A stretch of DNA of 60,207 nt from Desulfobulbaceae bacterium (lineage in GTDB: Bacteria; Desulfobacterota; Desulfobulbia; Desulfobulbales; Desulfobulbaceae). The translations under genes were made by a program, and so were the position numbers. Below the pieces are notes generated by a model that saw only the letters and a program-made list of their open reading frames with translations, was not told where the DNA came from and did not search any database. Below are positions 1-60,207 of the stretch, piece after piece. Position 1 is the first letter of the stretch. Each line of letters begins with the position of its first letter. The stretch is from NCBI GenBank assembly GCA_023544645.1, contig JAMJFO010000016.1, positions 1-60,207 on the forward strand, written 5' to 3'.

Positions 1-2
1 GC

Positions 3-62
3 GAGCTCGCGAGACTCCGGGAGATCGGGCAAAAAGACCGTTTCTGGACGGACACGAAATAA
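3..62 (+). CDS. C-terminal end of an upstream gene (partial)
   Basis: An open frame runs from the window edge to a TAA at 60-62 and reads as a charged, protein-like tail ending in RFWTDTK. It stops 15 bases before the ATG of the next gene, so it is probably the last codons of the preceding gene of the same operon. Given the neighbours (MvhD-like and MetV), an Hdr-type or methylene-THF reductase component is expected, but 19 residues are too few to identify it. Confidence 0.5.
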   Translation, partial: ELARLREIGQKDRFWTDTK

Positions 63-77
63 TAGGTGGAGACAAAA

Positions 78-485
78 ATGAGCTTTACTCCAGATATACG
101 GGTATTCAGCTGCCATTACACTTCCCAGCAGAGCTGCGCCGAGGGGGGGACCGAACTGCAGAAGCTGAACTTTCCGGAGAACGTCCGGCTGAACCGGGTG
201 CCCTGCACCGGCAAACTTCAGGTTGTCACCCTGCTCAAAGCCTTTGAGGATGGCGCCGACGCCGTGTATGTTGTCGGATGCCCCGTTGACACCTGCCACA
301 ACGTTAAAGGGAGCCAGCGGGCCGCCAAACGCGTTGAAGCGGTGAAAAGCGCCATGATCGAACTTGGCATCGAGACCGAGCGGGTGGCAATGTATCACCT
401 GGAACGCGGCCTGCATCCTGAATTTGTACAGGTTGCCAGGGAGATGAATGAACGGATCACCAAGATGGGTCCGAGCCCCTTCTGA
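78..485 (+). CDS. Hydrogenase iron-sulfur subunit, MvhD family (divergent)
   Basis: A small cytoplasmic electron-transfer subunit of the MvhD family, which links hydrogenase or other electron inputs to heterodisulfide-reductase-like (HdrA) flavoproteins. The sequence has Cys residues in FSCHYTSQQSCAEGG, PCTGKLQ, VVGCPVDTCHNVKGSQ and keeps the family's central R-V-x-C-x-G-K/R and GADAVYVVGC pattern. The usual GCHPGDCHY-xx-GN segment is altered to GCPVDTCHN-VKGS, so the [2Fe-2S] site may differ. I start at ATG 78 because AGGTGGAG lies just upstream; the in-frame GTG at 66 overlaps that site. It sits 59 bp before metV, which fits an Hdr/MetFV electron-transfer complex of the Wood-Ljungdahl pathway. 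Confidence 0.8.
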   Translation: MSFTPDIRVFSCHYTSQQSCAEGGTELQKLNFPENVRLNRVPCTGKLQVVTLLKAFEDGADAVYVVGCPVDTCHNVKGSQRAAKRVEAVKSAMIELGIETERVAMYHLERGLHPEFVQVAREMNERITKMGPSPF

Positions 486-544
486 TACCCTGAAGAATTA
501 CCTCAACCAAGGATTTTTTCTCCTTTTTATTACCGGAGTCGAAG

Positions 545-1213
545 ATGATTGTTGCCGAACGCAAGCCCCTGGACGAAATACTGGAAATGGTCAAAGACCA
601 CAAGAAAATCCTCATCCTTGCCTGCCGCGGGTGCGTTACCGTCTGTTCAGCAGGCGGTGAACGCGAAGCAGAGATTCTTGCCTCGCTCATCCGCCTGGGC
701 ATGAAGAAAATGGGCAAAAAAGCCACGGTGACCGAAGGCTCGCTTGTGCGCCAGTGCGATAAAGAATACATTGACGCCATTGACCAGTGGCAGGGCAAAT
801 ATGATGCTATCGTTTCCATAGCCTGCGGCGTCGGCGTCAACTTCATTGCCAACCTCCGCCCGGGGGACAATGTCTATCCGGGACTGAACACCACCTTTTT
901 CGGCGGTTCCGCCGAACAGGGCACCTGGAGCGAACAGTGCGCCGGCTGCGGCAACTGTGTCCTCCACCTTACCGGCGGACTGTGCCCGGTCGCCCGCTGC
1001 GCGAAAAGCCTCATGAACGGCCCCTGCGGCGGTTCGGTGGAGGGTCGCTGCGAAATCAACAAGAATGTCGACTGCATCTGGCAGATGATCTACGACCGCA
1101 TGGGCCGTCTCGACCGTCAGGACGAAATGAAGGTTTCGGCCCCCATCCGCGACTGGTCGGTTGCTGGCCATGGAGGACCACGCAAACAGACCCGTGACGA
1201 CCTGACGGTCTGA
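545..1213 (+). CDS. metV: Methylenetetrahydrofolate reductase C-terminal domain protein (MetV)
   Basis: MetV partners MetF in the acetogen/sulfate-reducer methylene-THF reductase; it is a zinc and iron-sulfur accessory subunit feeding electrons to the methyl branch. The protein begins with the family-typical KPLDEIL and LACRGCVTVCSAGGE segment (residues about 26-41), then has a central Rossmann-like part, then the Cys-rich C-terminal half with QCAGCGNCVLH, LCPVARC, GPCGG and KNVDCIW. Length (222) is normal. ATG 545 has a GGAG about 10 bases upstream (ACCGGAGTCGAAG). Together with the mvhD-like gene upstream it indicates a MetF-MetV-Hdr-type complex whose other genes lie left of the window. 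Confidence 0.9.
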   Translation: MIVAERKPLDEILEMVKDHKKILILACRGCVTVCSAGGEREAEILASLIRLGMKKMGKKATVTEGSLVRQCDKEYIDAIDQWQGKYDAIVSIACGVGVNFIANLRPGDNVYPGLNTTFFGGSAEQGTWSEQCAGCGNCVLHLTGGLCPVARCAKSLMNGPCGGSVEGRCEINKNVDCIWQMIYDRMGRLDRQDEMKVSAPIRDWSVAGHGGPRKQTRDDLTV

Positions 1214-1285
1214 TCGGGACATCTTGACATTCACCGGCAATTCCCTGCCCCTGCATCTGACTTGCCGCCTGGAGCAATACAACCT

Positions 1286-1804
1286 GTGTCGGACCGAAAA
1301 CTCGTCATCAGCAGAGAACAGATCCGGGCAAGGGTCGGTGAACTGGCCTCCCGGATCAGCGCCGACTATACCGGTAAAGACCTGGTCATGGTCGGCATCC
1401 TCAACGGCGCCTTTATTTTTCTTGCCGACCTGGTCCGGTCTGTCACCATCCCCGTACAGATAGATTTCATCCGGGTCGCCAGCTATGGCAGCAGGGATAT
1501 GCCGTCAGGGACCATCAGTTTGACCAAGGACATTGAACTGGACATCAGGGACAAACATGTCCTGCTGGTTGAAGACATCATTGATACCGGCAGCACTCTT
1601 GCCTGGTTGACGGAAAAACTTAAAGATAAAAAAGCCGCGTCACTTCGAATCTGCACACTCATTGACAAAAAGGAACGACGGCAGTCCGATGTCGAGGTTG
1701 ATTACATCGGTTTTTCCCTTGAAAACGGATTTCTCGTCGGGTACGGTCTTGATTACGCTGAACAGTACCGGTACCTGCCGGAGATATATACCCTGCTGCC
1801 GTAA
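1286..1804 (+). CDS. hpt: Hypoxanthine phosphoribosyltransferase
   Basis: Cytoplasmic purine-salvage enzyme that joins hypoxanthine or guanine to PRPP. The PRPP-binding loop VLLVEDIIDTGSTL is near residues 95-108, preceded by GILNGAFIFLADL and followed by the C-terminal VGYGLDYAEQYRYLP typical of bacterial Hpt. About 172 residues, the normal size. I chose GTG 1286 because GGAG lies at 1271-1274; an in-frame TTG at 1262 would add eight residues not seen in the family. It may be co-transcribed with elbB, which starts 15 bp downstream. Confidence 0.92.
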   Translation: MSDRKLVISREQIRARVGELASRISADYTGKDLVMVGILNGAFIFLADLVRSVTIPVQIDFIRVASYGSRDMPSGTISLTKDIELDIRDKHVLLVEDIIDTGSTLAWLTEKLKDKKAASLRICTLIDKKERRQSDVEVDYIGFSLENGFLVGYGLDYAEQYRYLPEIYTLLP

Positions 1805-1818
1805 CAGTGGAGGGCCGT

Positions 1819-2475
1819 ATGAACCCCAAAAAAATCGCCGTTATTCTTTCCGGCTGCGGAAACCGGGATGGGGCGGAAATTCACGAGTCAACCCTGACCC
1901 TGCTGGCAATCCACAAACAGGGGGCTGATTATCAGTGTTTTGCGCCTGACATTCCCCAGCACCACGTGCTCAACCATCTCACCGGCGAGGAAATGAACGA
2001 ACAGCGCAACGTGCTTGTCGAGGCCGCGAGGATAGCGCGCGGCAATATCAAGGACCTGCGCCGGTTCGACCCGGCCGACTATGATGCACTGATCCTTCCC
2101 GGAGGGGCGGGGGCGGCCAAGAATCTGAGCAGCTACGCCTTTGACGGACCCGACTGCACGGTCAATCAGGACGTGGAACGCGCGGTCAGATCCATGCACG
2201 CGGCGGGCAAACCCATCGGCGCCCTGTGCATCGCCCCGGTTATCCTGGCAAAAGTGCTTGGACGGGGAGAGCTCACTGCCGGACAGGATGGAGCCACCGC
2301 AGCCAATCTTGAAGCCATGGGGGCAAAACATACACCGACCGACCATGGTGAAATTGTCGTGGACCGGCGCGACAACATAGTTTCAACCCCCTGCTACATG
2401 CTTGAGGCCCGCGTCGACCAGGTAGCTGAGGGCGCGGAAAACCTGGTCAGGGCAGTGCTTGAGCTGGCCGGTTGA
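1819..2475 (+). CDS. elbB: Isoprenoid biosynthesis glyoxalase ElbB (DJ-1/PfpI family)
   Basis: A DJ-1/PfpI-superfamily protein of the ElbB (SCRP-27A) type, with reported glyoxalase activity and a genetic link to isoprenoid synthesis in E. coli. Visible features are KKIAVILSGCGNRDGAEIHE at the start, LILPGGAGAAKNL around residue 95, and the nucleophile elbow GALCIAPVILAK around residue 134, with Cys as presumed nucleophile. ATG 1819 follows GGAGGG with five bases of spacing, which decides it over the GTG at 1807 that overlaps that site. Length of 218 fits the family. Confidence 0.88.
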   Translation: MNPKKIAVILSGCGNRDGAEIHESTLTLLAIHKQGADYQCFAPDIPQHHVLNHLTGEEMNEQRNVLVEAARIARGNIKDLRRFDPADYDALILPGGAGAAKNLSSYAFDGPDCTVNQDVERAVRSMHAAGKPIGALCIAPVILAKVLGRGELTAGQDGATAANLEAMGAKHTPTDHGEIVVDRRDNIVSTPCYMLEARVDQVAEGAENLVRAVLELAG

Positions 2476-2507
2476 TCAAACTCATTTTGCCGGCCTACAG
2501 TTGCCGC

Positions 2508-2605
2508 TTGACAAAAAGCACCTTTGTGATAATTTTGCTTGCAAGTCGAAGCAAATATTTTACTTTGCAAAAAAAGTAAACAAACATACAGATCAGCTGT
2601 ATAAA
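2508..2605 (+). promoter_or_regulatory. Ferredoxin upstream control region with two inverted repeats
   Basis: The AT-rich gap before the ferredoxin gene contains TTGACA (2508-2513) and possible -10 hexamers (GATAAT 2528-2533, with a short 14-bp spacer; TATAAA 2600-2605). Two perfect inverted repeats lie between them: TTTGCTT 2534-2540 with AAGCAAA 2549-2555, and TTTACTTT 2559-2566 with AAAGTAAA 2573-2580. They look like operators, but no regulator can be named and the exact promoter is uncertain. Confidence 0.45.
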
Positions 2606-2625
2606 TTACTAACGGAGGAATTCCC

Positions 2626-2811
2626 ATGTTTGAAGTTGAAGTTGACAAAGACAAATGTAACGGCGACGAAGAATGCGTAAACGCCTGCCCGGCACAGGTA
2701 TTTGAAATGGTTGACGGCAAATCGGATCCAGTGAACATGGACGAGTGCCTTGGCTGCGAAACCTGTATCGAAGTCTGTCCGGAAGGGGCGATTACGGTTA
2801 CCGAGGTTTAA
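2626..2811 (+). CDS. 2[4Fe-4S] ferredoxin with Asp in the first cluster motif
   Basis: A 61-residue soluble low-potential electron carrier. The second motif CLGCETCIEVCP is a canonical CxxCxxCxxxCP. The first reads CNGDEECVNACP, so the second ligand position is Asp (CxxDxxCxxxCP), as in Pyrococcus furiosus ferredoxin, where that cluster converts between 3Fe and 4Fe forms. ATG 2626 follows ACGGAGGA with good spacing. The gene stands alone, with its own upstream repeats and a strong terminator, so it is probably a monocistron and may serve several redox enzymes. Confidence 0.93.
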   Translation: MFEVEVDKDKCNGDEECVNACPAQVFEMVDGKSDPVNMDECLGCETCIEVCPEGAITVTEV

Positions 2812-2865
2812 TTCATTCGCCTGCCTGACATAACCGTTTGCAACGACGGTTATGCGGATTCACCA

Positions 2866-2901
2866 ACGACCTGCTCCCAACCGGGACCAGGTCGTTTTTT
2901 C
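2866..2901 (+). terminator. Intrinsic terminator of the ferredoxin gene
   Basis: ACGACCTG (2866-2873) pairs with CAGGTCGT (2888-2895). The loop contains an inner TCCC/GGGA stem, and the hairpin runs directly into a T tract on the plus strand. It separates the ferredoxin from the convergent oxidoreductase gene. Confidence 0.85.
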
Positions 2902-2906
2902 TTGGT

Positions 2907-3878
2907 TCATTCATAGCCTTCCTCACTGCACACCACCCAGTTGTCGCTGCGCGATGACTCCAGACAGGCCTCGCACAACCGGACCGACGCCAGGCCGTCT
3001 TCACCGGCAATGGGATTTGGGCCTGCCCCGGCAAGAAATTTTTCCCAGTCCCGCAGCAGGGGAACAATGGTGTTTTCCGGCGCATCACCATCCAGATTCT
3101 GCACTTCGGTCCCGCGGACAAGCTCCACGGTATTGTGCACCTGGTCCCCGTGCAGCTGCCCTGCATATCCGACGAATTCATAGCGCCCGGACCGGGCATG
3201 GCTGATTTTTGAACAGTCAATGGTGCCCACCACGCCCTGCTCCATTTCAACCAGAACAGCCAGCAGGTCCTCAAGCACACCATTGTGCCGGCGTCGGACC
3301 ACTGCCATGAGGCGCCGCACTTCCAGTCCGGTTATAAACCGGATAGCATCAAAGACATGGACCGCGGTGTGAAAACTGACTCCGGCGCCGGCCTGGGAGG
3401 GATCCTCGTGCCAGGCAAGGGAAGAGGGTTCAAGCCGCTGGTTGGCGGAAAAGCTGTATAGAGCGCCGATTGCCGGCAGCTCCTGCCGCAGTTTCCTCAC
3501 CACCGGGTTATACCTGAGGGTCTGGCCCACGGTCAGCTGAAGATTTTTGCCGGCGAAGAGGTCGACAATCTCTGATGCGGCGGCGCTGCTGACCGCCAGC
3601 GGTTTTTCCAGGAGCAGGGGTTTTCCATTTTCAGCACAGGCCCGGGCAATATCAGGATTCAGCGCCGGCGGCACAACAGCGATCACCGCCTCGACCTGGC
3701 GGTCATGGACAAGTTCCCGCCAGTCCCGGTGCCAGCTGCAGCGCCATCTCTCTGCCTGAATCCTTCCCTCCCCGGAACGGCGGCAGACCGCCGACAATTC
3801 CAGCCCCGCCACATCATTGACAATATGGCCGGCATAGCGGCTGCCATGCTTTCCGGTTCCGATTATTCCCACCCGCAT
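2907..3878 (-). CDS. Gfo/Idh/MocA family oxidoreductase
   Basis: A NAD(P)-dependent sugar or inositol-type dehydrogenase by family. The N-terminal Rossmann fold starts with VGIIGTGKHGSRYA, the EKP signature appears as LLLEKPLAVS near residue 92, and the C-terminal alpha/beta domain contains HEDPSQAGAGVSFHTAVHVFD, where the His residues are typical of the active site. Length of 323 is normal. The substrate cannot be deduced. It ends close to the convergent ferredoxin terminator and starts 18 bp after the stop of the deacetylase gene upstream, so it probably belongs to the dinG-ispB-deacetylase transcript. Confidence 0.82.
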   Translation of the reverse strand: MRVGIIGTGKHGSRYAGHIVNDVAGLELSAVCRRSGEGRIQAERWRCSWHRDWRELVHDRQVEAVIAVVPPALNPDIARACAENGKPLLLEKPLAVSSAAASEIVDLFAGKNLQLTVGQTLRYNPVVRKLRQELPAIGALYSFSANQRLEPSSLAWHEDPSQAGAGVSFHTAVHVFDAIRFITGLEVRRLMAVVRRRHNGVLEDLLAVLVEMEQGVVGTIDCSKISHARSGRYEFVGYAGQLHGDQVHNTVELVRGTEVQNLDGDAPENTIVPLLRDWEKFLAGAGPNPIAGEDGLASVRLCEACLESSRSDNWVVCSEEGYE

Positions 3879-3895
3879 GATTGCTCTCCACCCAC

Positions 3896-4843
3896 TTAAT
3901 TCACCAGTTCATGGATACCGACAATCCGCACCTGCTGCTGCAGCACCTCCCGGCACAGCATCAGGGCATCAATAGTCGCCCTGTTGGGATGGCCGATGGC
4001 AATGCCCGCCCCGTGCTTCCTGGCATAGGCAACAAGCCGCCGCAGCTGGCGGCAGATATCCTCGGGGGTCTGACTGTTATCAAGAAACACATGACGGCTG
4101 GCGGTCCTGATTCCCATTTTACGGGCTTCATCCGCCCCCACACTGCCGGGCACGGTCACCGAGTCCACGAAAAAAAGATCTTTCCGCTTCAGCACCGCCA
4201 GCATCTTATGCATTGCCTGCCTGTCGGCGGTGAACCTCGAACCCATGTGGTTATTCACGCCGATGGCATGGGGCACCCGGGCAAGGTTTTCTTCCACTGT
4301 TCGAACCATACTCCCGGCAGGCGCATCGAGATACAGGGTTCCCGGACCCGGGTCCCATCGTGAATCCCTGGGCTCCATGGGCATGTGCACCAGGATATCG
4401 CGGCCCAGCTGCCGGGCATGTTCTTCCTGCCCGCTGGTAAACGGGGCGTAGGGAAGAAAGGAAAAGGTCAGATTCAAATCAAGATCAAGGAGCTCCGCCC
4501 CTATTTGCTGGTGATGCCCCATGTCATCGATGATAATTGCGACGCGGGGCAACTCCTCCTCTTGCGGAGGATCAAGGCAGTCGTCCGGTCCAGGCAGGGA
4601 AGCCAGGGGAATTTTGCCATTGGTGTCGGCTGGAGGCTCCTCGAATACAAAACCGGTAACCGGTGAAACCCGGTTTCCGATTTCATCGCTCCATTCGGTA
4701 GAGCCTGCAACATTAGCATCTGTTTCCAGAATTGCTTCTGATAAAACCGGAAAAGGGGACAACAGCAGAAATATTATGGTTGCCAATGAAAGAACGAAGG
4801 GAACAGCAGCTTTGCGCAACAGGGCATTTTGTCGGATCTTCAC
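3896..4843 (-). CDS. Divergent polysaccharide deacetylase family protein (YibQ/DUF610-like), secreted
   Basis: An envelope protein of the divergent polysaccharide deacetylase family. A hydrophobic segment near the N terminus (VPFVLSLATIIFLLLSPFP) acts as signal or anchor. The deacetylase-like fold starts at VAIIIDDMGH and carries the hallmark GVNNHMGSRF and ITASRH-like metal-site segments (HVFLDNSQ). The substrate is unknown, and the family is not proven to be an active deacetylase. I place the start at GTG 4843, after TGAGAAG; ATG 4873 is an alternative that would overlap the polyprenyl synthase by 23 bases. Coupled to that upstream gene. Confidence 0.8.
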   Translation of the reverse strand: MKIRQNALLRKAAVPFVLSLATIIFLLLSPFPVLSEAILETDANVAGSTEWSDEIGNRVSPVTGFVFEEPPADTNGKIPLASLPGPDDCLDPPQEEELPRVAIIIDDMGHHQQIGAELLDLDLNLTFSFLPYAPFTSGQEEHARQLGRDILVHMPMEPRDSRWDPGPGTLYLDAPAGSMVRTVEENLARVPHAIGVNNHMGSRFTADRQAMHKMLAVLKRKDLFFVDSVTVPGSVGADEARKMGIRTASRHVFLDNSQTPEDICRQLRRLVAYARKHGAGIAIGHPNRATIDALMLCREVLQQQVRIVGIHELVN

Positions 4844-4850
4844 CAGCTTC

Positions 4851-5855
4851 TCACTTGTCGCGGGCCAGGACATATCCGGCCAGGGCCTTGAGCATGGCCA
4901 GGCTTTCAGGGTTCCCGCCCCGGGCAAAAACATCCAGGGCAGAGACGGCTTCGCCGACCATTTGTTCGGCGGACTGCCGGGCGGAGCTAAAGCCCCCCAG
5001 CGCATCGACCAATCCGGAAAATCGTGCCTGCACGGCCGGGTCCGTGCGGTCCTGCCGCAGGAGAGAGGCCAATACATCCCTGTCCTCCCTCCCTGCTGCG
5101 GCAAAGGCACGGATGAGCGGCAGGGTCATCTTGCCTTCGACAAAATCATTACCGATGGCCTTGCCGGTTGCGGCAGAATCTCCCTGGTAATCCAGCAGAT
5201 CATCAATCACCTGGAAAGCCGTGCCCAGCCTGTCCCCATACAGCGCCAGGGACAATTGCTGTTTTTTGCCGGCGCCGCCGAACAGGGCGCCGATCTCGCA
5301 GGTCGAGGCGATCAGCAGGGCGGTTTTGCGGTGAATGACCGAAAAATACTGTTCTTCGGTGACTTCCGGATCGGCGACATAACGCAGCTGCAGAAACTCT
5401 CCGTCCACCATGCCGGCGGTGGAATGGCAGAATATATCCAGCCCCCGGGGGCCGGCATACCTGCCCACCAGGTGCATGGACCGGGCGTGCAGCCAATCGC
5501 CGGCGAGAATAGCCGCGGCCATCCCGAACCTGTGGCCCACGGCGTCCCGCCCGCGCCGCTGCCTGGCGTTATCGATCACATCGTCGTGAACCAGGGTTGC
5601 GACATGAAGGTATTCGAAGGCTACGGCCAGCCTGTAGAGCTCCCGGTCGTTGCGGCCGCAGATCCTCGCCGCCAGGATGGCCAGCAAGGGGCGGATCCGC
5701 TTGCCGCCGCCGAACAGAGCATACTCCAGCACCTCACCCAGCACGGGATCACACCCCTGCAGGACTCCGGCGAGATCCTCCCGGGCCGCGCCTTCCAGCA
5801 GAACGCCTTCCCGGTCTACAAACTGCTTGAATGCTGACAGCTCAGCCTGGTTCAT
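4851..5855 (-). CDS. ispB: Polyprenyl diphosphate synthase (octaprenyl/heptaprenyl type)
   Basis: A trans-prenyltransferase that elongates FPP with IPP to make the side chain of a respiratory quinone (menaquinone is expected in this lineage). The first Asp-rich motif is LVHDDVIDNARQRRG (near residue 92) and the second is VIDDLLDYQGD (near residue 220), with GGKRIRPLLA near the N terminus. Length of 334 suits a long-chain synthase. ATG 5855 follows AAGGA; the TTG seven codons upstream overlaps that site. The gene overlaps the end of dinG by 14 bases. Chain length cannot be told from sequence alone. Confidence 0.88.
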   Translation of the reverse strand: MNQAELSAFKQFVDREGVLLEGAAREDLAGVLQGCDPVLGEVLEYALFGGGKRIRPLLAILAARICGRNDRELYRLAVAFEYLHVATLVHDDVIDNARQRRGRDAVGHRFGMAAAILAGDWLHARSMHLVGRYAGPRGLDIFCHSTAGMVDGEFLQLRYVADPEVTEEQYFSVIHRKTALLIASTCEIGALFGGAGKKQQLSLALYGDRLGTAFQVIDDLLDYQGDSAATGKAIGNDFVEGKMTLPLIRAFAAAGREDRDVLASLLRQDRTDPAVQARFSGLVDALGGFSSARQSAEQMVGEAVSALDVFARGGNPESLAMLKALAGYVLARDK

Positions 5856-7809
5856 GCTGCTTTCCTTCTTCGGCAAAAAATGTCTCTACCCGCTCAAGCT
5901 CCCTGCATAAAGGACTTGGCGGCAGGCTCTGGAGAAAACGTCGGCCATAGCCCTTGGTGAACAACCGCACATCCAGAACCGCCATCACGCCCCGGTCACC
6001 GGTGGAGCGCATGAGTCGGCCGACTCCCTGACGCAGCGAAAGTATAGCCCGCGGCACCTGAAAATCAAAAAACGGATTGGAGCCAAGCGCCCGGATCCTG
6101 TTTATCCGTGCCATAATAACAGGGTCAGTGGGGACTTCAAACGGTAATTTATCAATTATGACCATGCTGAGCGAATCGCCCCGGATATCCACGCCCTCCC
6201 AGAAACTTGACACCGCGAACAGAACCGACTCGCGCTGCCGGGCAAAACGCGACAACAACTGATGCCGTGATGCTTCCCCCTGGACGAACAGCGGATAGTC
6301 GAGGCTGTCGCGCAAAGCTGCGTAGGCGCGATCCATGGCCTGATTGGATGTGAACAGCACCAGGGCCCGTCCCCGGGAAAGCCGCACCAGTTCCCCGATC
6401 CGCTCATGCAGACAGGTGGCGTAGCCGGGGGCATTGGGTTCGGGAAAGCTCTTGTCGGGGACATACAGCAGGCTGCGGCCGGCATAATCAAACGGCGAGG
6501 GAAAGCTCATGGTGCCGGTATGTTCCGGAAGACCGAGGCGCTGCATGAAGTAGCTGAAATCCCCCTGGGTGGAAAGGGTGGCCGAAGTGAAGACCGTGCT
6601 CTGCACCATTGCGTACAGGGTATCCCTGAGGTCATCGGCAACATCTATGGGCGTTGAGGAAAGGACAAAATTCTTTTCCCGCCGCTCGTACCAGTGGACG
6701 GAGCTGATCTCCTCACCGGCCGAGTCGGAAAAACGTTCCGCAGTAATGGCTTCCAGGCGCGCGGCCAGATCCAGGGCTCTTGCCTCATACTGCCCCCAGG
6801 GTTCATCCCGGCCGGCCAATCCTTCCATGGCATCCGCCAGACGGTTCAATCCGCTGATCAGATGATCACGCCCCGAACCGATGTCCGGTCTTGCAGCCAG
6901 TATGTCGTCGAGGGGGAAACGGCCTTTTTCCGGGGGAAACAGGGAAAAAAATTGCTCCAGCTGACCGCTCACGGCCCGGGCTGCCTTCAGCGCCGCCTGT
7001 TGCTTCTGCTTGCTCCCGGCGAGCTCGGACAAAGCGCTTCTCTCCACATCCGCGGCAAGATCCAGCACCTGATAGCGGGTGAATGAAAACCCGAAGAAAG
7101 TGGTCGCCACTTCTTCAATATGATGCGCCTCGTCAAAAATCACCGCTTCATAGCGGGGCAAAACCTCGCCATATCCGGAGCGGCGCACGGCCAGATCGGA
7201 AAAAAACAGATGATGATTCACTATGAGCAGATCGCTTTTCGCCGCCTCGCGCCGGAGCCGGTTAAGAAAACAGGCGGAGCCGTCAGGACAGTCATTCCCC
7301 AGGCAAAAATGCTGCTGGCAGCATATTTTCTGCCACACCGGGGAGCCAGCGGCGAGCCACTGGAGCTCCGACCTGTCCCCGAACTCCGTCTCCATGAGCC
7401 AACCGGCAATCCGTCCACCCTCGCGGTCATCAAAGAGTTCATTCTGTCCGGCCGCCCGGTACTGGTGCCAGCGGTAAAGGCAGAGATAGTTCTGCCTGCC
7501 CTTGACACAGAGCGCCTTCAAGCCGGGATAAATATACTCCCGGATAAACGGAATCTCCCCTTTGAGGATCTGATCCTGCAGATTCCTGGTGTTGGTGGAC
7601 ACCACCACCTTTCGGCCGCTGAGAACCGCCGGGACCAGATAGGCCAGGGTCTTGCCGAGGCCGGTTTCCGCCTCCACCACCAGGCTGCCCCGGTCGGGAT
7701 CTTCGAGGGCAGCGGCCACCGCTTCGGCCATCTGCCGCTGTCCCGGCCGGGGCTCATATCCGGGAAGGTGGCTGGCCAGAACACCTCCGGGACCGAAAAT
7801 TTTTTCCAT
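5842..7809 (-). CDS. dinG: DinG-family ATP-dependent DNA helicase
   Basis: A superfamily 2 XPD/Rad3-like 5'-3' helicase, probably acting on R-loops or damaged DNA. Walker A is AETGLGKTLAYL near residue 47, Walker B/DEAH is AVIFDEAHHIEEV near residue 225, and the iron-sulfur cluster Cys set is in KICCQQHFCLGNDCPDGSAC near residues 160-180. Helicase C-terminal motifs include TSATLS and RQGVGRLMRST. I chose ATG 7809 (MEKIFGPGG) over further upstream starts, which would add a hydrophobic run not expected in a cytosolic helicase. First gene of a four-gene minus-strand unit. Confidence 0.9.
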   Translation of the reverse strand: MEKIFGPGGVLASHLPGYEPRPGQRQMAEAVAAALEDPDRGSLVVEAETGLGKTLAYLVPAVLSGRKVVVSTNTRNLQDQILKGEIPFIREYIYPGLKALCVKGRQNYLCLYRWHQYRAAGQNELFDDREGGRIAGWLMETEFGDRSELQWLAAGSPVWQKICCQQHFCLGNDCPDGSACFLNRLRREAAKSDLLIVNHHLFFSDLAVRRSGYGEVLPRYEAVIFDEAHHIEEVATTFFGFSFTRYQVLDLAADVERSALSELAGSKQKQQAALKAARAVSGQLEQFFSLFPPEKGRFPLDDILAARPDIGSGRDHLISGLNRLADAMEGLAGRDEPWGQYEARALDLAARLEAITAERFSDSAGEEISSVHWYERREKNFVLSSTPIDVADDLRDTLYAMVQSTVFTSATLSTQGDFSYFMQRLGLPEHTGTMSFPSPFDYAGRSLLYVPDKSFPEPNAPGYATCLHERIGELVRLSRGRALVLFTSNQAMDRAYAALRDSLDYPLFVQGEASRHQLLSRFARQRESVLFAVSSFWEGVDIRGDSLSMVIIDKLPFEVPTDPVIMARINRIRALGSNPFFDFQVPRAILSLRQGVGRLMRSTGDRGVMAVLDVRLFTKGYGRRFLQSLPPSPLCRELERVETFFAEEGKQHEPG

Positions 7810-7927
7810 TGAAATACTCTGATGCATGCAGAAAAACAGCAAGAAAAATAATGCTGAATATGTTGAACAATTACCTGTCCATACCATGCCCTGCGCAAGC
7901 TGGCAATCCGGGAATTACTCCTGCTTG

Positions 7928-7956
7928 TTGACACAATCCCTACCGGCAAGTAAATT
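7928..7956 (+). promoter_or_regulatory. Sigma-70-type promoter for the regulator/kinase gene
   Basis: TTGACA at 7928-7933, a 17-base spacer, then TAAATT at 7951-7956, 34 bases before the start codon at 7990. The perfect -35 and spacing are convincing; the -10 matches four of six. Confidence 0.6.
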
Positions 7957-7989
7957 ATTACCCAGATGGACCATTAACATGAGATAAAA

Positions 7990-9834
7990 ATGCTCGTACT
8001 TGACAGATCAACTTCAGCTTTATCCTCTTTTCCGGACGAACTCCTTGAAGAAGAGGAGAAACTCCTCATTGTTGATGATTATCCCGACATTGTCCTCCTG
8101 CTGCAGGAATTCCTCCAGGACCAGGGATTGCCGACCATCACCGCCGGCTCCGTCGCCGAACTGCACCAGGCGCTACAGCACAACACCATTGCCCTGACCA
8201 TTCTTGACATCGGCCTGCCGGACGGCAGCGGCATGGATCTGCTTCCGGTTCTGAAAAGCAAATTTCCCGACATGGCGGTCATCATGCTCACCGCGGTAAC
8301 CGACCTGCATACCGCCCTTGACTGCATGCGCCAGGGAGCCGATGACTTCCTGACCAAGCCGGTGCAGTTCACCGAATTCTACTCGACCGTACGCAAAGTC
8401 CTGGAAAAAAGGCGCCTGGCCATCAACAACCGCCGGTATCAACGCCAGATCGAGCAGGCCAATTTCCGCATCAACCTGCTGCATGAACTGACCCTGAAAA
8501 TGAACTCCGCCTTCCTCACCATGGTCGAACTGGACGAAATCCTCCAGGCCATCCTCGTGGGGATAACCGCTGATGAGGGATTACGCTTCAACCGCGCCTT
8601 TCTTGCCCTGTACGACGAAAAAAGCGAGAACCTTGAGGGCAGAATGGCCATCGGCCCGGGCTGCCGCGACGATGCCGGCAGAATATGGGGTGAAATGGAG
8701 CAGAAAGAGCTGCGCATCAGCCAGATTATCGACAATATCAAGGAAAACTGCTTTGCCCGGGACACCGAAGTCAATGTTATTGCCCGCTCGCTCAAGGTCA
8801 ATGCCGAAGACGAAGGACACCTCCTGATCCGGGCCGCCGCCGAACGGAAATCCATCCAAGTTGTCGATGGCCGGTGTGAATACCCGGTCCCCCGGGAGCT
8901 TATCGAACTTTTACGCGAAGATACCTTTGTCGTGGTGCCGCTGTTTTCTCCCGGTGGTTCACTCGGCGTCATTATTGCCGATCATTTCGTCACCCGCCAG
9001 CCCATCACTCCCGATCTCATAAGCGCCCTGGAAAGTTTTGCCAGCCAGGCCAGCCTGGCCATCGAGCATTGCCATATGTACATGGACATGGAGAAAAAGA
9101 TCGAAGAGCTGGAGAACCTGACCACGGAACTGGAAAAAAACAAGGATCTGCTGGTGGAGGCGGAACGGTATGCCGCCCTTGGCCACATGGCGGCCCAGCT
9201 GGTTCACAACATCCGCAACCCAGTCACCACCATCGGGGGAACGGCACGCCTGCTGGCCAAAAAGACCCATGATCCCGAATGGCTGAAGTTCCTCAACATG
9301 ATGACTTCCGAAGCAACCAAGATTGAAGAGATCCTGCAGGATCTATTCACCTTTGTCGACAAGGATATCCATACCCGCCAACAGACCCCCCTCTATCCGC
9401 TGCTGAACAACTGCATGATCCTTTTTCACAGCATCATGGAGAAGCAGCATATCACTCATCAGCTGAACCTGCAGGAACCTGATCCCACCATCATGGCCGA
9501 TGCCCATCTCTTCAAGCAGATGCTCGTTCATCTGATACGAAACAGCATCGATGCCATGCCGGAGGGAGGTTCGCTGACCATTGAAGCCGTCTATGATGAT
9601 CAGCAGATCACCATCACCATCCGTGATACCGGGCCTGGTATTTCGGATGTGCTCCTGGACAGGGCGTCCGAGCCTTTTTTTACCACCAAGATTTTCGGCA
9701 CCGGCATGGGACTGACCCTGGTCAAACGTATTGCCAACGATCATGGCGGCACATTAAGGCTGGCCAACCGGCCCGAAGGCGGCACCGATGCCATCCTCAG
9801 CTTTCCCCGGAACGAAAAGGCTGCTCAGGCGTAA
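7990..9834 (+). CDS. Response regulator-GAF-histidine kinase fusion protein
   Basis: A cytoplasmic signalling protein with no membrane segment. The N-terminal receiver domain (about 25-145) has the acidic pair LLIVDD, phospho-acceptor D73 in TILDIGLPDG and K123 in DDFLTKPVQ. A GAF-like sensor follows (about 175-375), then a coiled coil. The kinase core has H-box His406 in AAQLVHNIRNPVTTIGG, an N-box HLIRNSIDAMPEGG, G1 DTGPGISD and G2 GTGMGLTLVKRI. The receiver is at the N terminus, so a separate upstream kinase probably controls this one. No partner regulator gene is adjacent. Confidence 0.88.
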   Translation: MLVLDRSTSALSSFPDELLEEEEKLLIVDDYPDIVLLLQEFLQDQGLPTITAGSVAELHQALQHNTIALTILDIGLPDGSGMDLLPVLKSKFPDMAVIMLTAVTDLHTALDCMRQGADDFLTKPVQFTEFYSTVRKVLEKRRLAINNRRYQRQIEQANFRINLLHELTLKMNSAFLTMVELDEILQAILVGITADEGLRFNRAFLALYDEKSENLEGRMAIGPGCRDDAGRIWGEMEQKELRISQIIDNIKENCFARDTEVNVIARSLKVNAEDEGHLLIRAAAERKSIQVVDGRCEYPVPRELIELLREDTFVVVPLFSPGGSLGVIIADHFVTRQPITPDLISALESFASQASLAIEHCHMYMDMEKKIEELENLTTELEKNKDLLVEAERYAALGHMAAQLVHNIRNPVTTIGGTARLLAKKTHDPEWLKFLNMMTSEATKIEEILQDLFTFVDKDIHTRQQTPLYPLLNNCMILFHSIMEKQHITHQLNLQEPDPTIMADAHLFKQMLVHLIRNSIDAMPEGGSLTIEAVYDDQQITITIRDTGPGISDVLLDRASEPFFTTKIFGTGMGLTLVKRIANDHGGTLRLANRPEGGTDAILSFPRNEKAAQA

Positions 9835-10230
9835 ACGTTCTTGCCGGCTGCCTTACCCCTGATCGGTTCCCCCCCGAACCTGACGACTTCTTACCCGATC
9901 CATGCCGCTGTTTTTTTCAAAAGGCCGGGACTCCCGGAATCATGCCTCCAGACCTGGAGAAAACAAGAACTCAACTTTCTGAGTTGATCTATTTGTCTGG
10001 AATCATGAAGCATTTATATATTAATTATGTTGGAATAGGCTGTTAGCTGTTAAGGCTATAGGCTTTTAGGGGCGGTTTTCGCAAGTAGCCTAATAGTCTT
10101 CAGCCTACAGCCTACAGCCTGATCAATAAGCCAGTTGAATCCTCACACATTCTTTATCTTTACAGTAAGTTAACATAAGTCAGAAAATTGAGACAAGAAG
10201 GAAAGGCTGCCGGGCCGGTCCATTTCCAGA
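9835..10230. other. Intergenic stretch with hairpins and a heptad-like inverted repeat
   Basis: No gene is supported here. After the kinase stop come several short hairpins, including CTCCAG/CTGGAG and AACTCA/TGAGTT near 9950-9990, none with a T tract. The main feature is a long imperfect inverted repeat at 10035-10124, listed separately. The rest is AT-rich. Confidence 0.6.
10035..10124. repeat. Long imperfect inverted repeat built of AGGCTGT / AGCCTAC units
   Basis: The left arm (10035-10071) holds AGGCTGT, AGCTGTT, AGGCTAT and AGGCTTT. The right arm (10083-10124) holds TAGCCTAATAG, then CAGCCTA repeated and CAGCCTG. The arms are largely complementary and would fold into a stem of about 35 base pairs with mismatches. 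Tandem seven-base units in both arms suggest a dispersed intergenic palindrome or MITE-like element. Confidence 0.6.
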
Positions 10231-11718
10231 TCAGGGCTGCGATTGCTTTTTCCGCCCTCCTCGTCCCGGAGCACCGCGCAGCAACGATGCCGCAACAGCG
10301 CAGAAGGCGATGATCGCCGCATAGCCGAAGGAGACTTTTAAAGTGTAGACAAAGGCAGGGGTCTCGGAGGACACAAACTCCTTCATGTCCAGTCCGCCGG
10401 TGGCAAGAGCGAAGTGCAGGGTAAAGCTCAGACCGGCCAGGGCGGTTCCGGCCAGCATGCCGAAGTTGCGTGCCGTTGCCAGGAGGCTGGCGGTGACGCC
10501 GGCGTGGTCGTCAGCCACCCCTCCCAGGGCGGATGCGCTGTTGGGCGACAGGAACATGGCCTGGCCGAAGCCGAGCAGGGCCAGGCGGAAGGCAATGGCA
10601 AGAGCAGAAGTATCGGCTGTTATGCGGGTAAGCAGGATCAGGCTGCCCAGGCAGCAAAGGAGGCCGGCAGTGGCCACGATCCTGGCCCCGAACCGGTCAT
10701 ACAGCCGGCCGGCAGCCGGGGACACGATAAAAACACAAAGCGGCAGGGCCATCATCACGTAGCCGATGCGGTCGGGAGGCAGGCGGAGAACACGATCCAG
10801 ATAAAACGGCATCAGAATCAGCACAAAAAACAGCGCCGCGAACGATAAGGCGCTGCTGAGCATAGCCATGACAAAAAAACGGCGCCGGAACAACCGCACC
10901 GGAAAGAAAGGAGCGGGGGTGCGGATCTCGTACCAGACAAAAAAGATCCAGCCGGCCAGGATCCCGCAGCTGCCGGTAATAAATACAAGAGAGGAAGCAG
11001 TCCCCCCGCCGCAGCAGAGCGTTGTGGCATGGGTGGCAGCCAGCAGGGTCAGGCTCACCATGGCCGCCCACAGCAAGGCGCCGGCAAAATCAGGCAGCTG
11101 CTCATCCCTGGGCTTTTCCGCACGGCCGGTCTGCGGCGTCGAGCAGCCGGCGAGCATTTTGCGCGACATGAGAAAAAAAAGAAATCCCACCGGCACGGTC
11201 ACCCAGAAAATGACCCGCCAGTGAAGCCAGCGCAGAATAAGGCCGCTCACAGCCGGCCCGGCCATCAGTCCCAGCGAGGTGGCAACACCGACCATTCCCA
11301 GCCCCCGTCCCAGTCGTTGAGGCGGAAAAACCAGCCGGATCAGGGCCGGGCCGGTGGCCATCATCATCGACGCCCCCAGAGCCTGCACAAACCTGTACAA
11401 AATAAGCAGCCAGATATTGTGGGCCATGCCGCACAGCAGCGAACCGGTGGCAAAGAGAAGCATGCCCCGCGAATAGACCTTGCCGCAGCCCCAGCGGCTG
11501 CACAGTTTGCCCCAGAGGACCAGGAGCATGGTAATGGTCAGAAGATAAACCAGCACCACCCATTCGGTCAGGGCCAGCGAGCTGTGAAAGGTCTTCATGA
11601 GAACCGGCAGGGCCACGTTGACCATGGAGCTGTCCATGGTCGACATGAACACTCCGGCGGAAACGGTCACAAAGACCAGGCGGCTGGAGACGCGATCTAT
11701 ACCCCTAGATTCTGACAT
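10231..11718 (-). CDS. MFS drug-efflux type transporter, DHA2 (14-TMS) family
   Basis: An inner-membrane proton-driven exporter of the EmrB/QacA type. The N terminus has motif D1/A-like sequences (FMSTMDSSMVNVALPVL; GKLCSRWGCGKVYSRG), and motif C is seen as VGVATSLGLMAGPAVSG. About fourteen hydrophobic segments are visible over 495 residues. Substrate unknown. ATG 11718 is used; GTG 11769 would add 17 polar residues and has no better ribosome site. Monocistronic and divergent from the outer-membrane barrel gene. No adjacent membrane-fusion protein, so it probably works alone or with unlinked partners. Confidence 0.85.
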   Translation of the reverse strand: MSESRGIDRVSSRLVFVTVSAGVFMSTMDSSMVNVALPVLMKTFHSSLALTEWVVLVYLLTITMLLVLWGKLCSRWGCGKVYSRGMLLFATGSLLCGMAHNIWLLILYRFVQALGASMMMATGPALIRLVFPPQRLGRGLGMVGVATSLGLMAGPAVSGLILRWLHWRVIFWVTVPVGFLFFLMSRKMLAGCSTPQTGRAEKPRDEQLPDFAGALLWAAMVSLTLLAATHATTLCCGGGTASSLVFITGSCGILAGWIFFVWYEIRTPAPFFPVRLFRRRFFVMAMLSSALSFAALFFVLILMPFYLDRVLRLPPDRIGYVMMALPLCVFIVSPAAGRLYDRFGARIVATAGLLCCLGSLILLTRITADTSALAIAFRLALLGFGQAMFLSPNSASALGGVADDHAGVTASLLATARNFGMLAGTALAGLSFTLHFALATGGLDMKEFVSSETPAFVYTLKVSFGYAAIIAFCAVAASLLRGAPGRGGRKKQSQP

Positions 11719-11817
11719 TTTCTCGGCAGCATCCTCTTCAAAGAGATCCAAATTCACATTATTGTACACTGCTCATGTAAAAAAATCGCCCGATTAAAAA
11801 AAAGAACTGTTATATGC

Positions 11818-11845
11818 TTGACATGCGGAAGCAAGGTGTTATAAA
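11818..11845 (+). promoter_or_regulatory. Strong sigma-70-type promoter for the outer-membrane barrel gene
   Basis: TTGACA at 11818-11823, a 16-base spacer, and TATAAA at 11840-11845. It lies about 100 bases upstream of the start codon, leaving a structured leader. Confidence 0.75.
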
Positions 11846-11896
11846 AGACATAGTAAAATTTTTTGTACCTGTATGATATTTTGTACAGGACGATGC

Positions 11897-11919
11897 GGGG
11901 CGGCACGGTGCCGTTCCCC
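11897..11919 (+). promoter_or_regulatory. Hairpin in the 5' leader of the barrel gene
   Basis: GGGG (11897-11900) and CCCC (11916-11919) enclose the near-perfect palindrome CGGCACGGTGCCG. It sits about 30 bases before the start codon and downstream of the promoter, so it may stabilise the mRNA or tune translation. Confidence 0.5.
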
Positions 11920-11949
11920 AAAATACTTACATGTAAGAGGAGTGAAGAG

Positions 11950-13230
11950 ATGAAGAAATTACTTTCCGCAGCTGTAGCCTTCGGCATGGTCGCCGGAGTA
12001 GCAGCAACCGCATCCGCCCTGGATCTGGAAGTAAAAGGCAGCTACGATGGAGCCGGTTACTGGATTGACGGTGCCACAGACAATGGTGTCAGTCCTTTCG
12101 AGAACAGCAATGATGCAGACTGGTACCAGCACCGGTTCCGGATCCAGCCGACCCTGATCGTCAATGACAAGGTCAGAGTAAACTCCGACATCCGCATGAT
12201 TTCCTCCAACACTGTTTGGGGTGGCGGCGCCGCAGGTGATGATACCAACACCGCTGATGGCAACAACTTCAATGTTGACAAGCTGTGGCTGGTTTACGAT
12301 TCTCCCATCGGTAAATGGGAAATCGGCCGTCGTCCCGGCGGAGCTTGGGGAACCGACTTTGTCAGCTCCAGCACCAATGCCGACAGGATTTTCTGGCATC
12401 TGCCGACCAGCGGACCGTTAAAGGCATATGTTTTCCTGCAGAAACTTGAAGAAAACGACAAGCTGTCCGGTGTTGACTCTGACGGACCTCTGGTATCCGG
12501 TTTCAATGGAGAAGATAGAGATTACTACGAAGGCGCTGTTGGTTACAAGACCGATGCCATGACCATCTATGGCGGTATCGGAACTTATCAGAAAGACGCT
12601 ACCGGTCAGGATTTCTGGCGCTTTAAAACATACGGTATAATTGCAGCTGGACCCGGAAACGTAGTGTTCGAGGGTGATTACAAGATCGGTGACTCAAGTT
12701 CAACAGTAGAAATAGACGCTTATGCTGCTATGCTAGCCTATACAGGCACGGTTGGGAACATCAGCTTCCTGGCTGGTTACGCAACGATTTCCGGTGACAA
12801 TGACAACGATGCTACAGAAACCAATGCCTATGATGTTAGCCATGGTACTGGTGACGACTTTGAGCCTCTGTACATCCTGACAGGCAACAGGACCAACGTC
12901 CTCAACGGTGACGCCGGCGCAAATCCTGTCGGCGACGCTGTTCGCCAGGCTGGTGTCCATGCTCTGGTTGCCACCGCAGACTACAAGGTGTCGGAAGACA
13001 TGACCCTGCACGGCGGCCTCGGCTGGGGCATGGCAGATGACGAGCCCGCAGGCTGGGATGATGCCTACGGCTGGGAAGCTGATCTCGGCATGTCCTACAA
13101 ACTGTACCAGAACCTGACCTACGACCTGCACTTCGGTTACTGGTTTGTCGGTGACTTTGCTGACTTGGGTGGAGCTGCTAAGTCTGACGACGTTATGCTG
13201 CTCAGCCATCACCTGACCATGAAGTTCTAA
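11950..13230 (+). CDS. Outer-membrane beta-barrel (porin-like) protein
   Basis: A secreted outer-membrane protein. A signal peptide (MKKLLSAAVAFGMVAGVAAT, cleaved after ASA) is followed by alternating polar/hydrophobic strands rich in Gly, Tyr and Asp, and the protein ends in HHLTMKF with terminal Phe, the classic barrel-assembly signal. Mature length of about 403 suits a 14-16-strand channel. ATG 11950 follows AGAGGAG with seven bases of spacing. A strong promoter, structured leader and excellent terminator point to high expression. It resembles the uncharacterised porins common in Desulfobacterota; the permeant is unknown. Confidence 0.82.
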   Translation: MKKLLSAAVAFGMVAGVAATASALDLEVKGSYDGAGYWIDGATDNGVSPFENSNDADWYQHRFRIQPTLIVNDKVRVNSDIRMISSNTVWGGGAAGDDTNTADGNNFNVDKLWLVYDSPIGKWEIGRRPGGAWGTDFVSSSTNADRIFWHLPTSGPLKAYVFLQKLEENDKLSGVDSDGPLVSGFNGEDRDYYEGAVGYKTDAMTIYGGIGTYQKDATGQDFWRFKTYGIIAAGPGNVVFEGDYKIGDSSSTVEIDAYAAMLAYTGTVGNISFLAGYATISGDNDNDATETNAYDVSHGTGDDFEPLYILTGNRTNVLNGDAGANPVGDAVRQAGVHALVATADYKVSEDMTLHGGLGWGMADDEPAGWDDAYGWEADLGMSYKLYQNLTYDLHFGYWFVGDFADLGGAAKSDDVMLLSHHLTMKF

Positions 13231-13260
13231 TCTCTCTTGAGAGAAGAACAGTGATTCATA

Positions 13261-13291
13261 CCCCTGCCGGTCCCCCGGCAGGGGTTTTTTT
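13261..13291 (+). terminator. Intrinsic terminator of the barrel gene
   Basis: CCCCTGCCGG (13261-13270) pairs perfectly with CCGGCAGGGG (13275-13284), and seven T follow. Confidence 0.93.
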
Positions 13292-13605
13292 ATGTAATAG
13301 TAAAGGAACTCAGGGAATTTTCGGAATACAAAATATGACAGCAGGTACGACATGTTTGGAAAAAGTTTCAGCTGAGTTTCACGAAGAGCCGCATTATAAA
13401 AAAATTCCTCATATACCTTCGGAATGACAAATAAGTTGCAATCCAAAGGGAGCAATTCACCTTTGCAAAGATTCCCATTGATTCAATTATTTCTCTGGCA
13501 TAACCGCAAGTATTTCGGTATGAAAACAGTGTGCAGAGTCGAAAATGAAAAATTGATTCATTGTTCCAATCCAATGAATTGAAACCAAACAAGACCTGAC
13601 GCAGT
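13292..13605. other. AT-rich intergenic region before the glycan operon
   Basis: I see no supported gene. Near the 3' end ATTCATTG (13556-13563) and CAATGAAT (13572-13579) form a perfect 8-bp inverted repeat with an 8-base spacer, 27 bases before the first glycan gene; it may be an operator or leader hairpin. The promoter of the operon should lie here but no clear -35/-10 pair stands out. Confidence 0.5.
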
Positions 13606-14187
13606 ATGGAATTTGAAGCCGCAACCCAATCGAAAGAGGAACTGCGATCCGCCTTAAAGAAAACCGTGCGCCGTCCGCACGGCAACGTTCATCATGGCAA
13701 ACTCTACGTCTCGCCGGAGGCCTTCAGCACGCCGGGTACTGAAACAAACCTGTGCATCAGCCCCTTTTCCATCCTTGACTGCACCGGCAACATGCATATC
13801 GGCCCATGGTGCATGATCGGGGCGCGTAGCCGGATATACACCCATGACCATATCCATGACGGACGGCGGCCCCTTCTCTGTCAGCAGGAACGACACGGCG
13901 TGGTGTGGCAGGACAAATATATCGGCCGGGATGTGTGGATACATGAAAACGTCATTGTGCTGTACCAGGTGACCGTTATTCCCGACGGCGCAGTCATTGG
14001 CGCCGGCGCGGTTCTCACCAGAAGTCCCGGGCCCTATGAAATATGGGCCGGGGTTCCGGCGCGCAAGATCGCCGACCGCAGGGACTTGAGCCCGCACCAG
14101 ATCCGCGAACTGACAGGACGTAAAAAATTTTCCCTCAAGGACCACCTCAAGGAATCATGGGCGAGCACCGATTATACAACATTCTGA
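13606..14187 (+). CDS. Left-handed beta-helix acyltransferase (hexapeptide repeat)
   Basis: A cytoplasmic O- or N-acetyltransferase of the LbH/hexapeptide class, usually modifying sugars. The repeat region includes TNLCISPFSILDCTGNMHIG, then GPWCMIGARSRIYTHDH with the catalytic-type His pair, and GRDVWIHENVIV and GAVIGAGAVLTRS; the WAGVPARKIADRR tail is standard. The start codon has only a weak ribosome site. First gene of the glycan operon; it overlaps the next gene by 31 bases. The acyl donor and acceptor sugar cannot be told. Confidence 0.82.
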   Translation: MEFEAATQSKEELRSALKKTVRRPHGNVHHGKLYVSPEAFSTPGTETNLCISPFSILDCTGNMHIGPWCMIGARSRIYTHDHIHDGRRPLLCQQERHGVVWQDKYIGRDVWIHENVIVLYQVTVIPDGAVIGAGAVLTRSPGPYEIWAGVPARKIADRRDLSPHQIRELTGRKKFSLKDHLKESWASTDYTTF

Positions 14188-15353
14188 TGTACTCCCATGA
14201 CACCTACGGGCTGGGACACATCCGTCGAACAATGGCCATTGCAGCCCATCTGCGCGACCTGTCGACCAACATTCTCATCCTGACCGGCTCGCCCATCGCC
14301 GGCCGTTACAGCCTGCCGGAAAATGTCGATTTTGTCCGCATCCCCGGGATGATCAAAAAGACCAACGACGAATACCACTCTTTATCCATCAGGATCAATG
14401 CCGAACACGCCCTGAACATCCGCAAATCCATTATCTCCGCCACGGCCAAAAGCTTTCAGCCGGATCTGTTCATCGTCGACAAGGAGCCGCTCGGCCTCAA
14501 AAAAGAGGTCCTGCCGATTTTGCGCTGGTTTAAAAAAAATCATCCCCAAACCAGGACTATTCTCGGCCTGCGGGACATCATGGACGACCGAGAGATCGTA
14601 CGAAGCGACTGGCAGCATAAAAAAGTCTACCGCTACCTCGACGAGCTCTATTCGGAGATATGGGTCTACGGCAGACAGGATATCTACGATTCCGCTGTGG
14701 AATACGACATACCGGAAAAGGTGCAGGAAAAAATGTTCTTTACCGGATACCTGCCCCGGAATGTTGCTTCCGCTAAGGTGAAGCAGAAAACACGGAAAAA
14801 ATTCTGCGTCCGCAACGAGGAACGGATGATTGTTGTCACCGCGGGAGGAGGAGGAGACGGGTTCAAGATGATGGACACCTATATCGCCATGTATGAATCC
14901 TGCGCCATGCCGGAAATCAAGTCAGTTCTGATCACCGGCCCTTTCATGCCCAAAGTGCAGCGCCGGCACCTGGCCAAACGAGCCAAACCCTTCAAGATAA
15001 AAGTCATTCCCTTCTACCCCAGGATGGAAGAGATGTTCGGGGCGGCGGACCTGGTCGTTTCCATGGGCGGCTACAATACAATCTGCGAGATATTGAGCCA
15101 GGAAACTCCTTCGCTGATCATCCCCCGGGAAACGCCGCGCAAGGAACAGCTGATCAGGGCACAAGCCTTTAAAAAACACCAGCTTATCGACTTTATTCCC
15201 TGGCCGCGGCTGAAACCGGAAAACCTGCATGAAAAACTGACAACAATGCTTGGCTCCCTTGGTTCCTACCGCCGGGCCATTGCTCTTTTTGAGCTTGACG
15301 GCATCAGCTTTATCAAGGAGCGGCTGCGCCTGTTCAAGGATATCCGCCCATGA
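14157..15353 (+). CDS. Predicted glycosyltransferase, MurG-like GT-B fold (COG4671-like)
   Basis: A probable cytoplasmic GT-B glycosyltransferase. It starts with NILMYSHDTYGLGHIRRTMA, the DxxGxGHxxR nucleation motif of MurG-like enzymes, and has a C-terminal donor-site segment VVSMGGYNTICEILS near residue 300. The middle GLRDIMDD and VTAGGGGDG loops match this family. AAGGA precedes ATG 14157. It is paralogous to the enzyme at 18381, with the same GGYNT motif. Overlap with its neighbours by 31 and 4 bases indicates one transcript. Confidence 0.78.
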   Translation: MGEHRLYNILMYSHDTYGLGHIRRTMAIAAHLRDLSTNILILTGSPIAGRYSLPENVDFVRIPGMIKKTNDEYHSLSIRINAEHALNIRKSIISATAKSFQPDLFIVDKEPLGLKKEVLPILRWFKKNHPQTRTILGLRDIMDDREIVRSDWQHKKVYRYLDELYSEIWVYGRQDIYDSAVEYDIPEKVQEKMFFTGYLPRNVASAKVKQKTRKKFCVRNEERMIVVTAGGGGDGFKMMDTYIAMYESCAMPEIKSVLITGPFMPKVQRRHLAKRAKPFKIKVIPFYPRMEEMFGAADLVVSMGGYNTICEILSQETPSLIIPRETPRKEQLIRAQAFKKHQLIDFIPWPRLKPENLHEKLTTMLGSLGSYRRAIALFELDGISFIKERLRLFKDIRP

Positions 15354-16603
15354 CCATGCCGGTCCTGGGGATGGTCCTCAAGGGCTACCCCCGCATCTCC
15401 GAAACCTTCATTTCCAACGAAATCCTGCTGCTTGAACAGCTGGGCATGCGTATACGGATCTTTTCCATGCGCCACCCGCGGGAACCCTTCAGCCACGACA
15501 GCGTCAAGAAGATCCAGGCCCGGGTTGACTACCTGCCCACCGAGCTTTTTCTCGAATTTCCCCGACTGCTCCTGCCCACCGCCCTCGAGGCTGTCAGGCA
15601 GCCGAGCCGATTCCTTGACGTCCTGCGCATGGCCGGCGAACGGTTTGCCCGAACCCGAAGCCTCGGGACCATCAAACATCTCATGCAGGGGGCCTTTCTG
15701 GTCAACCGCTTTCTCCGCAGCTCTCCGGAGGTGGCGCACCTGCATGCCCATTTTGCCCACTCGCCGGCATCAGTGGCCCTGTTCGCCAGCCGCCTCGGCT
15801 CCCTCGACTTCAGCTTTACCGCCCATGCCAAGGATATCTATACCTCGAACCCGGACCAGATCAGGGAAAAAATCAGCCGGGCATCCTTTGTCGTCACCTG
15901 CACCGAGTACAACAGGCAGTTTCTGGCAAATCTTGCCGGCGCGGTTGCCACTTCCGTTTACCGGGTTTACCACGGTATTGACCTCAAGCTGTTCACCGGC
16001 CATGATCAACGCCGCCGCCCCCGGCCGCCTTATCGCATCCTCAGCGTCGCCCGGCTCACCGCCAAGAAAGGGATACCAACCATCCTGGAGGCATTGGCCA
16101 TGCTTCGCGATCAGGGCGTGCAATTCCAGTATATCCTGATCGGTGACGGTGATGAGCGGGACCGAATCCTCGGGCTGATCTTTGATCTTGGCCTGCAGGA
16201 CTCCTGCCGCTGGACCGGCACCCTGCCCCATGAACAGGTCGTCAACGAATTTGCCAGGGCCGACCTCTTTGCCCTTGGCTGCGAGATCGGTCCGGACGGC
16301 GACCGGGACGGCATTCCCAACGTGCTGGTGGAAAGCCTGGCCATGGGACTGCCGGCGGTCGGCACCTGGGTTTCCGCCCTTCCGGAAATTATCATCAACA
16401 ATGAGACCGGCCTGCTTTCCAAACCGGGTGACCCGCGGGCCATGGCCGACAATATGCACAGGCTGCTGACCGACGAACCGCTGCGGCAAAAAGTTATCAG
16501 CGCCGGTTTGCAGCATGTGCGCGCCGGGTTTAACAACCGGCAGCTTATCAACGATCTTGCCGCGATCTACTGTCGCAACATCCCCGGCCTGAACTGTCTG
16601 TAA
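15350..16603 (+). CDS. Glycosyltransferase family 4 (WcaL/AmsK-like)
   Basis: A retaining GT-B glycosyltransferase resembling colanic-acid type WcaL. The N terminus KGYPRISETFISNEI is characteristic of that subgroup, HLHAHFAHSPASVALFA follows near residue 130, and the donor-binding region has SVARLTAKKG and the ExxxxxE loop PNVLVESLAMGLPAVGTWVS. ATG overlaps the previous stop as ATGA. The acceptor is presumably a lipid-linked oligosaccharide assembled by this operon. Confidence 0.87.
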   Translation: MTMPVLGMVLKGYPRISETFISNEILLLEQLGMRIRIFSMRHPREPFSHDSVKKIQARVDYLPTELFLEFPRLLLPTALEAVRQPSRFLDVLRMAGERFARTRSLGTIKHLMQGAFLVNRFLRSSPEVAHLHAHFAHSPASVALFASRLGSLDFSFTAHAKDIYTSNPDQIREKISRASFVVTCTEYNRQFLANLAGAVATSVYRVYHGIDLKLFTGHDQRRRPRPPYRILSVARLTAKKGIPTILEALAMLRDQGVQFQYILIGDGDERDRILGLIFDLGLQDSCRWTGTLPHEQVVNEFARADLFALGCEIGPDGDRDGIPNVLVESLAMGLPAVGTWVSALPEIIINNETGLLSKPGDPRAMADNMHRLLTDEPLRQKVISAGLQHVRAGFNNRQLINDLAAIYCRNIPGLNCL

Positions 16604-16607
16604 GCTC

Positions 16608-17741
16608 ATGCGTATCGCTTTTTACGCCCCATTCAAGCCCCTGGACCACCCCAACCCCTCCGGAGACCTGGTCATTGCCGGCGGACTGGTTGACCATCTT
16701 ATTGCCGGCGGCAACGACATCCGGGTAATGAGTAGGCTGCGCTCACGCTGGATATACTGGAAGCCCTGGCTTCTGCTCCGGGCTTTAATCCAACGGCGGC
16801 GGATCACCAGGGAACTTGCCCGGCAGAATGTTGATTTATGGCTGACCTATCACACCTATTACAAGGCTCCTGACCTGATAGGTCCGTTCGTGGCAGCAAA
16901 GCTGAACATCCCTTATGTCATTTTCCAGGGGATTTACTCGACCAGGGTCCGCAGGAAATGGCAGACCCGCCCCGGTTACACGTTGAACACCAGGGCCCTG
17001 CTCGCCGCAGACCTGGTCCTGACCAACAGGCAGGCTGATCTGAAAAACCTGCGGCGTCTCCTTCCCGATGACCGCCTGCATTATCTGGCCCCCGGCATTC
17101 ATCCCGCCCGGTTTACTGCCGACCCGACTGTGCGCAGAACCGTCCGCGCCGGATGGCGGGTCAACACTGTACCGGTCATCCTTACCGCTGCCATGTTCCG
17201 GGCCGACGTCAAAACCCAGGGCCTGATCTGGGTGATTGAAAGCTGCGCGCGACTGCTCGGGCAGGGTCATGACCTGCGGCTGGTCATTGCCGGGGACGGC
17301 CGGGAAAAAGCCCGGCTGGTCGATCTTGCCCGCAAACTGCTCGGTGATAAAGCGTTGTTTGTCGGCCTGGTTCCCCGGCAGCAGATGGCTGAATTCTACA
17401 ACGGCGGTGACCTGTTCGTTTTCCCCGGCATCAACGAATCGCTGGGCATGGTCTATCTCGAAGCCCAGTCATGCGGACTGCCGGTGGTTGCCTTTGAAAC
17501 CGGCGGCGTTCCCGAGGTGGTCAAAAACGGCCAAACCGGCCTGCTGACGCCCCTTTTCGACCAAAACCGTTTTGATGGGGCTGTGGCGGCGCTGATCACG
17601 GACCCCCGGCAGCGGCAGCGAATGGGCGCGGCCGCCGCCGCGTACATCCGCGAAAATCACGACCTTGAAAAAAATTACCGCCGGCTGGAACAACTGCTGC
17701 GAGAAGTCAAAGCATCGCACCGGGACAAGAGCAACGCATGA
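16608..17741 (+). CDS. Glycosyltransferase family 4 (GT-B)
   Basis: A second GT4 enzyme of 377 residues. It starts with MRIAFYAPFKPLDHPNPSGD, in which the acceptor-side Gly loop is SGDLVIAGGLVDHL; the donor half contains VIAGDGREKARL and ESLGMVYLEAQSCGLPVVAF with the family E-x7-E pattern. It starts four bases after the previous stop and shares an ATGA overlap with the next gene, so translation is probably coupled. Confidence 0.87.
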   Translation: MRIAFYAPFKPLDHPNPSGDLVIAGGLVDHLIAGGNDIRVMSRLRSRWIYWKPWLLLRALIQRRRITRELARQNVDLWLTYHTYYKAPDLIGPFVAAKLNIPYVIFQGIYSTRVRRKWQTRPGYTLNTRALLAADLVLTNRQADLKNLRRLLPDDRLHYLAPGIHPARFTADPTVRRTVRAGWRVNTVPVILTAAMFRADVKTQGLIWVIESCARLLGQGHDLRLVIAGDGREKARLVDLARKLLGDKALFVGLVPRQQMAEFYNGGDLFVFPGINESLGMVYLEAQSCGLPVVAFETGGVPEVVKNGQTGLLTPLFDQNRFDGAVAALITDPRQRQRMGAAAAAYIRENHDLEKNYRRLEQLLREVKASHRDKSNA

Positions 17742-18379
17742 AGAGCCAGGCAGCAACCCATTTCGGCATCATCCGCCACGCTCCCACCCTGTGGAACGAA
17801 GAAAAGCGGATCCAGGGACAGCATGACGCCCCTCTTTCCGCCAGGGGTCGATCAATGGCCAGGGAATGGGGAAAGCAGCTTGCGCAATTAACCTGGCACC
17901 GTCTTGTCTGCAGCGACCTGGAACGGGCGCGGCAAACCGCCGAACTGGTCAACATAACGCTGCGTCTGCCGTGGACAACGGAGTCCCGGCTGCGGGAACA
18001 GGACTGGGGGGACTGGACCACCATGACCCTGGGCGAGATAAAGGCCGGCCATCATGACCTGCTGCGGAAACAGGAGCGGCAGGGGTGGGATTTTCAGCCG
18101 CCCGGCGGTGAATCCCGCCGCAAGGTCCTGGCACGGAGCCTGGCTGCACTGGCTGCTGCCCATGCCACCGCCCCCGGGGAGAACATCCTGATCGTCTGTC
18201 ATGAGGGAATAGTGAAATGTTTGCTGTACCACCTGCTGGATCGTCAATTTCTGCCGGAAGAACCCGGGGTCATTGCTCCTTTTCACCTGCACCTGCTGGC
18301 AATGCAGGGCAACAACCTTTCCCTGGCCCGCTTGAACCGGCTGCCGCTGGCCACGACTCCGCCCGGAAATGGTCAATGA
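17738..18379 (+). CDS. Histidine phosphatase family protein
   Basis: A phosphoglycerate-mutase-like phosphatase. The catalytic RHG-type motif is GIIRHAPTLWNEEKRIQG, with the phospho-His in RHA; the second His is in IVCHEGIVKCLLYH, and DLERARQTAELV is the conserved interior. Embedded between glycosyltransferase genes, it probably dephosphorylates a sugar phosphate or nucleotide-sugar precursor (compare GmhB or CobC roles), but the substrate is not deducible. Confidence 0.85.
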   Translation: MKSQAATHFGIIRHAPTLWNEEKRIQGQHDAPLSARGRSMAREWGKQLAQLTWHRLVCSDLERARQTAELVNITLRLPWTTESRLREQDWGDWTTMTLGEIKAGHHDLLRKQERQGWDFQPPGGESRRKVLARSLAALAAAHATAPGENILIVCHEGIVKCLLYHLLDRQFLPEEPGVIAPFHLHLLAMQGNNLSLARLNRLPLATTPPGNGQ

Positions 18380-18380
18380 C

Positions 18381-19541
18381 ATGAAGATACTCATTTACTG
18401 TCAGCATGTTCTCGGCATCGGCCACCTGTTCCGGACCCTGGAAATAGCCCGGTCCATGGAGGACCACCAGGTGACCCTGGTTCTCGGGGGCCCGCCCGCA
18501 GCCCTTGCCCTGCCCGAACATATCCGGATCGTCCAGCTGCCCGGCCTCCGGATGGACGCTGATTTTGACGAAGTTTTACCGGTTGACCGGGACCGATCCC
18601 TTGAGGAGGTCAAAACTGAACGGGCAGCCATGCTGCACAGCCTGGCCGGGGATCTGCGGCCGGATATCATTATGATCGAACTCTTTCCTTTCGGCCGCAA
18701 CGGTTTTTCCTTTGAACTGCTGCCCCTGCTGAAAGATGTCCGCAACGGCCTCCTGCCCCCCGCCAAAGTAGTCTGCAGCCTGCGGGACATCCTGGTGGAG
18801 AAAAAAGACCAGGCCCGGTTCGAGCAACGGGTCATCGACCGGCTCAATGCTTTTTTTGATCTCCTGCTGATCCACGGAGACCCTGAGGTAATAGCCCTGG
18901 ATGCAACGTTCTCCCGGGTCAACGACATTGCCGTTCCAATGGTCTATACCGGTTATATCTGCGAAAAAAGCGCCCCCCGGGAAGGAGCCTTGCTCAAAAA
19001 GCAGATCCGCCTGCTGCCCGGCGAAAAACTTATCGTGGTCAGCGCCGGCGGCGGCAATGTGGGGTATCATCTGCTGGATACCGCGCGCAGGGCCTGTGAC
19101 CTGCTACAGTTCCCTGTGCGCATGCAGATCTTTACCGGTCCCTATCTGGAACCGGATCATTTTGGCGAGCTCAAGGAGAAAACCGCACCCGGTGTCAGGG
19201 TCGAGCGCTTTACCGACCGTTTTCCGGCCTGGCTTGCCGCCGCGGACCTTTCAATATCCATGGGCGGCTACAATACCTCCATGTCCGTCCTTGCTTCCGG
19301 AACACCGGCCCTTATTCATCCCTTCGGCCAGAACCGGGAGCAGCGGATGCGGACCGAGCGGCTTGCGACAATGGCGGCCATCCGGTTACTGCGCGAAACC
19401 GATCTCTCGCCGGCTGTCCTGGCGGAAAACATTTCATCGATGATCGGCCGGCAAAAAACAATCCCCGCCATACGGCTTGACGGGGCAGCAAAAACCAACC
19501 GGCTGTTGACCGGCTGGCTCACCAGCGGGACACTGGCATGA
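18381..19541 (+). CDS. Predicted glycosyltransferase, MurG-like (paralogue of the gene at 14157)
   Basis: A GT-B fold protein starting with MKILIYCQHVLGIGHLFRTL, the same GxGHxxR nucleation motif as the enzyme four genes upstream. It also has CSLRDILVEKKD, VVSAGGGNVGYHL and the donor motif SISMGGYNTSMSVLASG. ATG 18381 lies one base after the previous stop; an in-frame ATG at 18369 is possible. Two members of this small family in one operon suggest two similar glycosidic linkages. Confidence 0.78.
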   Translation: MKILIYCQHVLGIGHLFRTLEIARSMEDHQVTLVLGGPPAALALPEHIRIVQLPGLRMDADFDEVLPVDRDRSLEEVKTERAAMLHSLAGDLRPDIIMIELFPFGRNGFSFELLPLLKDVRNGLLPPAKVVCSLRDILVEKKDQARFEQRVIDRLNAFFDLLLIHGDPEVIALDATFSRVNDIAVPMVYTGYICEKSAPREGALLKKQIRLLPGEKLIVVSAGGGNVGYHLLDTARRACDLLQFPVRMQIFTGPYLEPDHFGELKEKTAPGVRVERFTDRFPAWLAAADLSISMGGYNTSMSVLASGTPALIHPFGQNREQRMRTERLATMAAIRLLRETDLSPAVLAENISSMIGRQKTIPAIRLDGAAKTNRLLTGWLTSGTLA

Positions 19542-20344
19542 GTGATCACGTAGCAATAATCTGGCAGCAGGATATTCCGGAGGGGACAATACAACAACTG
19601 CGGGAGATTCTCCAGTCGACTCCTCCCGCCGACCAGGCGCTGCAGGTATTCTTCCGGGCCGATGACATCGCCCGGACCGACGAACCATTCCGCAAGCTCA
19701 TGCAGCTGTTCCTGGATCATGGCATGCCCCTGTGCCTTGCCGTTGTCCCGGACTGGCTCGACCATGACCGTTGGCAGGCCCTGCAGCAATTCGACCCGGC
19801 CAATCCTCTCTGGTGCTGGCACCAGCATGGGCGAAATCACGGCAACCATGAGCTGCGGGGGAAAAAAAGCGAATTCGGTGATTCCAGGTCACCGGAGGAA
19901 ATCAGCAATGACCTGGCCGGCGGCAGGGATCATCTTGTCCAAACCATGGGCGGTCTTTTTTACCCGGTTTTTACGCCGCCCTGGAACCGGTGCGGCGCCA
20001 AAACCCTGAACCTTTTGCCAAAGCTTGACTTCAGGGCCGTTTCCAGATCAGAAGGCGCCACGCCTTCAGCGCAAAACATTCTACCTGATCTTGCTGTCAA
20101 CGTCGACCTGCACACGCGCAAGGAGCAAAATTTCAACACAGGCTGGCAAAACCTTGCGCTTGAATTCACCCGAGCTGCCGCCAGTGGACGAATGGGAATC
20201 ATGCTGCACCACGAGCGGATGAATGACGCGGCATTTACCTTTCTCGCGGCACTGCTCTCCGAACTCCGATCTTTGCCGCACATAGACTGCTGCACGTTCC
20301 GGCAACTCCTGAAACAGGGAAAAAAAATTAGTCGCCGGGATTGA
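19538..20344 (+). CDS. Polysaccharide deacetylase family protein (cytoplasmic)
   Basis: A NodB-fold deacetylase-like enzyme without a signal peptide. The metal-site Asp pair is in VFFRADDIART (near residue 47) and His ligands are in WHQHGRNHGNHEL (near residue 92); TPPWNRCG and MLHHERMN complete the active-site signature. It probably removes an N-acetyl group from a glycan intermediate inside the cell. Last gene of the operon; its end overlaps the convergent ispH gene by 17 bases. Confidence 0.82.
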   Translation: MSDHVAIIWQQDIPEGTIQQLREILQSTPPADQALQVFFRADDIARTDEPFRKLMQLFLDHGMPLCLAVVPDWLDHDRWQALQQFDPANPLWCWHQHGRNHGNHELRGKKSEFGDSRSPEEISNDLAGGRDHLVQTMGGLFYPVFTPPWNRCGAKTLNLLPKLDFRAVSRSEGATPSAQNILPDLAVNVDLHTRKEQNFNTGWQNLALEFTRAAASGRMGIMLHHERMNDAAFTFLAALLSELRSLPHIDCCTFRQLLKQGKKISRRD

Positions 20345-21278
20345 CGGCGAATACCACATTCTCATCCTCGCCGGCCATTTCCCTTATCACATCAGCGCCG
20401 CAACTTTGCAGGCGCGCAATCACATCCTTTACCAGGACCTCGGGGGCGGACGCCCCGGCGGTAAGTCCAATGGTCCGGACCCCGTCCAGCCAATTGGGAT
20501 CGATCTCGTCCGCCTGATCTATCAGATAGGCCTTTACCCCTCGGTGTTCAGCCGCTTCACGCAGCCGGTTGGAATTGGAGCTGTTCCTTGATCCCACAAC
20601 CAGGACCAGGTCAACCTGGGTTGAAAGCTCCCGCACAGCGTTCTGCCGGTTGGTTGTCGCATAGCATATATCGGTCCGTTCGGGCTCACTGATGTCCGGA
20701 AAACGATGACGGATCGCCTGGAGCAGTTCCCTGGTATCGTCAAGGCTCAGGGTGGTCTGGGTAACGTAGCCAACCCGGTGCGGATCGGCCACCTGCAGAT
20801 TTGACACCTCTGCGGGATCGGATACCACATGCGCGGCGCCGGCAGCATGGCCGCAGGTTCCCTCAACTTCGGGGTGGCCCTTATGTCCGAGCACCAGGAC
20901 ATCGTAGCCGATCTTGTTCAGCCGCACCACCCTGCGGTGCACCCGTGAAACCAGCGGACAGGTGGCGTCGATGGTCTGCAGGCCGAGTTTATCCGCCATT
21001 TTTTCAATGGCCAGAGAAACGCCATGGGCGCTGAATATGGTGACCGACCCGGAGGGAATATCTTCCAGGGATTCGACAAAAACAGCTCCTTTCTCCGCCA
21101 GCTCCTGTATGACGTGCCTGTTGTGCACAATCTCATGCAGCACGTAGACCGGCGGGCCATGCTGGTCCAGGGCTTCGCGGACAATGGTGATGGCCCGCTT
21201 GACCCCGGCGCAGAACCCCCGCGGTTTTGCCAGAATTACTTCCATGCCTGTTTTTCCCTTGCCAATACCTTGTTTCAT
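20328..21278 (-). CDS. ispH: 4-hydroxy-3-methylbut-2-enyl diphosphate reductase
   Basis: Final enzyme of the MEP isoprenoid pathway, giving IPP and DMAPP with a [4Fe-4S] cluster. The three cluster Cys are in RGFCAGVKRA, DATCPLVSRVH and TDICYATTNRQNAV. Substrate-site motifs SAHGVS, GHKGHPEVEGT and SSNSNRL are intact. ATG 21278 is preceded by AAAGG; ATG 21245 (MEVILAKPRG), also with a nearby AAGGG, is a good alternative. It fits functionally with the polyprenyl synthase at 4.9 kb. Confidence 0.95.
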   Translation of the reverse strand: MKQGIGKGKTGMEVILAKPRGFCAGVKRAITIVREALDQHGPPVYVLHEIVHNRHVIQELAEKGAVFVESLEDIPSGSVTIFSAHGVSLAIEKMADKLGLQTIDATCPLVSRVHRRVVRLNKIGYDVLVLGHKGHPEVEGTCGHAAGAAHVVSDPAEVSNLQVADPHRVGYVTQTTLSLDDTRELLQAIRHRFPDISEPERTDICYATTNRQNAVRELSTQVDLVLVVGSRNSSNSNRLREAAEHRGVKAYLIDQADEIDPNWLDGVRTIGLTAGASAPEVLVKDVIARLQSCGADVIREMAGEDENVVFAVNPGD

Positions 21279-21518
21279 AATAAACCTTTCCCTTCCCTGC
21301 CAGGATATGTAATAAAATACCAACTGAAAAAAGACAACAAACGATTCAGGCCCGCCGGTACGGCATCAAGCCTTGATAAACCGGAAGACAGACAAAATGC
21401 GTCGACAAATTTATTTATGTTTTTAACACATTATCTCAAGTTTTTCTTTTTTCCTCCCCCCGGTATCGGTTATACTTTTAAAAATAATAATTCATCTTCT
21501 CAACACAGAAGGAAATTC

Positions 21519-22169
21519 ATGGACCGGCTGGTTGAACTCCCTTTTGGTAAATCCGTAGAAATTGCCTACAAGTCTATCCGGGCCAGATTCTTCCGCTCCC
21601 TGATCACCACCCTCAGTCTTGTGCTTGCCATCGCCTTTTTATGCTATGTCCAGACCGGCAACCTCATAGCCGAAGCAGTCCTGCAGCACAACGGTGAAGA
21701 AGCGTACAGGATCCTGGAACGGGCCGGCTATGATATCGAGCCGGGCGCGACCTCCATCGGGGACAGCGCCAAGCAGCGCTGGATTATTATCCTCTCGCTG
21801 CTGGTCTGCGTCGTGGGCATTGTCAACGCCCAACTCATGGCAGTCACCGAACGTTTTCGGGAAATCGGCACCATGAAATGCCTTGGCGCGCTCAACCGTT
21901 TCATCCTCCGGCTGTTTGTGCTGGAGGCCTCTATCCAAGGCCTTGCCGGAGCCTTTGCCGGGGCGATGATCGGAGCGGTGTTTGCCCTCATTTCATCAAC
22001 TTTTCAGTTCGGCTCCACAGTTCTTGCGTCTCTGCCCTATACCCAGGTAGCCGCAACCATCGGCGCCGCCACTGCTGTTGGCTGTTTCCTCAGCCTGGCC
22101 GGTGTAACCTACCCGGCCATCAAGGCCGCGACAATGGAACCGGTAGAGGCCATGCGGGTCGAGGAATAA
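21519..22169 (+). CDS. FtsX-like ABC transporter permease (minimal, four TM segments)
   Basis: An inner-membrane subunit of the MacB/LolCE class. TM1 is near residues 28-48, followed by only a short periplasmic loop (about 40 residues) instead of the usual large domain, then TM2-TM4 near 87-107, 133-158 and 170-195. The cytoplasmic ERFREIGTMKCLGA segment is the FtsX coupling motif, and the C-terminal PAIKAATMEPVEAMR is typical of this family. ATG 21519 follows AGAAGGA; upstream in-frame codons lack support. It starts the 15-kb operon and is paired with the ATPase 31 bp downstream. Confidence 0.85.
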   Translation: MDRLVELPFGKSVEIAYKSIRARFFRSLITTLSLVLAIAFLCYVQTGNLIAEAVLQHNGEEAYRILERAGYDIEPGATSIGDSAKQRWIIILSLLVCVVGIVNAQLMAVTERFREIGTMKCLGALNRFILRLFVLEASIQGLAGAFAGAMIGAVFALISSTFQFGSTVLASLPYTQVAATIGAATAVGCFLSLAGVTYPAIKAATMEPVEAMRVEE

Positions 22170-22200
22170 GTAAACAGAACAGACAGGATACAGGAAACCG

Positions 22201-22929
22201 ATGACTGAACAGCACGCCATTATCAGAACCACCAACGTGGTAAAAACATTCCAGCTCGGCCGTCATCAGCTGGAAGTGCTCAAGGGAATAAGTTTGACCA
22301 TTGCCGCTGGTCGCTACATATCGATCATGGGCCCCTCGGGCTCGGGCAAAAGCACGCTGTTCAACATGATCGGCGGACTTGACAAGCCGACTTCGGGCAA
22401 GGTTTTCATTGACGAAGTCGACATTGCCCAACTGGACGCCTATGAACTTGCATGGCTGCGCTGCCGGAAAATCGGCTACATCTTCCAGACCTTCAACCTG
22501 ATCCCGGTGATGACCGCCCTGGAAAACGTTACCCTGCCCATGATTTTTGCCGGCACCGGCAATGATGAAGCTGTTGAACGAGGCATGGAACTGCTGAGGA
22601 CCGTAGGCCTGGCCGACCGCCACAGCCACAAGCCTTCGGAGCTTTCCGGCGGCCAGCAACAGCGGGTGGCAGTGGCCCGGGCCCTGGCCAACAGCCCGGC
22701 CATCATCCTTGCCGACGAGCCCACCGGCAACCTTGATCTGACCACCGGGGAGGAAATAATCAACCTTCTCAAACAGATGAGTACAGAGCGCGGGGTCACC
22801 ATCATCTCAGCCACCCATGATTTCAAAATGCTCAATGTTTCGGATGAAGTCATCTGGATCCGCGACGGCATGGTGGACAAGATAGAACAGCGCGAAGAAC
22901 TGAATATATCCATCGGTACCATCGAATAA
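22201..22929 (+). CDS. ABC transporter ATP-binding protein (LolD/MacB type)
   Basis: A cytoplasmic ATPase of the mechanotransmission ABC class. Walker A GPSGSGKST, Q-loop YIFQTFNLIPVMTALEN, signature LSGGQQQRVAVARAL, Walker B IILADEPTGNLD and H-loop SATHD are all intact. It probably energises both the short FtsX permease upstream and the giant FtsX fusion that begins two bases after its stop. Length of 242 is standard. Confidence 0.93.
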   Translation: MTEQHAIIRTTNVVKTFQLGRHQLEVLKGISLTIAAGRYISIMGPSGSGKSTLFNMIGGLDKPTSGKVFIDEVDIAQLDAYELAWLRCRKIGYIFQTFNLIPVMTALENVTLPMIFAGTGNDEAVERGMELLRTVGLADRHSHKPSELSGGQQQRVAVARALANSPAIILADEPTGNLDLTTGEEIINLLKQMSTERGVTIISATHDFKMLNVSDEVIWIRDGMVDKIEQREELNISIGTIE

Positions 22930-22931
22930 TC

Positions 22932-25900
22932 ATGCTGCCCCGTACCTGCGGAAAAAAATATTGCCGGCCAGGGATCATCCCGTTGCTGGTCCTGTTTTTT
23001 TCCCTGCTGTTGTTTATTCCGGACAGCAGCCGGGCCCAAGGTGATGAAACCCTGCGCCGGACTGTTGAAACCCTGAGCAGCCTTGGCGACCGCCGCACCG
23101 GCACCCCGGGCTCCAGTGAAGCGGCGGCCTATATCCGCCAGCGATTGGCCGCGGCCCACCCTGAAGAGCTGGACAGTATGCAGTTTGCGCTCCCGGTTCT
23201 CCACCACCTGGGCAGCCGGCTCATTGCCAACGGCAGGGAAATACCCCTGCAGCCGATCCTCTACAATGCCATCACCCCGGAAAACCTGCCGGCCGAAGGA
23301 CTGCAGGGCCCGCTGGTCTATGTCGGCAAAGGGCGGCTTGGTGATTTTAACGGGCACAGAATTGAAGGCGCCATTGTTCTCATGGAATTCGATTCCGGCC
23401 GCAACTGGCTCAATGCCGCATCTCTCGGAGCATCCGCTCTTATCTATATCAACCGCGGCCCCTCTCCCAGGACCCGGTTTGTCGACAAGGAAGAGCTCTC
23501 CCCCGTGCAGTTCCCCTGCTTCTGGATGGAAGAGGAGTCACTGCCGCTTCTGGGAGATTTTGCAGCCGCCGATCCGGCAGCGCTCAACACCATCCCCATC
23601 CGTCTTGAAAGCTCCATGCGCTGGCAAAAGGCCACAACGGAAAACATCTTTGCCCTTTTTCCCGGAACCAGCCCCGACCTGAGCGATGAACTCATTATTG
23701 TTGAGGCCTTTTACGATTCCAGCTCATTTATTCCCGGGCGCGCACCAGGTGCGGATGAAGCGCTGTCCATAGCCGGACTTCTGAAACTTGCCGACGATCT
23801 TGCCGTCAATCCACCGCAAAGACCTTTTCTCCTCATCGCCACCAGCGGCCATGGCCAGAGCCTTGCCGGCATGCGGGAGACCATCTGGGCGGCCAATGCC
23901 CGCTCCAAGGACCTGCGGGCAATGGAAAAACAGCTCACGGCCGATGCTGCCGAGCGGGAGGAATTTCTTGAACTGCTCCAACTCTACCGGCAGGGCGCTG
24001 TTGATGATGTCAACGGCCTGAGGCTGCAGAAAGCCATTGATCATGCCCTCAAACTCAAGGTGGACGACCTTTCCACCGAATTGATGCGTCTGCGGATGTA
24101 CCAGGAAAAGGATTCCTCCTCGACAACAATAAAAAAACTGGCGGAGCAGCGTTTCATCCTCCGCCGACTGGGCTGGAGAACCAGTTTCGCGGACCTGACC
24201 GAGGAGGAAAAACAACTGCTGGACCCCCTGGTATCCCGGTCCATCACCGAACACCAGGCAGTGGTGAAGGAGGTCAAAAGCCAGCAGATCATTCTCAAAA
24301 GTATCAAAAAGCTCCGTTCACTGATAGTTGAATATGAGCCCCGGGCTGTTGTCTCCCTTCACCTTTCCAGTCACGGCACCGGGCTTGGCGCCTTTCACCA
24401 GGGTTTTCTCTACCCCCTGCGCCCTACCATCAACCGCACCGCCGCTTTTCGGGATATCGAACAGGCCCTGCAGGAAACCGCCGCCGCTCTGCCCGCTGCT
24501 GCCCCGGCCTTTGTCTCGACACTGCGCCCCAACCGCCTGCAGCCCTGGGAGGATCTCCTGCCCGACCGCCCGGCCCTGGGCGGCGAAGTAAGCAGCCTCG
24601 CCGGCCTTCCGGGCCTGACCCTGGCAACGACCAGCGACATCCGCCAGCACTGGTCCACCCCTTTTGATACGCCGGACCGGATCGACTGGGACTATGCCGG
24701 CCGGCAATGGCGGCTGGTCGGCCGGCTGCTTTCCGGCCTGGACCAGGCAGCAACCCTTGAAAAAGGCTACATCCGCAACGGCTTCTCCTCCGTGGAAGGC
24801 AACTCAAGACTCCTGCTTCACGGGGAGCTGTTTCCTGAGCACCCTGCCCCGAACACCGTCATACTTGCCTTCCAGGGCCTTTCCCGCTATCACGTCCTAA
24901 CGGACCGCCAGGGACGGTTTCTGCTCAAGGGGGTTGCGGACAAAAAACATGTCCTCGACAAGGTCATCCTGGAAGGCTACCTTTTTTCCGAACAGGATGG
25001 CGGCGTCATCTGGGCCATTGACAAAAGACTTACCGGCAAAAACTCCTACCGGGTCAAGATGCAGCGCAATGAGATGAATACCGACCTGATCATGTTCAAG
25101 TGCCGGCAGACAACCATTTTCAACCTCCTGGAACCGCGCAGCTTCAGGTACATGACCAAACTGGACCTCATCGACGGCCGGAGGGAGGCTCCACCTGTCC
25201 GTTACTGGTACAGCCGCATCGATACCAGGAAGTCCACCCTGGCCTCGATTTTTCTTGAACCAGATACACCGCTCAAGCTGACCCTGTCCGACTCGATCCT
25301 GCACAAAAAAATGATCATGACCAACAGCGACAGCGACAACCCCAGGGGCAAGGGGTACAACATTTCCCGCCATCCCTCGCTGTACCACACCACCTACCTT
25401 ACTGCGCGGGATATGTGGTCCCTCCTGCAACCCCGTATCAGCAACCTGGAAGAGCACGGCATACAGAACAGCAGGATTCAGACCTTGCAGCAGCAGGGCG
25501 AACAGGCCCTGCTGCTCGCCGGGAACGCCCTGCAGGACAGAAATTATTCCCTTTTTTTCGAGGAATCGAACAAGTCGTGGGCTCTTGCCAGCCGGGTCTA
25601 CGATCACGTTGAGAAGACACAGAAAGACGTCCTGTTCGGGGTACTGTTCTACATCGCCCTGTTCGTTCCCTTTGCCTTCTGCCTGGAACGCCTGTTTTTC
25701 GGTTTTGTATCCATCTACAAGCGTATAGCGGGATTCACCACCATCCTGCTGCTGCTTATCCTGATCATCGCCCAGGTTCATCCTGCCTTTAAACTGGCCT
25801 ACAGCCCGACCGTGGTCATTCTTGCTTTTTTCATCATCGGTCTTTCCTTCCTGGTGACCATGATCATCATCATGCGCTTTGAAGACGAAATGGTTCTCCT

Positions 25901-27743
25901 GCAGCGGCGGACCGCGCACAAACGACCGGCAGAAATCAGCAGCTGGAAAGCCTTTACCGCGGCATTCTTTCTCGGCGTCTCCAACCTCCGCCGGCGAAAA
26001 CTGCGCACCGTGCTTACCTGCCTGACGCTCATCATCCTCACCTTCACCATTATGAGCTTTACCACGGTCAAGTCCATGAGCCGTCAGAATCGTATCCAGT
26101 TTGCCCCTGCCAGTCCTTACCAGGGAGTGCTGCTGAAAAATATCAGCTGGAACGACCTGCCTCCGGACTCTCTACCCGTTTTCCGGGGGCTTTTCCAGGG
26201 ACAGGCAGTGGTTGCCCCCAGGGTATGGCTGGAAGCGGATGAACGCACCAGACCCATGTGCGTGGAAGCATGTATGATTCGCGACGAGCCATTCACGATC
26301 CAGGGACTGACCGGCCTCTCATCCGATGAACCTCATGTCACCGGCCTGGACCGCATCCTGCAGAGCGGTCGCTGGTTCAAGCCGGGTGACGATCGATCCG
26401 TCCTTATCCCGTCGGGAATCGCCGAACTGATCGGCTATAATCCGGCCGCGCAGGACCGGAACCAACTACTCCTCTGGGGGATGCGGCTGGATATCGTCGG
26501 GGTATTCTCAGAGGAAAAACTGCGGCAATCCCCGGACCTTGACGGTGAAATACTGACTCCGGCAACCTTTCCCAGTGAAACGGTCATGGAAATAAGCGAG
26601 GTGGAAAAGGAAGCCCTTGAATCAGGCGAGGATGTGAGAAGTTTCCAGGGCAATTACCGGCATATCCAGCCGGAACAGATCCTCATCCTCCCTGCCGAAA
26701 CCCTGCTGGAACTGGGCGGCAGGCTCAAGGCTGTGGCCATGACCACCGGCAGCGAAAAATTCCATGAAACCCAGGTGGAAGACCTGACCGACCGGTTCGC
26801 CCTGACCATCTTCAGCGGAGAGCCGAAGGGAGTTTTCCTCTATACCGCCAGTGAAACCCTGAGCTATTCCGGGATGCCCAACATCATCATTCCCCTCCTG
26901 ATCTCGGTGCTCATTGTCCTCAATACCATGATCAGTTCGGTTTATGAACGAAAGAGGGAGATCGCCGTATACACCTCGGTGGGTCTCGCTCCTTCCCACG
27001 TCAGTTTTCTTTTTATTGCCGAGGCCCTTGCCTTTGCCGTGCTTTCCGTCGTTCTCGGTTATGTGCTGGCCCAGACCAGCGCCGGACTGCTGGCGGAAAC
27101 CAGCCTGTGGGAAGGCATCACCGTCAACTACTCCTCCACTGCCGGCGTTGCGGCCATGATCCTGGTCATGGGAGTTGTGCTTTTATCGGTCATATACCCG
27201 TCAAAACTCGCGTCAAACATCGCCATCCCCGATGTCAACCGTTCCTGGTCCATGCCGGAAGCCAGGGAAGACACCATGGACATTACCCTGCCCTTCCTCA
27301 TGCATTATCATGAAAATACCTCCATTGCCGGTTTCCTCTACAGTTATTTCAAAGGGCACCAGGATGTTTCACACGGTCTTTTTTCAACCGGCCCGGTGGA
27401 AGTGATCCGCGTGGATGAGCGTAACCGGAGCAGGCTGCCCATGGCCGCGCAGTGCGTTCACCTGCGGGCCAAGGTATGGCTCGCGCCTTTCGACTTCGGC
27501 ATCATGCAGTGGGTTGATATCAGTTTCTGTCCGGCCCGGGAAGGGGCGGACTTCCTCGAAATATGCGTAACCATGCATCGCAAAGCCGGCGAAATCACCC
27601 TGTGGCAGCGGGTCAACAAGTCGTTCATCAACGCCCTGCGCAAACAGCTGCTGATATGGCGTTCCCTTGACGCTGAAGGGCATCGGGTGTATGCCGAGCT
27701 ACTGCCTTATCCCTCCTCAACTCCACCGGATGCAGCGTCATGA
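22932..27743 (+). CDS. Giant fusion: degenerate M28 peptidase-like ectodomain plus FtsX permease
   Basis: A 1603-residue inner-membrane protein. After a signal/TM segment (about 12-33) there is an M28 aminopeptidase-like periplasmic domain with a PA-like insert. The zinc ligands look lost: the HxD position reads VEAFYDS (near 256), the bridging Asp region GADEALSIAG (near 272), the catalytic Glu pair region ATSGHGQ (near 302), and the last His region HWSTPFDTPDRID (near 572). A small beta-sandwich follows (about 620-720). TM segments lie near 899-1000, then FtsX-type TM1 at about 1019 (RRRKLRTVLTCL), a second periplasmic domain, and TMs from about 1316 with the coupling motif YERKREIAVYTSVGL. 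The C-terminal 130 residues are probably cytoplasmic. It overlaps the next gene as ATGA. Confidence 0.83.
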   Translation: MLPRTCGKKYCRPGIIPLLVLFFSLLLFIPDSSRAQGDETLRRTVETLSSLGDRRTGTPGSSEAAAYIRQRLAAAHPEELDSMQFALPVLHHLGSRLIANGREIPLQPILYNAITPENLPAEGLQGPLVYVGKGRLGDFNGHRIEGAIVLMEFDSGRNWLNAASLGASALIYINRGPSPRTRFVDKEELSPVQFPCFWMEEESLPLLGDFAAADPAALNTIPIRLESSMRWQKATTENIFALFPGTSPDLSDELIIVEAFYDSSSFIPGRAPGADEALSIAGLLKLADDLAVNPPQRPFLLIATSGHGQSLAGMRETIWAANARSKDLRAMEKQLTADAAEREEFLELLQLYRQGAVDDVNGLRLQKAIDHALKLKVDDLSTELMRLRMYQEKDSSSTTIKKLAEQRFILRRLGWRTSFADLTEEEKQLLDPLVSRSITEHQAVVKEVKSQQIILKSIKKLRSLIVEYEPRAVVSLHLSSHGTGLGAFHQGFLYPLRPTINRTAAFRDIEQALQETAAALPAAAPAFVSTLRPNRLQPWEDLLPDRPALGGEVSSLAGLPGLTLATTSDIRQHWSTPFDTPDRIDWDYAGRQWRLVGRLLSGLDQAATLEKGYIRNGFSSVEGNSRLLLHGELFPEHPAPNTVILAFQGLSRYHVLTDRQGRFLLKGVADKKHVLDKVILEGYLFSEQDGGVIWAIDKRLTGKNSYRVKMQRNEMNTDLIMFKCRQTTIFNLLEPRSFRYMTKLDLIDGRREAPPVRYWYSRIDTRKSTLASIFLEPDTPLKLTLSDSILHKKMIMTNSDSDNPRGKGYNISRHPSLYHTTYLTARDMWSLLQPRISNLEEHGIQNSRIQTLQQQGEQALLLAGNALQDRNYSLFFEESNKSWALASRVYDHVEKTQKDVLFGVLFYIALFVPFAFCLERLFFGFVSIYKRIAGFTTILLLLILIIAQVHPAFKLAYSPTVVILAFFIIGLSFLVTMIIIMRFEDEMVLLQRRTAHKRPAEISSWKAFTAAFFLGVSNLRRRKLRTVLTCLTLIILTFTIMSFTTVKSMSRQNRIQFAPASPYQGVLLKNISWNDLPPDSLPVFRGLFQGQAVVAPRVWLEADERTRPMCVEACMIRDEPFTIQGLTGLSSDEPHVTGLDRILQSGRWFKPGDDRSVLIPSGIAELIGYNPAAQDRNQLLLWGMRLDIVGVFSEEKLRQSPDLDGEILTPATFPSETVMEISEVEKEALESGEDVRSFQGNYRHIQPEQILILPAETLLELGGRLKAVAMTTGSEKFHETQVEDLTDRFALTIFSGEPKGVFLYTASETLSYSGMPNIIIPLLISVLIVLNTMISSVYERKREIAVYTSVGLAPSHVSFLFIAEALAFAVLSVVLGYVLAQTSAGLLAETSLWEGITVNYSSTAGVAAMILVMGVVLLSVIYPSKLASNIAIPDVNRSWSMPEAREDTMDITLPFLMHYHENTSIAGFLYSYFKGHQDVSHGLFSTGPVEVIRVDERNRSRLPMAAQCVHLRAKVWLAPFDFGIMQWVDISFCPAREGADFLEICVTMHRKAGEITLWQRVNKSFINALRKQLLIWRSLDAEGHRVYAELLPYPSSTPPDAAS

Positions 27744-29728
27744 ACAGCGTACGGGAAACGCATAATCCGATACGGGCCAGGGCCGTGCTCATCGGCGCGG
27801 GTCTGGCAGGACTCATCTGCGCCCTGACTCCGCTCAACAACATCTACCACCAGTCAACTCCTCTGGGAGGCGGGCATTTTCCCCTGGCTCCTTTCTACAT
27901 CCTCCTGCTGACCACCCTCATGGCCGGACTGGTTCGCCGAATCCTGCCCAACGCCGGGCTTATTACCGGCCCGGAACTCCTGGTGATCTGGATCCAGATG
28001 GTCATTGGCTCGGGAATCGCCTACACCGGGCTGAGCCGCACGTTCTTCATCAACCTGACCGCTCCCTTTCAGTTCGCCACTGCCGAAAACAACTGGCAGC
28101 AGGCGCTGCACCCCCTGTTGCCGCAGTGGCTCTATCCCGACCAAAGAGCCGTTGAAGGACTCTATAACGGGCTGATCAACGGTCGCCAGATGGGGTGGCT
28201 GGAGGTGATCGCCAACATCCCCTGGCATTACTGGGTCTTGCCGCTGTTGACCTGGGGCCTGTTCATCTTTCTCTGTTACACGGTCATGATAGCGCTCATC
28301 AACCTGCTGAGCCGGCAGTGGATCCACAATGAACGGATAAACTTCCCCCTGCTTTCCGTTCCCCGGATCATGGAAGATCATTATGTAAACAAAACATTTG
28401 GCAGCTTTTTGTTGAACCCCTATCTGCTCTGGGGCCTCTCGATCCCGATCTTTCTCCACCTGCTCAACGGCTTGAATTATTACTATCCCACGGTGCCGAA
28501 CATTCCGACCCTGGTTCTGGCCGGACCGTATTTTCCCCGGTATGGGATCCTTTCCGGCTTTATCAAGCTGAAAATTTACATTTATCCGGTGTTTATCGGC
28601 TTCGCCTTTCTTGCCGGCCGCCAGATATCCCTGTCCTTCTGGTTCTTTTTTCTCGCCGGCAGCCTGCTTTTCGGCCTGCTCGCCATCCTGGGCTACAACA
28701 TTCCGGCGGCAGCCCTGGGCATAACCTTCGGCCCGACCCTGGCCCACCCGGAAGAAACCCAGATGATCGGAGCCTATGGCGTCTTTTTTCTCTTCCTGGT
28801 CTGGCTTTCCCGGCAGCACCTCAAAGATATTGTCGCCCAGGCCTTCCGCCCCGGGCCGGTGGCCGTGCAGACCGAATGGTTCAGCATCCGCCTTTCGTTC
28901 TGGATCGCGGTGGCGGGGATGGCCGGCATTGTCCTGTGGGCGGTTTTTTTCGGCATGAGACTCCAGAGCGCCATTCTGCTGGTCTGCGCCTTTTTCATGA
29001 TAACCCTGGTGGCTTCCAGGGTCATCTGCCAGGGAGGTCTGGGCTACTTCACCCTGACCGCCGCTCCCATTGACGGCCTGCTGATCCTCTTCGGGCCGGG
29101 CCTGTTTACCCACGTCGGGCTGGTCATCGCCGCAGTGGCGCAGAAAGTGCTTTTTGTCGACCTGCGCGAATCACTGATGCCCTCCCTGCTGCATGCGCGG
29201 CAGGTGCACCATACCATGAGCTCCCGCCGGCTGCTGCTTTTCGGCCTGGGCTTTACCCTGGTGATTGCGGTGACCGTCTCCTTTGCCGCCATGCTCGCCC
29301 TGTGCTACAAATACGGCATCCGCGAACTGCAGCTGGAATGGGCAACCAGCACCACCCTCAATGTGTACGAAAATGTGGTGCGGCTCAATGACACCGGGAT
29401 CGAGGCCAGTCACTGGGTTAAAATCTTTTCCCTGGCCGGCGCCCTGGTCATGCTGGTGCTGGTGGTCTGTTACCACCGGTTTTACTGGTGGCCGATCCAT
29501 CCCATCGGCTACCTGACGGCATACAGTTCAGCCATGCGCATCCTCTGGTTCAGTTTTTTCATCGGCTGGCTGTGCAATACCATCTGCATGCGCTACGGGG
29601 GCGTCGTCCTGTTTAAAAAGCTGCGGCTGTTTTTTGTCGGGCTTATCATCGGAGATCTTTTCATGGGAGGAACCTGGGCCCTGATCGGCATGTTCACCGA
29701 CGGCAGCTACCAGGTTCTACCGAATTAA
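27740..29728 (+). CDS. Polytopic membrane protein, OPT-like (DUF6785-type)
   Basis: A 662-residue inner-membrane protein with about fourteen to sixteen hydrophobic segments. It starts IRARAVLIGAGLAGLICALTP and contains the conserved-looking loops WIHNERINFPLLSVPR and HPEETQMIGAYGVF. From memory it fits the DUF6785/DUF6784 family, distantly related to oligopeptide (OPT) transporters; function is not established. It overlaps the giant permease by four bases and is followed by a second protein of related organisation, so the two may form a heteromeric channel or transporter. Confidence 0.7.
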   Translation: MNSVRETHNPIRARAVLIGAGLAGLICALTPLNNIYHQSTPLGGGHFPLAPFYILLLTTLMAGLVRRILPNAGLITGPELLVIWIQMVIGSGIAYTGLSRTFFINLTAPFQFATAENNWQQALHPLLPQWLYPDQRAVEGLYNGLINGRQMGWLEVIANIPWHYWVLPLLTWGLFIFLCYTVMIALINLLSRQWIHNERINFPLLSVPRIMEDHYVNKTFGSFLLNPYLLWGLSIPIFLHLLNGLNYYYPTVPNIPTLVLAGPYFPRYGILSGFIKLKIYIYPVFIGFAFLAGRQISLSFWFFFLAGSLLFGLLAILGYNIPAAALGITFGPTLAHPEETQMIGAYGVFFLFLVWLSRQHLKDIVAQAFRPGPVAVQTEWFSIRLSFWIAVAGMAGIVLWAVFFGMRLQSAILLVCAFFMITLVASRVICQGGLGYFTLTAAPIDGLLILFGPGLFTHVGLVIAAVAQKVLFVDLRESLMPSLLHARQVHHTMSSRRLLLFGLGFTLVIAVTVSFAAMLALCYKYGIRELQLEWATSTTLNVYENVVRLNDTGIEASHWVKIFSLAGALVMLVLVVCYHRFYWWPIHPIGYLTAYSSAMRILWFSFFIGWLCNTICMRYGGVVLFKKLRLFFVGLIIGDLFMGGTWALIGMFTDGSYQVLPN

Positions 29729-29734
29729 TTGTTT

Positions 29735-31693
29735 ATGTACGACGACAAGGAACTCAAGGAATACCGGGATCTGCTGAAACCGCCGGAACACTTCGAGGAA
29801 GGGTTTGACTGGAAAACCATCATCGGCGCCGTGTTCATCGGCTTCCTGATGATGCCCGGCTCCATGTACCTGCAACTGGTCATCGGCTCCGGCATCGGCC
29901 CGGCAGCCCGCTGGGTAACGATCATCCTTTTTGCCGAAATTGCCAAACGGGCCCATACCAACCTCAAGCAGCAGGAAATTTTCATCCTCTACTACATGGC
30001 CGGCGCCGCGCTGGCTTCACCTTTCCAGGGCCTGTTGTGGAACCAGTACCTGGTGCAGTCGGACGCGGCCAAAATGCTCGGGGTTGCCGAGTTCATCCCT
30101 TCATGGGTGGCGCCGAGCGCCGATTCCTCTTCAATGATTGAGCGGAGCTTTCTGCATCGCGACTGGCTGATCCCGATCCTGCTCCTTGTCGGCTCCCAGA
30201 TCATCCAGCGCATTGACCGGTTCGGCCTGGGATACGCACTCTACCGCATCACCTCGGACGTTGAGCGGCTGCCTTTTCCCATGGCCCCGGTCGGTGCCCT
30301 GGGCACCATGGCTCTGGCCGAATCAGCAGACGAGAAGGAAAAAGGATGGAAGTGGCGCGTTTTCTCAATCGGCGGGGTGATCGGGCTGGCCTTCGGGGCC
30401 ATATATGTGCTGCTGCCGGTGGTCTCCGGACTCATCTTCACCGAACCGATCCGGCTCATCCCCATCCCCTGGATCGAGCTGACCAGGCATACCGAGGAGG
30501 CCCTGCCGGCCGTGGCAACCGGCCTCCAGCTTGACCTGGGCCTGGTATTCATCGGCATGGTCCTGCCCTTCTGGGCCGTCATCGGCGGACTTGTCGGCCT
30601 GATCATCACCGTCATTCTCAACCCGATCCTCTGGAAGCAGGGCATCCTCCACCGCTGGCACCAGGGTATGGGAACGGTTGACACGGTCTTTGCCAACAAT
30701 TTTGATTTTTACATGAGCTTCGGCATCGGCCTGGGCCTGGCCATCGGCGTCATCGGCATCTGGACCGTGATCAGATCGTTCAAAAAAAGCGACACAGGCC
30801 GCGGCACCCTGAAAGACCTGTTCTCCCCTCCCGCCGGCAGGGGCGACATCAACTTCTGGCTGTCCATAGGCATCTATTTCTTTTCCACCATGTCCTATGT
30901 GGGGCTCTGTGTCTGGCTGGTCCCCAACTTCCCCTGGATTTTCTTCCTCGGCTACGGGTTCATCTACACCCCGATTATTTCCTATATCACGGCCAGAATG
31001 GAGGGTATTGCCGGACAGTTCGTCAGCCTCCCCCTGGTGCGGGAGGCCAGTTTCATCGCCGGCGCCAAGTATTTCGGCTACCAGGGCATCGAAATATGGT
31101 ATGCGCCCATCCCCATCCACAACTATGGTGAAGCAACGGTGGGATTCCGGGAGGTGGAGTTGACCGGGACCTCCTTCCGCGGCATCATCAAGGCGGAGCT
31201 GATTGTCTTTCCGGTGGTGATGATCTCAAGCCTCCTTTTCTCCCAGTTCATCTGGCGGCTGGCGCCCATCCCGTCCTCCTCCTATCCTTACGCCCAGGAA
31301 CTCTGGCATTTGCAGGCCCTCAACACCCTGCTCATGCAGACCTCGACCCTGGAAGGAAACTCCCTGTTCTTCCAGGCGCTCAAGGCGAATTATGTTTTTT
31401 CCGGCCTGGGGTTGGGATTGGTGCTGTACATGATCCTCAGTGTGCTGGGCCTGCCGGTGCTGCTTATTTACGGTGTTGTCCGCGGACTTGGCCAGTCAAC
31501 CCCGCACGGCATCATTCTCGAAGTTGCCGGCGCCCTGCTGGGCCGCTATTACTTTCATAAACGATTCGGTTCGATGTGGCGGCAATACGCGCCGGTCCTT
31601 CTGGCCGGCTTTTCCTGCGGCATGGGCCTGACCGGCATGTTTGCCATGGGCTTTGCTCTTATTCTGAAATCACTGTCCCATATAGCCTATTGA
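29735..31693 (+). CDS. Polytopic membrane protein, OPT/peptide-transporter-like
   Basis: A 652-residue inner-membrane protein with some fourteen TM segments after a cytoplasmic N-terminal arm ending GFDWKTIIGAVFIGF. Motifs such as DRFGLGYALYRITSDVERLPFPMAP and GLQLDLGLVFIG recall the loop/FPLA-type segments of the preceding gene (INFPLLSVPR), supporting distant homology. ATG 29735 is used rather than TTG 29729; neither has a clear ribosome site, so coupling to the upstream gene is likely. Substrate unknown; peptide or lipopeptide is a guess from the OPT link. Confidence 0.7.
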   Translation: MYDDKELKEYRDLLKPPEHFEEGFDWKTIIGAVFIGFLMMPGSMYLQLVIGSGIGPAARWVTIILFAEIAKRAHTNLKQQEIFILYYMAGAALASPFQGLLWNQYLVQSDAAKMLGVAEFIPSWVAPSADSSSMIERSFLHRDWLIPILLLVGSQIIQRIDRFGLGYALYRITSDVERLPFPMAPVGALGTMALAESADEKEKGWKWRVFSIGGVIGLAFGAIYVLLPVVSGLIFTEPIRLIPIPWIELTRHTEEALPAVATGLQLDLGLVFIGMVLPFWAVIGGLVGLIITVILNPILWKQGILHRWHQGMGTVDTVFANNFDFYMSFGIGLGLAIGVIGIWTVIRSFKKSDTGRGTLKDLFSPPAGRGDINFWLSIGIYFFSTMSYVGLCVWLVPNFPWIFFLGYGFIYTPIISYITARMEGIAGQFVSLPLVREASFIAGAKYFGYQGIEIWYAPIPIHNYGEATVGFREVELTGTSFRGIIKAELIVFPVVMISSLLFSQFIWRLAPIPSSSYPYAQELWHLQALNTLLMQTSTLEGNSLFFQALKANYVFSGLGLGLVLYMILSVLGLPVLLIYGVVRGLGQSTPHGIILEVAGALLGRYYFHKRFGSMWRQYAPVLLAGFSCGMGLTGMFAMGFALILKSLSHIAY

Positions 31694-31785
31694 ATACATT
31701 TCCCGGCTCCACTATACTCTTGCCCTGCGGACACATGCCGTATACACTGTAAAACAACCATGCATTACCACCCATGGAGGATTGT

Positions 31786-34335
31786 GTGCGAATAACCAGG
31801 CGCTCTTTATTTTACTGGATCACCCGGCGCCAACGACTGCTGCAATTCCTGCTGTTGCTGATCATCATCGCCAGCCTCTTTTTCCGGGTCTTTCCCCTGG
31901 AGATGCAGAAGCGCATCGTCAACGAGGCCATCCACCTGCGTGACGAGCAGCTTTTGTTCCTCTACTGCGGCCTGTATGTCGGCGCCGTTACCATTGCCAG
32001 CCTCCTCAAATATATTATCAACATTATCCAGACGGTGATCGGCCAGAGGATCCTGGTGGAGATGCGCAACGAGCTGTATCACCATGTTCTCCAGCTGCCG
32101 CTGCAGTTCTACCGGAAGATGCAGCCCGGCACGGTTATTTCGGCCATGACCGGAGAGCTCAATGCCATCGGCTTTTTCCTCGGCGGAGCCCTGGCCATTC
32201 CCATTACCAGCGTCCTGACCTTCCTGGTCTTTCTCGGGTATATGTTCAGCCTGAGTCCGCTCCTGGCCATGCTCAGCATGTCCATCTATCCCTTTGAGCT
32301 CATCGTTATCCCTCTCCTGCAGCGCCGCTACAACCGGCTCAACAAAAAAAGGATCAGGAACACCCGGGCCATGGGCAATATCGTCAACGAAGCCATCTCC
32401 GGCATCCATGAAGTCCACTCCAACAGCAGCTACCCGCTGGAGGAAAAACGAATGTCTTCATACGTTGACGCCCTCTACCGGATCCTGAAAAAGCTGTTCA
32501 TTGTCAAATACGGCATGAAGTTCGCCAACAACATGTTCCAGTCCTTCGGACCGTTCATCCTCTTTATTGTCGGCGGCTACCTGGCGATAAACGGACAATT
32601 CACCCTGGGCGCCCTGGTGGCCTTTCTTTCCGCCTATGAAAAGGTATATGACCCGTGGAAAGAAATGCTTGAATACTACCAGAGCTACCAGGACGCCTCG
32701 GTTCGCTACAAGCAGATCATGAAAATCTTCGACCTCGACCCTGAACATGTCCAGTTTCCCGAAGGGAGAGAACCCTACATCCTCAAGGGCGGCATCGAAC
32801 TCAAGGAGGCCGGTTTTGCCGTGGCCTCCGGCGTGAAGCTGCTGGACGACATCACTTTCCGCATCAAGCCCCACGAACAGGTGGCCCTGGTGGGATTCTC
32901 CGGTTCCGGCAAGTCGACCCTGGCCCTGCTCATTGCCCAGCTGTACGACGCCACTTGGGGGTCGGTCCTGCTGGACGGCAAAGAAATCAGCACTCTCAGC
33001 AAGGCCGATATCAGCAGGAATATTACCATGATCGCCCAGCATCCCTTTATCTTTACCGGCACGATCCGTGAAAACCTGCTCTATGCGGTACAGTCTTCAG
33101 GAGGCGGCCAGGAGGAAATCCCGGACCAGAAAACCCTTTTCCAGATAATCCGGGACGTCGGACTCGAGGAGGATATACTCCGGTTCGGCTTCAACATGGT
33201 CCTGCCCCACGAGAGGGCAGTTTCCTTGAAGCAGAAATTCCTCGAGATGCGCCAGATCGTCCATGGCGAGTTGGGGGATCAGTTCGCCAAAATTGTTGAG
33301 TTTTATGATCCCCATTATTTTATCCGTCATTGCTCCCTGCGCGACAATATCATTTTCGGCGAGAGCATGACCGGTGAATATGACACTGCAAACCTGCCGA
33401 AAAATCCTGTGTTCAGAAAATTTATCCAGCAGCACGAACTGGAGGATGACCTGCTGAAGCTCGGGCTTACAATAGCTGAACAGACCGTCTCCCTGCTCAA
33501 GGATATCGGCGACGATGAATTCTTCTTCCGCGGCAGCCCCATGGAACCCGATGAACTTGAGGACTACACCCGGCTCGTTGACAAACTTGCGGGCAGACTG
33601 CCCCAGGACGCGGAAAAGCGAAACAAGCTTCTCCTGCTGGCCCTGCGTTTTGTCCCGGCTTTTCACTCAATTAGCGATATGCCGCAAGCCATGGTGAAAA
33701 AAATCGTGGATGCCCGTCACTACTTCCTGGAAAAAATCATCGGCGCGGACATCGTTGCCTGCTTCGAGTCTGTATCACATCTGAAGAACAACGGCGTCCT
33801 GCTTTCCCTGCCCTCCTACAAGGAAGAAAAAACCTTTATCCCCTTCTGCCCGACAGAATATCTTTTCAAACACACCCTCAAGGACAACATCCTGTTCGGG
33901 GCGACAATCAAGGAGGGGCAGGAGGCGGAAAGGCTGCAGGGAATCGCCATGGAGGCGTTCAAGCGGGCTGGTCTGCTGGATGAGATCCTGGACATCGGAC
34001 TGGACTTTGAAGTGGGATCCAAAGGAGACCGGTTGTCGGGCGGCCAGAAACAGAAAGTTGCCATTGCCAGGTCCCTTTTAAAGGACACCCCGATCCTGAT
34101 CATGGATGAAGCAACCGCCAGCCTGGACAACAATTCCCAGGCCGGAATACACGAACTGCTGGAAAAAAAATACAAAGGCGTCAAAACCATCATCGCCGTC
34201 ATCCATCGTCTGGACATGGCGTCGTCCTATGACCGGATCTTCGTTTTGAAGGCAGGTTCGATCGTCGAGCAGGGAACATATGATGAACTGATCGCCAGTA
34301 AGGGAGCTTTTTATGAACTTGTCCAAAAACACTGA
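31786..34335 (+). CDS. ABC exporter (TMD-NBD) with expanded nucleotide-binding domain
   Basis: A fused half-exporter of 849 residues. Six TM segments occupy about 15-300. The NBD has Walker A GFSGSGKST (370-378), Q-loop Gln 418, signature LSGGQ (750-754), Walker B ILIMDEA and H-loop His 807. The Q-loop-to-signature distance is about 330 residues; exporters normally have about 60. Inside it the TIRENLLYA element (426) recurs as SLRDNIIFG (517) and TLKDNILFG (697), each followed by an LxxxIL-type helix (GLEEDILRFG, ELEDDLLKLG, LLDEILDIG). GTG 31786 has GGAGG five bases upstream; ATG 31774 has none. Overlaps the next gene by 23 bases. Confidence 0.88.
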   Translation: MRITRRSLFYWITRRQRLLQFLLLLIIIASLFFRVFPLEMQKRIVNEAIHLRDEQLLFLYCGLYVGAVTIASLLKYIINIIQTVIGQRILVEMRNELYHHVLQLPLQFYRKMQPGTVISAMTGELNAIGFFLGGALAIPITSVLTFLVFLGYMFSLSPLLAMLSMSIYPFELIVIPLLQRRYNRLNKKRIRNTRAMGNIVNEAISGIHEVHSNSSYPLEEKRMSSYVDALYRILKKLFIVKYGMKFANNMFQSFGPFILFIVGGYLAINGQFTLGALVAFLSAYEKVYDPWKEMLEYYQSYQDASVRYKQIMKIFDLDPEHVQFPEGREPYILKGGIELKEAGFAVASGVKLLDDITFRIKPHEQVALVGFSGSGKSTLALLIAQLYDATWGSVLLDGKEISTLSKADISRNITMIAQHPFIFTGTIRENLLYAVQSSGGGQEEIPDQKTLFQIIRDVGLEEDILRFGFNMVLPHERAVSLKQKFLEMRQIVHGELGDQFAKIVEFYDPHYFIRHCSLRDNIIFGESMTGEYDTANLPKNPVFRKFIQQHELEDDLLKLGLTIAEQTVSLLKDIGDDEFFFRGSPMEPDELEDYTRLVDKLAGRLPQDAEKRNKLLLLALRFVPAFHSISDMPQAMVKKIVDARHYFLEKIIGADIVACFESVSHLKNNGVLLSLPSYKEEKTFIPFCPTEYLFKHTLKDNILFGATIKEGQEAERLQGIAMEAFKRAGLLDEILDIGLDFEVGSKGDRLSGGQKQKVAIARSLLKDTPILIMDEATASLDNNSQAGIHELLEKKYKGVKTIIAVIHRLDMASSYDRIFVLKAGSIVEQGTYDELIASKGAFYELVQKH

Positions 34336-34846
34336 CAACCAACAAGACCTTGACACCATGGAAGGGAAGCTGGCCTTCCTCCGGCAGTTGCCTCTGTTCA
34401 AGGACACTCCGCTTGAAACTATCCGGCTTTATGCCTATCTTAGTAAAAAGGAACACTATTACGCTGATGAGCCCATCGTTTTACAGGGAGAGCCGGCAGA
34501 CAGGTTGTGTCTGGTTATTTCCGGCCGGGTTGCCATCTGTGAAGAGCACAAGGGACGTGACTTCCTCCTGCAGATCATCTCCCCGGAAGGATTCAACTAT
34601 TTTGGCGAACTGACCCTGCTGGCTGAATTTGACTGGTTTTTCTCGGTCCGGGCCCTGACCGATGTCACCATGCTTTCAATCAGCCGTGAAGCCTTTAAAA
34701 AAATTATGGAAAAGTTCCCGGAACACTTTGCCCGGACTGTTTCCTATATAGTAAAACGACGGATAGAACGCTTCGTTGACCAGACGGATTATCTGCTGGA
34801 TAATCTCAAAGAGGATGCGTGGCGTGCATGTCCCGAACGAAAATAA
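34313..34846 (+). CDS. Cyclic nucleotide-binding domain protein
   Basis: A 177-residue soluble protein consisting of a Crp-type cNMP-binding beta-roll (about 20-140) and a short helical tail, with no helix-turn-helix. The phosphate-binding-cassette region reads FNYFGELTLLAEFDWFFSVRA, where the canonical Arg-Thr/Ser-Ala is replaced by FSVRA, so ligand binding may be altered. It overlaps the 3' end of the ABC exporter gene, suggesting translational coupling and a regulatory role toward that exporter. Confidence 0.82.
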   Translation: MNLSKNTDNQQDLDTMEGKLAFLRQLPLFKDTPLETIRLYAYLSKKEHYYADEPIVLQGEPADRLCLVISGRVAICEEHKGRDFLLQIISPEGFNYFGELTLLAEFDWFFSVRALTDVTMLSISREAFKKIMEKFPEHFARTVSYIVKRRIERFVDQTDYLLDNLKEDAWRACPERK

Positions 34847-34881
34847 TAATCAACCATCCAATGCATAATGAAACAACTGTC

Positions 34882-35469
34882 ATGAAAACACCCAGGCTCA
34901 TTATCTTTATCACTTTGCTTCTGATTTTGCCGGCAGGAACCATTTTTGCCGATGAAGTCACCGCTCCCCTTGAAATAAACGGCTTCAGGCTTGGCGCATC
35001 TATTGATGAATACGATTTCATCATTTTCCACAACTACCTGAAAGAGGTCGTTATCAACGATATCGGCGCCTATCGCCGAGGAACCCTCTCCTACGGCACT
35101 TGCGAGCGTCCGGGGGAAATTGTCCATATCAAGTTGAAATACAAGGACCACAGTTACAAATTTTACCAGCAGCTGCTTAAACGTTACAAAAAAAAGTTCG
35201 GCAAGCCCGAAGAATTCACCGGCGACGCTTTTGGCATCGTTCTTTCCTGGAAATGGCGCTTCACAGACAAGGACAACAACTACATTTCCCTGACCCTGCA
35301 GCACAACAAAAAGAATCTGGATGAAACCATGGGCAATATGGTCAAACTTTCCATGCCTGACCGGATCCAAGCGGAGCGCATATGCTTCATCAGAAAGTGC
35401 GAACAGGAAAAAATGGCATGCCCGGCCGGCATGATGAGCGACGACTGGGACAACCTTATCCCCAAATGA
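34882..35469 (+). CDS. Secreted protein of unknown function
   Basis: A 195-residue protein with a clear signal peptide (RLIIFITLLLILPAGTIFA). The mature part starts EVTAPLEINGFRLGASIDEYDF, a pattern shared by small periplasmic proteins whose first repeat begins NGFRLG, and holds a Lys-rich middle and three Cys near the C terminus (RICFIRKCEQEKMACP). I do not recognise the family with confidence. ATG 34882 is chosen because the signal peptide follows directly; ATG 34861 is possible. It sits inside the transport operon and its stop overlaps the next start. Confidence 0.65.
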   Translation: MKTPRLIIFITLLLILPAGTIFADEVTAPLEINGFRLGASIDEYDFIIFHNYLKEVVINDIGAYRRGTLSYGTCERPGEIVHIKLKYKDHSYKFYQQLLKRYKKKFGKPEEFTGDAFGIVLSWKWRFTDKDNNYISLTLQHNKKNLDETMGNMVKLSMPDRIQAERICFIRKCEQEKMACPAGMMSDDWDNLIPK

Positions 35470-36341
35470 CCCAGGATTCTCCGGCAGCATACTGGCAGGA
35501 TATAGGATGGAACAGCCTCTTTCTGCAGCTTCCCCCATCCTGGCAGCCGGCCGTCATTTATCCGGCCTATCTTTATTTTGAACAGGACGGGCAACCGGTT
35601 CTCGAAGTCAAGTGGCAGAAAATCCACGGCCGGTTTTCAGCGGCAAAAATATTGGCCCAGCTCGGGAAATCCCTCGAACCGGGAGTTGAACCGGAACATT
35701 GGGATCTCCCGGAAGACCTGCACTCCCATCTTGCCTCGTACACTGTAACCGGATTTCAGCTGCGGCAGGAACACAGCCACAGCCACGGCCTGGTCATTTT
35801 CTGCCCCGCCTGCAACCGTGTCACCCTCCTGCAATGGTATATTGACACGATTCGCGAACATCATCAGCTTGCACGTATTCTCGGCTCCTTCCGGGACCAC
35901 AGTGAGGGCTCCGACCGGTTATGGACTATCTACGACATCAGGGCCCACTTGCCCGGGGAGGCGGAACTGCAGTCCCATGAGTTCCTGCCCGGCAGATATA
36001 CCCTTTGTTTCGACCTCAAGGATACTGCCATAACCCTCTACCGTTTCAAACCGGCCGCGGTCCTGCTGAACCGTAAAAATATCGGGGAATTCGGCAGGTC
36101 ACTGATGGACAGGCAGCCCCTGGAAGAGGATAAAGACCGGGCATTCTGGCAGTTCAAGGCTGAAGGCATGGAACTGCTTTTGGCCAAAGCGCGGCGCAAC
36201 CCCGTGTTCCAATGGATGCGGCTCTGGCATGAGCCGCGCCATAACGTTATCCTCGGCATCAGGGCAGAGGGAAAGCGCCGCATGAAAAGCGGAATCCTGG
36301 ACCGGCTATGTGCAAACTATACCTCCCTGGAACCGCATTAA
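35466..36341 (+). CDS. Uncharacterised soluble protein of the transport operon
   Basis: A 291-residue protein without signal peptide or TM segments. ATG 35466 overlaps the preceding stop as ATGA. It has a CPAC pair (VIFCPACNRVTLLQWY) and a C-terminal half with DIRAHLPGEAELQSHEFLPG and RLWHEPRHNVILGIR. I do not recognise it. Its position before a PqqD-like protein and after the exporter suggests a cytoplasmic component of the same system, perhaps recognising or modifying the cargo. Confidence 0.6.
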   Translation: MTQDSPAAYWQDIGWNSLFLQLPPSWQPAVIYPAYLYFEQDGQPVLEVKWQKIHGRFSAAKILAQLGKSLEPGVEPEHWDLPEDLHSHLASYTVTGFQLRQEHSHSHGLVIFCPACNRVTLLQWYIDTIREHHQLARILGSFRDHSEGSDRLWTIYDIRAHLPGEAELQSHEFLPGRYTLCFDLKDTAITLYRFKPAAVLLNRKNIGEFGRSLMDRQPLEEDKDRAFWQFKAEGMELLLAKARRNPVFQWMRLWHEPRHNVILGIRAEGKRRMKSGILDRLCANYTSLEPH

Positions 36342-36353
36342 CAGATCACCGCA

Positions 36354-36761
36354 ATGTTTTCCCGATCACGCCGCAAAAACCATCCCCGCGCCGGCAATAT
36401 CCTCACCAGGGATCATGCCCTGGAATGCGTCCCGGTGAGAAACCCGCAGATCACCGCGCAGGATAACGGCGACGGCGAACTTTGCCTCACCTACCAGGTC
36501 CGCATCAGGCCCTGGTTCCAGAATATTGTCCGGAAAATAAGCGGCAGGGAGGATGATATCATTGAACGCAGACTGCAGCTGGACGTGCTTGGAACAACTG
36601 TCTGGGGGATGATTAATGGACAGCGGAGGACCAGAGAGATTATCGATGATTTCCAGTCCATGCACCGGCTCAACCGGCGGGAAGCGGAAATCTCGGTGAC
36701 AACCTTTTTAAAGGAGCTGGGCAAACGGGGCCTGATCGCTATGCGGGAAGACCGGAATTAA
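36354..36761 (+). CDS. PqqD-like (RRE-type) protein
   Basis: A 135-residue cytoplasmic protein. Residues about 75-130 form a PqqD-like winged-helix domain: LDVLGTTVWGMINGQRRTRE, then RREAEISVTTFLKELGKRGLI. PqqD-like domains are the peptide-recognition elements of many RiPP pathways, but stand-alone PqqD-like proteins also occur outside RiPP clusters. The N-terminal 70 residues are Arg/His-rich and unassigned. Last gene of the ten-gene operon, 12 bp after the orphan gene. No radical-SAM enzyme or obvious precursor peptide is nearby. Confidence 0.72.
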   Translation: MFSRSRRKNHPRAGNILTRDHALECVPVRNPQITAQDNGDGELCLTYQVRIRPWFQNIVRKISGREDDIIERRLQLDVLGTTVWGMINGQRRTREIIDDFQSMHRLNRREAEISVTTFLKELGKRGLIAMREDRN

Positions 36762-36782
36762 TACTCACGAGCTAGAGCAACC

Positions 36783-36915
36783 GCACCCTGCGCTTTTACC
36801 AACATGTGTAGCGGTTACAGGGTGCCGCAGATCCGCGAAAGAGGCCTGCCCGCTATACATCAGGTATGCGGGCAGGCCGATGACAAAGGAGATGCGGTGC
36901 CCTGTGACCGCTTAC
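36783..36915. repeat. Nested long inverted repeat between convergent genes
   Basis: An outer imperfect repeat pairs 36808-36833 (GTAGCGGTTACAGGGTGCCG...) with 36891-36915 (...GGTGCCCTGTGACCGCTTAC). Inside it GGCCTGCCCGC (36843-36853) pairs perfectly with GCGGGCAGGCC (36868-36878), extended by ATAC/GTAT across a five-base loop. A further GCACCCTG at 36783-36790 could compete for CAGGGTGC (36818-36825). There is no T tract. It may act as a factor-dependent bidirectional stop, or be a mobile palindromic element. Confidence 0.7.
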
Positions 36916-36920
36916 CAGAG

Positions 36921-37676
36921 TTACAGGGCTTCGGCAAGGCAGCGTTTGATCGCCAGGAGGTCGTTCCAGGTCGCCTTTTTCATCTCCTGGTGCTGCAGGA
37001 GAAAACGGGGATGAAAAGTCGGCATGACCGGAACTGACCGCCCGGACTGACTGCGGTAACTGCCGAAACGGCCGCGCAGCCGGGCCAGGGGTTCCTTTCG
37101 CCCCATGAGCGCCCGAACCGGAATCTCGCCCATGGCGCAGACAACCCGTGGATTGACGGTTGCGATCTCCCTGGCCAGGAAGGAAAAACAGCTTTCCTCG
37201 CACCTGCTGTCAATGATCCCGGCATCCGCCGGACAGCATTTGAGGCTGTTGGTTACATAAACCTGGTCAGCCTGCAGTTCAATAGCGGTAATCATCTTCC
37301 TGAGCATGGCATCTTCATCCTTGCCAAACAGGATATCAGGAGAAAATATGCCGGACTGGGATGACCAGTCACCCACAATCATCAGCCGGCAACCGCTACG
37401 CCCCCGGCCCGGCACCCTGCCGGGAGAATCATGGGACAGCCGGCACAGGGCGCAAGCGCTGATCTCCTTCTCCAGGCTGTCCAGGCCTGCCGACGGAGAC
37501 GCTGTTGCCGTGGCGGCGGGGCCAGGCAGCTCATGCCGCTTTGCCCCCGGCCCATCGACTCTATTCAGGAATCGCCGCACATCATTGCTGGCCGGGTACA
37601 TCTCGATACCCATTGCCTGATGAAAACGCAGGACATCGCGCAGGACATGGAGCGCATCTGTTTTTTTCTCAGTCAT
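36921..37676 (-). CDS. Uracil-DNA glycosylase superfamily protein (family 4-like, divergent)
   Basis: A DNA repair-type enzyme removing uracil, by family. The iron-sulfur Cys set of family 4 appears as CALCRLSHDSPGRV and later in SLKCCPADA and CEESC. VYVTNSLKCCPA is the expected conserved strand, and the second catalytic motif is TFHPRFLLQH. Motif 1 deviates: GEAPG is replaced by VGDWSSQSG, so the water-activating residue is not conserved and activity or specificity may differ. The first 70 residues are an extra N-terminal region. ATG 37676 is used rather than TTG 37688. Confidence 0.78.
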   Translation of the reverse strand: MTEKKTDALHVLRDVLRFHQAMGIEMYPASNDVRRFLNRVDGPGAKRHELPGPAATATASPSAGLDSLEKEISACALCRLSHDSPGRVPGRGRSGCRLMIVGDWSSQSGIFSPDILFGKDEDAMLRKMITAIELQADQVYVTNSLKCCPADAGIIDSRCEESCFSFLAREIATVNPRVVCAMGEIPVRALMGRKEPLARLRGRFGSYRSQSGRSVPVMPTFHPRFLLQHQEMKKATWNDLLAIKRCLAEAL

Positions 37677-37786
37677 TTTTACTGACAACCGGGATAGTAA
37701 TGTTTATTTTATCCATTTGAATCACGAAAAATTATCGAGTTAATTAAAAAATTTTTTACATATTACCCTATTTACGGAGACAGAAC

Positions 37787-37999
37787 ATGCCAATTTACGA
37801 ATACGTCTGCAAAGACTGCAAGGCGCACTTTGAGGTGCTTGTATCCCTCACTTCCGGAAAAACGATAAAGTGCGAAAAATGCAGCAGCCTGGATGTCAAA
37901 AAAACCGTTTCCGCATCCAGCTTCCGCATGGCCGGCAGCGGCTCCTCCATACCTTCCGGAGCGCTGTCGGGCTGTTCTTCAAAATCAGGATTTTCCTGA
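37787..37999 (+). CDS. FmdB-family zinc ribbon protein
   Basis: A 70-residue putative regulatory protein. Two CxxC pairs (CKDC at 8-11 and CEKC near 29-32) form a zinc ribbon, with the standard MPIYEYVCKDC start and a low-complexity Gly/Ser tail, as in the CxxC_CxxC_SSSS family. ACGGAG precedes the ATG with good spacing. Function in the cell is not established. Upstream 110 bp are very AT-rich and shared with the divergent glycosylase gene. Confidence 0.88.
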   Translation: MPIYEYVCKDCKAHFEVLVSLTSGKTIKCEKCSSLDVKKTVSASSFRMAGSGSSIPSGALSGCSSKSGFS

Positions 38000-38055
38000 G
38001 CCTGATCACCGAGAAAACCCGTGCGGTTTTCCGACAAAAGGCAATTTCCTGAGGA

Positions 38056-38361
38056 CTACTTGACCTCGTAAATGGTTTCGTTTTCCTTGAGCAGGCCGTA
38101 TTCCTTTCGCGCCAGCTCTTCCAGGTAGGCATCGTCATTCTGCAGCCGGTCTATCTCCTGTTGCAATTCGGCGTTGCGCTGCTCCAGGTTCTCGTTCTCC
38201 CGGGCCAGAGAATCAATCCGGTTCTGCAGCTGCCGGTAGTGAAAAAGACCCCAGTTGGGTGCGAACAGGAGCCACAGCACCGAGACCGCCGCCACGACAA
38301 CAATAATCCGTTTGACAAGACGGCGTTCCGCTTTTGTCATATCTCGTTTATACTGTTGCAT
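38056..38361 (-). CDS. ftsB: Septum formation initiator FtsB/DivIC family protein
   Basis: A small bitopic division protein: a cytoplasmic basic start, one TM segment (RIIVVVAAVSVLWLLFAP), then a periplasmic coiled coil (NRIDSLARENENLEQRNAEL) and the conserved tail ELARKEYGLLKENETIY. It forms part of the FtsQLB divisome complex. ATG 38361 is one base from the start of the divergent DUF523 gene; an internal ATG at 38340 (MTKAERR) is an alternative and would leave 22 bp between them. Length of 101 is typical. Confidence 0.9.
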   Translation of the reverse strand: MQQYKRDMTKAERRLVKRIIVVVAAVSVLWLLFAPNWGLFHYRQLQNRIDSLARENENLEQRNAELQQEIDRLQNDDAYLEELARKEYGLLKENETIYEVK

Positions 38362-38362
38362 T

Positions 38363-38782
38363 ATGCCAGATTCACATGATCAGATATTTCTCGTCAGCGC
38401 CTGCCTGACCGGCCTCTGCACCCGTTACGACGGCGTTTCCAAACCGTCATCCGCCTGTATGCAACGGCTGCGGGGGCAGCGTTGGATACCGGTTTGCCCG
38501 GAACAGCTGGGCGGCCTGGCCACCCCCAGGACGGCAGCAGACCTGGTCGGAGGGGACGGTAATGATGTTCTGGCCGGCCGGGCCGCGGTCATCGACCGGC
38601 AGGGACAGGATGTATCCCGGCAATTCATCCATGGAGCACGCCAGTGCCTGGCCCTCGCCCGGGTCCAGCAAATTTCGACCGCGCTGCTCAAGGCCCGGAG
38701 CCCATCTTGCGGGCTGAACGGTAAAACAGGAGTAACGGCGGCCCTGCTGGCTGCAAACGGGATCAGGATCATCGAATTCTGA
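38363..38782 (+). CDS. DUF523 family protein
   Basis: A 139-residue cytoplasmic protein of DUF523. Conserved features are the start FLVSACLTGLCTRYDG, VCPEQLGGLATPR, and ARSPSCGLNGKTG. The Cys residues look metal-binding or catalytic, but the function is unknown. ATG 38363 has no obvious ribosome site, and its start is virtually back-to-back with ftsB, so each promoter must lie within the other gene. Confidence 0.82.
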   Translation: MPDSHDQIFLVSACLTGLCTRYDGVSKPSSACMQRLRGQRWIPVCPEQLGGLATPRTAADLVGGDGNDVLAGRAAVIDRQGQDVSRQFIHGARQCLALARVQQISTALLKARSPSCGLNGKTGVTAALLAANGIRIIEF

Positions 38783-38789
38783 CAGGTTG

Positions 38790-39533
38790 TCAGGTTGCGG
38801 ACGACCCGTCCCGGTCGCCCGGCGGATCTATGCTCCGCTTCCGGTCCAGCCGGAAGATCCGTATTACCAGGATGCCCGCCTCATACAGGAAATACAGCGG
38901 CCCCCCCATCAGGGCCATGTTGACAACGTCCGGCGTGGGCGTCAGCAGAGCGGCCAGGATGGCAATGACCAGTAATGCGTATCTTCTGTTCTGCTCAAAA
39001 ACCTTTCTCGGCACCCCGACCCCGGCGCTGAAAATCATAAAAACCGGCAGTTCAAAAATTATCCCGAAAGCAAGGATAAAAATGGTCACGAAATTGACGA
39101 ACTTGCCCACTGAAATGACTGCCTTCAGCTCCTCGGACTGGAAACCGAGGAGAAAATCCACTCCGTACGGCAGGGTGATCATGAAACAAAATAACGTGCC
39201 GGAATAAAAAAGAAAACAGGTGGCAAAAACGTACCAGAACAATTTTCTGCCGGTCACCCCGAAGGGGCGGCCGATCCCCTTCCAGACCACATACATGATC
39301 CAGGGCATCAGCACATAGAGAGCCCCGAAAAAAGCGACTTTGGCATGGGCCAGAAACGGACCGGCAACAGAAAAAAAATAGAGTTTTTCGTCCAGATGCT
39401 CCTGTAAAAAAAGCAAAAGATTCCCGGAGAGAAAAAAGAGGCCGATGGTCAGGGCAATAATCGAAACGCCCAGCGAACGGATCGAATGCCGTAATTCGGC
39501 TATAAATATGGCAAAATGTTTATACGGTTCCAA
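38790..39533 (-). CDS. tatC: Twin-arginine translocase subunit TatC
   Basis: The inner-membrane receptor of the Tat export pathway for folded, cofactor-containing proteins. Six TM segments are visible. The N-terminal amphipathic IAELRHSIRSLG matches the HLxELRxR motif, and the C-terminal loop LTPTPDVVNMALMGGPLYFLYE is diagnostic. I propose TTG 39533 (MEPYKHFAIF), giving 247 residues, because longer starts up to 39689 add 52 residues without family resemblance. TatA/B are not in the window. It ends 7 bp from the convergent DUF523 stop. Confidence 0.88.
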   Translation of the reverse strand: MEPYKHFAIFIAELRHSIRSLGVSIIALTIGLFFLSGNLLLFLQEHLDEKLYFFSVAGPFLAHAKVAFFGALYVLMPWIMYVVWKGIGRPFGVTGRKLFWYVFATCFLFYSGTLFCFMITLPYGVDFLLGFQSEELKAVISVGKFVNFVTIFILAFGIIFELPVFMIFSAGVGVPRKVFEQNRRYALLVIAILAALLTPTPDVVNMALMGGPLYFLYEAGILVIRIFRLDRKRSIDPPGDRDGSSAT

Positions 39534-39556
39534 TGACCCGGCAGCCCCTGCGTAAC

Positions 39557-39599
39557 GAGTAGCAGTTATTGATCTGTCTATAGACAGTGAGAGTAGCAG
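39557..39599. repeat. Perfect palindrome flanked by direct repeats between tatC and serS
   Basis: CTGTCTATAGACAG (39574-39587) is a perfect 14-bp palindrome. The nine-base sequence GAGTAGCAG occurs on both sides as direct repeats (39557-39565 and 39591-39599). The location in a divergent intergenic region suggests an operator. Confidence 0.55.
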
Positions 39600-39707
39600 A
39601 CAGGCTGTTGAAAAGCAATTGATTAGAAGTTGCGTTCCACCGGTCTTTCGTGATAGTAAATCATCATACTCAATGAACCCAAACACCAATCCAATGAGCC
39701 GAAAACC

Positions 39708-40979
39708 ATGCTTGAGCTTCGCTTTATCCGTGAAAATATAGAACTGGTACGAGAAAAAACGACTCTCCGGGGTATTGACCCCGCGCTTATCGACCGCTTT
39801 ACCGGGAAAGATGCAAAACGCCTTGAACTGCTGGCCGAAGTTGAGAACCTCAAAAACAGGCGCAACACGGTTTCCCGCGAAATAGCGGAACTGAAAAAAA
39901 GCGGCGGCAATGCCCAGGCCGAACCGCTCATTGCGGAAATGCGCGATGTCTCTTCAAAAATCAAAGAAATGGACAGCGAGCTTAACATCATCCAGGAGCA
40001 GCTGAACGATATTGTCATGTCCATACCCAATATCTGCGATGACTCCGCCCCCCCGGGCAATGATGACAGCGACAACATCGAGGTCAGAAAATGGGGCAAG
40101 ATTCCGGAATTTTCCTTTACTCCCCTTCCCCACTGGGAGATCGGCGAACAGCAGGACATCATTGATTTTGCCACTGCGGCCAAGCTGGCCGGCTCGCGCT
40201 TTGCCCTGCTCAAAGGTTTTGCCTCCCGGCTGTCCAGGGCGCTGGTGAACTTTTTTCTCGACCTCCATACCCAGAAGCACGGTTATACGGAAGTGCTGCC
40301 GCCATTCATGGTCAACTCCAGGACCATGACCGGCACCGGCCAGCTGCCGAAGTTCAGCGAGGATCTTTTCAAGATCGAGAACTGGGATCTATGGCTGATA
40401 CCCACCGCGGAAGTGCCGGTAACCAATATCCACAGTGAGGAAACACTGGATGAAGAGCAGCTCCCGCTCTATTACACCGCCTACACCCCCTGTTTCCGCT
40501 CCGAGGCGGGTTCGTACGGCAAGGATACCAGGGGGCTTATCCGCCAGCATCAGTTTGAAAAGGTGGAGCTGGTCAAATTCGTCACCCCGGAAACATCCGG
40601 CGAAGAACTGGAATCCCTGCTCCATGATGCCGAAGAGGTGCTGCAGCTGCTGAAACTTCCGTACCGGGTGGTCACCCTCTGCACCGGCGACCTTGGGTTC
40701 TCGGCAACCAAAACCTATGATATCGAGGTGTGGCTCCCCGGCCAGAATACCTACCGGGAAATCTCCTCCTGCTCCAACTTTCTGGATTTCCAGGCCCGCC
40801 GCATGGGAGTCCGCTACCGCCCGAAAGGCGAAAAGAAAAGCCGCCTCGTCCACACACTGAACGGCAGCGGCCTGGCCGTAGGACGAACCCTGCTGGCCAT
40901 CCTGGAGAACTACCAGCAGGAAGATGGAACAGTACGCATTCCGGAAGTCCTGCAGCCCTATTTTGAACAAAGATTTTGA
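39708..40979 (+). CDS. serS: Seryl-tRNA synthetase
   Basis: Class II synthetase charging tRNA-Ser (and tRNA-Sec, if present). The N-terminal long coiled-coil arm spans about 30-100; the catalytic core has [21 protein letters not shown] (motif 2 region) and motif 3 as [19 protein letters not shown]. Length of 423 is standard. The start [16 protein letters not shown] is the family norm. A probable monocistron. Confidence 0.97.
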
Positions 40980-41002
40980 AACGTACGCGGTTACGAATGT
41001 TT

Positions 41003-41082
41003 GGAGAAGTGCAGGGCGTAGTTGCCTTGGTCCATGCCTGTTTATGCTGAGGCCGTAAAACAGGACGAACTACAGCCTCTCC
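41003..41082 (+). ncRNA. Structured leader or small-RNA candidate upstream of bipA
   Basis: Nested pairings form one long stem-loop: GGAGA (41003-41007) with TCTCC (41078-41082), GGC (41015-41017) with GCC (41075-41077), GTAGTT (41018-41023) with AACTAC (41068-41073), and CCTGTTT (41037-41043) with AAACAGG (41058-41064). It lies between serS and bipA, on the same strand, followed by an intrinsic terminator. I cannot match it to a known RNA family. Confidence 0.4.
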
Positions 41083-41202
41083 AGTCCTCTTTATCTATTA
41101 TTCACGGTCATTTGCCAGCCCCTTACCACGAGGCAGGGAATGGCGCTTGTATTTTTTCGCTTTTTATTGTAGGATCTATGGGTTTCACAAGTTTACTCAT
41201 AT

Positions 41203-41225
41203 GTGCGGCTTGCCGCACTTTTTTT
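41203..41225 (+). terminator. Intrinsic terminator just before bipA
   Basis: GTGCGGC (41203-41209) pairs perfectly with GCCGCAC (41212-41218) over a two-base gap (the loop will open one pair), followed by seven T. It lies only 22 bases before the bipA start codon, so it either ends serS transcription or acts as an attenuator of bipA. Confidence 0.85.
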
Positions 41226-41247
41226 ATTTCTCCTTTTCGAGAGAATC

Positions 41248-43047
41248 ATGGACCAGCAGAAAATACGCAACGTAGCCATTATCGCCCACGTTGACCACGG
41301 AAAAACCACCCTTGTCGATCAATTATTCAGGCATAGCGGCATGTTTCGCGACAACCAGCAGGTTGCCGAACGGCTGATGGATTCAATGGATCTGGAGCGG
41401 GAACGCGGCATCACCATTTCCTCCAAAAACGGCTCGTATACCTACAAAGATTATCATATCAATATCATTGACACCCCGGGCCATGCCGATTTCGGCGGCC
41501 AGGTGGAACGGGTCCTGCGCATGGCTGACGGCGCCGTCCTGCTTGTCGATGCCCAGGAAGGCCCCATGCCCCAGACCTTTTTTGTGGTTAAAAAAGCCCT
41601 GGCTGCCAACCTGCCTATCCTGGTGGTCATCAATAAGATCGACAAACCGGGCGCACGGTGCGAGTGGGTGGTTGACCAGGTCTTTGACCTGCTTGTCCGC
41701 CTCAATGCTCCGGAAGAAACCCTGGACTTCCCGGTTGTCTATGCCTCGGCCAAGGAAGGTTATGCCATCAGCGACCCGAAAGATCCGATAACCGCCCAAC
41801 CCGGCATGACCGTGATTTCAGACATGATCGTCAACCATGTGCGGCCGCCTTCAGGTTCACCCGACCTGCCTCTGCAGCTGCAGATCAATACCATCGACTA
41901 CTCGCCCTACCTGGGACGGCTGGGCATCGGCAAACTGGTCAACGGCAGGATCAGCATCAACACCAATGTTGCGGTGGCCCGGCGGGACGGCTCCATCAAA
42001 CCCATCCGCATCACCAAAATCTTCGGGTTCCAGGCCGACCAGCAGATACCCATTGAATCGGCAACCACCGGTCAGATTGTCGCGGTGGCTGGCATGGACG
42101 ACGTCACCGTCGGCGTCACCTTTACCGACCCGGATGATCCCAGACCGCTGCCGCTCATCCAGATCGATCCGCCGACCATTTCGATGAACTTTATCCCCAA
42201 TGACTCGCCATTTGCCGGGCAGGACGGCAAATTTGTCACCTCCCGCCACCTTGAGGACCGGCTCAACCGGGAAACCCTGGCCGATGTCGCCCTGCAGGTG
42301 GAGCAGTTAACCGACAGCATCGGTTTCCGGGTATCCGGCCGCGGGGAGCTGCATCTCTCCATCCTCATCGAAAAAATGCGCCGCGAAGGCTATGAGTTTC
42401 AGGTTACCCGGCCCACGGTCATAATGAGAGAAGAAGACGGCAAAACCCTGGAGCCCTATGAAGAGCTGACCGTCGACGTTGATGAACAGTACCAGGGCGT
42501 GGTCATTGAAAAACTGGGCAAGCTCAAAGGAATTCTCCTGGACCTGCAGATTGAGAACCAGATGGCCAAAATGAAATTCAAGGTGCCCACCCGCGGCCTG
42601 CTGGGCTACCGGTCCCAATTCATGACCGACACCCGGGGCATGGGGGTCATGAACTATGTTTTTGCCGAATGGGGGCCCCATGCCGGAGAGATACAAAACA
42701 GGCAGAACGGAGTCATGGTGGTCAAGGAGCCCTGCACCACCGTTGCTTACGCCCTGTTCAACCTTCAGGACCGGGGCCAGCTGCTCCTGGGGCCGGGAAT
42801 CAAAGTGTATCAGGGGCAGATCATCGGCGAACACTGCCGGACCGCTGATCTGGTCGTCAATCCGGCCAAGGGGAAAAAACTGACCAACATGCGCGCTTCC
42901 GGCTCCGACGAGGCGGTTATTTTAACCCCGCCCCTTGACATGAGCCTGGAAGATTGCATAGCATATATAAATGATGACGAACTTGTCGAAATCACCCCCG
43001 CCGCCATCCGACTGCGCAAGAAAAAAGACGCGAAAATCCGGGGGTAA
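41248..43047 (+). CDS. typA: Ribosome-associated translational GTPase BipA/TypA
   Basis: A translation-factor GTPase that binds 70S ribosomes and aids 50S maturation and stress adaptation. G1 AHVDHGKTT, G2-region RERGITISSKNG, G3 DTPGHADFGG and G4 NKIDKPGA are intact; EF-G-like domains and the BipA-specific C-terminal domain (SLEDCIAYINDDELVEITP) follow. ATG 41248 (MDQQKIRN) is the family start with GAGAG upstream; the longer in-frame start would lie within the terminator hairpin. 599 residues. Confidence 0.95.
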   Translation: MDQQKIRNVAIIAHVDHGKTTLVDQLFRHSGMFRDNQQVAERLMDSMDLERERGITISSKNGSYTYKDYHINIIDTPGHADFGGQVERVLRMADGAVLLVDAQEGPMPQTFFVVKKALAANLPILVVINKIDKPGARCEWVVDQVFDLLVRLNAPEETLDFPVVYASAKEGYAISDPKDPITAQPGMTVISDMIVNHVRPPSGSPDLPLQLQINTIDYSPYLGRLGIGKLVNGRISINTNVAVARRDGSIKPIRITKIFGFQADQQIPIESATTGQIVAVAGMDDVTVGVTFTDPDDPRPLPLIQIDPPTISMNFIPNDSPFAGQDGKFVTSRHLEDRLNRETLADVALQVEQLTDSIGFRVSGRGELHLSILIEKMRREGYEFQVTRPTVIMREEDGKTLEPYEELTVDVDEQYQGVVIEKLGKLKGILLDLQIENQMAKMKFKVPTRGLLGYRSQFMTDTRGMGVMNYVFAEWGPHAGEIQNRQNGVMVVKEPCTTVAYALFNLQDRGQLLLGPGIKVYQGQIIGEHCRTADLVVNPAKGKKLTNMRASGSDEAVILTPPLDMSLEDCIAYINDDELVEITPAAIRLRKKKDAKIRG

Positions 43048-43102
43048 CCCTGCGGCAACGGACAGAATTTCCGCTCAGCCAAAAACCGGGAGGAGGTGAA
43101 TA

Positions 43103-43264
43103 ATGAAGGAATTTGCCTTGATCGCCATTGCCTTTCTGGCGGCAATAGGGGCTTTTTTTCTTCTTTCGAGGAAAAGCGGCGAAGATTGCATTCCCTGACT
43201 GCTCATCTATGGATCCCTCGGGGTGGGGATCGTCGTCTATGCCGTGCTCAACTACTTTTTCTAA
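43103..43264 (+). CDS. Putative small membrane selenoprotein with CxxU motif
   Basis: The ORF starts at ATG 43103 behind AGGAGGTGA (43091-43099), a near-perfect ribosome site. It encodes 31 residues with a TM segment (FALIAIAFLAAIGAFFLL), then a charged loop SRKSGEDCIP, then UGA at 43196-43198. The same frame stays open for 21 more codons with a second hydrophobic segment (LLIYGSLGVGIVVYAVLNYFF) and ends in TAA at 43262. Reading UGA as selenocysteine gives a 53-residue protein with C-I-P-U, the redox CxxU pattern. A hairpin 13 bases after UGA fits a bacterial SECIS. If UGA is a stop, this is a 31-residue peptide or a decayed gene. Confidence 0.55.
43199..43231 (+). promoter_or_regulatory. SECIS-like hairpin after the in-frame UGA
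   Basis: GATCCC (43212-43217) pairs perfectly with GGGATC (43226-43231) around the loop TCGGGGTG, which contains the GGU expected in SelB-binding loops. The loop lies about 20-27 bases after UGA, within the spacing normally seen for bacterial SECIS elements. Confidence 0.5.
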
Positions 43265-43280
43265 CCCGCATTTCTCACCA
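43263..43280 (+). repeat. Copy of a dispersed 16-base repeat (copy 1)
   Basis: AACCCGCATTTCTCAC at 43263-43278 occurs again, inverted, at 60175-60190. Copy 1 overlaps the stop codon of the selenoprotein candidate. TCTCACCA (43273-43280) is also the left arm of an inverted repeat with TGGTGAGA (43306-43313). Confidence 0.55.
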
Positions 43281-43321
43281 GTTTTCCTTACGAAAGCCTG
43301 GAGATTGGTGAGACATACAGG

Positions 43322-43753
43322 CTAACCTTCTTTGTCTTTTTTACTGAAGTAGTCTGCCAGGATCCTGGCATGATCAAAAACCAGGTCGGGAAGATTGTCC
43401 CGGGTGAAAACTTCAGCCCGCGCAGCATCATCGCCCCCTTGCGGCCTGCCGGAAGCACTGCCGATGAATACCGTTGATGCCGTATGCTGCCGCGGATCAC
43501 GATCCGGCTCCGAATAGGTATGGAACTGTTCGACCAGGGCAACCTCAAGGCCGGTTTCCTCCCGGGCCTCGCGTACCGCGGCCTGTTCAAATGATTCGCC
43601 ATAGTCAACAAATCCGCCGGGCAGGGCCCAGCCCAGGGGAGGATTCTTCCGCTCGATCAGGACAATCCCGTCCGCAACCTCGATGATCACATCCACCGTG
43701 GGCACAGGATTTCTAAAATACGGGAGGTCCGCTCCGCACCGGGAACACTTCAT
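43322..43753 (-). CDS. NUDIX hydrolase with N-terminal zinc ribbon
   Basis: A nucleotide-diphosphate-derivative hydrolase. The Nudix box is complete: [18 protein letters not shown] followed by REETGLEV. The N terminus [15 protein letters not shown] supplies one CxxC of a half zinc ribbon, as in the NudC/ADP-ribose pyrophosphatase-like groups. Substrate unknown. It follows the HAD gene by one base, so the two are translationally linked on a minus-strand unit. Confidence 0.9.
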
Positions 43754-43754
43754 C

Positions 43755-44333
43755 TTACAGACACAACTCCCTTATCTCCTGCCAGCAGGTCACCGTGCTG
43801 AAGGCATGCCGGCCGCGGTTCCAGGGCTGGGAGAAAACAATGGGCCGAATTCCTGCTTTATTGAGCTGATGGCAGGTTTCGGCCCGATCATCGATAAAGC
43901 ATTCCAGCCCCTGCTGCATGATATGGCGGGGTTTGTCATCATGCGCGCCCATGGCCACAATCCGAATGTTGTCGCACACGCCGGAGGGCATGACTGAAGA
44001 AAGCCACTCGGCCACCGGTCCCGGATCGGGCCTGGCCGTGATCAGGTTCACCGTGGCCCGGGCGGCCAGTTCCGCAAGCACCTGGATTGCGCCGGGCATG
44101 GGCTTCAACCCGACGCCCACCGAATTGCGCAATATTATGGTGAACACCGCCTCCACAACGCGCAGATCCACGTCCAGGCATCGCTCCACCTCAAAGTCAG
44201 TGATATCTTCAAGCCTGAATGAACAATATCCGTATTCCTCGCAACACAGCCGGATAAAAGCCTCGGCGGTATCGGCAACAACACCGTCAAAATCAAATCC
44301 CAGTCGCGAGGGGTGTATTTTATCCGATAACAT
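43755..44333 (-). CDS. HAD-superfamily phosphatase-like protein
   Basis: A cytoplasmic HAD hydrolase. Motif I is [12 protein letters not shown] near residue 12, motif II is NLITARPD near residue 98, and motif III is [13 protein letters not shown] near residue 144, consistent with an intact Asp-nucleophile site. Size and layout resemble 5'-nucleotidase or small-molecule phosphatases, but the substrate is unknown. It lies 19 bp after panE on the same strand. Confidence 0.8.
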
Positions 44334-44352
44334 ATATTTGCCTATATTCAGT

Positions 44353-45309
44353 TCATGGCAGGTAGGAGGCTTCTATGCGCTTCACCTGCCGCACCAATTC
44401 CGCGTTAACCGGGGTGGGAATACCCAGCCGCACCCCCTGGGCGACCACCGCGCCGTTGATGGCATCAATTTCTGTCTGTCGTCGATTTTTCACATCCTGA
44501 TGCATGGAGGATATATTTTCCGCTGTTGACTCGCAGACCCCGAACGCGGATAAGACCGGATCACCCTGGACGGGGATATCCAGAGCATCGGCAACAGCAA
44601 CTGCTTCTTTCACCGCCTTTTCCATCATATCCTTTAGCGCCGGGGAATTGAGCAGCTCGCCGTTGGGACAGCGATGGATAGCGGTAAGGGCGTTAATGGC
44701 TAAATTGATAAACAGCTTGGCCCATATATGCGGCAAAGGATTCCGCGTGACCACGGCCTTCAGACCAGACGCGTTGAGTAGACCGGCGGTTTCCGCCAGC
44801 CGTTTGCCGCTGATATCCGTTTCCGCATCAAGCACGCCGATGCGGGTCATTCCCGCTCCGCCATGCCGGACATGACCAGGGCCGATCAGGGTGGCTCCTT
44901 CCGAGGTAATGCCCACGCCGCTGATGCAGGGAAGAGATGATACCGCTTCAAGATGCCCGATGCCGTTCTGCATGGCAACAAGCATGGTCTGTGGGGAGAG
45001 GAAAGGAGCTATCCCCGCAAGGGTTCCGGTCACGGATGTTGCTTTAACGCACAAAAAAAGGACATCGCAACCAACGCACCGGGCAGGATCTGTTTCAACC
45101 TGAACGGTGCAATGGGCACTCTGTCCTTTTTCTTCGAAAAACAAGCCTGTTTGCCGGATCTGCGCTGCCCGTTCCGGTCGATGGTCGAGCAGGCACAAAT
45201 CAGGCAGATCATTGTCAGCCCCGGCCGCTTTCTTCTTTTCGATGAAAAGAGCTATGCGTGCCGTCAGCAGGGAACCGAGTGCTCCCGGGCCGACAATGAC
45301 AATGCGCAT
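44353..45309 (-). CDS. panE: 2-dehydropantoate 2-reductase (ketopantoate reductase)
   Basis: NADPH-dependent reduction of ketopantoate to pantoate in coenzyme A synthesis. The Rossmann loop is IVGPGALGSLLTARIA at the N terminus, the catalytic Lys is in WAKLFINLAINALTAI near residue 190, and the C-terminal helical domain contains SSMHQDVKNRRQTEIDAING, the pantoate-binding signature. Length of 318 is typical. Related ketopantoate-reductase-like enzymes act on other 2-keto acids, so the specificity is inferred. Confidence 0.87.
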   Translation of the reverse strand: MRIVIVGPGALGSLLTARIALFIEKKKAAGADNDLPDLCLLDHRPERAAQIRQTGLFFEEKGQSAHCTVQVETDPARCVGCDVLFLCVKATSVTGTLAGIAPFLSPQTMLVAMQNGIGHLEAVSSLPCISGVGITSEGATLIGPGHVRHGGAGMTRIGVLDAETDISGKRLAETAGLLNASGLKAVVTRNPLPHIWAKLFINLAINALTAIHRCPNGELLNSPALKDMMEKAVKEAVAVADALDIPVQGDPVLSAFGVCESTAENISSMHQDVKNRRQTEIDAINGAVVAQGVRLGIPTPVNAELVRQVKRIEASYLP

Positions 45310-45323
45310 GAATCACTACCGGA

Positions 45324-46175
45324 TCACTGGACCACGGCTTCCTCGATGATCGCGTCATAGCGGTAACCCGAACCAAAGTCACGGTCAGCGCTCAGGGTTC
45401 CTTCCACAACCACCACGGAGCCCTTTTCCGGCTCAGCCATGGTGGTCACAACCAGATCGTGGGTTTTGGCTGCCGCATCACCGGTTCCGTCCTGCAGGTG
45501 GATCCAGTTCTTGCCCATAATCCCCATGGATACCTTGACGATCTTGCCGCGAACCCTGACGGTCTGTTTGTCCAGGTCACCTTTGTTCGCAAAAATCTCG
45601 CCAATGGTATAGGCGTTTTCACCGTCAGCCTTTTCCACATTGACCTCTTCAGACGCTGCAATTGCTGCCTGGCTTCCGCCGGAAGAAACCATGGGCTGAA
45701 CCGTCTCCATGGAGGCCTCGCCCTGCATGGCATCGGCAAAACTCTCATGACCGGGCGGCAGGGCTGCCGTTTCCCCGGCTGTCGAGGCGATGCCTCCGGA
45801 AAAAATAATGGAGTCAAAGACCCTGCCCAGGCTTTTGGCTTCAAAATTCTGCATTTCCATTCCGCCGGTCAGGGCAATGTCCTGTCCCACTTCAACATCA
45901 GACTGCGGCATGGCCGCCCAGAGAGGCCCGCTGTCCGTTTCAACATTCACATAGGTATAGCCCGCCGCATCCATGGTTTCGAGCACCTTGCCCTGGATCG
46001 CGGGCTGCTCCTGCTGCTTCATCTGTTCAGGCGCCGCCTGCTGTCCGCCGGACGGCACCACAACGGCAGGCTCTGATTCCGGCGCAGCGGCCTGGTCATT
46101 GTTTGCCTTGCAGCCCGGCACATACACGAGCATCAGCAAGGCTGCGGCACAAATAAGAATACGAAACTTTATCAT
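45324..46175 (-). CDS. Lipoprotein with OB-fold domain (NrfJ-like)
   Basis: A lipid-anchored envelope protein. The signal peptide ends in a lipobox (LVYVPGC), so Cys 22 is the likely lipidation site. A disordered Gln/Glu/Pro linker follows, then a first beta domain (IQGKVLETMDAAGYTYVNVE) and a C-terminal OB-fold (TVRVRGKIVKVSMGIMGKNW to the end). Such OB-fold proteins are often annotated as NrfJ-like or nucleotide-binding, but the role is unknown. 15 bp upstream of panE, probably the same unit. Confidence 0.78.
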   Translation of the reverse strand: MIKFRILICAAALLMLVYVPGCKANNDQAAAPESEPAVVVPSGGQQAAPEQMKQQEQPAIQGKVLETMDAAGYTYVNVETDSGPLWAAMPQSDVEVGQDIALTGGMEMQNFEAKSLGRVFDSIIFSGGIASTAGETAALPPGHESFADAMQGEASMETVQPMVSSGGSQAAIAASEEVNVEKADGENAYTIGEIFANKGDLDKQTVRVRGKIVKVSMGIMGKNWIHLQDGTGDAAAKTHDLVVTTMAEPEKGSVVVVEGTLSADRDFGSGYRYDAIIEEAVVQ

Positions 46176-46264
46176 GTCTTTCTCCCTTATCCAAAAATTG
46201 TAAAATAGACGGAAACATACTCCGTATAGTTATAAGTGGTCCCCCCGCCCCTGTCAACTCAAAC

Positions 46265-46780
46265 TCATGCGCCTGTTTGCAGCGCATCGGCCAATGCTGC
46301 TGCCAGCACCCTGTATCCATGGGGGCTGAAATGCACCCCGTCCATGAGGAAACAGGGGTTGCCCGCCGGGCGGCACTGCAGCGCAAACGGATCGAAGAGA
46401 TCAAGGAAGCGGCATCCCGAAGCCTGTGCGATCTGCTCCAGCCTGGTATTTATCTGTTGTGCTGAATCCCAAACCATGGGAATGGGCGCCAGACCGACCA
46501 CAATGATCCCTGCATCGGCGCAGAAATTCCGCAGCCGGGGAAGCATGGTGGTAAAAACCTCGGGAAAAGTATGATCTCCCATGAGCAGATCATTGGTTCC
46601 GGATAAAACAACAATCTGGTCCGGGTCTTCCATACTGTTCACTTCATCGATCAGACGAGCGGCGAGCCCCCCGGCCGTTTCTCCGGCAAGCCCGCGATTG
46701 CTTGTCCTGTAGCCGGGGAGAAGGAGTTCCCAGTCACCATATTCAATGAGTGAATCACCCAGCAGAAGCACGGTTTCCAT
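46265..46780 (-). CDS. SGNH/GDSL hydrolase family esterase
   Basis: A small esterase/lipase-like hydrolase of 171 residues. Block I is LLLGDSLIEYGDWE with the catalytic Ser, block III is VLSGTNDLLMGDH, and block V is FLMDGVHFSPHGYRV with the Asp-His pair. No signal peptide is present. ATG 46780 follows GGGAGGTG, an excellent site that decides it over the longer ORF. It may be a TesA-like thioesterase/lysophospholipase. The start is 14 bp after the glgX stop. Confidence 0.88.
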   Translation of the reverse strand: METVLLLGDSLIEYGDWELLLPGYRTSNRGLAGETAGGLAARLIDEVNSMEDPDQIVVLSGTNDLLMGDHTFPEVFTTMLPRLRNFCADAGIIVVGLAPIPMVWDSAQQINTRLEQIAQASGCRFLDLFDPFALQCRPAGNPCFLMDGVHFSPHGYRVLAAALADALQTGA

Positions 46781-46793
46781 ATCCACCTCCCGG

Positions 46794-48908
46794 TTAAACC
46801 GCGCCGCCGTTTTTTGACTGCAGAACAACGCATCCCATGGGCGCCATCGTCAGTATGTCTCCAGCCGCCACTGGTCGTGCCGATTCCTCGGCAACAAAAT
46901 CATGCGGCGCCTTTTGGCCGGTATCGATGATCCGCAGCCAGCTCCTCTGTTTATGCGAACTTGGCGGTTCCGGTATGACAAAGGTCTGTTCCTCCTCGCG
47001 ATGACCGTTCAGCATGACAAAAAAGTCGTCATCCTCCTCTTCCAGCAGCCAGCCGTTCAGGGTGAATGCCAGGGTGCGGCCTGCTTCATCCCAGTTGCGT
47101 TCACCAGGTTCCTGATCCTGCCATATGATCTCATGGAGGTGAGGAGGATCATTTTCCGGATGGGCTGGTATAAAAAAATCGTCCCGCCGGAAAACCTGAT
47201 GGTCCAGCCGCAGCCGAATAAGCTTTCTGAAAAAATCAAACAGCTCGCGGTTTTTCTCCAGCAGGTGCCAGTTGATCCAGCTGATCTCATTATCCTGGCA
47301 CCAGGCATTGTTGTTGCCCTGCTGGGTGCGGCCGAACTCGTCTCCCGCGACCAGCATCGGCACGCCCTGGGACAGAAACAGGATAACCGCCATGGTCCGG
47401 ATCCTTGTTGATCGAAAATCAAGAATTGCCTGGTCTTCCGTCTCCCCCTCGGCGCCGCTGTTCCAGCTGATATTGTGATTATCGCCGTCCCGGTTGTCTT
47501 CCCCGTTCATGAGGTTGTGCTTCGCATTGTAGCTGACCAGATCTCTGAGGGTAAAACCGTCATGACTGGTGATAAAATTGATCGAATTGCAGGGCCGCCG
47601 GTCATTGTGACTGTAGAGGTCCGAGCTGCCCGCGATCCGGGTGGCCAGGGCGGAGACTTTGCCCGGATCTCCGCACATGAAAGCCCGCACATCATCCCGG
47701 AACCTGCCGTTCCATTCGGCCCAGCGCTGGTGGGTGGAAAAACTGCCCACCTGGTAGAGGCCGGCGGCATCCCAGGCCTCGGCAATAATCTTGGAAGAGG
47801 CCAGGATCGGGTCCTCGGCTATCTGCTCCACCACCGGGGGATTGGCCAGCACATTGCCCTGCTGGTCCCGCCCCAGGATGGAAGCCAGGTCGAAGCGGAA
47901 ACCGTCAACATGCATTTCCACAACCCACCAGCGCAGCACATTCATAATCAGACTGCGGACTATGGGATGGTTGCAGTTGATGGTGTTGCCACAGCCGGAA
48001 TAATTGAGGTATTCCCTGGTTTCCGCATCCAGCATATAATAAATAGTATTGTCAATGCCGCGAAAGCTGGTGGTCGGCCCGCCCATCCCGCCTTCCGCGG
48101 TATGGTTGAACACAATATCGAGGATCACCTCAATACCGGCCCGGTGGAGGGCCTTGACCATATCCCGGAACTCATTAATCTGATTGTGGTCCACGCAGCA
48201 GTATGCCGACTTGGGCGCAAAAAATGACAGAGGACTGTAGCCCCAGAAGTTCTTTAAGCGTTCACGGGTAAAAGGGTTTCTGAAAATGGTTTCATTCTCA
48301 TCAAACTCCATTATCGGCATCAGTTCAACAGCCGTTATCCCGAGTTCCTTGAGATAGGGTATTTTTTCAACAAGACCCGGAAACATTCCCGGACACTGCA
48401 CCCCGGAGGAAGGATGAACGGTAAAGCCCCGCACATGCAGTTCGTAAATCACACTGTCACGCAGCGGGGTGTTAAGCGGCCGGTCGCCTTCCCAGTCATA
48501 AAAGACTTCCGGGACCATGCAGCAGGCCTTTTTTCCCAGAAAACTCCGATCCTGGCCCCAGGATGTCGGCGAGATGATTTTGGCGTAAGGATCCATGAGG
48601 ATCAACCGGCTGTCAAATTGATGCCCCTTTCCCCTCGGATCATCAGACCCGTCCAGGCGATAACCGTAAGTAAAATCCTTCGGCAGGTCATTAACCAGAA
48701 CATGCCAGATGTCACCTGTTTTGTTAATTCGGGGGTCGAGCTCCACTTCAATTATCTGCTCATCACCGCCCCCCTCAGCCGGGAGAGCAATAACCAGGGA
48801 TACTGATCGGGCATGGCGGGAGAACAGGGCAAAATTAACCCCGTTCAGCTTGATTGTTGCCCCTTTTGGCTGCGGCAGCCCCGGTTCGGTGCGAAATCGT
48901 GTTTTCAT
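46794..48908 (-). CDS. glgX: Glycogen debranching enzyme GlgX (GH13 isoamylase type)
   Basis: Hydrolyses alpha-1,6 branches in glycogen or limit dextrins. An N-terminal CBM48 domain begins RFRTEPGLPQPKGATIKLNG; the GH13 barrel has the nucleophile in VDGFRFDLASILGRD, the acid/base in IIAEAWDAAG and the third Asp in FITSHDGFTLRDLV. 704 residues. ATG 48908 matches the GlgX family start; longer ORF starts would run through the Fur-box sequence upstream. No other glycogen genes are adjacent. Confidence 0.93.
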   Translation of the reverse strand: MKTRFRTEPGLPQPKGATIKLNGVNFALFSRHARSVSLVIALPAEGGGDEQIIEVELDPRINKTGDIWHVLVNDLPKDFTYGYRLDGSDDPRGKGHQFDSRLILMDPYAKIISPTSWGQDRSFLGKKACCMVPEVFYDWEGDRPLNTPLRDSVIYELHVRGFTVHPSSGVQCPGMFPGLVEKIPYLKELGITAVELMPIMEFDENETIFRNPFTRERLKNFWGYSPLSFFAPKSAYCCVDHNQINEFRDMVKALHRAGIEVILDIVFNHTAEGGMGGPTTSFRGIDNTIYYMLDAETREYLNYSGCGNTINCNHPIVRSLIMNVLRWWVVEMHVDGFRFDLASILGRDQQGNVLANPPVVEQIAEDPILASSKIIAEAWDAAGLYQVGSFSTHQRWAEWNGRFRDDVRAFMCGDPGKVSALATRIAGSSDLYSHNDRRPCNSINFITSHDGFTLRDLVSYNAKHNLMNGEDNRDGDNHNISWNSGAEGETEDQAILDFRSTRIRTMAVILFLSQGVPMLVAGDEFGRTQQGNNNAWCQDNEISWINWHLLEKNRELFDFFRKLIRLRLDHQVFRRDDFFIPAHPENDPPHLHEIIWQDQEPGERNWDEAGRTLAFTLNGWLLEEEDDDFFVMLNGHREEEQTFVIPEPPSSHKQRSWLRIIDTGQKAPHDFVAEESARPVAAGDILTMAPMGCVVLQSKNGGAV

Positions 48909-48909
48909 A

Positions 48910-48938
48910 TTGACTTGATAATAATTATCATTTAAATT
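48910..48938 (+). promoter_or_regulatory. Promoter with a perfect 7-1-7 Fur box in its spacer
   Basis: TTGACT (48910-48915), a 17-base spacer and TAAATT (48933-48938) form a promoter for the plus-strand DUF1566 gene. The spacer begins with TGATAATAATTATCA (48916-48930), an exact match to the 7-1-7 palindrome bound by Fur-family regulators. It also lies just upstream of glgX on the other strand. Confidence 0.65.
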
Positions 48939-49012
48939 CAGCACAGAGCTACGAAACAACTGCCTGGGCTTACACCCTTTCTTTTTTACTAAACTTTGCG
49001 GGAGGACACAAC

Positions 49013-49951
49013 ATGGGACTTTTTAAAAAACTGGACCTGGCCGTCGCTTCGACCATTGACTGGGAAATGACGCCGGAATACACCTTTGGCACCTTTGAAA
49101 GCTGGGGCGGCAAGGAAAGGGTCCGGAACAAGTCCGAACGGATATATTATTTTTTCATCGACAACTGGGGCGACACGCCCAAACTCTGCCTCATGGAAAG
49201 GGGGATCAAACATGCGCGAGTTGTCGCAGAGATCCTGGCCCCGGAAGAGCTTGTGCAGAAATGCGTCGACAGCCAGGGCAAGGCCGCCTTGTTCGAAAGA
49301 AGCTTTGCCATCGACAAGGCCCTGCAGAAGTGGCTCATCGCCAATGTCATTGAAACGGACGACGATTCAAAAATCATTCCCCTGAAAAGTGATGACGGGG
49401 AAGAGACCATGACCATGGACCTGCCGCATAAGGACGATCCTGTCCCTGAATTGCAACAGACACTGCTACCCGATGAGCCGACGGAGTTAAGCGAAGAGGA
49501 GGTTGTTCAGCTCACCCGGCGGTTTAATTTTTTCGACAGCGAATCCAATGCGACCGGCAACTTTTCAAACTACCTGGTGGACGACGGCGACGGCCTCACC
49601 GTGACCGACCTGGTCACCGGACTCATGTGGCAGCGCGAGGGTTTTGACATCATGAGCCATCGAATGCTGTGCCGTGAGATCGACCAGCTCAACAATGAAC
49701 AGTTTGCCGGCTTCTCCGATTGGCGCCTGCCGACCATGGCTGAAGCGCTCTCGCTCATGGAGCCGGAAAAAAACGAGAGGGACCAGCATATAGCCCCCTG
49801 CTTCTCTTCCAGGCAGCCGTTTATTTTTGTCGCAGCCTTCCGCAATCCGGGAGGCTACTGGTTCGTCGACTTCAAACAGGGCCGGTCATACTGGGCATCC
49901 GGAACAAATCCGGGCGGTTTCGGCCGGGTATGCAGAAAAATCAACAGCTAG
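49013..49951 (+). CDS. DUF1566 domain-containing protein
   Basis: A 312-residue protein without signal peptide. The N-terminal 150 residues are unassigned and acidic toward the end. The C-terminal DUF1566 (Lcl-type) domain spans about 190-310: VTDLVTGLMWQREG, WRLPTMAEALSLME, and YWASGTNPGGFGRVCRK. The function of DUF1566 is unclear; it is often found in envelope or lectin-like proteins, yet no export signal is seen here. GGGAGGA precedes the ATG. The Fur-box promoter upstream and a strong terminator downstream indicate an iron-responsive monocistron. Confidence 0.78.
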   Translation: MGLFKKLDLAVASTIDWEMTPEYTFGTFESWGGKERVRNKSERIYYFFIDNWGDTPKLCLMERGIKHARVVAEILAPEELVQKCVDSQGKAALFERSFAIDKALQKWLIANVIETDDDSKIIPLKSDDGEETMTMDLPHKDDPVPELQQTLLPDEPTELSEEEVVQLTRRFNFFDSESNATGNFSNYLVDDGDGLTVTDLVTGLMWQREGFDIMSHRMLCREIDQLNNEQFAGFSDWRLPTMAEALSLMEPEKNERDQHIAPCFSSRQPFIFVAAFRNPGGYWFVDFKQGRSYWASGTNPGGFGRVCRKINS

Positions 49952-49980
49952 CCCATCCATAGACTCTCCTCCCAATAAAA

Positions 49981-50020
49981 AACGGCCGGACCCTGAAACA
50001 GTGTCCGGCCGTTTTTTTTA
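49981..50020. terminator. Bidirectional intrinsic terminator
   Basis: AACGGCCGGAC (49981-49991) pairs with GTCCGGCCGTT (50003-50013). The hairpin is followed by T on the plus strand and preceded by A (T on the minus strand), so it can terminate both the DUF1566 gene and the convergent carboxypeptidase gene. Confidence 0.92.
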
Positions 50021-50033
50021 CATGAAAAATATT

Positions 50034-51053
50034 TTATCGGGCAGAAGCGACTTCCTGCCCCTGCCCCCCGGACCGCAGCCGGGCAAGCTTTTCCTGTTTT
50101 TTCAACCCATAGTCGACCAGATTCTCGATATCCGCCCACATGGTTTCACTGCCCATGATGGCCACAATAATCTTTCCCTGGTTTCCAGCGAACTGGCCGA
50201 CATAAGTCTGCCTGGCCGCGTTGGTATACCCGGTTTTCCCGCCTTCGGCCCCTTTCACCGTCCACAACGCCTTGTTGTGATTCCGCAGCAGTTTGCCGTA
50301 TGAGGTGCGGAGCTTTGCCCTGCCCATGCGCCTGGCAAAACCTTCATCCTGCATTGCATGGCGGAAAATATTGGCAAGATCGCGGGCGGTGGACTGCTGT
50401 CCCTTTGCCGTCAATCCACTGGCGGTGCGGCACACCGTGTTCTCAGCCCCCCAGAGCCTGGCCCGCAGATTCATCATTTCGCCGAATTTCTCTTCGCTGC
50501 CGGCGATCTTTTCCGCTAGGGCGACACTGGCATCATTGGCGGAGGCAAGAAGGACCGCATTGATCAGGTCATTGGCCCGGTACGACTTCGCTGGATCCAG
50601 ATACACTTTGGAGCGGGGCATGCCGGAAGCCCTGCTGCTGACTCCTACCCATTCATCCTCATCGAGAGATTTGAGGGCGATCATGCCGGTGAGCACCTTG
50701 ATCGTCGAAGCCGGCTGCCGGGGAGTGTCGGGAGACAATGCGTAGAGGGTTTCACCGGTTTCGGCATCGATGATGATGGCGCTCCTGGAAGAGATCCTTT
50801 TACCGACGTCAGGCAGCCGGATATCTCCGACAGCGCTTTTGTCCGGGATGGTTTTGACCGGAGAGATATTGCCCCTCTGCCCCAGCACCGGCTTTTGCCC
50901 TGGTGCCGCCTTCTCATTCGCCCCGCTTATCCCCGGCTTCTGCTTGGCAACATTGGCCAGCACGGGCAATTGCGCGGCAACAAGGAGGGCGGGTGAACAG
51001 AACAGCAGAACCGGCAAAAGAACAAGGAGAAAGGATTCCAGAAACTTTTTCAT
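50034..51053 (-). CDS. dacA: D-alanyl-D-alanine carboxypeptidase (class C low-mass PBP)
   Basis: A periplasmic peptidoglycan-trimming DD-carboxypeptidase. After a signal peptide (FLESFLLVLLPVLLFCSPAL) and a Pro/Lys-rich linker, the penicillin-binding core holds SxxK as ASTIKVLTG, SxN as LLASANDASVALAE and KTG as EGGKTGYTNAA. It lacks the C-terminal PBP5_C beta domain and amphipathic anchor of E. coli DacA, so it may be soluble. ATG 51053 (MKKFLES) is chosen to begin at the signal peptide. Confidence 0.9.
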   Translation of the reverse strand: MKKFLESFLLVLLPVLLFCSPALLVAAQLPVLANVAKQKPGISGANEKAAPGQKPVLGQRGNISPVKTIPDKSAVGDIRLPDVGKRISSRSAIIIDAETGETLYALSPDTPRQPASTIKVLTGMIALKSLDEDEWVGVSSRASGMPRSKVYLDPAKSYRANDLINAVLLASANDASVALAEKIAGSEEKFGEMMNLRARLWGAENTVCRTASGLTAKGQQSTARDLANIFRHAMQDEGFARRMGRAKLRTSYGKLLRNHNKALWTVKGAEGGKTGYTNAARQTYVGQFAGNQGKIIVAIMGSETMWADIENLVDYGLKKQEKLARLRSGGQGQEVASAR

Positions 51054-51071
51054 ATCACAACTATGCAGCAC

Positions 51072-51459
51072 CGGAGCTTTGAAGCAAATTTAACACCTTT
51101 TATTATTTTTGTATCTTCCGCAAAGTTCACTGTCAAGTTATTTCAACCATTTTTCCCAGTGTTTTCGGGTTTTTTTGCCATTGACAGGGAGAATGGTTTA
51201 CGATTATTCTGTAAATAATACACAGGCTACAACATGTATGTCGTCGGCCCGATCCCAGGCAGCACATGCCAGGACCCGGCAGCACAGGTCGCGCTTGCCC
51301 CCTGTATGCAGGCGGTTGCGGGATGCCGCAGATCAGCTAAAAAGGCCTTTGACCTGTACCTGCGCCGGGTGAAAAGCTGATGACCAAGAGGTGAGCACGC
51401 TTGCGGAACTCCCCCTATAAACCGCTCCGTAACCGCTTACAATGCACGAGGTGCATATC
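51072..51459. other. Intergenic region with promoter and long leader
   Basis: A likely plus-strand promoter is TTGACA (51181-51186), an 18-base spacer, TATTCT (51205-51210). The start would be near 51217, leaving about 240 bases before the acyl-CoA synthetase. That leader is GC-rich with inverted segments and holds one 48-codon ORF (51234-51380, MYVVGPIPGS..., four Cys) with only a weak AGG upstream. I cannot tell a coding from a regulatory role. Confidence 0.5.
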
Positions 51460-53241
51460 ATGAAAAGTGAAAGCCCCTTGTCCCCGGACAATTCCCCATC
51501 AATTGACGACTCCCTCCTCCGGAATGGCAATTATGCAGAAACCACGCAACTTCCTGCCGTGCAACATTCTTTTTCGACCCTGAACGAACTGATAGATCAC
51601 AGCGTTCAGCAATATGGAGGCTATCCCGTTATCGGCATGGCTTTCGAAGAACCGCTCACCTACCGGCAGTTCAGCTACCGGATATACTGCCTTGCCCGAC
51701 ACATGCGCGCCCAGGGCCTGAAAAAAGGCAGCCGCGTGGCTCTTCTTGCCGAGAACTCACATAACTGGGGCACTGCCTATCTTGCCGCAGTCAGAATCGG
51801 CGCGGTCGCCGTTCCCATACTGCCGGATCTGCCGGAAAACGACGTGCGGCACATCATCGGTGAGATGAAATGTGATTACGTTTTCATCACCCAGCAGCAG
51901 ATCGAAAAAATATACGAACTGAAAAAGAAGATCAAAAAAATCATCACCCTGGACGATTATTACGAGAAAAACGGCGTTGTCGCCACGGAACCGTTTTCAC
52001 GGTTTCTCCTGGACGCGGAGGAACACTGCAAAGAAAATGAACCCACTCCTTATCCCGAGGTGAATAAAGACGACCTTGCCTCCATTCTTTATACTTCAGG
52101 GACTTCCGGCTTTTCCAAGGCAGTGATGCTTACCCACGGCAATCTCTGCGCCAATGCGATGTCAGCAAGCAAACTGATTGCAATTAATCCGGGCAAAACG
52201 TTTCTTTCGGTTCTGCCGATCTCCCACACCTATGAATTCACCGTCGGCTTCCTTCTTCCCCTGATCAAAGGATGTCGGATAGTGTATGCGGGGAAATCCC
52301 CGACCCCGACCGTATTGCACAAGATATGTTCCGCGGAAAAACCCAGCGCCATGCTGGTCGTTCCGCTGATCATGGAGAAGATCTTCAAAAAAAGGGTCTT
52401 GCCGGCCATCGAAAAGAGCAAGGTCCTCAGCTATATCTGTCGCTTCAATTTCGGCAGAAAACTCATCTACCGCAAAATCGGCAAAAAACTCCTGCAATTC
52501 TTCGGCAACAATCTTGAAGTTATGGGTATCGGCGGCGCCGCAATAAACCCGGACGTCGAGATATTCCTCCGCGACGCCGGTTTCCCGTATCTTGTCGGCT
52601 ACGGCCAGACTGAGTCATCCCCGCTTATTTCCGGGGGCCCCCAGGGAGACACGACGATCACCATCGGCTCATCAGGGAAACCGGTTCCCGGTGTGGACGT
52701 CCGCATCAGCAACCCGAACCCTGAAACCGGTATTGGTGAAATCCAGGCCCGGGGCGACAATGTAATGAAGGGCTACTGGAACGATGAAGAGGCGACCCGG
52801 GAAGCCCTGATCGAAGACGGCTGGCTCCGCACCGGCGATATGGGCCTGCTGGACGAGATCGGCAACCTTCATATCCTGGGACGATCAAAATCGATCATTG
52901 TCCTGGCCAGCGGCGAAAATATCTATCCGGAAGCCATTGAACACAAACTCAACTCCTATCCCTTTGTCGTTGAATCACTGGTTGTTGAGAATAACGGGAT
53001 GCTGGAAGCCTGGATCTATCCGGATTACGAATTCATTGACATGGAAACCACCGGACAGAGCCGTCAGCAGCGGCACAAGTATATCATGGAACATCTGGAC
53101 AGGATGCGCTCGGAAGTCAACAAACAACTGCCGACAACCTCCAGGCTTTCCAGAGTGATCGAACGGCGGGAGCCCTTTATCAAGACCGCAACCCATAAGA
53201 TCAAACGATATCTTTACTCGGACCGGCACATGGCGGATTGA
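51460..53241 (+). CDS. AMP-forming acyl-CoA synthetase (long-chain fatty-acid type)
   Basis: Activates a carboxylic acid, probably a fatty acid, as an acyl-adenylate and then a CoA thioester. The P-loop-like motif is ILYTSGTSGFSKAVMLTHGN near residue 210; A5 is VGYGQTESSPLISGG, A7 GWLRTGDMGLLDEIG, A8 GRSKSIIVLASGENIYPEAI, and the catalytic Lys lies in FIKTATHKIKRYLY near the end. ATG 51460 has GAGGTG upstream; the ATG at 51442 overlaps that site. Chain-length preference is not deducible. Confidence 0.88.
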   Translation: MKSESPLSPDNSPSIDDSLLRNGNYAETTQLPAVQHSFSTLNELIDHSVQQYGGYPVIGMAFEEPLTYRQFSYRIYCLARHMRAQGLKKGSRVALLAENSHNWGTAYLAAVRIGAVAVPILPDLPENDVRHIIGEMKCDYVFITQQQIEKIYELKKKIKKIITLDDYYEKNGVVATEPFSRFLLDAEEHCKENEPTPYPEVNKDDLASILYTSGTSGFSKAVMLTHGNLCANAMSASKLIAINPGKTFLSVLPISHTYEFTVGFLLPLIKGCRIVYAGKSPTPTVLHKICSAEKPSAMLVVPLIMEKIFKKRVLPAIEKSKVLSYICRFNFGRKLIYRKIGKKLLQFFGNNLEVMGIGGAAINPDVEIFLRDAGFPYLVGYGQTESSPLISGGPQGDTTITIGSSGKPVPGVDVRISNPNPETGIGEIQARGDNVMKGYWNDEEATREALIEDGWLRTGDMGLLDEIGNLHILGRSKSIIVLASGENIYPEAIEHKLNSYPFVVESLVVENNGMLEAWIYPDYEFIDMETTGQSRQQRHKYIMEHLDRMRSEVNKQLPTTSRLSRVIERREPFIKTATHKIKRYLYSDRHMAD

Positions 53242-53338
53242 GCGTATTTTTTATTTCAGCAAGGCGGGTATTCCATCCACGCGACAACTCTGACAGAGCA
53301 TTTCCAACTTGTGACCGTACGCCCAGATCCTAACAACA

Positions 53339-56002
53339 TCAAACATTGTTGTCCAGCATCTGGCGCACCTTTTTTGCCAGGGATATCGGCAGCAATGGCT
53401 TGCTGATAAAAATGACCCCTGGTTTGAGATCATCCTGGTGCGCAACGATATCATCGGTATACCCCGACATCAGGATTGCCTTGATCCCTGGTTGATCCCG
53501 CATGATCGTTTCGATCAGTTCCCGGCCGTTCATCCCCGGCATGATCAGATCGGTCAGGACAAGGTCAACCTTTTCCTCGCTTCGGCCTAGAACGGCCAAT
53601 GCATCATTGCCGCTCCCGGCCTCGAGAACACTATAACCCAGGGGCTCAAGGGTATCCCTGACCAATCGACGGATGGCGGCATCATCATCAACAACCATGA
53701 TCGCTTCAGTGCCCGGGGGCATCACACGGACATCTTCCTTCTCCAATGGCTCAACACTGCCCTCAGCTGCCGGCAGATAGATCTTGAACGTGGTCCCCTT
53801 TTCCGGTTCGCTGTATACATATATATGCCCCTTATGCTGCCGCACGATCCCATACACCGTGGCCAGCCCCAGCCCTGTACCCTTATCGCGCTGCTTGGTG
53901 GTATAGAACGGTTCAAAGATTTTCTCCCGCACTTCCGGGCTCATACCCTTGCCGGTATCGGTCACCGTCAATACCGCGTACATGCCCGGTTCAACCCCAT
54001 GGTGGACAGCGGTGTATTTTTCATCAAGCTCCACCCGCCCGGTTTCAATGGTCAAATGTCCTCCGCCGACCATTGCTTCCCTGGCATTGATCACCAGGTT
54101 CATAATCACCTGTTCGACCTGCCCCGCATCAACCTTGATATTGGGAATTGATTCAGTCAGCACCAGCCGCATTTCAACGTCCTCGCCGATGAGCCGGCCC
54201 AGCATCTTGGAAATGTTTTCAACAATGGTATTGAGGCTGACCACTTTCATCTCCATGACCTGTTTGCGGCTGAAGGCCAGAAGCTGACGGGTAAGGCCGG
54301 TGGCCCTTTCCGCCGCATCATAAATTTCCTCCACCATTTCGCGCATGGGGTTTTCCTCTTCAAGCTTCAAGGCCATGATCTGACTGTAGCCGAGGATGGT
54401 GGTAAGAATATTATTGAAATCGTGCGCCACCCCGCCGGCCAGGATGCCGACCGCTTCCATTTTCTGGGAAGCAAAGAGCTGGGCCCGCAACTTGTCCTTT
54501 TCTTCCTCATCAACTTTCCGGCCCGTGACATCAATATTATATTCGATAATATGGGAAACATTTCCCTGCTCATCAAACATCGGATAGGCATGTATCTCAA
54601 AATACCGTGCACTCCCATCCCGCTCGGAATGAATATGCTCAACGCTCACCGGAGCTTTGGACGTTTTCACCGCGACAAGCGGACAGGGGTGCTCCCTGCC
54701 TCCGCAGGGTTCTGTTCCATGATGCGTCAGCGAGTAGCAGGTCATGCCGTAATATGACTTGGCGCCGGTAATTTCGCACGCGGCTCTGTTGGCCATGACC
54801 ACCTGATAGGTTTGCGCGTCAATGACATACAGGGGATGGCCCAGGGACTCGATCATTGTCTTGAAAAACTTGCGCTGCTCGCCAAGCTTTTCTTCTGCCC
54901 GGCGCCGGATAGTCACTTCATCCTCCATCCTGGCATTGGATTTTGCCAGCTCAACGGTCCGCTCCTTGACCCTGTCTTCCAGGGTGTCATGGGCCAGCTG
55001 CAAATCTTCCCTGGCCTGCTTGTTTTCCCTGGCATATGCTTCCAGGCGGCCGATCAAGGTGTCAAAACTGAAATACAGAATGAAAAAAGAGACCAGGATG
55101 AGCAGCAGTGTCAGAAGGAGGGCACGGGTAATAAAATCCTTTTTTTTCACCACGCAATGCGAAATATCCTGGAACATCACCAGCCTGCCCATGGGCACGG
55201 CATTGAAATCACTCAGCAGGGTGCAGCTGTGGAGAATATGCTGTTTTCCCCCGATGTCGACCCGCTGGTCTTCCAGGTTGGCAAAATCCAACTGCCCGGC
55301 AATCTCGTCAAAAAGAGTGTTGCCCCTGGTCATAAGGATATAATCACCGTGCTCCTGGAATCCATGCTTGACAAGTTCGGCTTTCTGCCACTCATTTCCC
55401 TTCAGGACAGATGTCACGTCGCTGTTGAGGCTTGCGGCCAGGGCCTTTTCCATCTGTTTGACCTCGATACCGAATTCAACCGCCCCCAGGTACACGTTGT
55501 TGTGGATGATGGGCTGGGCAACCCAGAAAATGGCGCCGTGCTTGCCGATGTCAAACCCGGCGCGCTGCTCCCAGCTGTCATGAACCGCGGCAACTATAGG
55601 CCGTGTTTCGCTGATATTATCACCGAAAAGTCCCGGATTCTGCACCCTGAGAAAAACAGTGCCGTCCGGCAGATTGAAATCCATGGCGTGGAAAAACCGG
55701 TTTTCCCCATGAAGGCCTCGGTAGATGGGAGCAGAAAGGTTGTAGAGCAGTTTTCTATCCTGATCGGCGAATGCCTGGCGGATCTGCTCGTTTTCTTCGA
55801 CAAAAAACCTGATCTTGAAAAGGTAGGGGTCGTATGAATTTCTTAGAATTTCACGGGCAACGCCGTCAATGATCTTTTCCTGCTCCTGGATCGTATTATC
55901 GATTTCAGCATTAAAATGCGATATTCCCTGTTGCAGCATCAAACCGCTTACCAGGAGAATGACCACACTGACAAGAATAAACGCCCTGTTTTTGATATTC
56001 AT
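53339..56002 (-). CDS. Hybrid sensor histidine kinase (Cache-like, PAS, HisKA, HATPase, REC)
   Basis: A membrane sensor of 887 residues. TM1 (FILVSVVILLVSGLMLQQ) and TM2 near 295-315 flank a large double-Cache-type periplasmic domain. A coiled coil, then a PAS domain with a Cys-rich insert (GMTCYSLTHHGTEPCGG...HPCPL, about 430-455) follow. The kinase core has H527 in GGVAHDFNNILTTILGYSQ and GTGLGLATVYGIV; the C-terminal receiver has D818 in LVLTDLIMPGMNG. The Cys-rich PAS segment may bind a cofactor. No regulator gene adjoins, so phosphotransfer goes to an unlinked partner. Confidence 0.9.
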   Translation of the reverse strand: MNIKNRAFILVSVVILLVSGLMLQQGISHFNAEIDNTIQEQEKIIDGVAREILRNSYDPYLFKIRFFVEENEQIRQAFADQDRKLLYNLSAPIYRGLHGENRFFHAMDFNLPDGTVFLRVQNPGLFGDNISETRPIVAAVHDSWEQRAGFDIGKHGAIFWVAQPIIHNNVYLGAVEFGIEVKQMEKALAASLNSDVTSVLKGNEWQKAELVKHGFQEHGDYILMTRGNTLFDEIAGQLDFANLEDQRVDIGGKQHILHSCTLLSDFNAVPMGRLVMFQDISHCVVKKKDFITRALLLTLLLILVSFFILYFSFDTLIGRLEAYARENKQAREDLQLAHDTLEDRVKERTVELAKSNARMEDEVTIRRRAEEKLGEQRKFFKTMIESLGHPLYVIDAQTYQVVMANRAACEITGAKSYYGMTCYSLTHHGTEPCGGREHPCPLVAVKTSKAPVSVEHIHSERDGSARYFEIHAYPMFDEQGNVSHIIEYNIDVTGRKVDEEEKDKLRAQLFASQKMEAVGILAGGVAHDFNNILTTILGYSQIMALKLEEENPMREMVEEIYDAAERATGLTRQLLAFSRKQVMEMKVVSLNTIVENISKMLGRLIGEDVEMRLVLTESIPNIKVDAGQVEQVIMNLVINAREAMVGGGHLTIETGRVELDEKYTAVHHGVEPGMYAVLTVTDTGKGMSPEVREKIFEPFYTTKQRDKGTGLGLATVYGIVRQHKGHIYVYSEPEKGTTFKIYLPAAEGSVEPLEKEDVRVMPPGTEAIMVVDDDAAIRRLVRDTLEPLGYSVLEAGSGNDALAVLGRSEEKVDLVLTDLIMPGMNGRELIETIMRDQPGIKAILMSGYTDDIVAHQDDLKPGVIFISKPLLPISLAKKVRQMLDNNV

Positions 56003-56461
56003 CTTTAACGCTCCCCTTAACCCGTTAAAGATATTGAATAAATGACGACCGACCCAGGTCTGTTCAAATCAAGGACTTTCCAGTTTTCAACAAATGTCAT
56101 TGGTCTCTTATATATATTATATACGATAAGAAAGAGGGTTACCTAATGATAATTGAGACTATCCGCCAACGGGTTGATCTCATTGACCATATCAGGTAAA
56201 AATACCCGTGGAGGTCAGTTCTTACTAAAAAATAATAATTCATGCACCTCTGTTTTCCCTTTCCCTCAACAGGAAAATGAGATGGCGCCCCCTAGCGCAC
56301 CATCTGAAAAAGTCGCTCCCTGTCCGGGAATAAATTGCTCAACAGGTTTTTTCGTACTATCCTGTGCCAAGCGCTGATGCAATAACAGCCCGTGTCCAGG
56401 TTGGAGAAAATCATCGGGCCTTCCGCAACAACGGGTATCGGACATATCGACAAAGGTTTTC
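56003..56461. other. Divergent intergenic region between the kinase and the DUF1538 operon
   Basis: CTTTAACG (56003-56010) and CGTTAAAG (56023-56030) form a perfect inverted repeat whose minus-strand loop contains the kinase ribosome site GGGGAG, so the hairpin could gate its translation. Around 56110-56140 is a TA-rich block (TATATATATTATATACGATAAG) suited to promoters. A 17-codon ORF (ATG 56146, behind AGAGG) is possible but unsupported. AGATGG/CCATCT flanks a GCGC hairpin near 56280-56310. No gene is convincing. Confidence 0.5.
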
Positions 56462-57214
56462 ATGGCTGAATACAGCAAACTTTTCCATGTTATATTCATC
56501 AAGCTCCGAACTTCGTTTACGGACCTGCTGCCCATCATCCTGGTCATTGCTTTTTTTCAGCTCATTGTGCTGCGCCAGCCCCTGCCGCAACTGGGAGAAG
56601 TCCTGTTCGGCTCTCTGTTGATCATCATCGGCCTCGGCCTGTTTGTCCAGGGTCTGGAAATGGGGCTTTTCCCCATCGGCGAGGCCATGGCCCATGCCTT
56701 GGCTCTCAAGGGCAGCCTGTTCTGGCTGATGACCTTTGCCTTTGCTCTTGGTTTTTCAACCACGGTGGCCGAACCGGCTCTTATCGCAGTCTGCCGGGAA
56801 GCAGCGGATATCGCCGCCCAGGGCGGCCTGATCGATCCATCACAACAGTCGCTCCGATCCTATGGACTCGGGCTGCGCCTGACAGTGGCTGTTTCAGTCG
56901 GCCTGTCCATCCTCATCGGCGTTCTGCGCATTATTCTCGGCTGGCCCATTCATTACCTGATTATCAGCGGCTACATTGTCGTGATGCTGATGACCATTAT
57001 CGCCCCGGCGGAAATAATCGGCATCGCCTATGACGCCGGCGGAGTCACCACCTCCACCGTTACGGTGCCCCTTGTTGCCGCCCTGGGCGTCGGCCTGGCA
57101 TCCAGTATCAGGGGACGCAACCCCCTGGTGGACGGTTTCGGCCTGATCGCCTTTGCCTCCCTGCTCCCCATGATCTTTGTCATGGGATATGGTTTGATTG
57201 TCTTTGGGCAATGA
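56462..57214 (+). CDS. DUF1538 membrane protein (first of pair)
   Basis: A 250-residue inner-membrane protein of DUF1538 with about seven TM segments. Family features are the start LLPIILVIAFFQLIVLRQPL, the loop GFSTTVAEPALIAVC near residue 100, and the re-entrant-like AYDAGGVTTSTVTVPLVAALG followed by RNPLVDGFGLIAFASLLP. The internal repeat of ExA/TTSTVT-type loops suggests an ion or solute transporter, but no substrate is established. First gene of a four-gene unit with a second DUF1538, a PII-like and a CBS protein. Confidence 0.87.
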   Translation: MAEYSKLFHVIFIKLRTSFTDLLPIILVIAFFQLIVLRQPLPQLGEVLFGSLLIIIGLGLFVQGLEMGLFPIGEAMAHALALKGSLFWLMTFAFALGFSTTVAEPALIAVCREAADIAAQGGLIDPSQQSLRSYGLGLRLTVAVSVGLSILIGVLRIILGWPIHYLIISGYIVVMLMTIIAPAEIIGIAYDAGGVTTSTVTVPLVAALGVGLASSIRGRNPLVDGFGLIAFASLLPMIFVMGYGLIVFGQ

Positions 57215-57223
57215 TGAGGATCC

Positions 57224-58021
57224 ATGGAATTTCTGCTTGATTTTTCAAAAACCCTGTTGACCACCTGTCGTGATGTCGCGCCGGTCCTTGCCCTGATCAT
57301 CTGCTTTCAGCTCTTTGTCCTGCGCCAGCCGATTCCCCATTTGCGCCGACTTGTTGTCGGAGGAATCTACGTGGTAATCGGGCTCGCCCTGTTTCTGGCC
57401 GGGCTGGAGAAGGCGCTCTTTCCCCTGGGCAAGATCATGGCCGCGCAGCTCTCCGACCCGGTCTTTATCTACGGCACAAGCGAACCGGTTGCGGATGCGG
57501 ACTGGACCGCCTACGGCTGGATCTACCTTTTTGCCGCGTTGACCGGATTTGCCACTACCATTGCCGAGCCTTCCCTTATTGCGGTCGCTTACAAGGCCAA
57601 TGAAGTGTCCGCCGGCACCATCAGTCAATGGGGGCTGCGGATAACGGTCGCCATCGGGGTGGCGCTGGGCATCACCCTCGGCGCCTTCCGCATCGTAACC
57701 GGCACGCCCCTGTTCATGTATATCCTGGCCGGATACCTGGTGGTGGTTGTACAGACCATGTTCGCGCCCAGATCCATCATCCCGCTGGCCTATGACTCCG
57801 GCGGCGTTACCACCTCGACCGTTACCGTACCCATCGTCGCTGCTCTCGGCATCGGACTGTCGAGCACGGTGCCGGGACGCAATCCGGCCCTGGACGGCTT
57901 CGGCCTGATCGCCTTTGCAAGTTTGTTTCCAATTATAACCGTCATGGGCTATGCTCAACTCATGCAATGGTTCGTCGGCCGACGGACTGCTATCCGCAAG
58001 GAGGAGGACAATGAGATTTAA
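57224..58021 (+). CDS. DUF1538 membrane protein (second of pair)
   Basis: A 265-residue paralogue of the preceding gene, with the same landmarks: ICFQLFVLRQPIPHL, GFATTIAEPSLIAVAYKANE, AYDSGGVTTSTVTVPIVAALG and RNPALDGFGLIAFASLFP. It differs by an extra loop around residues 80-100. Two homologous halves encoded side by side suggest a pseudosymmetric heterodimer. Its 3' end overlaps the PII-like gene by 11 bases, indicating coupled translation. Confidence 0.87.
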   Translation: MEFLLDFSKTLLTTCRDVAPVLALIICFQLFVLRQPIPHLRRLVVGGIYVVIGLALFLAGLEKALFPLGKIMAAQLSDPVFIYGTSEPVADADWTAYGWIYLFAALTGFATTIAEPSLIAVAYKANEVSAGTISQWGLRITVAIGVALGITLGAFRIVTGTPLFMYILAGYLVVVVQTMFAPRSIIPLAYDSGGVTTSTVTVPIVAALGIGLSSTVPGRNPALDGFGLIAFASLFPIITVMGYAQLMQWFVGRRTAIRKEEDNEI

Positions 58022-58358
58022 AATCATTCTGGCATCAGTCAAAGGGGATATCACCGACAAGGTGGTGGATTCGGCCAAAAAAGCCGGGGCCACCGGCGCC
58101 ACGATTATCCCTGCCCGCGGCACCGGCATCCGCGAGGCAAAAACCTTTTTCGGGCTTACCCTGGAGGCCCAGACCGACATCATCATGTTTCTGGTTGAAG
58201 AACATATCGTGCAAAGTATACTGGATGCCATCAAAACGGCAGGCGAATTTCACAAACCGGGAACCGGTATAGCATTTGTTCTGCCGGTGGAAAAAGTTAT
58301 CGGCCTGGAAAGCCAGATCGAACGGTTCAAGGAAGAAGTTCGCGAACAATATTTTTAG
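58011..58358 (+). CDS. PII-like signalling protein
   Basis: A 115-residue cytoplasmic trimeric sensor by family. It begins FKIILASVKGDITDKVVDSA, carries GATGATIIPARGTGIREAKT and ends with the PII-like GTGIAFVLPVEKVIGL strand. The T-loop region is shorter than in GlnB/GlnK and lacks the uridylylated Tyr motif, so control is probably by nucleotide binding only. ATG 58011 follows AGGAGG. Its location directly after two DUF1538 genes suggests it gates that membrane pair, as GlnK gates AmtB. Confidence 0.83.
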   Translation: MRFKIILASVKGDITDKVVDSAKKAGATGATIIPARGTGIREAKTFFGLTLEAQTDIIMFLVEEHIVQSILDAIKTAGEFHKPGTGIAFVLPVEKVIGLESQIERFKEEVREQYF

Positions 58359-58418
58359 GCGCTTTGCAACATCCCTGGCGGTTGCCATGGATGTCAGTAC
58401 AGCGCTGGAGGAGCAATA

Positions 58419-58820
58419 ATGACTTTGGACAATACCGGGATAATTCGGGCCAGCGATGTGATGCAGGAAATGGTTTCCATCGACGGCATGGCCACTGCCA
58501 GGGAAGCCGCCGCCAAAATGCGCCATAAACAAACCAGCACCTTGATCGTGGAAAAACGGCATGTTGATGATGCCTGGGGCATTATTGCCATTCAGGATCT
58601 GATCCGGGGGGTTATCATTCCCGGCAAGTCAGCCGGCGATGTCAATATCTATGAAATAATGACCAAACCGGTGATCGCGGTGCCTGCCGACATGGACATC
58701 AGATACGTTGCCCGCCTGCTGTACCGCGCCGGCATTCGCCGTGCTCCGGTCGAGGACAACGGAAAACTGGTGGGCATGATTTCGCTTGCCTCACTGGTGC
58801 TCAACAACGATCTTTTCTAG
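58419..58820 (+). CDS. CBS-domain pair protein
   Basis: A 133-residue protein made of two CBS motifs (about 12-70 and 78-133): VMQEMVSIDGMATAREAAAK and IMTKPVIAVPADMDIRYVAR, each ending in the expected GIIAIQDL / GMISLASL strand. CBS pairs usually bind adenine nucleotides. GGAGGAGC precedes the ATG. As the fourth gene of the DUF1538/PII-like unit it offers a second energy-sensing input. Confidence 0.9.
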   Translation: MTLDNTGIIRASDVMQEMVSIDGMATAREAAAKMRHKQTSTLIVEKRHVDDAWGIIAIQDLIRGVIIPGKSAGDVNIYEIMTKPVIAVPADMDIRYVARLLYRAGIRRAPVEDNGKLVGMISLASLVLNNDLF

Positions 58821-58835
58821 AATACCCATAAACAT

Positions 58836-60056
58836 ATGCGGCTTAAACGCTTCTCGCAGAACCTCCTGCTTCTACTGGCTACCCTGCTGGGCATGGCCCT
58901 GGTCGGCGAAGCGGCCGTACGCTTTTTTACCGACCTGTCCGTCCCGCTTATCAAACGGCACCAGAACCTCGGCACAACCTACCGGGAGAATACGACCCGG
59001 GAAATTACAGGCCCGGAATCAAACCGCAAAGTGGTCCTTCGGATCAATGAAAACGGCTTCCGGACTCCTTCCAGACCCCTTGCCAAGCCCTCCGATACTG
59101 CGCGCATAGCCGTCATCGGTGATTCCCAGATCGCCGCCATCAATACCCGTGCCCAAGATACCATGCCGGTGCGGCTGGAAAACAAACTTAATCGCCTTTA
59201 CCCGAGGGTGCACTGGGAAGTGTTCAATTTCGGCGTCAGTGGAGCCAACACCGCCCAGGAGGTCAATCTTTACCGGGAGCTGGTCAGAAATTACGACATG
59301 GATGTCGTGGTCTGCGCCTACTACAATGGTAATGATTTTTCCGACAACAGCCCGCGACTCAGCCGGAATCCACGGATTTATATGGACTTCATGGACAATT
59401 CCGATGAGCTGACAACCATCTATCCCGCGCCTTCACGGAAAAAACTGTCCAACTGGCTCAATGAACACAGCCGGCTGTATGTCTGGCAGAAATATGTTGT
59501 CGGCGATGCCGTCAATAATTTCCTGGCGGCGGGCGGAGCAGGCAAAAACCAGAGGATCCGGGATGAATTTCTTATCCTTGTCGATGACCGGCAAAATGAG
59601 ACCCTGGCCTATTCCTGGAGAATCAATGAACAAATCATCCGGGATTTCAATGAATACGTAACCGCGGACAATGCGTATTTTCTATTGCTGTCCATCCCCC
59701 ATGGCATAGAAACGACACCATGGCAATGGCGGGAGTATCAGCGGATGGCCGCCGGCACCGGATATGAAGGCAAGATCGACCGCAGACATCCGGAAAAGAA
59801 ACTGAAAGGGTTCCTGGAAAGACATCATATTGAACACCTGTTCCTCAGAAGTATTTTTGAGCAACACCTGCAAAACACTCCCCAACATGATCCGAATCAC
59901 CACCTGGCCTACCGCGACGGCCTGGGGCACCTCAACGAAACGGGCAATCTGGTGATGACCGATGCCCTTGTCGACCACCTGGAAAAAAAAGGGATTATTG
60001 CACAAATCATCGCGAAAAACAGCGCTCCAGGACAAGAGGCTGCCAATGATCCATGA
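58836..60056 (+). CDS. Membrane-anchored SGNH/GDSL hydrolase-like protein
   Basis: A 406-residue envelope protein with one N-terminal TM anchor (LLLLLATLLGMALVGEAAV). The SGNH fold has block I IAVIGDSQIAAINTR near residue 92, block II FNFGVSGANTAQEV, block III YYNGNDFSDN and block V YRDGLGHLNETGNLV, giving Ser, Gly, Asn and Asp/His. It resembles the AlgX/DUF-type SGNH proteins that act on exported glycans. It starts 15 bp after the CBS gene, but a functional link to DUF1538 is not evident. Confidence 0.82.
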   Translation: MRLKRFSQNLLLLLATLLGMALVGEAAVRFFTDLSVPLIKRHQNLGTTYRENTTREITGPESNRKVVLRINENGFRTPSRPLAKPSDTARIAVIGDSQIAAINTRAQDTMPVRLENKLNRLYPRVHWEVFNFGVSGANTAQEVNLYRELVRNYDMDVVVCAYYNGNDFSDNSPRLSRNPRIYMDFMDNSDELTTIYPAPSRKKLSNWLNEHSRLYVWQKYVVGDAVNNFLAAGGAGKNQRIRDEFLILVDDRQNETLAYSWRINEQIIRDFNEYVTADNAYFLLLSIPHGIETTPWQWREYQRMAAGTGYEGKIDRRHPEKKLKGFLERHHIEHLFLRSIFEQHLQNTPQHDPNHHLAYRDGLGHLNETGNLVMTDALVDHLEKKGIIAQIIAKNSAPGQEAANDP

Positions 60057-60060
60057 AATA

Positions 60061-60079
60061 CGCCGCCTGGTATGCGGCG
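60061..60079 (+). terminator. Weak hairpin after the SGNH gene
   Basis: CGCCGC (60061-60066) pairs with GCGGCG (60074-60079) over a seven-base loop, five bases after the stop codon. No T tract follows, so termination here is uncertain. Confidence 0.35.
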
Positions 60080-60174
60080 GGCCCTCCCCTCTCATCGGCG
60101 GTTTTCGGCAAAAATCATCCGCAGGTGATCTCCAATAATCTTGTCAACAAGACCCGTCGCACTTCTTCTTAGTA

Positions 60175-60200
60175 GTGAGAAATGCGGGTTTACACCCGCA
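60175..60200 (-). repeat. Copy of a dispersed 16-base repeat with hairpin (copy 2)
   Basis: The minus strand of 60175-60190 reads AACCCGCATTTCTCAC, identical to 43263-43278. Here it overlaps a perfect hairpin TGCGGGT (60183-60189) / ACCCGCA (60194-60200). It may be the edge of a larger element cut by the window end. Confidence 0.55.
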
Positions 60201-60207
60201 ACTCAGG

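Follow-up and report, generated by a model that had tools for sequence, protein, structure and literature searches.

A very probable new family of bacterial selenoproteins with two predicted membrane helices

A 60,207 bp stretch of Desulfobulbaceae DNA (the window) carries a short gene that is best explained, and with high probability, as a member of a genuine, previously undescribed family of bacterial selenoproteins. Comparison with its relatives indicates that the product is almost certainly a selenoprotein, and orthologues with the same architecture are present in more than 200 genomes.

The gene and its surroundings

The gene occupies 43103-43264 (+ strand, TAA included) and encodes 53 residues when its internal TGA is read as selenocysteine (Sec, U): MKEFALIAIAFLAAIGAFFLLSRKSGEDCIPULLIYGSLGVGIVVYAVLNYFF. 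A Shine-Dalgarno sequence read from the DNA (AGGAGGTGA, 43091-43099, + strand) precedes the ATG at 43103-43105, and 85 of 104 relatives have a similar motif ahead of their start codon. The start is followed by 31 codons (ATG included), an in-frame TGA as codon 32 (43196-43198, + strand), 21 further codons and the final TAA (43262-43264), all exactly where the initial annotation had placed them. The first hydrophobic helix (approximately residues 4-22; 43112-43168, + strand) is indicated both by an AlphaFold2 model and by hydrophobicity in the family alignment, and the second, which contains the most conserved part of the protein, follows the Sec codon (43199-43261, + strand). At the N-terminal end of this second helix lies a C-I-P-U motif (Cys29 and Sec32; 43187-43198, + strand). 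The initial annotation had taken this motif as a sign of a redox selenoprotein; it is indeed present, but as evidence on its own it is near chance, since the window contains, by mechanical count, 75 in-frame TGA codons that have open flanks and a Cys at a distance of two or three residues. As the hairpin downstream of the TGA is also unremarkable when taken as a single sequence (below), the significance of the locus rests on its relatives and not on the window sequence.

The typA/bipA gene (41248-43047, + strand; TIGR01394, 845 bits) ends 55 nt upstream of the ATG, and from this spacing and the shared strand the two genes are probably co-transcribed. A Nudix-like gene lies downstream on the opposite strand (43322-43753, - strand).

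Distribution and conservation across the UGA codon

In searches for the 53-residue translation, the gene, with TGA at the same codon, turned up in six of the seven genomes of the genus and in about 58 of the 74 genomes of the family, and the strong matches from these searches have exactly one internal stop, a TGA at that codon. A profile search of the order then gave homologues in 213 of 258 genomes and 59 of 69 genera (these same 258 genomes make up the sample of the class). In a phylum-wide sample of 395 genomes, the gene was found only in members of the order and in one genome of another family (G296), so by sequence search this selenoprotein family is essentially restricted to one bacterial class; plasmids searched for the family gave no match. 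Some genomes have the Sec machinery without the gene (for example, G001, G013, G190, G220, and G221), and three others (G161, G148, and G253) have two or three matches to it each, those of G161 including two of identical score on different contigs.

The full-length alignment comprises 104 distinct members. All 104 contain CxxU and 99 of them CxPU, the Sec codon is followed by a sequence with the consensus LLxYGSxGVGLxxYxxLK, and in all 104 a stop comes 21-25 codons on. Among all strong placed homologues, only two lack the single in-frame TGA at the Sec position. Nucleotide identity over 510 pairs is 69% from the Sec codon to the final stop and 28%, approximately the chance level, in the next 60 nt, from which it follows that the stretch 3' of the TGA is coding; the initial annotation's expectation that homologues would remain similar beyond the TGA is thus borne out across the 213 genomes. 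On both sides of the TGA pN is lower than pS, with pairwise dN/dS saturated.

A SECIS-like hairpin within the coding region

The hairpin reported in the initial annotation is present as described, with a GATCCC/GGGATC stem that begins 13 nt after the TGA (43212-43217 paired with 43226-43231). This stem has 6 bp, or 7 bp when the closing U-G pair is counted; in the latter form the element spans 43212-43231 (+ strand), with stem strands at 43212-43218 and 43225-43231 and a G-rich loop CGGGGU (TCGGGGTG) at 43219-43224. Published rules for bacterial SECIS elements (bSECIS) call for a position 16-37 nt after the UGA, a G within the first two loop positions, and an energy of -7.5 or lower (PMC13188914). 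A bSECIS check, as the initial annotation had suggested, places the window hairpin (7 bp, CGGGGU, 20 nt after the UGA, -9.2 kcal/mol) within these rules. Most members have an 8-bp stem and an AGGU-type loop, likewise 20 nt after the UGA, and relative to them the window register is shifted by one, giving its 7 bp and its CGGGGU loop.

Taken alone, the window hairpin is no more stable than dinucleotide shuffles of its sequence (z = +0.76). Across the family, 83 of the 104 sequences conform to the bSECIS rules, compared with 8.9 +/- 3.1 under synonymous codon resampling. Stem pairing is 92.8%, compared with 86.5 +/- 0.5% in shuffles that preserve every protein sequence and the codons of each column (0 of 2000 were as high), a significance that is inflated by the non-independence of related sequences. 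One stem pair formed by third codon positions covaries, being CG in 50 sequences, AT in 17, TA in 8, and GC in 3; protein constraint does not explain this variety of pair types, since it does not act on these third positions.

Selenocysteine machinery

The genome from which the window comes encodes SelA, SelB (378 bits), tRNA-Sec (74 bits), and two SelD proteins, so that all of the sel genes for which the initial annotation had proposed a check were found. The two selD genes of this genome (G000) lie at C98:54936-55865 (L189) and C76:36095-37021 (L188); one of them has an in-frame TGA and probably encodes a Sec-containing SelD, and the other has no such TGA. Over the order, the small selenoprotein gene and SelA are jointly absent from 19 genomes, where 7.8 would be expected (Fisher p = 1e-5, in a sample that includes draft genomes and search misses). 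The clearest case is genus g12 of the window's own family: tRNA-Sec, SelA, and the gene are all absent from five of five draft genomes (G060-G064), an apparent loss of Sec use. Five complete genomes that bear the gene (G114, G118, G127, G128, and G171) gave no SelA match and were considered as counter-evidence, but all five have tRNA-Sec, and the SelA absences are therefore probably search misses. Two genomes of the same class, G044 and G136, have two tRNA-Sec genes each, the second of them lower scoring (58-60 bits).

Cysteine forms

The initial annotation had pointed to Cys-containing orthologues as something to look for, and these exist, in only two genomes of a single genus. When genomes with weak or no matches were searched again with a wider profile, two members of the selenoprotein family without any stop emerged, both in genus g52; their motif reads CPAC (G219) and CPMC (G218), the codon at the Sec position being TGC in both. 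Downstream of the gene, mtnA follows after 15 nt in G218 and after 0.67 kb in G219; mtnA is also a neighbour of many Sec forms in other families. In a tree built from few columns, which allows broad placing only, the two Cys forms cluster together and are nested among Sec forms, and this grouping suggests a single Sec-to-Cys change. A bSECIS search of the two Cys genes gave no such hairpin.

Cys forms are thus very rare, two genomes against about 200 with Sec, whereas known selenoprotein families usually include many. Scanning of 84,980 species genomes for the pattern CxPC[LM][LM][MLI]Y[GS]S yielded no true Cys member; its sole match (L072) is not a member of the family and resembles a CXXCH cytochrome gene read on the opposite strand. 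Because the YGS part has diverged in the G218 and G219 forms, which would themselves escape the scan pattern, there may be other Cys forms.

Decoding of the UGA codon

Two other accounts of the UGA need to be weighed. If it were an ordinary stop, the product would be a 31-residue peptide with one helix and the conserved 3' stretch would be regulatory RNA or otherwise non-coding; a single in-frame TGA followed by a stable hairpin might suggest this, as terminators and attenuators can look similar. Yet the stretch beyond the TGA is maintained as protein (YGSxGVGLxxY), in frame and without indels, the +1 frame is open in none of the 104 members and the +2 frame in 35, and the frame closes after its 21-25 codons at a stop that may be TAA (43 members), TGA (35), or TAG (26), where conservation also ends. 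The two Cys orthologues, moreover, read straight through, and an ordinary stop appears extremely improbable. Read-through with a different residue, by Trp insertion or near-cognate suppression, would likewise conserve the downstream frame, but it does not agree with the exchange of Sec for Cys, the CxxU context of every aligned member, the SECIS geometry and covariation, the complete set of sel genes, or the joint loss, in genus g12, of the gene, tRNA-Sec, and SelA, and we consider it very improbable. In the preferred reading, SelB and tRNA-Sec would decode the UGA at 43196-43198 as Sec, directed by the hairpin within the coding sequence 20 nt downstream.

Relationship to known selenoproteins

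NCBIfam (June 2026 release), Pfam, and PHROG gave nothing above curated cut-offs, only sub-threshold matches to membrane helices, and no relative by sequence was found in the PDB. In the open-licence literature, none of the 119 families of a 2026 catalogue is recognisably the same family (PMC13188914), and nearly all of the families credited there to Haft and Tolstoy 2025 have NCBIfam models. The deep-Sep study covered 20 bacteria, two Desulfosediminicola genomes included, and the two-helix selenoprotein is not among its new families; its authors state that all known selenoproteins seem to possess Cys homologues and that their method may drop selenoproteins without them (PMC12013277). Absence from the libraries and catalogue checked is probably due to the open reading frame of only 31 codons before the UGA and to the near lack of Cys homologues. 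The family is in this respect a near-exception among selenoproteins, and more such families may therefore be hidden. It would add to the bacterial selenoproteome a new two-helix membrane family present in more than 200 species.

With the CxxU selenoproteins (SelW-like, GrdA, AhpD-like, and CMD-like; PMC13188914 Table 1) it has in common a UGA-encoded Sec, a downstream bSECIS, and the CxxU redox motif, but these belong to other domain families. The putative mercuric transport selenoprotein MerT (PF02411) is likewise a membrane protein, with C/SxxU, but there is no sequence match, and PF02411 is absent from the family-library matches of the selenoprotein. MerT has a three-helix fold and a mer operon context, both of which are lacking in the two-helix family. 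SELENOK and SELENOS are very small eukaryotic membrane selenoproteins; they span the membrane once, carry Sec outside it and close to the C terminus, and have their SECIS in the 3'-UTR. They are alike only as tiny membrane selenoproteins, and no relationship to the two-helix family is expected. In thioredoxin, a CxPC motif stands where a helix begins; CxPU is similarly placed at a helix start here, with Sec at the position of the second Cys, but the thioredoxin fold is absent and the helix that follows the motif is predicted to be transmembrane.

Predicted topology and possible function

The AlphaFold2 model has two helices, the first at residues 2-24/28, with a break at approximately residues 25-29; its mean pLDDT is only 71-75 and, for this reason, its secondary structure alone was used. 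Among family members the turn between the helices has on average 2.25 Lys or Arg residues, compared with 0.6 at the N terminus and 0.8 in the C tail. By the positive-inside rule this enrichment predicts that the turn is cytoplasmic, and the CxPU motif should therefore cap helix 2 at the inner face of the membrane.

The gene immediately upstream is typA in 76 of the 104 relatives. Linkage to typA was considered as a clue to function and dropped, as other lineages have mtnA beside the gene, downstream of it; within part of the family, a few nucleotides separate the gene from a downstream one whose large product matches no NCBIfam model. As the neighbours differ between lineages, they indicate no pathway.

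The most likely function, which we consider somewhat more probable than not, is that of a putative membrane-anchored thiol-selenol redox switch, a redox role being the default for CxxU selenoproteins (PMC13188914). The 53-residue product would form a helical hairpin in the inner membrane, as the sequence and the moderate-confidence model suggest, with C-x-P-U capping the start of helix 2 and facing the cytoplasm, as expected from the Lys/Arg-rich turn. Cys29 and Sec32 would cycle between the selenol/thiol and selenenylsulfide states, and could mediate electron exchange of a cytoplasmic thiol reductant with an acceptor carried in or bound to the membrane, such as a quinone, a lipid hydroperoxide, sulfane sulfur, or a partner protein; any particular substrate is a poor bet.

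Metal binding and membership in a larger complex are the main functional rivals of such a switch. The protein might be a selenoprotein that handles Hg, Cu, As, or Se in the membrane, with CxPU as a metal or metalloid ligand like that of small Mer-type transporters; CxxC or CxxU at the end of a membrane helix is a typical soft-metal site, and the mercuric transport family (PF02411, C/SxxU) has a catalogued Sec form (PMC13188914). However, no Mer family is matched, no metal genes are found among the conserved neighbours, and presence in nearly the whole class suggests housekeeping and not detoxification, so we think this unlikely. The protein could instead belong, as a small accessory subunit, to a larger membrane complex of respiration or sulfur metabolism, in which Sec would serve as an electron relay or assembly tether. 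Restriction to one class of bacteria favours such a role, helix 2 is conserved and rich in Gly, which suggests that it packs closely against another helix, and small subunits of respiratory oxidases have a similar size and two-helix form, but conserved linkage to any complex is lacking and we view this proposal with doubt.

Returning to the redox switch, a broader and speculative version of it is that the protein may serve nearly all of one class as a membrane selenol carrier, linking cytoplasmic thiols to the quinone or sulfane-sulfur pool, in which Sec would be almost irreplaceable. If true, this would be an as yet undescribed type of selenoprotein activity, and the family in any case raises the question of class-wide use of a selenol at the membrane face. 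One Sec-containing member, in G257 (L170, about 2501-2635, - strand), has G-R-P-U and is without the otherwise invariant Cys; the absence of this partner argues against an obligatory selenenylsulfide in the G257 protein.
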